Positions 1 through 26,809 of a stretch of 26,809 bases of DNA are shown piece after piece. A program made the translations under genes and the position numbers. Below the pieces are notes generated by a model. The model saw only the letters and a list, made by a program, of their open reading frames with translations, had not been told where the DNA came from and did no database searches. Source of the stretch: a bacterium BMS3Abin14 (lineage in GTDB: Bacteria; BMS3Abin14); contig BDTG01000032.1 in NCBI GenBank assembly GCA_002897695.1, positions 1-26,809 on the forward strand, read 5' to 3'. Numbering within the stretch: position 1 is the stretch's first letter; every line of letters begins with the position of its first letter.

Positions 1-252
1 CCGAAACGGCCGTCACGCAGGGGAGTCTCATCTTCTTCCTGAAAGGAATCGGCGGAGAGGACCCACCGGGAGAAGCCCCGCGGGCCGAAACGGCCGTCAC
101 GCAGGGGAGTCTCATCTTCTTCCTGAAGGGACTCGGCGGAGAGGACCCACCGGGAGAAACCCCGCGGGCCGAAACGGCCGTCACGCAGGGAAATCTCACC
201 TTCTTCCTGAAGGGAATCACTGGAAAAGATCCAGGAGACAAAACCACGTCCA
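1..252 (-). repeat. 84-bp in-frame tandem repeat, three copies
   Basis: Units start at 1, 85 and 169, an exact 84-bp period (28 codons). Units 1-84 and 85-168 differ at only three bases. The third (169-252) is much more diverged. The array encodes the repeats of the left-edge protein and probably continues beyond base 1. Confidence 0.9.
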
Positions 253-353
253 AAACGCGATTGCTCCGGAGCTACGGGATCTTTCACAGAAAGTCTTTCC
301 GAGGAGAGAACCCATCGAACAAATTGAAAGAATTTTATGGGGTTTAAACTCAT
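1..353 (-). CDS. Unrecognised 28-residue tandem-repeat protein (3' end beyond window)
   Basis: I do not recognise this protein. The frame opens at an ATG at 353-351 (MSLNPIKFFQF...) and stays open to base 1, giving about 117 residues. An AAGGAG lies 14 nt upstream, and a TTG one codon earlier is an alternative start. After a divergent first unit (FVRWVLSSERL), the protein repeats a 28-residue unit: G-F-x-x-W-[VI]-[LF]-S-[AS]-[ED]-S-[LF]-Q-E-E-x-E, then LRDGRFGPR. Each unit has a short aromatic/aliphatic patch (RWVLS), an acidic stretch and a basic Gly-Arg turn. No signal peptide or long membrane helix is visible. It follows the NrfD gene by 135 bp on the same strand, so it may work with that complex, but a candidate promoter in the gap could make it independent. 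The other two minus frames of the repeat are less protein-like, and one of them contains stops. That it is coding is fairly secure. The function is unknown. Confidence 0.7.
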   Translation of the reverse strand, partial: MSLNPIKFFQFVRWVLSSERLSVKDPVAPEQSRFGRGFVSWIFSSDSLQEEGEISLRDGRFGPRGFSRWVLSAESLQEEDETPLRDGRFGPRGFSRWVLSADSFQEEDETPLRDGRF

Positions 354-409
354 CAAGGAATTGAAGGCTCCTTAAGCTTGTTTATTACCCTGCAACGACA
401 GCGATATTG

Positions 410-437
410 TCTATACCACTTTTTAAACTCAGGTCAA
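410..437 (-). promoter_or_regulatory. Candidate sigma-70 promoter for the repeat-protein gene
   Basis: Read on the minus strand: TTGACC (437-432), a 16-bp spacer and TATAGA (415-410). The expected transcript start is near 403, about 50 nt before the ATG at 353. The -35 matches consensus at 5 of 6 positions and the -10 at 4 of 6. Inferred from sequence only. Confidence 0.35.
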
Positions 438-459
438 AGGTCTTTTTGCGGATCCATGG
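432..459 (-). repeat. Degenerate copy of the GATGGACC-GCAAAAAG-TCCATC hairpin element
   Basis: The minus-strand text CATGGATCCGCAAAAAGACC resembles the ilvC-end element (GATGGACCTGCAAAAAGTCC), but the arms no longer pair well. It lies about 30 nt past the nrfD stop. This is the weakest member of the family. Confidence 0.35.
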
Positions 460-488
460 CAGGTGTATGTGTTCACAAGCGCAACCCC

Positions 489-1754
489 CTACTCGGAAGC
501 TGTCACCGATCCATGGACGGCCGCTGATTCGCCCACCGTTGCGACACCCCCAACGAACCTCAGCCTGCCTGTATAGATCGGGATCGCAACCTTCAGCATC
601 AGTGTATAGATGAGCGCTCCAGTCGCCCAGACCCCGAGGGCGACAAAGATCTCGGCATGGGTGGGAGAATATTCGTAAATCTCGCCCAGGGTCCCCGGGA
701 TGAAACCCGGGACGACGAGTCCCATCCCCTTCTCGATGTATACTCCTATGATAACCAGCACACACGCCATGTTCAGGGTTACCACGTTATTCCTGGCCCT
801 GGGAGAAAGGAAGAGGAAAAAGGCTATCAGGTTAAATATCAGAGCCGTCCAGAGCCATGGCACCAGAGCATTGTGCCCCTTAAGACCAAAATACAGATAT
901 TTGAGCGGCGCAAGTTCAGCGGTACCCGAATAGAACTCCTTGAACATCTCGGCGCCGAAAAGGAAGAGGTTAAACCCCATGGCGTAGGCGATCAACTCGG
1001 CAATCTTTGCAATAGCGCTGTCCTCGATCTCCAGATCGGATATCTTCCGGAGGATCTGGAAAATGATGATCATGAGCGCCGGACCGGAGCAGAAAGCTGA
1101 AGCCAGGAAACGGGGCGCAAGGATGGACGCATTCCAGAAGGGGCGCGCCGGCAGGCCATTGTAGAGAAACGCCGTTACCGTGTGGATGCTTATGGCCCAG
1201 GGTATGGAGAGGATCACCAGTGGTTTGACCACGGCCATGCTGTATTCCAGGTTGTGGGCTATACGGTACATGACATAAAAAACAACCGTCAGGTTCAAAA
1301 AGAGGTAACCGTTAAGAACCAGCACGTCCCACGCCAGAAGAGAACTTGGAAAGTTCATGGTGCCGAAGAACGGAAAAAGATGCCAGACCCTGTCGGGACG
1401 GCCGAGATCGACCATGATAAACATGATGCACATGAAGATAGCGCTAATGGCCAACATCTCGCTGAAGAGCACGATCTCCTTGATGGGTTTGAAGTTGTAG
1501 ATATATGCAGGGATGACCAGGAGCACGGCCGCGGCCGCAACGCCCACCAGAAATGTGAAGTTCGAGAGGTAGAATCCCCAGGAAACCTGATCGCGCATGG
1601 CTGTGACGATGAGGCCCTTTTCCAGCTGAACGACGTAGGTGCTCCACCCCAGGAGCATGAAGAAACCGAGGATGCCGAGCCAGATGTAATAGCCGCGGCT
1701 GCCCTTTACGATCTGCTTGAGGGCCATAAGAAAATGTTTCATTAGATCCGGCAT
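489..1754 (-). CDS. NrfD/PsrC-type integral membrane quinone-interacting subunit
   Basis: A 421-residue polytopic membrane protein with about ten hydrophobic segments. The first is YYIWLGILGFFMLLGWSTY near residue 22 and the last is near residue 385. The length and helix number fit the longer NrfD-type subunits (HybB, QrcD, ActC, DsrP-like), which exchange electrons and protons with the menaquinone pool. The start ATG (MPDLMKHF) has GAGGGGGCG about 8 nt upstream and lies 18 bp after the Fe-S gene stop. Its neighbours are a Tat-exported ferredoxin-like protein and a tetrahaem cytochrome, so electrons probably pass between quinone, Fe-S clusters and haems in the periplasm. No catalytic molybdopterin subunit is adjacent. 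The family is clear. The direction of electron flow and the partner enzyme are not. Confidence 0.9.
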   Translation of the reverse strand: MPDLMKHFLMALKQIVKGSRGYYIWLGILGFFMLLGWSTYVVQLEKGLIVTAMRDQVSWGFYLSNFTFLVGVAAAAVLLVIPAYIYNFKPIKEIVLFSEMLAISAIFMCIMFIMVDLGRPDRVWHLFPFFGTMNFPSSLLAWDVLVLNGYLFLNLTVVFYVMYRIAHNLEYSMAVVKPLVILSIPWAISIHTVTAFLYNGLPARPFWNASILAPRFLASAFCSGPALMIIIFQILRKISDLEIEDSAIAKIAELIAYAMGFNLFLFGAEMFKEFYSGTAELAPLKYLYFGLKGHNALVPWLWTALIFNLIAFFLFLSPRARNNVVTLNMACVLVIIGVYIEKGMGLVVPGFIPGTLGEIYEYSPTHAEIFVALGVWATGALIYTLMLKVAIPIYTGRLRFVGGVATVGESAAVHGSVTASE

Positions 1755-1772
1755 GATAATCGCCCCCTCATT

Positions 1773-2705
1773 CTATGTGGCGAAGAAGTAGAAGAACTTG
1801 GGATACGTATTCAGATCCTCTTTCCACCTGAAAATGCGCTTGTTTTCAATGCAGTATCGAATCTCGCTCGCAGGATCCAGCATATTTCCGAACTTTCGCG
1901 CGCCAACCGGACAGACCTCCACGCAGGCCGGATAACGACCGGGTGTATTTCTTGTCCTCTGGATGCAAAAAGTACACTTCTCGACGATACCGTGATACCG
2001 GGGCCTGTTTCCCAGGTAATGAGTGTCCGGATTGATCTCTTTTTTAGGAATACCCGGGCTGGTCCAGTTGAAATGTCTCGCGCCATAGGGACAGGCCGCC
2101 ATGCAGTAACGGCAGCCTATGCACCAGTTGTAATCCACGACCACTATGCCATCGTCCTCTTTCCATGTGGCCTGGGTAGGGCAGGCTCGGACACAGGGAG
2201 GGTTCTCGCATTGCTGACACTGGGTAGGCATATAGAAGTATCCATCCTCCGGAACCTTGGCAGGATTATAATACTTGTCGGCGTTCTCCAGATCGTTGCC
2301 CCACTTGTCTCCCTTTTTGAACCGAAGAACCGTAATCCAGTGGATCTGCGGATCCCTTGACTGGTTGTTCTCATCGACACAGGCATACACACAACGACGG
2401 CAGCCGATACACCTGGACAGGTCAAGACCGTAACCGAACAGGACTCCCGGAAGAGCCTTGTTGGCGGAGACTTTGATATCCACATCGTATTTTTTTGCAT
2501 ATTCCCGCTCGAGTCGCTCAAGAACCTTCTTCAATTCCTTGTCGTTCATCTCACGGAAGTGCTTCTGAAAAAAGGCTTCCCAGATCGAGGCGTCAGCATC
2601 CCTGGCCGGCAAAACCAGCGCGGCGGATCCCAGGGCCACCCCTTTCAGGAAGCTCCGCCTGGCAACCTTGTGTTCCCGCTGAGAGCTGAACTCGGGTTTC
2701 TTCAT
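1773..2705 (-). CDS. Tat-exported 4x[4Fe-4S] ferredoxin-like electron-transfer subunit (HybA/NrfC/DsrO type)
   Basis: 310 residues. The N terminus has a twin-arginine signal (ARRSFLKG at residues 16-23, then a hydrophobic run ending ARDADA), so the folded, cluster-loaded protein is exported. Four cysteine groups follow in the usual HybA/NrfC order: CIGCRRCVYAC, CQQCENPPCVRAC, CIGCRYCMAAC, and CTFC paired with CVEVC 13 residues later. Each is suited to one [4Fe-4S] cluster. The gene starts 12 bp after the tetrahaem cytochrome stop and ends 18 bp before nrfD, which indicates one transcript. In related complexes (Hmc, Tmc, Dsr) this subunit wires the NrfD quinone site to a cytochrome or catalytic partner. 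The family is certain. The exact complex is not assigned. Confidence 0.93.
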   Translation of the reverse strand: MKKPEFSSQREHKVARRSFLKGVALGSAALVLPARDADASIWEAFFQKHFREMNDKELKKVLERLEREYAKKYDVDIKVSANKALPGVLFGYGLDLSRCIGCRRCVYACVDENNQSRDPQIHWITVLRFKKGDKWGNDLENADKYYNPAKVPEDGYFYMPTQCQQCENPPCVRACPTQATWKEDDGIVVVDYNWCIGCRYCMAACPYGARHFNWTSPGIPKKEINPDTHYLGNRPRYHGIVEKCTFCIQRTRNTPGRYPACVEVCPVGARKFGNMLDPASEIRYCIENKRIFRWKEDLNTYPKFFYFFAT

Positions 2706-2717
2706 GACATCTGGCCT

Positions 2718-3281
2718 CTACTTGATATCCGCCGGTTTAATGGGAGGGGGTTTTGGAGTGATAGGCTTGAACCTGGGGTTGTGCGGATTGTGGCACTGGA
2801 CACATAGACGGTAGATCTTCTTGCCGTTCCACTCCCCCGTGCGTTTCCCGTGAACGCCGGCCTTCCAATCCCTGAAAATCGTTCCATGGCACTGGCCGCA
2901 GAGATAATAGGACTCCCCGAAAGTGACCAGTTTCCCGCTTGCAAGACGCAGATAGTCCCGATCATCAGGGTTGTGGCAATCCAGACACCAACGCTGTTTT
3001 TCGGCATGGTGGATCAGTCTGATGTCCTCGTGAAATTCTGTGAGTTTACGCCTCTTGGGATTGGTCTTCATGTCGGCATGGCAGTCGGAACATGGAAAAA
3101 TACCTGGCGACAATGGTGGGGGCGTAATAAAGAGGTTCGGAATAGGCTGTTCCACCCTCCCGGCAGGCTCGGACTGGGCAACAGTTTTGCCGGAATGGGT
3201 CTTTGAGTCCGAACGGGCCGCCAGGGGCGTCATCACAAGGACCGCACCAAGAAGGACCGTCAGAACCTGAATTTTTCTCAT
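2718..3281 (-). CDS. Periplasmic tetrahaem c-type cytochrome
   Basis: 187 residues from the ATG at 3281 (MRKIQVLTV). I prefer this start because GGGAGG lies 7 nt upstream. A GTG five codons earlier overlaps that ribosome site and is unlikely. The N terminus is a Sec signal (RKIQVLTVLLGAVLVMTPLA, cleavage near AARS). Four CXXCH haem sites are visible: CSDCH, CLDCH, CGQCH and CVQCH. The spacing and the number of extra histidines suggest mostly bis-His haems. The C terminus is proline- and lysine-rich (ITPKPPPIKP). It is the first gene of the cytochrome/Fe-S/NrfD operon and is the likely haem subunit linking that membrane complex to periplasmic partners, as DsrJ or the Hmc cytochromes do. No closer family assignment is made. 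Confidence 0.88.
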   Translation of the reverse strand: MRKIQVLTVLLGAVLVMTPLAARSDSKTHSGKTVAQSEPAGRVEQPIPNLFITPPPLSPGIFPCSDCHADMKTNPKRRKLTEFHEDIRLIHHAEKQRWCLDCHNPDDRDYLRLASGKLVTFGESYYLCGQCHGTIFRDWKAGVHGKRTGEWNGKKIYRLCVQCHNPHNPRFKPITPKPPPIKPADIK

Positions 3282-3296
3282 GTGAATGCCTCCCAC

Positions 3297-3529
3297 GTAA
3301 AACCCGCACCACCGATTAAGATCCTGCCGCTAACTCATCGGCCTGCAAAACCACGACGGAGCCTTGATAGGGGTAAATACAAACACAGCACAATCTATTT
3401 ACGGCAAAAAAGAACTTAACTACAAAAAGATACATCTGATGTGATATTTCAGTACGATAGTGTAATTCACAGGCGAGCTTCGGCGTATTTATATACCCGA
3501 CCGCCTCCATTGTAAAGAAAAAATCATGT
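3297..3529 (-). promoter_or_regulatory. Leader and promoter of the tetrahaem/Fe-S/NrfD operon
   Basis: This is an A+T-rich gap with no convincing gene. On the minus strand, TTTACA (3516-3511), a 17-bp spacer and TATAAA (3493-3488) form a good sigma-70 promoter, with 5 of 6 matches in each hexamer. Transcription would start near 3481, giving an untranslated leader of about 200 nt before the ATG at 3281. The leader holds an imperfect inverted repeat around GATACATC-TGATGTGATA, but no riboswitch class that I recognise. A 64-codon frame inside it (3316-3510) was judged spurious. Confidence 0.5.
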
Positions 3530-3532
3530 CAA

Positions 3533-3604
3533 TTTTGATGGACTCGCAAAAAGCATTATTTCACTTTCATCACAGATTGATGACTCCCTGCGAAGTCATC
3601 AATC
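3533..3604 (-). repeat. Hairpin repeat element at the 3' end of the membrane-protein gene
   Basis: A perfect 11-bp inverted repeat, GATTGATGACT (3575-3585) and AGTCATCAATC (3594-3604), encloses an 8-nt loop. The TGA stop of the upstream gene (3599-3601) lies inside one arm. A half-copy follows at 3533-3554, reading GCTTTTTGCGAGTCCATCAA on the minus strand. It belongs to the same family as the elements at 11687, 19271 and 20845. Confidence 0.8.
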
Positions 3605-5371
3605 TTCCACGTGGCGGTGCCACCTGCTCAGCACCGCGGACCCGATCGCGGCCGCAAGCACGAAGGACAGAACTCCCAGCACCAGAGGAATCCCCCTGGT
3701 CGCAAGCAGGTCGACAACAAAGACCTTCACCGCGCCTATGACGGTGACTCCCGCTGCCACATTTCTTATCTCGACACTCCCCCTGCGATACGCCTTGAGG
3801 AAGAGCAGGGCGGCGCCGATATTGATGATAATCGACTGAGCGCACCTGAATGCATCAGTTGGACCTCCCAAAACCCCGTAAGCAATGGCCCTGAACGCCA
3901 GGAAGGCGCTGGTCAGGGATACCAACAAAAGGATCAGGGCGCTTCGGTCCAGCCTGTCGATCCGTGAAAAAAACAGGCTGTGTAGAGGCGGCGCGACCTT
4001 CCTGGATCTGCGGTAATGGAAGAATGAAACAGCGGAAATGGAGGCCATTGCGGCAATTGTCACCACAGGCGACGCCCCCGGTGGATTTCCGGTGAGAAGG
4101 ATGAAAGAGGCGCCCATCACAGTTCCCTGGAGGAAGTAGGAAGTGACACGGATTCCCGCGCTGTCCCACGCCACCGAAAGGGAGGAAAGGCCGTAGGCGG
4201 CCAGGGAGAGGACAGCAAGGGCTATCACCGATTCGCCGGAAAGGTCCCGGAAAGAAATGGCCATGAGGAAAGCCGCCGGGAAGACCAGTGCATTGATGCC
4301 CGACGCTCCGGCCTCCCTGCGCCTCACAATGACGTAAGCCATTGTCATGAAAACGACGGCGATGAAGGTTCCGAATGCCCCTACCGCCACCATTGTGCCC
4401 ATATCGGACTGAAGGTGGAACCTTGCCAGCATATAGGCCCATGCTGAGGTCAAAGTCGGCAGTATGGAATCGAATGCCCCCAGCCGTTCCTCCTTCTTCC
4501 TCGGAATGCGGAGAAAGACGAATCCGACATAGAAGGCGGACATCACCGTCAGTGATGGAATAAACCATTCGCTGGAGTAGGGGCCTCCCAGAGCCACGCC
4601 GGTCTCCCGATATGTGAACATTTTGTAATCCCATGCCAGGTAGGAAAGCGTGGTCACCGAGAAGGCAACAACCCGGAGCCACCGGCATTTCGGCAGATCC
4701 ACAGCGGAAAAGGCAATAATATTAACCGCCAGGAGAAAGCCAGCCAGGTAAAGAAAATTGGGGCTGGGAAAATCGATGGGTATGCCCGCCGCAATTATCC
4801 CGATCGTCCCGACGCTCACCGGAATGGCCGCCCGGTACTTATGGCTGATTACCGCCATTCCACCCGCCGCTAAAATCAGCATCAGGTAGGCGGCAAGGGA
4901 TGGTATGGAACCGAAACCGGCATGGGTTTCATAGACTACGGAGAAGAGAAGGAGCCCTCCGCTGACACTGAATATGGGAGCGAAGGAATGGGATCTGGAG
5001 TACATGATCAACCCGGTTCCCTCAAGGAGTGATGCGTATAGAACCCCGAGGATGGACCCGAGGGTGACCCCGACCATCCCGTTATCCGTCAGTGTTCTCA
5101 GGAGAAGGGCGAAAAGGAGAATAATGCTGACGGCTGTAAACCGCGACAGTATGGCGGCCATCCCACCTGTCGTCAGCCCTCCCGGCTTCGGCGCAAAAGC
5201 TGTTCCTTCCGCCGATATCACGGTGGATGCGGCGCCGGGTTCGTCTCCCCTTCGCACCGCCGGAGAGACTTCTATCATTTTTTCAATGGCGTCGACCCTT
5301 CCGGTCAGCGCCTCCACCTCCCGCGAAAGTTTTTCGATCCTGCCGGAAAGCCCCTTCACGTCGTCAGACAT
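3599..5371 (-). CDS. Polytopic membrane protein with N-terminal coiled coil, DUF2339-like
   Basis: 590 residues. Residues 1-35 form a charged heptad-patterned coiled coil (LSGRIEKLSREVEALTGRVD). After a linker come about 14-16 hydrophobic segments from residue 70 to near the C terminus (for example SIILLFALLLRTLTDNGMVG and ILSFVLAAAIGSAVL). This plan, a short coiled coil and then a long run of helices with little soluble domain, resembles DUF2339 predicted membrane proteins, but I cannot confirm the match. The start is supported by GAGGGGAG about 5 nt upstream. It begins 50 bp after the 13-haem cytochrome gene and is probably co-transcribed. No catalytic motif is visible, so no function is assigned. 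The gene ends inside a hairpin repeat. Confidence 0.8.
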   Translation of the reverse strand: MSDDVKGLSGRIEKLSREVEALTGRVDAIEKMIEVSPAVRRGDEPGAASTVISAEGTAFAPKPGGLTTGGMAAILSRFTAVSIILLFALLLRTLTDNGMVGVTLGSILGVLYASLLEGTGLIMYSRSHSFAPIFSVSGGLLLFSVVYETHAGFGSIPSLAAYLMLILAAGGMAVISHKYRAAIPVSVGTIGIIAAGIPIDFPSPNFLYLAGFLLAVNIIAFSAVDLPKCRWLRVVAFSVTTLSYLAWDYKMFTYRETGVALGGPYSSEWFIPSLTVMSAFYVGFVFLRIPRKKEERLGAFDSILPTLTSAWAYMLARFHLQSDMGTMVAVGAFGTFIAVVFMTMAYVIVRRREAGASGINALVFPAAFLMAISFRDLSGESVIALAVLSLAAYGLSSLSVAWDSAGIRVTSYFLQGTVMGASFILLTGNPPGASPVVTIAAMASISAVSFFHYRRSRKVAPPLHSLFFSRIDRLDRSALILLLVSLTSAFLAFRAIAYGVLGGPTDAFRCAQSIIINIGAALLFLKAYRRGSVEIRNVAAGVTVIGAVKVFVVDLLATRGIPLVLGVLSFVLAAAIGSAVLSRWHRHVED

Positions 5372-5421
5372 AATCTCCCCTCGACGGGCGGCAATGGAAT
5401 GGGGTCGGGCCCCATTATCAA

Positions 5422-7263
5422 TCAGTTGAACTTGTGGCAGTCCCCGCAGAATTTACCGGGGTTATGATCCGCCCTGTCATCGTGGCACTGATAGCAGGTG
5501 TCCCTGCTGTTCACAACCCACGTGTGGGCCTGGTGACAGGTCGTGCAGCCGGCATCCTTATGGTCCTCCACTTTCACGTGAAGCCCCCCAAGATCATCGT
5601 GGCAGTCCGTACAATCCACGAGGGGCTCTACTTTCTGGAGGTCCTCATGGCAGTCGGAACACTCCAGGTCACTCATCCCGCCCGTCTTGGCATAATGGGA
5701 TATGTTCTTCTCCTCGTGGCAAGTAACACAATCCCTTGGAGGGGGCATCCCGCCCGAATGACAGTTGCTGCAGTTCATGAGGGCATGCTTGCCCTTCAGA
5801 TCCCATGGGTGCCAGCTTTCCCATTTCTTTCCCTCCGGATATCCCTCAGCCCAGTACTTGCTGGGACCACTCTCGGGCATTGTGTGGCAGATTGTGCATT
5901 TGCGCCGAATGACCCTGCCATCCTCGCTGACATGTTTGCCGTCGTGACAGCGAAAACAGCCCGGGGAATCCCTGTGCCCGATATTATCCGGATATTTCTT
6001 CCAACTCACTTTCATGGATGGGAAAAAATTCTGGCCGTATATGTGTTGAATCGCCTTGATTGCCTGATTGATATCGTCGACTCTGGAGGCCGCCACCTCC
6101 GGATATTTTTTATCATAAAACGCCTTGATTCTGCTTTTTATCTCCTCGAAAGCCTGTTTTTTCGTCTCATAATTCCCGACGAGAACGCGGACCCCTTCAC
6201 GCTTGATGTAGGGCAGGGTGTGGTCTATGCCCTCCTCCACCAGGGCCTGGTCCATACTGCGCTGAGGTGAATTATAGATATGTGTCGGTCTGTTATGACA
6301 GACGACACAGTCCACCAGCCGAACCTTGTTGTCCTTTCCGGCGTCTTTCTTCTCCTCGTAGCCCTGGAGTTTGTACTCCACCACACTGCCGTCCGCCTGC
6401 TCATCCCAGACAACGGGGATCACCTGAAGATTAGGGTCGGCGGCTCTGAAGGTCACTTTCTCTTCCGACAGCATGTGCCAGTGGATGCCGGATCCTCCTT
6501 TTTCGCTCAGATTCTCGCCTCCTCCAATCTTCACGAGCATGGAAACGTCGTGCGGCGTGTTTTTCTCGTCGAAACCAAAATGCGTCCTTACCCTCAGTAT
6601 GCTGCCGTAGAACTTCGCGGGCCAATGACACATCTCGCAGGTTTCGCGAGCAGGACGGAGATGCTCGATGGCCGGGGGAATGGGTTTGGGATAGGTTTTC
6701 AGAAGAACGGCGAACAACTGTCTTGTGCCCGCGAGTTTGGATTTGACGTACCATCCCGCCCCCGGACCCACGTGGCATTCCGCACACAGGACCCTGGCAT
6801 GGGGTGAGTTCAGCGCAGCGGTAGCCTCGGGGGCCATTACACTGTGGCATAGATCTCCGCAAAATGCCCGTGACTCGGTGAAATGATAGGCCTGGTAAGC
6901 AATCACGGTCAGGAGTATAACGGCAAACACCGTGCCTGAAATAAAAACTATAAACCTTACCATGTGTCCCGGTTCGTTCAGGTCCAGGACAGGGAATCTG
7001 GGTATTTCGTCGGTGTGGCCTTTTCGCCTTCTCTTGTGTTCATCCCACATCCCCCAGACGATGAGGAGGAAACCCGCCATGAAAGATACCGGAAGGATGA
7101 AAAAGAGCAGGACGCCGAAATATGGCGATGGAAACTTGGCCAGAAAATCGATGACAAGCAGGACAACGATCATCAGCGCCGACCCTGCAGAGAGAAGCAT
7201 CCCCAGATAGCTCATGGGGTTACGCCAGAGGCCCCTCTCAAAGATATTTTTACTTTCCGTCAT
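5422..7263 (-). CDS. Membrane-anchored NapC/NirT-type multihaem cytochrome c, 13 haem motifs
   Basis: 613 residues. Three hydrophobic segments (about residues 17-42, 47-72 and 103-127) precede the haem region. The NapC/NirT signature follows: FCGDLCHSVMAPE near residue 135, then LCAECHVGPGAGWYVKSKL. In all I count twelve CXXCH sites plus the first haem as CX3CH. The first four haems match a quinol-oxidising NapC/NrfH module. The later ones (CFRCH, CTICH, CSNCH, CVTCH, CSDCH, CTDCH, CTTCH, CYQCH, CGDCH) form a cytochrome c3/c7-like wire in the periplasm. A role passing electrons from menaquinol to periplasmic acceptors is the family expectation. The acceptor is unknown. GGAGGGG supports the start. 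It leads a two-gene unit with the DUF2339-like protein. Confidence 0.9.
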   Translation of the reverse strand: MTESKNIFERGLWRNPMSYLGMLLSAGSALMIVVLLVIDFLAKFPSPYFGVLLFFILPVSFMAGFLLIVWGMWDEHKRRRKGHTDEIPRFPVLDLNEPGHMVRFIVFISGTVFAVILLTVIAYQAYHFTESRAFCGDLCHSVMAPEATAALNSPHARVLCAECHVGPGAGWYVKSKLAGTRQLFAVLLKTYPKPIPPAIEHLRPARETCEMCHWPAKFYGSILRVRTHFGFDEKNTPHDVSMLVKIGGGENLSEKGGSGIHWHMLSEEKVTFRAADPNLQVIPVVWDEQADGSVVEYKLQGYEEKKDAGKDNKVRLVDCVVCHNRPTHIYNSPQRSMDQALVEEGIDHTLPYIKREGVRVLVGNYETKKQAFEEIKSRIKAFYDKKYPEVAASRVDDINQAIKAIQHIYGQNFFPSMKVSWKKYPDNIGHRDSPGCFRCHDGKHVSEDGRVIRRKCTICHTMPESGPSKYWAEGYPEGKKWESWHPWDLKGKHALMNCSNCHSGGMPPPRDCVTCHEEKNISHYAKTGGMSDLECSDCHEDLQKVEPLVDCTDCHDDLGGLHVKVEDHKDAGCTTCHQAHTWVVNSRDTCYQCHDDRADHNPGKFCGDCHKFN

Positions 7264-7487
7264 TATTTACCCCTCCGTGGTTCACCCTGGCGTGACTCCC
7301 GCGCGCCTGGTGTTCTTCTATTCACAATCTCACCGCGGCCCACTCTTTTCTCAACTGAACTTTTTTGCACAATAAAACCCGCTAGTCAAGCATCAACAGC
7401 GGGCCAGACCTTGCGGAGTTATTCACAATAGATGCCGGCATTGAATGTTGAAGGTGCTCTACCTGCCCTGCCGGCGCCGGGCTGTGT
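7264..7487 (-). promoter_or_regulatory. Intergenic region between cimA and the 13-haem cytochrome, with candidate promoter
   Basis: No gene is seen. On the minus strand, TTGATG (7396-7391), a 16-bp spacer and TATTGT (7374-7369) form a moderate sigma-70 candidate about 110 nt before the cytochrome start. Just after the cimA stop is a GC-rich inverted repeat (near GCCGGCGCC, 7470-7480) with no T tract. I would not call that a terminator with confidence. Confidence 0.35.
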
Positions 7488-9095
7488 CTATCCCTCCCCC
7501 TCTTCCGCACGCAGGAGCTTGTACTCAATGGAATCAACGAGGGCCTGCCAGGAAGCCTCGAGAATATTCGCGGAAACCCCAACAGTGGACCACCTGGTCT
7601 TTCCGTCGCCGGACTCGATTATTACCCGGGTGACGGCCGCCGTCCCCTTGTTCTCAGGCAGGATTCTGACCTTGTAGTCCAGCAGCTTGACCTCGCTGAG
7701 AACAGGGTAAAATTTGGTCAGCGCTTTGCGCAAGGCGGCATCCATGGCATCAACCGGGCCGTGCCCGACGGAAGCTGTGTGTTCCACGCTGCCGTCCACC
7801 TCGACCATTATTGTGGCCTCCGAAAGGGGCGGCTTATCCCATTCCCGCTTCTCATCTATCACTCTGAACCCTTTGAGCCCGAAGAATCTGCGATGTTTTC
7901 CCATTGCCTTTTTCAGGAGAAGTTCAAACGACGCCTCGGCCGACTCGTACAGAAAGCCCCTGTTTTCAAGTTCCTTTATCTCTTCGAGGACCCTTGCGAT
8001 GGCGGGGTCCTTGTCATCCATGCGGATCCCCAACTCAGCCGCCTTGAAAAGGATATTGCTCCTCCCCGAGAGATCGGAAAGCAGGACTCTGGTCCGGTTG
8101 CCGACTGAAGACGGGTCGGTATGCTCGTACGTCCGACGATTCCGCTGGATGGCCGAAACGTGTATGCCCCCCTTGTGTGCAAAGGCGCTCCTTCCAACGT
8201 AGGGCTGCCGGGAATAGGGGGCCATGTTGGCAAATTCAGAAATTGTCCTCGAAATCTCCCTCAATCTCGACAATTTCTCAGGGGAAACGGATGTTTTCAT
8301 CCCCATTTTCTGGCTGAGGGCCGGGATGATGGAACACAGGTTGGCGTTTCCGCACCTTTCGCCCCACCCATTGATGGTTCCCTGAACGTGCCGACCGCCC
8401 AACTGAAGGAAGAGGAGGGAGTTGGCAACAGCGCACTCGGAATCGTTGTGCATGTGGGCTCCAAGTCTGGCGTCGGGGATCGCTCCCTGGACCTCCAGGA
8501 CGATCTTCTCCATTTCGCTGGGCAGTGTCCCCCCGTTGGTGTCGCAGAGAACAAGGCAGTCGGCCGAGGCCTTGTGCGCGGCCTGTAAGGTTCTGAGCGC
8601 GTATTCCGGATCGTCCTTATAGCCGTCGAAAAAATGCTCTGCATCATAAAAAACAAGGTCCGCGTTGGCTTTGAGGTAGGAGACCGAATCATGGATCATA
8701 TCGAGATTCTCCTCCAGGGATGTCCTCAGGGCCTCCTTTACGTGAAGGTGCCAACTCTTGCCGAAGATGGTTATGACCTCGGAAGCCCGTAGAAGCGCCT
8801 GGATCTGGGGGTCGTCAGCCGCCCTGGTCTTTTTGCGCCGGGTAGACCCGAAAGCCGCAATGCGTGAAATGTCCAGTTTCAGGCTTGCCGTCTTCTCGAA
8901 AAACTCCATATCCCTGGGGTTGGATCCCGGCCATCCACCCTCAATGAAATCGATCCCAAGTTCATCAAGACAATGGGCGATAGCTATTTTATCCTTGACC
9001 TGAAGGCTGATCTCCTCGGCCTGAGTACCATCCCGCAGGGTCGTATCGTAGACAACAACTCTGTCTTCATCCTCTGTTTTTTTCGCTCCGGCCAT
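7488..9095 (-). CDS. cimA: (R)-citramalate synthase
   Basis: 535 residues. It condenses acetyl-CoA with pyruvate to citramalate, the entry step of the threonine-independent route to 2-oxobutanoate and isoleucine. It belongs to the HMGL/DRE-TIM metallolyase family: [10 protein letters not shown] at residues 16-25, an HMHND metal-ligand motif (H-x-H) near 220 and [10 protein letters not shown] near 250. A C-terminal LeuA-type regulatory domain covers roughly the last 140 residues. The variants DGTQAEEIS and GGWPGSNP separate it from the neighbouring LeuA ([17 protein letters not shown]) and match the long CimA type. It is the last gene of the amino-acid operon, 35 bp after lysC. LeuC, LeuD and LeuB upstream can carry citramalate on to 2-oxobutanoate. 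Confidence 0.93.
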
Positions 9096-9112
9096 TGCTT
9101 TTCCGCCTTCCC

Positions 9113-9128
9113 GGCCGCCATGGCGGCC
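9113..9128. repeat. 16-bp perfect palindrome between lysC and cimA
   Basis: GGCCGCCATGGCGGCC is its own reverse complement. It fills half of the 35-bp gap and lies 2 nt after the lysC stop. It could fold as a short hairpin in the mRNA or bind a dimeric protein. It could also be chance in GC-rich DNA. Confidence 0.6.
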
Positions 9129-9130
9129 GA

Positions 9131-10354
9131 CTATACGCTCTCCGTTCCAAGATCAAATGCCTCGTGAAGAATACGAACAGCAAGCTCGGCATACTTCATC
9201 TTCACAACGCAGGACACCTTGATCTCCGAGGTGCTTACCATCATTATATTTATGCCCTCATCCGCGAGAGCGCTAAACATTCTGGATGCCACGCCGGAAT
9301 GATTTCGCATCCCTGTGCCTATGACGGCGATTTTCGCCACCTTTTCGTCCGTAAGGACATCCCTGGCTCCGATATCTTTGCTGACCTTTCGCACAATGCC
9401 GAGAGCCTGCGTCAGATCGGTTCTGGGAACGGTAAAGGTCATGTCCGTGTATCCGTCGACGCTGATATTCTGGATAATCATGTCCACATTGATATTGGCC
9501 CTGGCTATGGGTCCGAAGAGGCTCGCGGCGATCCCGGGCCTGTCTGGAACCCTGAGGACGGAAATTTTGGCCTCGTTCTTGTCACATGTCACCCCCGAAA
9601 CCACTACCTTTTCCATATCGTAATCCTCCTTTATAACCCAGGTCCCCTCGACATCACTGAAGGTCGAGCGCACGTGCAGGGGAACATGGTACTTTTTGGC
9701 AAATTCAACCGAACGGATCTGGAGCACCTTGGCCCCCTGGCTTGCCATCTCGAGCATCTCGTCGTAGGAGATCCGGGATATTTTCCTGGCATCCGCAACT
9801 ACGTTTGGATCGGCAGTAAAGATACCCTCAACGTCCGTGTAGATTTCACAGGCATCTGCCTTGAGCGCTGCGGCAATGGCCACGGCGGAGGTGTCCGAAC
9901 CTCCCCTGCCCAGGGTGGTAACGTTTCCGTTCTCATCCACGCCCTGAAACCCGGGCAGAACTACTACCCGGCCGGCTTTCAGGTTTTCGCGAATTTTTCC
10001 GTCATCTATTCTGTGGATCCTCGCTTTTGAATGCACGGGGTCGGTATGTATGGCGATCTGGGAACCCAGCAGCGAGATGGAATCGGCGCCCATGGTTTTA
10101 AGGGCCATGGACAGTAGACCGATAGTGACCTGCTCACCGGTAGACACGACGACATCGTATTCCCTGGGATCCGGCGGCTCCATGACGGCAGCGCAAAGAG
10201 CAACCAGTTTGTTGGTCTCACCGGCCATGGCTGAGACGACTACCACCACCTCGTTGCCGCCGTCCTTCGCCCTCTTGGCAATTTCGGCCACATGGCGGAT
10301 CTTCTCGATACTGCCCACCGATGTTCCGCCGAATTTCTGAACAACTAACGCCAT
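9131..10354 (-). CDS. lysC: Aspartate kinase
   Basis: 407 residues. It phosphorylates L-aspartate, the first committed step to lysine, threonine, methionine and diaminopimelate. The kinase domain shows KFGGTSVGS (7-15), [11 protein letters not shown] near 42 and STGEQVT near 72. Two ACT domains follow, near residues 268-330 ([19 protein letters not shown]) and 345-405 ([20 protein letters not shown]). They usually mediate inhibition by lysine and/or threonine. The length fits monofunctional class-II kinases. The start is supported by GGAGGGCGG about 5 nt upstream. It lies between the apgM-like gene and cimA. No lysine riboswitch is seen, since the upstream gap is only 55 bp and mostly heptad repeat. 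Confidence 0.95.
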
Positions 10355-10381
10355 CTATTCCCGCCCTCCGGTTTGATAATA

Positions 10382-10407
10382 GTCCAATGTCCAAAGTCCA
10401 AAGTCCA
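10382..10407. repeat. Heptanucleotide tandem repeat (GTCCAAA-type)
   Basis: Just under four 7-bp units run GTCCAAT, GTCCAAA, GTCCAAA, GTCCA in the 55-bp gap between the apgM-like gene and lysC. The array starts 2 nt after the apgM-like stop. Confidence 0.9.
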
Positions 10408-10409
10408 GA

Positions 10410-11672
10410 TTACAACTTCCCCTCGATAAATCTCCCCATGAGCTCATGTCCCCTATCCAGGAGCAGGCCCGTGCTCTGTGCGTTCCTCTCCGAGTAGGCA
10501 AGGCCGGAGCCGTTACCGGTGTTCTCGGAGTCCAGGACGGCAAAGGGCACCGGTTCCCCGGAATGGGTCTTGATGGCAAGGGGAGTGGCATGATCCGGCA
10601 TCACCAGCGCTCTGAATGGTTTCCCGGTGGCCCTCATTCCTTCGAGGACAGGGCCAACCACTTCGGCATCAAAATCCTCCAGCGCCCTGAGCTTATTTTC
10701 GAGCGAACCGCCGTGGGAGGCCTCGTCCGGAGCCTCGACGTGCAGGTAGACCAGATCAACCTTCTCCAGGGCGCTTAGAGCAGCCAGAGCCTTGCCGGAA
10801 TAGTTCGTATCCAGATATCCCGTCGCCCCTGGAACATCCACAACGGTAAACCCGACGGAAACGCCCAATCCCCTCAACAGGTCAACAGCCGTTATCATGG
10901 CGCCGTCAATTCCATACCTGTCGTGAAAATGGGAAATGTGGGGGCGTTTACCCTGGCCCCATAGCCAGATGGCGTTCACGGGGTTTGCCCCTGATTCAAC
11001 CCTTGCACGGTTTGCAGGGTTCCCAGGAAGGGCCTGAACCGAACGCTTCATCAGGTCCAGCACCACGTCCGCGGCCTCTCCACGCGGCCACCCCGCCCCG
11101 ACAGGCTGATCGGTCAGGTCGTGAGGAGGGGCTGTCTCGAGATCGTCCAACCCGTTCCTCCAGACCACAAGATGCCTGTAGGAAACGCCCGGGTGAAACT
11201 CGATCCCGTTCCCCGCAAGGTTCTCGCTCAGGGTCGCTAATATGGACTCAGCCTCTGGGCCGCTGGGATGTCCGCCGGCAAAATCCACCATGATCCATCG
11301 AGGATCAATCTCCCCTAATGGCAGCGCCGTGTCCGGCCCATCCGGGCCTGGCAGGCCCAGGGTGACAAGATTGCAGCGGAAGGCCACATCGTCAGGGCCA
11401 AGAGCAACGCCCATGCCTGCGGCCTCAATGGGGGACCGGCCGGTGTAGACCGTAGCAGGGTCGTAACCGAGGACTGAAAGGTTGGCGACGTCGCTGCCCA
11501 ACGCCATCCCCGCGGGGATGGTTCGTGCAAGGCCAATAATACCGCTCATGGACATTCGGTCCATATTGGGTGTATCAGCCACTTCAAGAGGGGTCTTCCC
11601 CCCCAGTTCATCCATCGGGCGATCGGCCATCCCATCTCCGAGCAGTACGATATATTTACGTTTTTCGTTCAT
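10410..11672 (-). CDS. apgM: ApgM-type alkaline-phosphatase-superfamily protein; possible homoserine kinase analogue
   Basis: 420 residues, similar to the archaeal-type cofactor-independent phosphoglycerate mutase family (COG3635-like). Metal-ligand motifs of the superfamily are visible: LLGDGMADRP at residues 10-19, the phospho-acceptor region GSDVANLSVLGYDP near 58-71, HVEAPDEASHGG near 310 and MPDHATPLAIKTHSG near 360. Annotation by similarity gives phosphoglycerate mutase. It lies directly between hom and lysC, and no thrB is in the window. Comparative genomics has proposed this family as a functional analogue of homoserine kinase in such contexts. I infer that role as likely but unproven. 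GGAAACTGAG precedes the ATG, and the gene starts 25 bp after the hom stop. Confidence 0.9.
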   Translation of the reverse strand: MNEKRKYIVLLGDGMADRPMDELGGKTPLEVADTPNMDRMSMSGIIGLARTIPAGMALGSDVANLSVLGYDPATVYTGRSPIEAAGMGVALGPDDVAFRCNLVTLGLPGPDGPDTALPLGEIDPRWIMVDFAGGHPSGPEAESILATLSENLAGNGIEFHPGVSYRHLVVWRNGLDDLETAPPHDLTDQPVGAGWPRGEAADVVLDLMKRSVQALPGNPANRARVESGANPVNAIWLWGQGKRPHISHFHDRYGIDGAMITAVDLLRGLGVSVGFTVVDVPGATGYLDTNYSGKALAALSALEKVDLVYLHVEAPDEASHGGSLENKLRALEDFDAEVVGPVLEGMRATGKPFRALVMPDHATPLAIKTHSGEPVPFAVLDSENTGNGSGLAYSERNAQSTGLLLDRGHELMGRFIEGKL

Positions 11673-11686
11673 CTCAGTTTCCTGTT

Positions 11687-11713
11687 ATTGATGACTTTTA
11701 CGAAGTCATTAAT
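11687..11713 (-). repeat. Hairpin repeat element at the 3' end of hom
   Basis: Arms ATTGATGACT (11687-11696) and AGTCATTAAT (11704-11713) match at 9 of 10 positions across a 7-nt loop. The hom stop codon TAA (11698-11700) is inside the loop, so the last residues of Hom (LMTS) are encoded by the element. Confidence 0.75.
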
Positions 11714-13011
11714 ATCCTCATCAAAAAACTCTCCCCGATCGTCACGTCCAGGGCATCGATCTCCTGAAGGGCCTCTAACATCCGTGAGAAAACGGCCTCA
11801 TGGGTAATCATCACAAGGGGCACCCCACCCCCCGGGTCCGTCTCACGGCCCCGCTGGATTACAGAACTGATGCTGATCCCGTGCTTTCCCAGGATACCGG
11901 AGATGGTGGAGAGAACACCGGGGCTGTCGTGAGCGGAGACCCTGACATAGAACTCGCTGGCTGTATTCCCCGCAAGCTTCATGGGCGGTTCACTATTGCT
12001 TATGGTCCTGTAACCGCTCACGGGTATCCTCTCCACCGCCCCGGACAGGATGTCCCGGACACAGGAAACCACATCCGAGACCACGGCGCTCCCGGTGGGA
12101 AGCCTTCCCGCTCCCCTGCCATAATACAGGGATGGCCCGAGGTTGTCGTCCTGGATATAGACCGCGTTAAAAATCCCGTCCACTGAGGCAAGCGGATGCC
12201 CTTCCGGGACAAGTGACGGATGGACCCACGCCTCAACCTCGCCGCCGGATCGCCCGGCAGTCGCGAGGAGTTTGATCCGGCACCCGAAATCCTCGGCCAC
12301 TTCGAGATCCAGCGGAATCAACCGGGAAATCCCCTGGTACGGAAAATCTTCCGGGGAAACGGGAATATTGAAGCAAAGGTTGACCAGAATGGCCAGTTTC
12401 TGGGCAGCATCGACACCATCGACGTCCATGGCCGGATCGGCCTCGGCATACCCCTTATCCTGCGCATCCCCGAGAACACTGGAGAAGGTCATGTGCTCCT
12501 TGTGCATGCGGGTCAGTATGTAGTTGCAGGTCCCGTTTATGATGCCGGTCACGGAGAGGATCCGGTTTGCCACGAGCCCGACCTTGATTGTGCGAACGAG
12601 GGGGATTCCTCCTGCAACGCTGCCCTCGAACCCGAGGGTCACCCCCTTCGCCCCGGCCTTTTTCGAAAGCTCGGACCAATGGGTTGAAAGGAGGGCCTTG
12701 TTGGCGGTGACAATGTGCTTTCCCCTGTTGATTGCCGCAAGTATATAGCTCCGCGCCGGTTCGATGCCGCCGATGAGTTCCACCACGATCTGAACCTCAG
12801 GATCGTTGATCACATCCATGGCATCGACAGTCATGACCCCCTCAGGGACAGTTACGTCCCTGGGGCGGTCCGGATCGATGTCGGCCACGCGGACAACCTC
12901 GATGGACGCGCCCAGACGGCTTGCCAGGAGGCCTGAGTTGCGCTGAAGGATCTCCATGACCCCGCACCCGATGTTTCCCAGGCCAATGATTCCTATCTTT
13001 ACAGATTTCAC
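11698..13011 (-). CDS. hom: Homoserine dehydrogenase
   Basis: 437 residues. It reduces aspartate semialdehyde to homoserine. The NAD(P)-binding start reads [13 protein letters not shown] (residues 5-17). The catalytic core has TANKALL near 102 and [12 protein letters not shown] near 193-204, whose acidic residues bind substrate. A C-terminal ACT domain ([20 protein letters not shown], from about residue 352) suggests threonine feedback. The start is a GTG whose bases overlap the leuB stop (GTGA), so translation is probably coupled. The C terminus runs into a hairpin repeat that provides the stop. The product would go to the ApgM-type protein downstream. Threonine synthase and aspartate semialdehyde dehydrogenase are not in the window. 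Confidence 0.95.
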
Positions 13012-14105
13012 TTCCTTGCCCTTATGACCCTTTTCGCCACCAGTTGGCCCATTTCGGAGCAGGAGACAAGTCGTGTGCCCTCGCTGAAGATATCCCCCGT
13101 GCGATAACCATCCTGGAGAACGCCCTCCACAGCCGAGCGCACGGCCAGGGCGGCATCCATCATGCCGCAGGTAATCTCGAGAAGCATCGCCACGGAAAGG
13201 ATTGCCGCCAGTGGATTGGCCTTGTCGTGTCCCGCGATATCCGGCGCCGTGCCGTGGGAGGGTTCATACATCGAGCAGGCTCCACCGATACTGGCCGATG
13301 GAAGCATCCCGATGGAACCGGTGAGCATGGAAGCCTCATCGGAAAGGATGTCCCCGAACATGTTGCCGGTGAGGATGACGTCAAACTGGGCGGGATCCCT
13401 TATCAACTGCATGCTGCAGTTGTCGACGAACTGGTGATCCACCTCCACATCGGGAAACTCCAGGGCCACACCCTTAACGATCTCTCTCCAGAGGCCGCTG
13501 ACCTCCAGGACATTGGCCTTGTCCACGGATGTCACCTTGCCTCTCCTCCTGGCGGCCATCTCGAAAGCTACCCTGGCCACCCTTTCAATCTCATGCTCGG
13601 AGTAGCGCATTGTATTAAACCCTACCCGCCCGTTTTCCCCCTCGCTGATCCCGCGAGGTTCGCCAAAGTAGATGCCGGAGACCAGTTCGCGAACCACCAG
13701 GAGATCGATCCCTGAAACCACCTCCGGCTTTAATGTCGACGCCTGGGCCAGGGATGGAAAGACGATAGCCGGCCTCAGGTTAGCGAAAAGGTCCAGGTCG
13801 GACCTGAGGGCGAGCAGGCCCTTTTCAGGCCGCCGGTCCGTCGGCAGATCATCCCATTTCGGTCCACCCACGGCCCCAAGCACTATGGCATCGGAGTTTT
13901 TGGCCAGAGAAAGTGTCTCATTGGAGATGGGCGCGCCCTCCTCATCGATGGCGATGCCTCCCGCCAGTGCGTGGGTGAGATCGAATGATGCCCCGAATGC
14001 ATCCCCGGCGGCATCGAGGACCTTCAAAGCCTCGGCCGTTACCTCCGGGCCTATGCCGTCCCCTTCCAGGACCAGAATATTGAATTTACCTGTTTTCATG
14101 TTCAT
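13008..14105 (-). CDS. leuB: 3-isopropylmalate dehydrogenase
   Basis: 365 residues, the normal family length. It oxidatively decarboxylates 3-isopropylmalate in leucine synthesis and, in this setting, probably also 3-methylmalate from the citramalate route. Typical features are [10 protein letters not shown] (14-23), the [13 protein letters not shown] substrate loop near 100-112, and the metal/NAD region [20 protein letters not shown] near 243-262, followed by [12 protein letters not shown]. The start ATG overlaps the leuD stop by one base. The stop overlaps the hom GTG by four bases. Confidence 0.96.
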
Positions 14106-14605
14106 CAGACATTCTCCTCGGTGAGATAGGAAATAAGCCCTCCGGCCGTTACAAGATCCATCATGAAAGCGGGAATGACTTTGAATTGGTATCTTTCCCC
14201 ATGTGTCAGATTGGAGATAAAACCGCCGGATACGTTCACCTCGAGTTCATCGCCCGCATTGATTTTCTCGGAAGCTTCATCGGACTCGAAGATCGGGAGC
14301 CCCATGTTAAACGAGTTTCTATAGAATATCCTCGCAAAGGATGGAGCGATAACACAGGAAACCCCAGCGGCCTTGATGGCAATGGGCGCATGTTCCCGCG
14401 AGGAGCCGCAGCCGAAGTTTTTTCCCGCAACGATCATGTCGCCGGGAGAAACCCTGCCGGGAAAGGAGGGATCGGCATCCTCCATGCAATGTGACGCCAA
14501 TTGATCCGGATCCGACGTGTTAAGATACCGCGCCGGTATAATGGCGTCCGTGTCCACGTCCTCTCCGAACCGCCATGCCTTGCCCTTCAGAATATCATCG
14601 CTCAT
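14105..14605 (-). CDS. leuD: 3-isopropylmalate dehydratase small subunit
   Basis: 166 residues from the ATG at 14605 ([11 protein letters not shown]). GGAG lies 7 nt before it, so I reject the GTG two codons earlier. With LeuC it isomerises 2- to 3-isopropylmalate and probably also citramalate. Conserved features are [14 protein letters not shown] near 17-30 and [14 protein letters not shown] near 61-74 of the swivel domain. Length and motifs fit the short bacterial/archaeal-type LeuD paired with the roughly 420-residue LeuC. The gene follows leuC across a gap filled with heptad repeats. Confidence 0.95.
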
Positions 14606-14629
14606 TTTCACTCTCCGTCTCTAAAGACA

Positions 14630-14652
14630 GGTTCCTGGTTCCTGGTTCCTGG
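14630..14652. repeat. Heptanucleotide tandem repeat (GGTTCCT)x3
   Basis: Three exact 7-bp units plus two bases in the leuC-leuD gap. Just beyond is an imperfect inverted repeat, CCTGG...CCAGG (14649-14665). Confidence 0.92.
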
Positions 14653-14680
14653 GGCTAGGTACCAGGCAATGTTTTCTCCA

Positions 14681-14703
14681 CTCTGGACTCTGGACTCTGG
14701 ACT
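14681..14703. repeat. Heptanucleotide tandem repeat (CTCTGGA)x3
   Basis: Three exact 7-bp units plus two bases, 28 bp from the GGTTCCT array in the same leuC-leuD gap. A third array of the same period lies beside the apgM-like gene. Confidence 0.92.
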
Positions 14704-14720
14704 GTTTTATCCCCCCATAT

Positions 14721-15980
14721 CTAAAGATCCTCGGGGGAACTTATGGTCCCGGTCACCGCGCTTGCGGCCGCCACGGCCGGGCCGGCCAGATAGACCTCGC
14801 TTTTCGGATGCCCCATTCGGCCCACGAAGTTCCTGTTGGTGGTCGCCACGGCACGCTCCCCTTCGGCAAGAACCCCCATATGCCCTCCAAGGCACGGCCC
14901 GCAAGTGGGGGTGCTGACAACTGCCCCGGCATCAAGAAAGATGCCGAAAAGGCCCTCATCCATTGCCTGTCGATAGATGGTAGGCGTGGCGGGTATGATG
15001 ATCACCCTCACCCCCCTGGCCACTTTTCTTCCCTTGATAATGTCCGCCGCAACCCGCAGGTCCTCGATGCGCCCGTTGGTGCAGGATCCTATGACGATCT
15101 GGTCAATCGGGATGTCGACAGCCTCGCCCACCGTTTTGACATTTTCAGGCAGATGGGGGAAAGCAACCTGAAGATCAATATCGGAAGCATCAATCTTGAT
15201 GGTCGCTTCATACTCCGCCCCGGCGTCAGAGGTGTAAAACGTGTACTCCCTGTGAGCCCTTGGGTTGACGTACTCCTCCGTGATGTCATCCGGGGGGATG
15301 ATCCCGTTTTTGGCGCCGGCCTCTATTGCCATGTTGCACATGGTGAGCCGGTCGGACATTCCAAGATTCTCAATGGTGGTCCCCGTAAACTCCATGGACC
15401 GGTAAAGGGCGCCATCCACCCCGATCTTGCCTATGGTGTAGAGGATGAGATCCTTCCCCCCTACCCACGGCTTCATGGCGCCGTTGATGACGAACTTTAT
15501 GGTGAAGGGCACCTTTAACCACACCTTGCCGCCGATCATCACACCCGCCAGATCGGTGCTCCCAACGCCGGTGGAGAAGGCCCCAAGGGCGCCGTAGGTA
15601 CAGGTATGGCTGTCCGCCCCGACAACCAGTTCCCCCGGCAGCACAAGACCCTGCTCGGGCAGAAGGGCGTGTTCGATCCCCATTTCTCCCAGTTCGAAGT
15701 AGTGGGTGATCCCGTAATCCCCGGCGAACTGCCTCATCTCCCTGCACTGTTCCGCGGATTCAATGTCCTTGTTGGGCGAGAAGTGATCAGGAACCAGGGC
15801 GATCTTGTCCCTGTCGAAAACCTGATGGATTCCACGGTCCCGGAGGATCTTGATTGCTATGGGAGCCGTAATGTCATTGCCCAGGGCCAGATCCACATCG
15901 GCCATTATGATTTCGCCCGGATGCACCTCTCCCCTGCCGGCATGGGCGGCCAGGATCTTTTCTGTGATTGTCATCGGCAT
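14721..15980 (-). CDS. leuC: 3-isopropylmalate dehydratase large subunit
   Basis: 419 residues from the ATG at 15980 ([11 protein letters not shown]). AGAGGG sits about 8 nt upstream. The frame stays open 13 codons further, but that would overlap leuA and leave no ribosome site. It is an aconitase-family [4Fe-4S] enzyme. The cluster cysteines are in GSCTNGR near residue 290 and in CGPCLGG near 350. The substrate region [20 protein letters not shown] lies near 115-134. Its length matches the LeuC/HacA type found with small LeuD subunits. It acts with LeuD in leucine synthesis and probably in the citramalate branch fed by CimA. Confidence 0.96.
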
Positions 15981-15999
15981 GGATAAGCCCTCTTTAATT

Positions 16000-17538
16000 T
16001 TACAGGGTCGGCCTGTCAACGACCGGCCTGGTCTTTCGGTATTCCAGGTTGTTGAGCGCGTTTACGAAGGCTCTTGCCGACGCCACGATAACATCGGAAG
16101 CAGCGCCCTGGCCAACCACTGTGTTGCCGTTTTCCTTGATCCTCACAGTGACTCCGCCAAGCGCGTCCGCGCCCCCGGTGATGGCCGAGACGGTATATCG
16201 CACAAGTTTGGCACGGCTGCGGGCGATTTTCTTGATGGCCTTGAACGCCGCATCTACAGCGCCATCACCGAATTCCGCCTTGGCCTTGAGCTTTCCGTCT
16301 ACCTCCAGTTCAACGGTAGCGGAGGGGACCACGTTCGTCCCACTGGTAAAGGTAACGCTCAGGAGCTTGAATCTGTCGGGAATACGGTGGACCTCATCGG
16401 CGACAAGGGCCTCAATATCCTCATCGTAGACGGTCTTTTTCTTGTCTGCCAGCCGCTTGAAGGCCACGAAGGCCTTCTCCATGCCCTCATCGTCGAGGTC
16501 GATCCCAAGGGTCTTGATCCTCTCCTTGAAGGCGTGCCTTCCGGAGTGCTTTCCCAGCACCAAGGTGTTTTCTTTAAGACCGATGGATTCCGGGGTCATG
16601 ATCTCGTAGGTCGTCTTCTCTTTCAGCACCCCGTCCTGGTGGATGCCGGCTTCGTGGGCAAAGGCGTTGGCGCCGACAATGGCCTTGTTCTGCTGAACGA
16701 GTATCCCGGTTATGGATGAGACCAGCCGGCTTGACCTGTAGATCTCCTGGGTTTTGATGCCGGTGGTAAACCCGAGATGGTCATGGCGGGTCTTTAAAGC
16801 CATGACTGTCTCCTCCAGGGAGGCATTGCCTGCGCGCTCTCCGATGCCATTGATTGTGCATTCCACCTGTCTCGCCCCGTTTGCCACCGCCGCGAGGGAA
16901 TTGGCCACGGCCAGCCCCAGGTCGTTGTGGCAGTGGACAGCGAGAACAGCCTGGTTGAAGTTGGGTACTCTATCCAGAAGGGTGGCAATGAGCGCCCCGA
17001 ACTCGTCGGGGATGGCATAACCAACCGTGTCGGGAATATTCACCGTCCTCGCCCCCGCCTCGATGACAGCCTGAACCACCTCGCAAAGATAGCCGACGTC
17101 GCTCCGGGCGGCGTCCTCCGCGGAAAACTGGACGTTATCCGTATAGGCTGCGGCGTGCAGAACGGCGTCCACGGCAGCCTGCCTGACCTGGTCATGGGTC
17201 CTCTGCAGCTTATACTTGATGTGTATGTCGGAGGTGGCAATGAAGATATGTATCCTTGGCTTTTTAGCCTCTTTAAGAGCGTCCCATGCCCGATCGATGT
17301 CTTTCTTGCCGGCCCGGCAAAGCCCCGCGACCTGCGGCCTTTTAACCGTGGCGGCTACGGCCTTGACTGCCTCAAAATCACCTTCCGAGGCAATAGGGAA
17401 CCCGGCCTCAATCACGTCTACGTTCAACCGCTCGAGCTGTCTGGCAACCTGGACTTTTTCCCCCATGTTCATTGATGCTCCGGGCGACTGCTCACCGTCC
17501 CGCAGTGTGGTATCGAAAATAAAAATCTTTTTAGACAT
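16000..17538 (-). CDS. leuA: 2-isopropylmalate synthase
   Basis: 512 residues. It condenses acetyl-CoA with 2-oxoisovalerate, the first leucine-specific step. The DRE-TIM barrel shows [17 protein letters not shown] at residues 8-24, a second motif [10 protein letters not shown], and [17 protein letters not shown] with H-x-H near 202. [13 protein letters not shown] follows near 235. The C-terminal LeuA dimer/leucine-binding domain is about residues 385-500 (contains [10 protein letters not shown]), so leucine feedback is expected. AAGGAG lies 9 nt before the ATG. It is preceded by a 198-bp gap, the longest inside the operon, so a second promoter there is possible. LeuC follows after 19 bp. Confidence 0.96.
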
Positions 17539-17736
17539 CCTGTTCTCTCCTTCCGTTACCTTGTCTCATCCGGGCCATAAACTTAAAATGGATGAAGGAA
17601 TATTTGGAAAAGCTTCGACCGGGAAGCTCTCGGAAGGTCAAAGGGGCCGCATATGGGGTGCCGCCAAAGTATCGGTAGACACTCGTGGTGGCCCTCGCCC
17701 CACCGATTTAACCCGGTCAATCCAAGGTCATATTCA
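17539..17736 (-). promoter_or_regulatory. leuA leader region, function unclear
   Basis: A 198-bp gap between pssA and leuA. On the minus strand a 6-bp hairpin, AGCTTC-CCGGTC-GAAGCT (17628-17611), is followed by TTTT, about 70 nt before leuA. It is too weak to call a terminator firmly. A 15-codon frame beginning GTGTCTACC just upstream lacks a leucine-codon run. No convincing -35/-10 pair or T-box was found. Confidence 0.25.
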
Positions 17737-18576
17737 CTAAGCCCCATTGTGCCTCACCACCTCCTCTCCATCACCCTCGAGGATGTCCTCATCCTCCAGG
17801 GTATAGCTCTCCATGGGAATAACCTCCCCACCGGCGAGCTTTTTAAGGATCCAGGTCCCGATGACCGGGCCCAGGACAGTGTAGAACAGTGCAAAGCCGA
17901 ACAGGAATTTTTCCGGGTAGTTCGCGGCGATGACAACGCAGATAACCACCCCGGCAAGAACCTGAAATGCTTTTCTGCGGGGAATCACCACCTGTTTCAA
18001 CCCGGGATAGGGTATCCTGCTGACCATAAGCAGGGACAGGACGTATACACCCGCCACGACCCCCACCTTCATTATGCCGCTTTTCAACCCCTCGCTCCCT
18101 ACCCCGTTCCCTACAATGAGCAGCCCCGAAGCCACCAGGCCTGCGGCTGCGGGGATAGGGAGGCCGGTGAAATGCTTCTGACCGGCTTTCTGGGCCTGCA
18201 CGTTGAACCTCGCAAGCCTCAGGGCGCCGCACGCCAGATAGAGGAAAGCCCCAAGCCACCCGAAACGGCCCAGCGGCTTGAGGACCGCAGTATACATCAG
18301 GAGGGCCGGCGCCATCCCGAAAGCGATGACGTCCGAAAGGCTGTCGTACTGGACACCGAAGGGGGAAGCTGTCCGGGTAAGCCGGGCAATCCTGCCGTCC
18401 AGGGCATCGAACAGGCCTGCCACCAGGATGGCCACGGCGGCCTTGACAAATTGTCCGTTAAGCGATGCAACGACGGAGAAAAACCCCGAGAAGAGGGCAA
18501 GACTGGTTATCATGTTGGGCAGCAGATATACCGCCCTGCGATTATTTTGCGGGTCCGGACCCGCCACCTTACCCAT
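17737..18576 (-). CDS. pssA: CDP-diacylglycerol-serine O-phosphatidyltransferase
   Basis: 279 residues from the ATG at 18576 (MGKVAGPDPQNNRR), whose first 8 bases overlap the end of psd. A start 47 codons earlier would lie inside psd and adds a non-family N terminus, so I reject it. The CDP-alcohol phosphotransferase motif is complete: DALDGRIAR, eight residues, then GVQYDSLSD. Several hydrophobic helices follow. It transfers phosphatidyl from CDP-diacylglycerol to serine in the inner membrane, and Psd then decarboxylates the product. The C-terminal tail is acidic (LEDEDILEGDGEE). Confidence 0.94.
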   Translation of the reverse strand: MGKVAGPDPQNNRRAVYLLPNMITSLALFSGFFSVVASLNGQFVKAAVAILVAGLFDALDGRIARLTRTASPFGVQYDSLSDVIAFGMAPALLMYTAVLKPLGRFGWLGAFLYLACGALRLARFNVQAQKAGQKHFTGLPIPAAAGLVASGLLIVGNGVGSEGLKSGIMKVGVVAGVYVLSLLMVSRIPYPGLKQVVIPRRKAFQVLAGVVICVVIAANYPEKFLFGFALFYTVLGPVIGTWILKKLAGGEVIPMESYTLEDEDILEGDGEEVVRHNGA

Positions 18577-19243
18577 TTGATTCCAGCCTTCCCACAACCG
18601 ACAAACCCGCCCGAACCCGGTCCCCCACGTTAACGGCGGACGCCGTTTCCGGCGGCAGATAAAGATCGACCCTTGACCCGAAACAGATAAGCCCGAAACG
18701 GCGCCCCGTCTCAACACGTTCTCCGGAAACGAGGCGGCAGATAATCCGGCGCGCCACCAACCCCGCTACCTGGACCATCAGTGCCCTGCGCCCCGATGGG
18801 TCCTCCATTAGAATCTCTGTCCGTTCGTTCTGGAGACTCGCTTCATCGAGATGGGCCATGCGGAACCCGCCGGGGAGATGCTTGACCTCAAGGACGCGGC
18901 CCGGGAGGGGGATCCGGTTGATATGGACGTTGAAGATGCTCATAAAGACACTGATCCTCATGGCCGGCCCCTTCAGATATCTCTCCTCAGCCACCGGGCC
19001 CACTGCTACGACCCGGCCATCGGCCGGGGAAAAAATATCGCCTGGGCGTGCCTGCGTTTTTCTCTCGGGATCCCGAAAGAAGAGAAGGACGGCAACGGAA
19101 CCGGCCAGAAAAAAGATCCCCGCGACCGAAAACCCGATGGCGAAAAGAACCACGGCTCCAGCCGCGATAAGGCCGGCCGGCTTCAGGCCCTCCGAAGCGA
19201 CCCCGATGATGGTGCGTCCCTTGTCCAATACCGCCCCTGTCAA
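18569..19243 (-). CDS. psd: Phosphatidylserine decarboxylase proenzyme (short type)
   Basis: 224 residues, starting at a TTG (MTGAVLDKG). No better upstream start exists before the ilvC-end repeat. Two N-terminal helices (about 20-60) anchor it. The motifs SPADGRVVAVG (near 90), NVHINRIPLPG (near 120) and CFGSRVDLYLP (near 195) are those of the short bacterial/archaeal-type enzyme. Autocleavage at Gly-Ser of FGSR would make the pyruvoyl cofactor. It converts phosphatidylserine to phosphatidylethanolamine. It overlaps pssA by 8 bp, so the two are translationally coupled, and both sit inside the branched-chain operon. Confidence 0.93.
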   Translation of the reverse strand: MTGAVLDKGRTIIGVASEGLKPAGLIAAGAVVLFAIGFSVAGIFFLAGSVAVLLFFRDPERKTQARPGDIFSPADGRVVAVGPVAEERYLKGPAMRISVFMSIFNVHINRIPLPGRVLEVKHLPGGFRMAHLDEASLQNERTEILMEDPSGRRALMVQVAGLVARRIICRLVSGERVETGRRFGLICFGSRVDLYLPPETASAVNVGDRVRAGLSVVGRLESNG

Positions 19244-19252
19244 TTGATATGG

Positions 19253-20329
<1,077 letters not shown>

Positions 20330-20340
20330 TCAATACCCGC

Positions 20341-20826
20341 CTAGTCGGTGTGCATCTCCCGCGCGATGGCCACTTTTCCGGTGCGCACTATTTCCTTGAC
20401 CCCGAAGGGCCTGATCAGATTGATAAAAGCATCGATCTTGCCCTCTGCACCGGTAATTTCGAATGTGTAGCTGTGAGGGGAAACGTCAACAATCTTCCCC
20501 CGGAAAATATCGTTGATTCGCAGTATTTCAGCCTTGGTTTTTTCGGTGGCATTGACCTTGGCCAGGATCAACTCCCTGTCAACGAAAGACGTGTCGGTCA
20601 GATCAGTGACCTTGATGATATCCACGAGCTTCCTCAGCTGTTTAATCACCTGTTCGACGATCCTTTCATCCCCCCGGCTGACGATGGTCATACGTGAGAC
20701 AGTCGGATCAAGGGTCTCACCGACGCTCAGGCTCTCGATGTTGAACCCCCTCCCCGAAAAAAGGCCCACGACGCGGGACAGAACTCCAAATTTATTCTCC
20801 ACGGTAATGGAAATGGTATGTCTCAT
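20341..20826 (-). CDS. ilvH: Acetolactate synthase small (regulatory) subunit
   Basis: 161 residues, the usual length. An N-terminal ACT domain (HTISITVENKFGVLSRVVGL, 3-22, then FSGRGFNIESL) binds valine in characterised relatives. The second half matches the small-subunit C-terminal domain (ELILAKVNA near 90). It activates IlvB and makes it valine-sensitive. AGAGGG precedes the ATG. It lies 63 bp after ilvB, a gap mostly filled by an inverted repeat, and 38 bp before ilvC. Confidence 0.95.
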   Translation of the reverse strand: MRHTISITVENKFGVLSRVVGLFSGRGFNIESLSVGETLDPTVSRMTIVSRGDERIVEQVIKQLRKLVDIIKVTDLTDTSFVDRELILAKVNATEKTKAEILRINDIFRGKIVDVSPHSYTFEITGAEGKIDAFINLIRPFGVKEIVRTGKVAIAREMHTD

Positions 20827-20844
20827 AAGATCCCTCTACCTGTT

Positions 20845-20889
20845 GATAAGGTCGTAAAAGGCCATAGGTGGGTCTGTTACGAAGTCATC
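20845..20889 (-). repeat. Imperfect inverted repeat of the hairpin family between ilvB and ilvH
   Basis: Two 19-nt arms (20845-20863 and 20871-20889) match at about 14 of 19 positions around a 7-nt loop. On the minus strand it begins GATGACTTCGTAA immediately after the ilvB TAA stop, and its other half reads GGCCTTTTACGACC. Confidence 0.65.
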
Positions 20890-22614
20890 TTACTTCACGG
20901 CTTTAAGCTTCGTTTCCTTCTTTCTCACAGGTCCGAAAATCATCTCGGAACTGCCTGCCCCGGGCGGCACCATGGGGTAGACACCCTCCTCACGATCAAC
21001 GGTGCAATCCACCAGAACGGGTCCCGGGTGTGCCAGCGCTTCCCTGATGCCGGCTTCCACCTCCGCTTTCCCGTCGATCCGGATTCCCCTGACCCCGAAT
21101 GCCTCCGCCACCTTGACGAAGTCGGGATTGGAGGAAAGGCATGTAGATGCGTATCTCGCCCCGTAAAACAGCTCCTGCCACTGACGGACCATGCCCAGGA
21201 ATCCGTTATTCAGGATAAAGACCTTAACAGGAAGGTTGTGTTGGGCCACAGTAGCGAGTTCCTGGAGATTCATCTGAAAACTGCCGTCCCCGGCAACGTC
21301 AATAACCAGCCTGTCGGGATACGCGAACTGCGCGCCCATTGCCGCGGGAAAACCGTATCCCATCGTGCCAAGCCCCCCCGAGGAGAGGAGGGTTCGCGGA
21401 CGGCAGAACCTGTAGAACTGAGCGACCCACATCTGGTTCTGTCCCACTTCCGTGGCGATTATGGCATCGTCAGGTGCAAGTTCATTCAGCTTTTCAACGA
21501 CATATTGGGGCTTGAGTATGCTGCTTTTGCGGTCGTATTCAAGGGGGCGCTCATCGCCCCAATCCCTGACCTCATTTAGCCATCTTTCACGGATTTCCTC
21601 CCAGACGGACTCCTGGCCGGCCTGCAATTCATTCAACCCTTTCAGCACGTTCTTCACGTCTCCGACCACGGGGACGTGGACAACGATGTTCTTGCTGATG
21701 GCGGATGGATCAATGTCAACGTGGACAATCCTCGCGTTGGGAGCAAACTTTTTTACATTTCCGGTCACACGGTCATCAAAACGGGCCCCAATGGCAATAA
21801 TGAGATCCGAATTGTGAATGGTCATGTTGGCCTGGTAGGTCCCGTGCATTCCAAGCATTCCGACGAAAAGGGGATGGTCGCCCGGGAAGCCCCCCAGGCC
21901 GAGGAGCGTATTGGTCACGGGAATCCGGTTCATTTCAGCGAATTTCACCAATTCCCCGGTAGCGTCGGAGATGATGACGCCGCCGCCGGCGTATATAACC
22001 GGTTTTTTGGCCTTCTGCACCTCGTTTATCACCCGCTTGAGCTGTCCGGGGTGACCATTCACCTTGGGTTTGTATCCCCTGATCTCAACCTTATCGGCCC
22101 GCCGGTACTTTCCCTTACCGGCGAGAACGTCCTTGGGAAGATCGACAACCACGGGTCCTGGGCGCCCGGAAGAGGCGATATAAAATGCTTCCTGTACCAC
22201 TAGGGGAATATCCTCTGTCTTCTTGACGAGATAGCTGTGTTTTGTGATAGGCCGGGTCACGCCGACGATATCGGCCTCCTGAAAGGCATCCCCGCCGATC
22301 ATGTGAGTCGGCACCTGCCCGGTGAAGGCCACGATAGGCACCGAATCCATATAGGCGGTGGCGATTCCGGTAACCAGATTGGTCGCCCCCGGGCCGGACG
22401 TCGCCATGCATACCCCCACCCTGCCCGTGGCGCGGGCATAGCCGTCAGCAGCGTGGGCTGTGGCCTGTTCGTGCCGCGTCAACACATGCCGCATGCCGCT
22501 CTTGAAGAGTGCGTCGTAGAATTCGAGGAGAACTCCGCCCGGATAACCGAACAGGATTTCAACACCCTCGTCCCTCATGGATTTTATGAGCATTTCAGCG
22601 CCGGTCATCTGCAT
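20890..22614 (-). CDS. ilvB: Acetolactate synthase large (catalytic) subunit
   Basis: 574 residues. It is a ThDP-, FAD- and Mg-dependent enzyme that condenses two pyruvates to acetolactate, or pyruvate with 2-oxobutanoate for isoleucine. Motifs: EILFGYPGGVLLEFYDAL near the N terminus with the catalytic Glu in RHEQATAHAADGYAR (about 43-57), ATSGPGATNLVTGIA near 70, and the ThDP site GDGSFQMNLQELATV near 440 with NNGFLGMVRQWQ. GAGGAG precedes the ATG. It follows ilvD by 30 bp. The C-terminal tail (KKETKLKAVK) ends at a hairpin-family repeat. Confidence 0.96.
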   Translation of the reverse strand: MQMTGAEMLIKSMRDEGVEILFGYPGGVLLEFYDALFKSGMRHVLTRHEQATAHAADGYARATGRVGVCMATSGPGATNLVTGIATAYMDSVPIVAFTGQVPTHMIGGDAFQEADIVGVTRPITKHSYLVKKTEDIPLVVQEAFYIASSGRPGPVVVDLPKDVLAGKGKYRRADKVEIRGYKPKVNGHPGQLKRVINEVQKAKKPVIYAGGGVIISDATGELVKFAEMNRIPVTNTLLGLGGFPGDHPLFVGMLGMHGTYQANMTIHNSDLIIAIGARFDDRVTGNVKKFAPNARIVHVDIDPSAISKNIVVHVPVVGDVKNVLKGLNELQAGQESVWEEIRERWLNEVRDWGDERPLEYDRKSSILKPQYVVEKLNELAPDDAIIATEVGQNQMWVAQFYRFCRPRTLLSSGGLGTMGYGFPAAMGAQFAYPDRLVIDVAGDGSFQMNLQELATVAQHNLPVKVFILNNGFLGMVRQWQELFYGARYASTCLSSNPDFVKVAEAFGVRGIRIDGKAEVEAGIREALAHPGPVLVDCTVDREEGVYPMVPPGAGSSEMIFGPVRKKETKLKAVK

Positions 22615-22644
22615 TTTGAACTCCTCGTTTTACCTGTTGCCGAC

Positions 22645-24303
22645 CTAATCCAGGATGGCCCCGGTACTGGCTGACCGAACGAGCCGCGCATAACGGCCCA
22701 AAATACCCTTTTTTACCCTTGGCTCAGGGGGAACCCATGCATCCTTGCGCCTAGCCATCTCATCATCGGAGATTCCCACATCCAGGGTGCGGCCTGGGAT
22801 ATCGATGGTGATCTTGTCTCCCTCCCGGACCAGTCCCATTGGGCCGCCTGCGGCTGCCTCCGGAGAAATATGCCCGATGCACGGCCCCCGGGTCCCACCG
22901 GAAAACCGGCCATCGGTGATCAGAGCGACCTTAAGCCCCATCCCGTGGATGGCCGAAGTCACGGACAACATCTCTCGCATCCCTGGCCCTCCCTTGGGAC
23001 CCTCGTTCCTGATTACGAGCACATCACCATTCGTTACCTCATTGCCCATGACCGCAGTCATGGCGTCCTCCTCACACTCAAAAACGCGGGCGGGCCCCTC
23101 GAAAAACTGCATATCTTCAGACACGGCTGTCTGCTTGACCACGCTGCCGTCAGGGGCAAGATTGCCCCTGAGCACGGCGATGCCGCCCTGGCTGTGATAG
23201 GGGGTATCCGTAGAGTGAATTACCTCCGGGTCCAGCACCGGGGCCTTCGAGGCGATATCCCTGATGTCCATCCCCGAAACGGTCATGGAAGCCGCGAGGA
23301 GAGGAAGGAGCCGGTTCATGATGGCCGGGACGCCGCCGGCGTACTCGAGGTCCTCCATGAAATGTTCCCCGCCGGGCCGAATGTTGGCGATATGCGGCGT
23401 GCGTGCACTTATCTCATCGAAAAGGGCAAGATCAACCTTGACCCCGGCCTCGTGGGCTATCGCCAGAACGTGAAGGGCCGTATTACTTGACCCTCCAAGG
23501 GCCATATCTACCGCGATACCGTTGGCAAACGCCTCCTGAGTCAGGATGCGCGAAGGGGACAGACCCTCCTCGACCATGGCGACTACGCGTTCTCCGGATT
23601 CGAAGGCAAGGCGCCGTTTTTTTGAAAACCCGGCGAGGCCGGTGGCACACCCGGGAAGAGACATTCCCAGAGCCTCTGTGACACAGGCCATGGTATTGGC
23701 GGTGTACATTCCCTGGCACGACCCGGCGCCCGGACAAGCCTCCTGGGCCAGGCACTCCAACTCGGCCTCATCGATGCCGCCCGCCTGATAAAGGCCTACC
23801 GCCTCGAAGGTATCCCGAACCAGTGAACGCCGGCTGCCTCTGTACATACCGGAATGCATGGGGCCGGCGGTTACAACGATGGACGGGACATCCAGCCTCG
23901 CCGCGGCCATCAGCATGCCCGGGGTGATCTTGTCGCAATTGGTCAGCAGAACAATACCGTCGAAGGCGTGGCCCTGGCTGACCGCCTCCACAAGATCGGA
24001 GATCCACTCACGGGTCGGGAGGCTGTAACGCATCCCCGCGTGGCCCATTGCAATCCCGTCACACATCCCGGGAACGCCCACGAGAAAGGAAACTCCACCC
24101 CCGGAATGAACGCCCTTTTCAATGGCTCTTTCAAGTTCCCTCATCCCGATGTGTCCGGGGATAATATCCGTAAAGCTTGTAAAAACACCGATATGGGGAC
24201 GTTCCATGGAACTCCGTGTTACTCCGGTAGCATAAAGGAGCGCCCTGGCCGGGGCTCTCTCGGGCCCTTTTTTTACACGATCGCTTATCAATTTTCTGCT
24301 CAT
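22645..24303 (-). CDS. ilvD: Dihydroxy-acid dehydratase
   Basis: 552 residues. It dehydrates dihydroxy-isovalerate or dihydroxy-methylvalerate to the branched 2-oxo acids. Fe-S cluster cysteines appear in [12 protein letters not shown] near 120 and [17 protein letters not shown] near 190. The C-terminal [20 protein letters not shown] (near 465) is also typical. AGGAG lies about 12 nt before the ATG. It is the first biosynthetic gene of the operon. A strong intrinsic terminator lies only about 22 nt upstream, with no room for a promoter in between. Confidence 0.96.
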
Positions 24304-24325
24304 GATCTGTTCATTCTCCTGATGT

Positions 24326-24356
24326 AAAAAGGGGCGAGGCCATCGGCCTCGCCCCC
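24326..24356 (-). terminator. Intrinsic terminator or attenuator in front of ilvD
   Basis: An 11-bp perfect GC-rich stem (24331-24341 with 24345-24355, arm GGGGCGAGGCC) has a 3-nt loop and, on the minus strand, is followed by TTTTT. It lies 23 bp after the DUF465-like gene stop and about 22 nt before the ilvD ATG. Since no promoter fits downstream of it, ilvD transcription must read through. Confidence 0.8.
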
Positions 24357-24378
24357 GGGACTCGCCAATAGCTGAAAA

Positions 24379-24597
24379 TTAGCGATATTTCGTAAGAATG
24401 ACCTCCATCTTGTCTTTCCCCTTGAGCTTCTTTTTCTTAATCGTTTCTATCTCAAAATGGGTACTATCACCCCTTGGCTTCCTCTTTTTCAACGCTTCTA
24501 TCTGCCGCTCGAACTCCAGATGTTCCTCGCGAAGAACTCTGAACTCCTCGTTTTCCTTCATTAGTCTGGCGATAAGTTCTTTATCGGGCAAGGACAC
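24379..24597 (-). CDS. Small coiled-coil protein, DUF465/YdcH-like
   Basis: 72 residues from a GTG at 24597 (MSLPDKELIARL), with AAAGGGGG just upstream. An overlapping ATG is out of frame. It is highly charged, with a helical heptad pattern (ENEEFRVLREEHLEFERQIE). The second half is lysine-rich (KKKKLKGKDKMEVILTKYR). This layout fits the DUF465 (YdcH) family of short basic/acidic coiled-coil proteins, whose function is not established. It has its own perfect sigma-70 promoter and is followed by an intrinsic terminator, beyond which lies the ilv operon. It is probably the first gene of that transcript. A link to branched-chain metabolism cannot be read from the sequence. Confidence 0.85.
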   Translation of the reverse strand: MSLPDKELIARLMKENEEFRVLREEHLEFERQIEALKKRKPRGDSTHFEIETIKKKKLKGKDKMEVILTKYR

Positions 24598-24623
24598 ATC
24601 CCCCTTTGGGAAAATTTGGAGTG

Positions 24624-24652
24624 ATTATAGGATACGGCCAAACCAGTGTCAA
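24624..24652 (-). promoter_or_regulatory. Perfect consensus sigma-70 promoter for the DUF465-like gene and ilv operon
   Basis: On the minus strand, TTGACA (24652-24647), a spacer of exactly 17 bp and TATAAT (24629-24624). All 12 hexamer bases match consensus. The start would be near 24617, leaving a leader of about 20 nt. It is the strongest promoter I found in the window. Confidence 0.9.
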
Positions 24653-24736
24653 GGGCTCAAAATCATTTTTCCCTTACTTTCTGGTTAAATACGGCATCCT
24701 CTTTCGATCTCGTTGTCGGCCAGGACTCACCGCAGA

Positions 24737-24769
24737 CAGGGGAGCCACGCCATCCGCGTGACTCCCCTG
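24737..24769 (-). terminator. Strong hairpin after the octahaem cytochrome gene, without T tract
   Basis: Arms CAGGGGAGCCACGC (24737-24750) and GCGTGACTCCCCTG (24756-24769) pair at 13 of 14 positions around a 5-nt loop, 32 nt past the cytochrome stop. No T run follows on either strand, so this may be an mRNA 3'-end stabiliser or a non-canonical terminator. Confidence 0.55.
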
Positions 24770-24800
24770 CGTTCATGTCATTAAACTGCCGACCTGCTGA

Positions 24801-26138
24801 TTATTCAATGTCCTGCTTGTACCTCTCCCTGTAGTACTCCCTGACCTTCTCCAACCGCTTCTTGTCGAACCCCTTGATGTACCACTCATGCCTGGGATCG
24901 CCCTCAATGTACTTTTTCTGGATTGCCTCGTAGACCTCGGGCTTTCCGGCCTCTTCCGACAGCCTCTTGGCGGTGGGAAGAAATTCCGTGTAGAAGTGCT
25001 TCGCAACCTCATAAAGACCGTGCCACCAGGTGTAGTCAGGTCCGGACATGGCCGCTCCGTGCCTGGCACGCCTGCCCTCATGGTGCCAGAGCTCCCAGTA
25101 GATCCAGTCGATTTCATCGTCGAAGTTGCCCTTGCTGATAATACCCTCTTTAATGAGAATGGAACGGATCTCAGTGGCCGGGATCGCGAATTTCGTATTG
25201 TACAACTCCACGAACTCATCAAGCTGCTTGTAGAAACCACTGACAAAATCCGGTGCGTGACAGGCCGTGCAGACTTCCTTCATGGCCTCCCTCTTAACCT
25301 CCCAGTTATCCTTCTTTTTGGAGATGGGGGAGCGAAGGTTCCAGCTCAGACGCTTTCCAACGTCGTGGGTTACGCCTTCCTCACCCGCAGCGCCCATGTG
25401 GCACGAAGCACACGTGGGAGCATCAGAGTAATCCTCCCCCGCGACCCACTTGGGCCGGTCGAGGTTAAGTTCATCCGTAAACGCCTTGTAGAGAATACCG
25501 TGCTTGGACTCCTCGTAAACCTCTTTCTGCGGGTGGTCGGGACCGAGGTGGCATTTGCCACAGACATCGGGCCTTCTCGCCTGCGCCTTGCTGAAACGAT
25601 GCCGGGTGTGGCACGCCGAACACGATCCCTTCGATCCGTCCGGGTTAACCCGTCCGATCCCGGTATTGGGCCAGGTAGCGGGGTTAAGGGTACCGTCGTC
25701 GTTCACCTGCACCAGGGAACCGTGACACTGCCCGCATCCGGCGGCCACTGCGGGTTCTCCCCCCAGAGTCTGGCCAAGAAGGGCATCCGCCGAGTTCAGG
25801 ATATCTCCTGCCGCGGCATGGTGGCTGGCCTGCTGTTCGGCGCTCTCGACGGGGTGACACTTTCCACAGTCCTTCGGCGTAACAAGGATGGCGATAGTAA
25901 AACCGTTATGGTCCATGGCATCCTTATCGTCCTTATCCGCCTTGTGACATTCATAGCATCCCACCCCGGCTTCCCAATGGGCGCTCTTACTCCACTGCAT
26001 GATGATGGCCGGCATGGCGGTGCTGTGGCAATCCAGGCAGTCCTGTGTCTCGGATGAAAATTTCTCCCCGGCCCTGCTCTGTATCGGCACTGCGAACACA
26101 AACAGCGTCAGCAGAACGAAAAACAATCCCCTTTTCAT
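24801..26138 (-). CDS. Octahaem cytochrome c of the hydroxylamine oxidoreductase (HAO) family
   Basis: 445 residues from the ATG at 26138 (MKRGLFFVLL). GGAGGG lies 6 nt before it. The longer open frame adds 24 residues that hide the signal peptide. A Sec signal ends near QSRAG, so the protein is periplasmic. Eight CXXCH sites follow: CLDCH, CYECH, CGKCH, CGQCH, CSACH, CGKCH, CASCH and CTACH. The C-terminal helical half contains RHGAAMSGPDYTWWHGLYEV, typical of HAO-like proteins. Members either oxidise hydroxylamine or hydrazine, or reduce nitrite or hydroxylamine. Which applies depends on a tyrosine cross-link to the active-site haem, which I cannot settle from this sequence. No partner cytochrome gene is adjacent. 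Its own transcription unit is likely. Confidence 0.88.
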   Translation of the reverse strand: MKRGLFFVLLTLFVFAVPIQSRAGEKFSSETQDCLDCHSTAMPAIIMQWSKSAHWEAGVGCYECHKADKDDKDAMDHNGFTIAILVTPKDCGKCHPVESAEQQASHHAAAGDILNSADALLGQTLGGEPAVAAGCGQCHGSLVQVNDDGTLNPATWPNTGIGRVNPDGSKGSCSACHTRHRFSKAQARRPDVCGKCHLGPDHPQKEVYEESKHGILYKAFTDELNLDRPKWVAGEDYSDAPTCASCHMGAAGEEGVTHDVGKRLSWNLRSPISKKKDNWEVKREAMKEVCTACHAPDFVSGFYKQLDEFVELYNTKFAIPATEIRSILIKEGIISKGNFDDEIDWIYWELWHHEGRRARHGAAMSGPDYTWWHGLYEVAKHFYTEFLPTAKRLSEEAGKPEVYEAIQKKYIEGDPRHEWYIKGFDKKRLEKVREYYRERYKQDIE

Positions 26139-26348
26139 GGAATCCCTCCTCTGGAAAAGGCTCGTGATGAAGCTCCAAACCCAGAGCTTCTCTAAAAAAA
26201 TCCCCACCAAGTCTTGTTAGTTATATCACAGATTCGATGGACGGATTCGACCCGGGTCAAAAAACAGGGTCTGGGATAACCCCACCCCTGTCTCTGACAC
26301 CTTTTTCTCTCCCGTTAAAGTTGGCACGGATCGTGATAGTAAAGGGGC
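26139..26348 (-). promoter_or_regulatory. Upstream region of the octahaem cytochrome, with hairpin and palindrome
   Basis: A 210-bp gap to the divergent RAYT remnant. It holds a 7-bp hairpin, GAAGCTC/GAGCTTC (26169-26190), in the presumed leader. A 10-bp perfect palindrome, GACCCGGGTC (26249-26258), about 110 bp before the ATG could be an operator. The best promoter guess on the minus strand is TTGACC-17-TCGAAT overlapping that palindrome, which is weak. The stretch near 26262-26300 (an imperfect ACAGGG...CCCTGT repeat) may be the REP-like end of the RAYT element. Confidence 0.3.
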
Positions 26349-26528
26349 ATGGGAAGACCACTTCGTATACTGCAGACCGAATATCCGTACCACCTGACCT
26401 GTCGCACAAACAACAGAACCTTCAGGTTCCATCAACGACAGTTCACAAAACTGTTCTTCAGGGCTGTCGTGCAAAGTACTAAAAAATATAACTTTCTCGT
26501 CCATCACATCGTCCTTATGAACAACCAC
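26349..26528 (+). pseudogene. REP-associated tyrosine transposase (RAYT, Y1_Tnp), truncated
   Basis: About 60 codons remain. The start MGRPLRILQTEYPYHLTCRT is the classic RAYT N terminus. The next block ends HHIVLMNNH, where an intact protein continues as NHYH or NHFH to complete the HUH metal site. Here the frame instead enters the end of an IS21-type element (C-V-F-R-G-K...) and stops at 26601-26603. The catalytic tyrosine half is absent. A purine-rich AAAGGGG precedes the ATG. The remnant is divergent from the octahaem cytochrome. No function is expected. Confidence 0.8.
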
Positions 26529-26543
26529 TGCGTATTCCGGGGC

Positions 26544-26647
26544 AAACTGTCCACCGATTCCGACGCAAACTGTCCACCCATTCCGATCCAAACTGTCCAC
26601 TGATTCCGACGCAAACTGTCCACCGATTCCGACGGCAAACTGTCCAC
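26544..26647 (+). repeat. Five tandem 23-bp terminal repeats of the IS21-family element
   Basis: The core AAACTGTCCAC begins at 26544, 26567, 26590, 26613 and 26637, spacings of 23, 23, 23 and 24 bp. The intervening text is mostly CGATTCCGACGC. Multiple subterminal repeats serving as transposase-binding sites are a known IS21-family trait. Confidence 0.9.
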
Positions 26648-26721
26648 TTTTTAGTTAGTCGTCGGAATGGGTTGTCAATTTGGCGTTGACGGCAATGCGG
26701 CGCTGGAGAACCTGGTGTAAA

Positions 26722-26758
26722 ACCTTCTGAAGTTTCCTTTTCACCCACTTCAGGAGGT
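26722..26758 (+). promoter_or_regulatory. Hairpin burying the istA Shine-Dalgarno sequence
   Basis: Arms ACCTTCTGAAGT (26722-26733) and ACTTCAGGAGGT (26747-26758) pair over 12 positions, with 11 Watson-Crick pairs and one G-U in RNA, across a 13-nt loop. The AGGAGG ribosome site at 26752-26757 is wholly inside the second arm. Confidence 0.75.
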
Positions 26759-26764
26759 GCACCA

Positions 26765-26809
26765 TTGGCGAACAAGAGGTTATCCATGCGCAGGATCAAG
26801 GAAGTACTT
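26765..26809 (+). CDS. istA: IS21-family transposase IstA, N-terminal 15 codons
   Basis: A TTG at 26765 lies 7 nt after AGGAGG and opens MANKRLSMRRIKEVL, running off the window end. The RLSMRxIKEVL opening is the usual start of IS21-family IstA, before its helix-turn-helix (known of the family). An ATG at 26786 is an alternative start but is far from the ribosome site. Full IstA is normally 400-500 residues with a DDE integrase core. IstB should follow. Only the opening is visible, so intactness cannot be judged. Confidence 0.75.
   Translation, partial: MANKRLSMRRIKEVL

Follow-up and report, generated by a model that had tools for sequence, protein, structure and literature searches.

NrfD-type complexes are major electron entry and exit points in anaerobic respiration. 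Among the described systems, Cbc4 (CbcSTU) of Geobacter and related enzymes are NrfD/Fe-S/cytochrome quinol-cytochrome c oxidoreductases (PMC11434368; NrfD review PMC8076601), and they share three parts with the module that carries REP, the name used here for a 28-residue repeat protein. Unlike for the REP-bearing module, a repeat subunit of Cbc4 is not mentioned in the available portions of these two sources, and in those of the review, published in 2021, neither a repeat subunit nor the words "accessory" and "cytoplasmic" occur. The second system is DsrMKJOP, whose DsrJOP part has DsrP, DsrO-like, and DsrJ-position counterparts in the module upstream of REP; dsrM and dsrK were not recognized beside that module, and REP does not follow it across genomes. 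A further likeness, which concerns the mode only and implies no sequence relation, is that to CsoS2-like disordered scaffolds, which, in the available portions of PMC11365436 and PMC11481516, appear to combine several short motifs, poorly conserved linkers, and low predicted order, as REP does; REP is much shorter and is tied to a membrane redox complex.

The DNA analyzed, referred to as the window, comprises 26,809 nucleotides and is contig C32 of a 2.28-Mb genome in 49 contigs (G000). Its features and those of contig C30 of the same genome are listed in Table 1.

Table 1. Features of the REP locus in the window and on contig C30 (L003 coordinates)
Feature	Position	Strand	Basis or remark
REP gene, 5' part	3..356	-	118 of its codons lie in the window; the frame extends to its stop on G000:C30 (L003:1-371)
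N-terminal unit (NPIKFFQFVRWVLSSERLSVKD)	258..335	-	More basic, predicted helix; unit profile
Repeat unit RFGRGFVSWIFSSDSLQEEGEISLRDG	177..257	-	Unit profile, E 9.6e-13 (profile built from these same REP units)
Repeat unit RFGPRGFSRWVLSAESLQEEDETPLRDG	93..176	-	Unit profile
Repeat unit RFGPRGFSRWVLSADSFQEEDETPLRDG	9..92	-	Unit profile and contig overlap; array continues into C30
DsrP-type NrfD membrane subunit (first module)	489..1754	-	NCBIfam NF045798, 433 bits (cut-off 350)
DsrO-like Fe-S subunit (first module)	1773..2705	-	NCBIfam NF045797, 180.5 bits (just under cut-off 200)
DsrJ-position multiheme cytochrome c (first module)	2718..3296	-	Pfam PF09699/PF14522
DUF2339 membrane protein, recurrent neighbor	3599..5371	-	Pfam PF10101
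Tetraheme cytochrome (second module, C30)	L003:428-940		
TtrB-like Fe-S subunit (second module, C30)	L003:986-1777		

The REP gene and its repeat units

REP is encoded by a single minus-strand open frame with a TTG/ATG start, preceded by an AAGGAG-like site. The frame begins with the N-terminal unit (NPIKFFQFVRWVLSSERL...), followed by repeat units, the last of which is cut by the window edge. Comparison of contigs revealed that the start of C30 (3260 bases) is the exact reverse complement of window positions 1 to 124 (124-nt overlap, 0 mismatches). There is no stop just beyond base 1; the frame runs on through the overlap and encodes three further divergent units before the stop at L003:369-371. 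The joined REP has about 200 amino acids in seven 28-residue units, and an additional domain is absent. Because the assembly breaks inside the near-identical 84-nt array, the unit count of this genome is uncertain, and seven is to be read as a minimum or an estimate. The join itself is supported because the sister genome G001 carries the complete gene on one contig (203 aa, 7 units) with an identical layout. The frame in the window belongs to a genuine gene, of which it forms the 5' part. The original prediction had described this minus-strand frame and its repeat, named leftward extension to the C terminus as a check, and listed a stop or frameshift just beyond base 1 as evidence against it; the frame and the repeat were confirmed, and the extension spoke in its favor. 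Its description of the units as near-identical holds for the 84-nt units at positions 1 to 84 and 85 to 168 (96% DNA identity) but not for that at 169 to 252 (74%). No convincing additional copies of the unit were detected elsewhere in the genome.

As the unit length of 84 nt is divisible by 3, the plus strand is open across the array as well: two frames of 120 and 114 aa lie within positions 1 to 364 and might be mistaken for genes. In relatives, tracing was confined to the minus frame, which is under purifying selection there.

The units in the window follow the pattern RFG..GF..W[VI][LF]S.[ED].[LF]QEE. Alignment within the family showed that F, W, [LF], S, [ED], L, and E are fixed in position, and the remainder of the unit drifts. 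Of 37 distances between units in the family, 34 are 28 residues; elsewhere the spacing ranges from 23 to 31 residues. REP is present in 9 of the 12 genomes of the source phylum, all of which belong to one family; the three genomes without it are 71 to 80% complete. The number of units varies, with seven in G000, G001, G002, and G003, six in G004, G009, and G011, four in G008, and three in G005. Pairwise dN/dS was 0.10 to 0.56 for REP versus 0.05 to 0.31 for the neighboring cytochrome, and the ratios are rough for pairs inside the window's own family, which are near synonymous saturation. Judged by these ratios, REP is constrained but evolves faster than the neighboring cytochrome. Values below 1 in relatives speak against equal rates of synonymous and nonsynonymous change, which the original prediction had listed among the observations that would refute it.

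Searches with the REP of the window against Pfam, NCBIfam, PHROGs, and PDB yielded nothing above cut-off, and no family in Pfam-A or NCBIfam passed the curated cut-off with any of 19 diverse REP members. The best Pfam match among the 19 was Toprim_C_rpt (20.6 bits; cut-off, 22.3); this identity was rejected since the match covers 14 residues, lies below the cut-off, and concerns 1 of the 19 members. The best NCBIfam match had an E value of 0.025, and REP profile A10 had no match in PDB up to an E value of 1. CpcN, a phycobilisome linker (8imn) found in a single-sequence PDB search, was rejected as a chance match consisting of fragments with i-Evalues of 38 to 2300. The earlier statement that the unit belongs to no recognized family was thereby borne out for these four databases. 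A description of REP was not found in the set of open-access papers searched.

Locus layout and the partner module

The gene order in the family is multiheme cytochrome, DUF2339, DsrJ-position cytochrome, DsrO-like, DsrP, REP, cyt4, TtrB-like Fe-S, and NrfD, where cyt4 denotes the membrane-anchored tetraheme cytochrome c adjoining REP. REP is thus flanked by two modules with an NrfD-type subunit. The DsrP-type nrfD gene of the first module ends 133 nt upstream of REP. The second module, located on C30, has a layout resembling that of Cbc4/NrfBCD: a multiheme cytochrome c, an Fe-S subunit with 4Fe-4S motifs, and an NrfD-type integral membrane subunit are encoded adjacently. The NrfD protein of this module matched PF03916 (E 1.1e-41); against the cyt_nit_nrfD model it reached 61 bits, well short of the cut-off of 347.6. 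The TtrB-like subunit has a twin-arginine-like N terminus, as judged from its sequence.

Analysis of related loci distinguished between the two modules. The cyt4 gene is located directly downstream of REP in all nine REP-containing genomes of the family. In G005 and G008 the DsrJOP-like genes are missing at the locus, and REP is retained just before cyt4. In G319 (L124) both modules and DUF2339 are present in unchanged order, leaving no room for REP. A tie of REP to the DsrP-type module of the window was therefore rejected, because REP stays without this module and is absent with it. The partner of REP is the downstream module on C30 (tetraheme cytochrome, TtrB-like subunit, and NrfD). The original prediction had linked the repeat protein to the nrfD-type gene that precedes it; the link to a quinone-linked NrfD complex stood, and extends over several phyla, but the partner is the second module and not the preceding DsrP-type gene.

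Further observations concern the surroundings of REP. DUF2339 homologues adjoin the module in L060, L061, L100, L101, L103, and L124. The REP-less locus L124 (G319:C12:32000-41000) keeps the order DsrJ-position cytochrome, DsrO, DsrP, tetraheme-type cytochrome, TtrB-like, NrfD, and DUF2339; since this double-module order is conserved in another lineage without REP, a joint function of the two NrfD modules is conceivable. Positions 24801 to 26210 of the window (minus strand) encode a multiheme cytochrome containing a Multi-haem_cyto domain (PF13447), possibly a second respiratory gene of the window. Positions 26226 to 26600 are near-identical to the end of C30 (L003:3050-3260), and the plus frame there reads MGRPLRILQTEYPYHLTCRTNNR..., which we take to resemble the start of a Y1/RAYT-type transposase; a 45-aa piece of this frame had no Pfam match. 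Adjoining this transposase-like remnant, about five copies of a tandem 23-nt unit (ATTCCGACGCAAACTGTCCACCG) occupy positions 26534 to 26647.

Association of REP with one clade of complexes

A whole-family REP alignment was dropped as the query for scanning genomes, as no stretch was conserved enough, and the cytochrome was used instead. The cyt4 scan, which covered named genomes, revealed relatives in Hydrogenedentota and in a metagenome-assembled genome (MAG) of Acidobacteria, where in each case a small ORF with the repeated core of REP is located immediately upstream of cyt4; the spacing of its repeats is not strictly 28 residues, and overall identity is low. Distant REPs directly upstream of a tetraheme cytochrome/TtrB-like/NrfD module were also found in several further phyla. 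The core shared by all these distant REPs, F..W[LI][LF]..E.L[PE], occurs in two to seven copies. In a search of 386 genomes with an NrfD profile, a high-scoring group (at least 600 bits) was separated from the rest (below 500 bits). The upstream sequence was read for 26 loci of the NrfD search and for further loci from other phyla found with the cyt4 profile. By a two-motif rule, REP was present beside cyt4 in almost all loci of the high group and in none of the others; among other ORF segments of similar size, 9 of 2383 passed the rule. REPs missed by the rule were assigned by eye in L038 and L042, both of which have a larger gap, in L105, which the REP profile recovered as well, and in L147; in L165 to L172 REP was read by eye only.

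A tree of the TtrB-like subunits placed all REP-containing loci in one clade (support, 97/89). Every readable locus of this clade carries REP (L103 and L146 were unreadable, as their contigs end), and about 20 loci outside the clade, including G319 (L124), lack it. REP-bearing complexes thus form a clade of their own among the sampled loci, a set without Geobacter sequences. L147, the sole row of the clade first marked as lacking REP, contains two REP units in frame with the cytochrome N terminus (about 1172 to 1369). This locus is a possible natural REP-cytochrome fusion, seen in one MAG only, and the cytochrome retains its own start-like site.

A REP profile built from 19 REPs was searched against the 386 genomes. 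It matched 14 genomes at an E value of <1e-3, and all 14 possess the module and carry the match at its locus; the next match (E 0.006) contains stops. G036, G098, G296, G000, G002, G004, and G008 had contributed to the profile, and G186, G287, G001, G003, G005, G009, and G011 had not. Among the 386 genomes, 14 had both REP and module, none had REP only, and one had the module only, on a cut contig (Fisher's exact P about 1e-24, with genomes of one family not being independent); the sensitivity of the profile is limited for very short members. The original prediction had proposed a profile search for the unit near NrfD/Fe-S/cytochrome genes and had named homologues lacking any NrfD tie as counterevidence; the matches lay at the module in every case. 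The association of REP with the module clade is well supported. As REP stands beside one branch of quinone-linked electron-transfer complexes in several distant bacterial groups, it probably belongs to these complexes as a component that has been overlooked.

The strict tie to the module, and the position of REP as the first gene directly before the cytochrome, with its stop overlapping or abutting the cytochrome start in many loci, would also suit an assembly or maturation factor. Such a factor would bind the cytoplasmic tail of the cytochrome or the unfolded or Tat-exported Fe-S subunit, for which the twin-arginine-like N terminus of the TtrB-like protein speaks, and would be absent from the finished complex. 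We consider this rather unlikely, because the two to seven copies and the lineage-specific duplication of units are more readily explained by a multivalent role than by a chaperone acting one-to-one, and no chaperone family matched in Pfam or NCBIfam.

Predicted structure, cellular side, and proposed role

No signal peptide was recognized in REP by eye, and no hydrophobic stretch of transmembrane length was detected (19-residue maximum, 0.33 to 1.25). The AlphaFold2 model of the homologue from L054 predicted a short helix at each F..WLL block, low-confidence linkers, and no packed fold (mean pLDDT 58.6, pTM 0.19, low values also being expected from the shallow alignment). The predicted N-terminal helix (residues 6 to 17) was longer and more confident (pLDDT about 75). 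A single-sequence run was uninformative (pLDDT 40.8). The modeling suggests that REP is disordered and, like CsoS2-like scaffolds, has repeated short motifs in low-order sequence.

The partner cytochrome has a short basic tail, one transmembrane helix, and then four CxxCH motifs. According to the positive-inside rule, a basic tail places the N terminus of the cytochrome in the cytoplasm, and the fusion in L147, if real, would place REP on the same side. We infer from these sequences that REP is cytoplasmic. In REP-containing loci the tail nearly always reads H.[KR]H..R, with S replacing the first H in a few f162 genomes, and it is mostly different in loci without REP, where the cytochrome of L111 (MKNARHVLR) is similar. 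The cyt4 scan included the pattern MEH[TS]KHLW, so the invariance of the tail in the loci that it found owes something to this selection; the search based on NrfD does not carry such a bias. Co-occurrence of tail motif and REP could come from shared ancestry alone. A clade-specific cytoplasmic loop of NrfD as docking site was rejected, as no insertion was found, only scattered clade-specific residues.

The original prediction had suggested that REP is perhaps attached to the membrane through its aromatic patches. A peripheral protein of this kind, whose N-terminal helix and aromatic patches insert in the inner leaflet and keep it near the complex, would account for the more basic, predicted helical N-terminal unit and for the F, W, and L residues in every unit. 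It is, however, quite improbable: the acidic flanks of the internal units (D/E at +5 and E at +10 in the family) would be unfavorable for anionic lipid, and a stretch of transmembrane length is absent. Membrane attachment was not borne out, and the motif could equally bind protein.

The proposal that we favor, to which we assign an even chance, is that REP is a cytoplasmic multivalent motif protein that binds the complex and holds several copies together. REP would stay in the cytoplasm and serve a single clade of complexes as their dedicated accessory protein; these complexes comprise a tetraheme cytochrome c anchored in the membrane, a TtrB-like Fe-S subunit, and an NrfD quinone subunit. The N-terminal helix and the two to seven motifs on poorly conserved linkers would form a multivalent chain, in which each motif may dock as a short helix on the cytoplasmic face of the complex. 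The docking surface could be the H.[KR]H..R tail of the cytochrome, NrfD, or a shared partner, and the chain would thereby tie several copies of the complex together. A variable number of units combined with a conserved motif is as expected of a multivalent tether, and the helix predicted for each motif is consistent with short binding motifs strung along a chain. A fully flexible linker would not be expected to show the strict 28-residue spacing. Repeated capture of one partner would also account for the many copies of a short conserved motif on variable linkers; REP would then be an adaptor that brings a soluble enzyme or regulator of the cytoplasm to the complex rather than linking complexes. 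This reading is unlikely, since no third gene accompanies REP in all loci, and DUF2339, which is frequent, also occurs with modules lacking REP. Broadening the tether proposal, we suggest, tentatively and with some doubt, that a wide, undescribed class of cytoplasmic multivalent motif proteins clusters membrane quinol-cytochrome c complexes, with a valence set by tandem duplication of the 84-nt unit.

That a small and rapidly evolving repeat protein has been retained next to one clade of complexes in distant phyla suggests that a component of these complexes has been missed. If REP tethers complexes, it would provide bacteria with a simple, genetically tunable grouping of respiratory enzymes, and the unit counts offer a direct handle on this idea.
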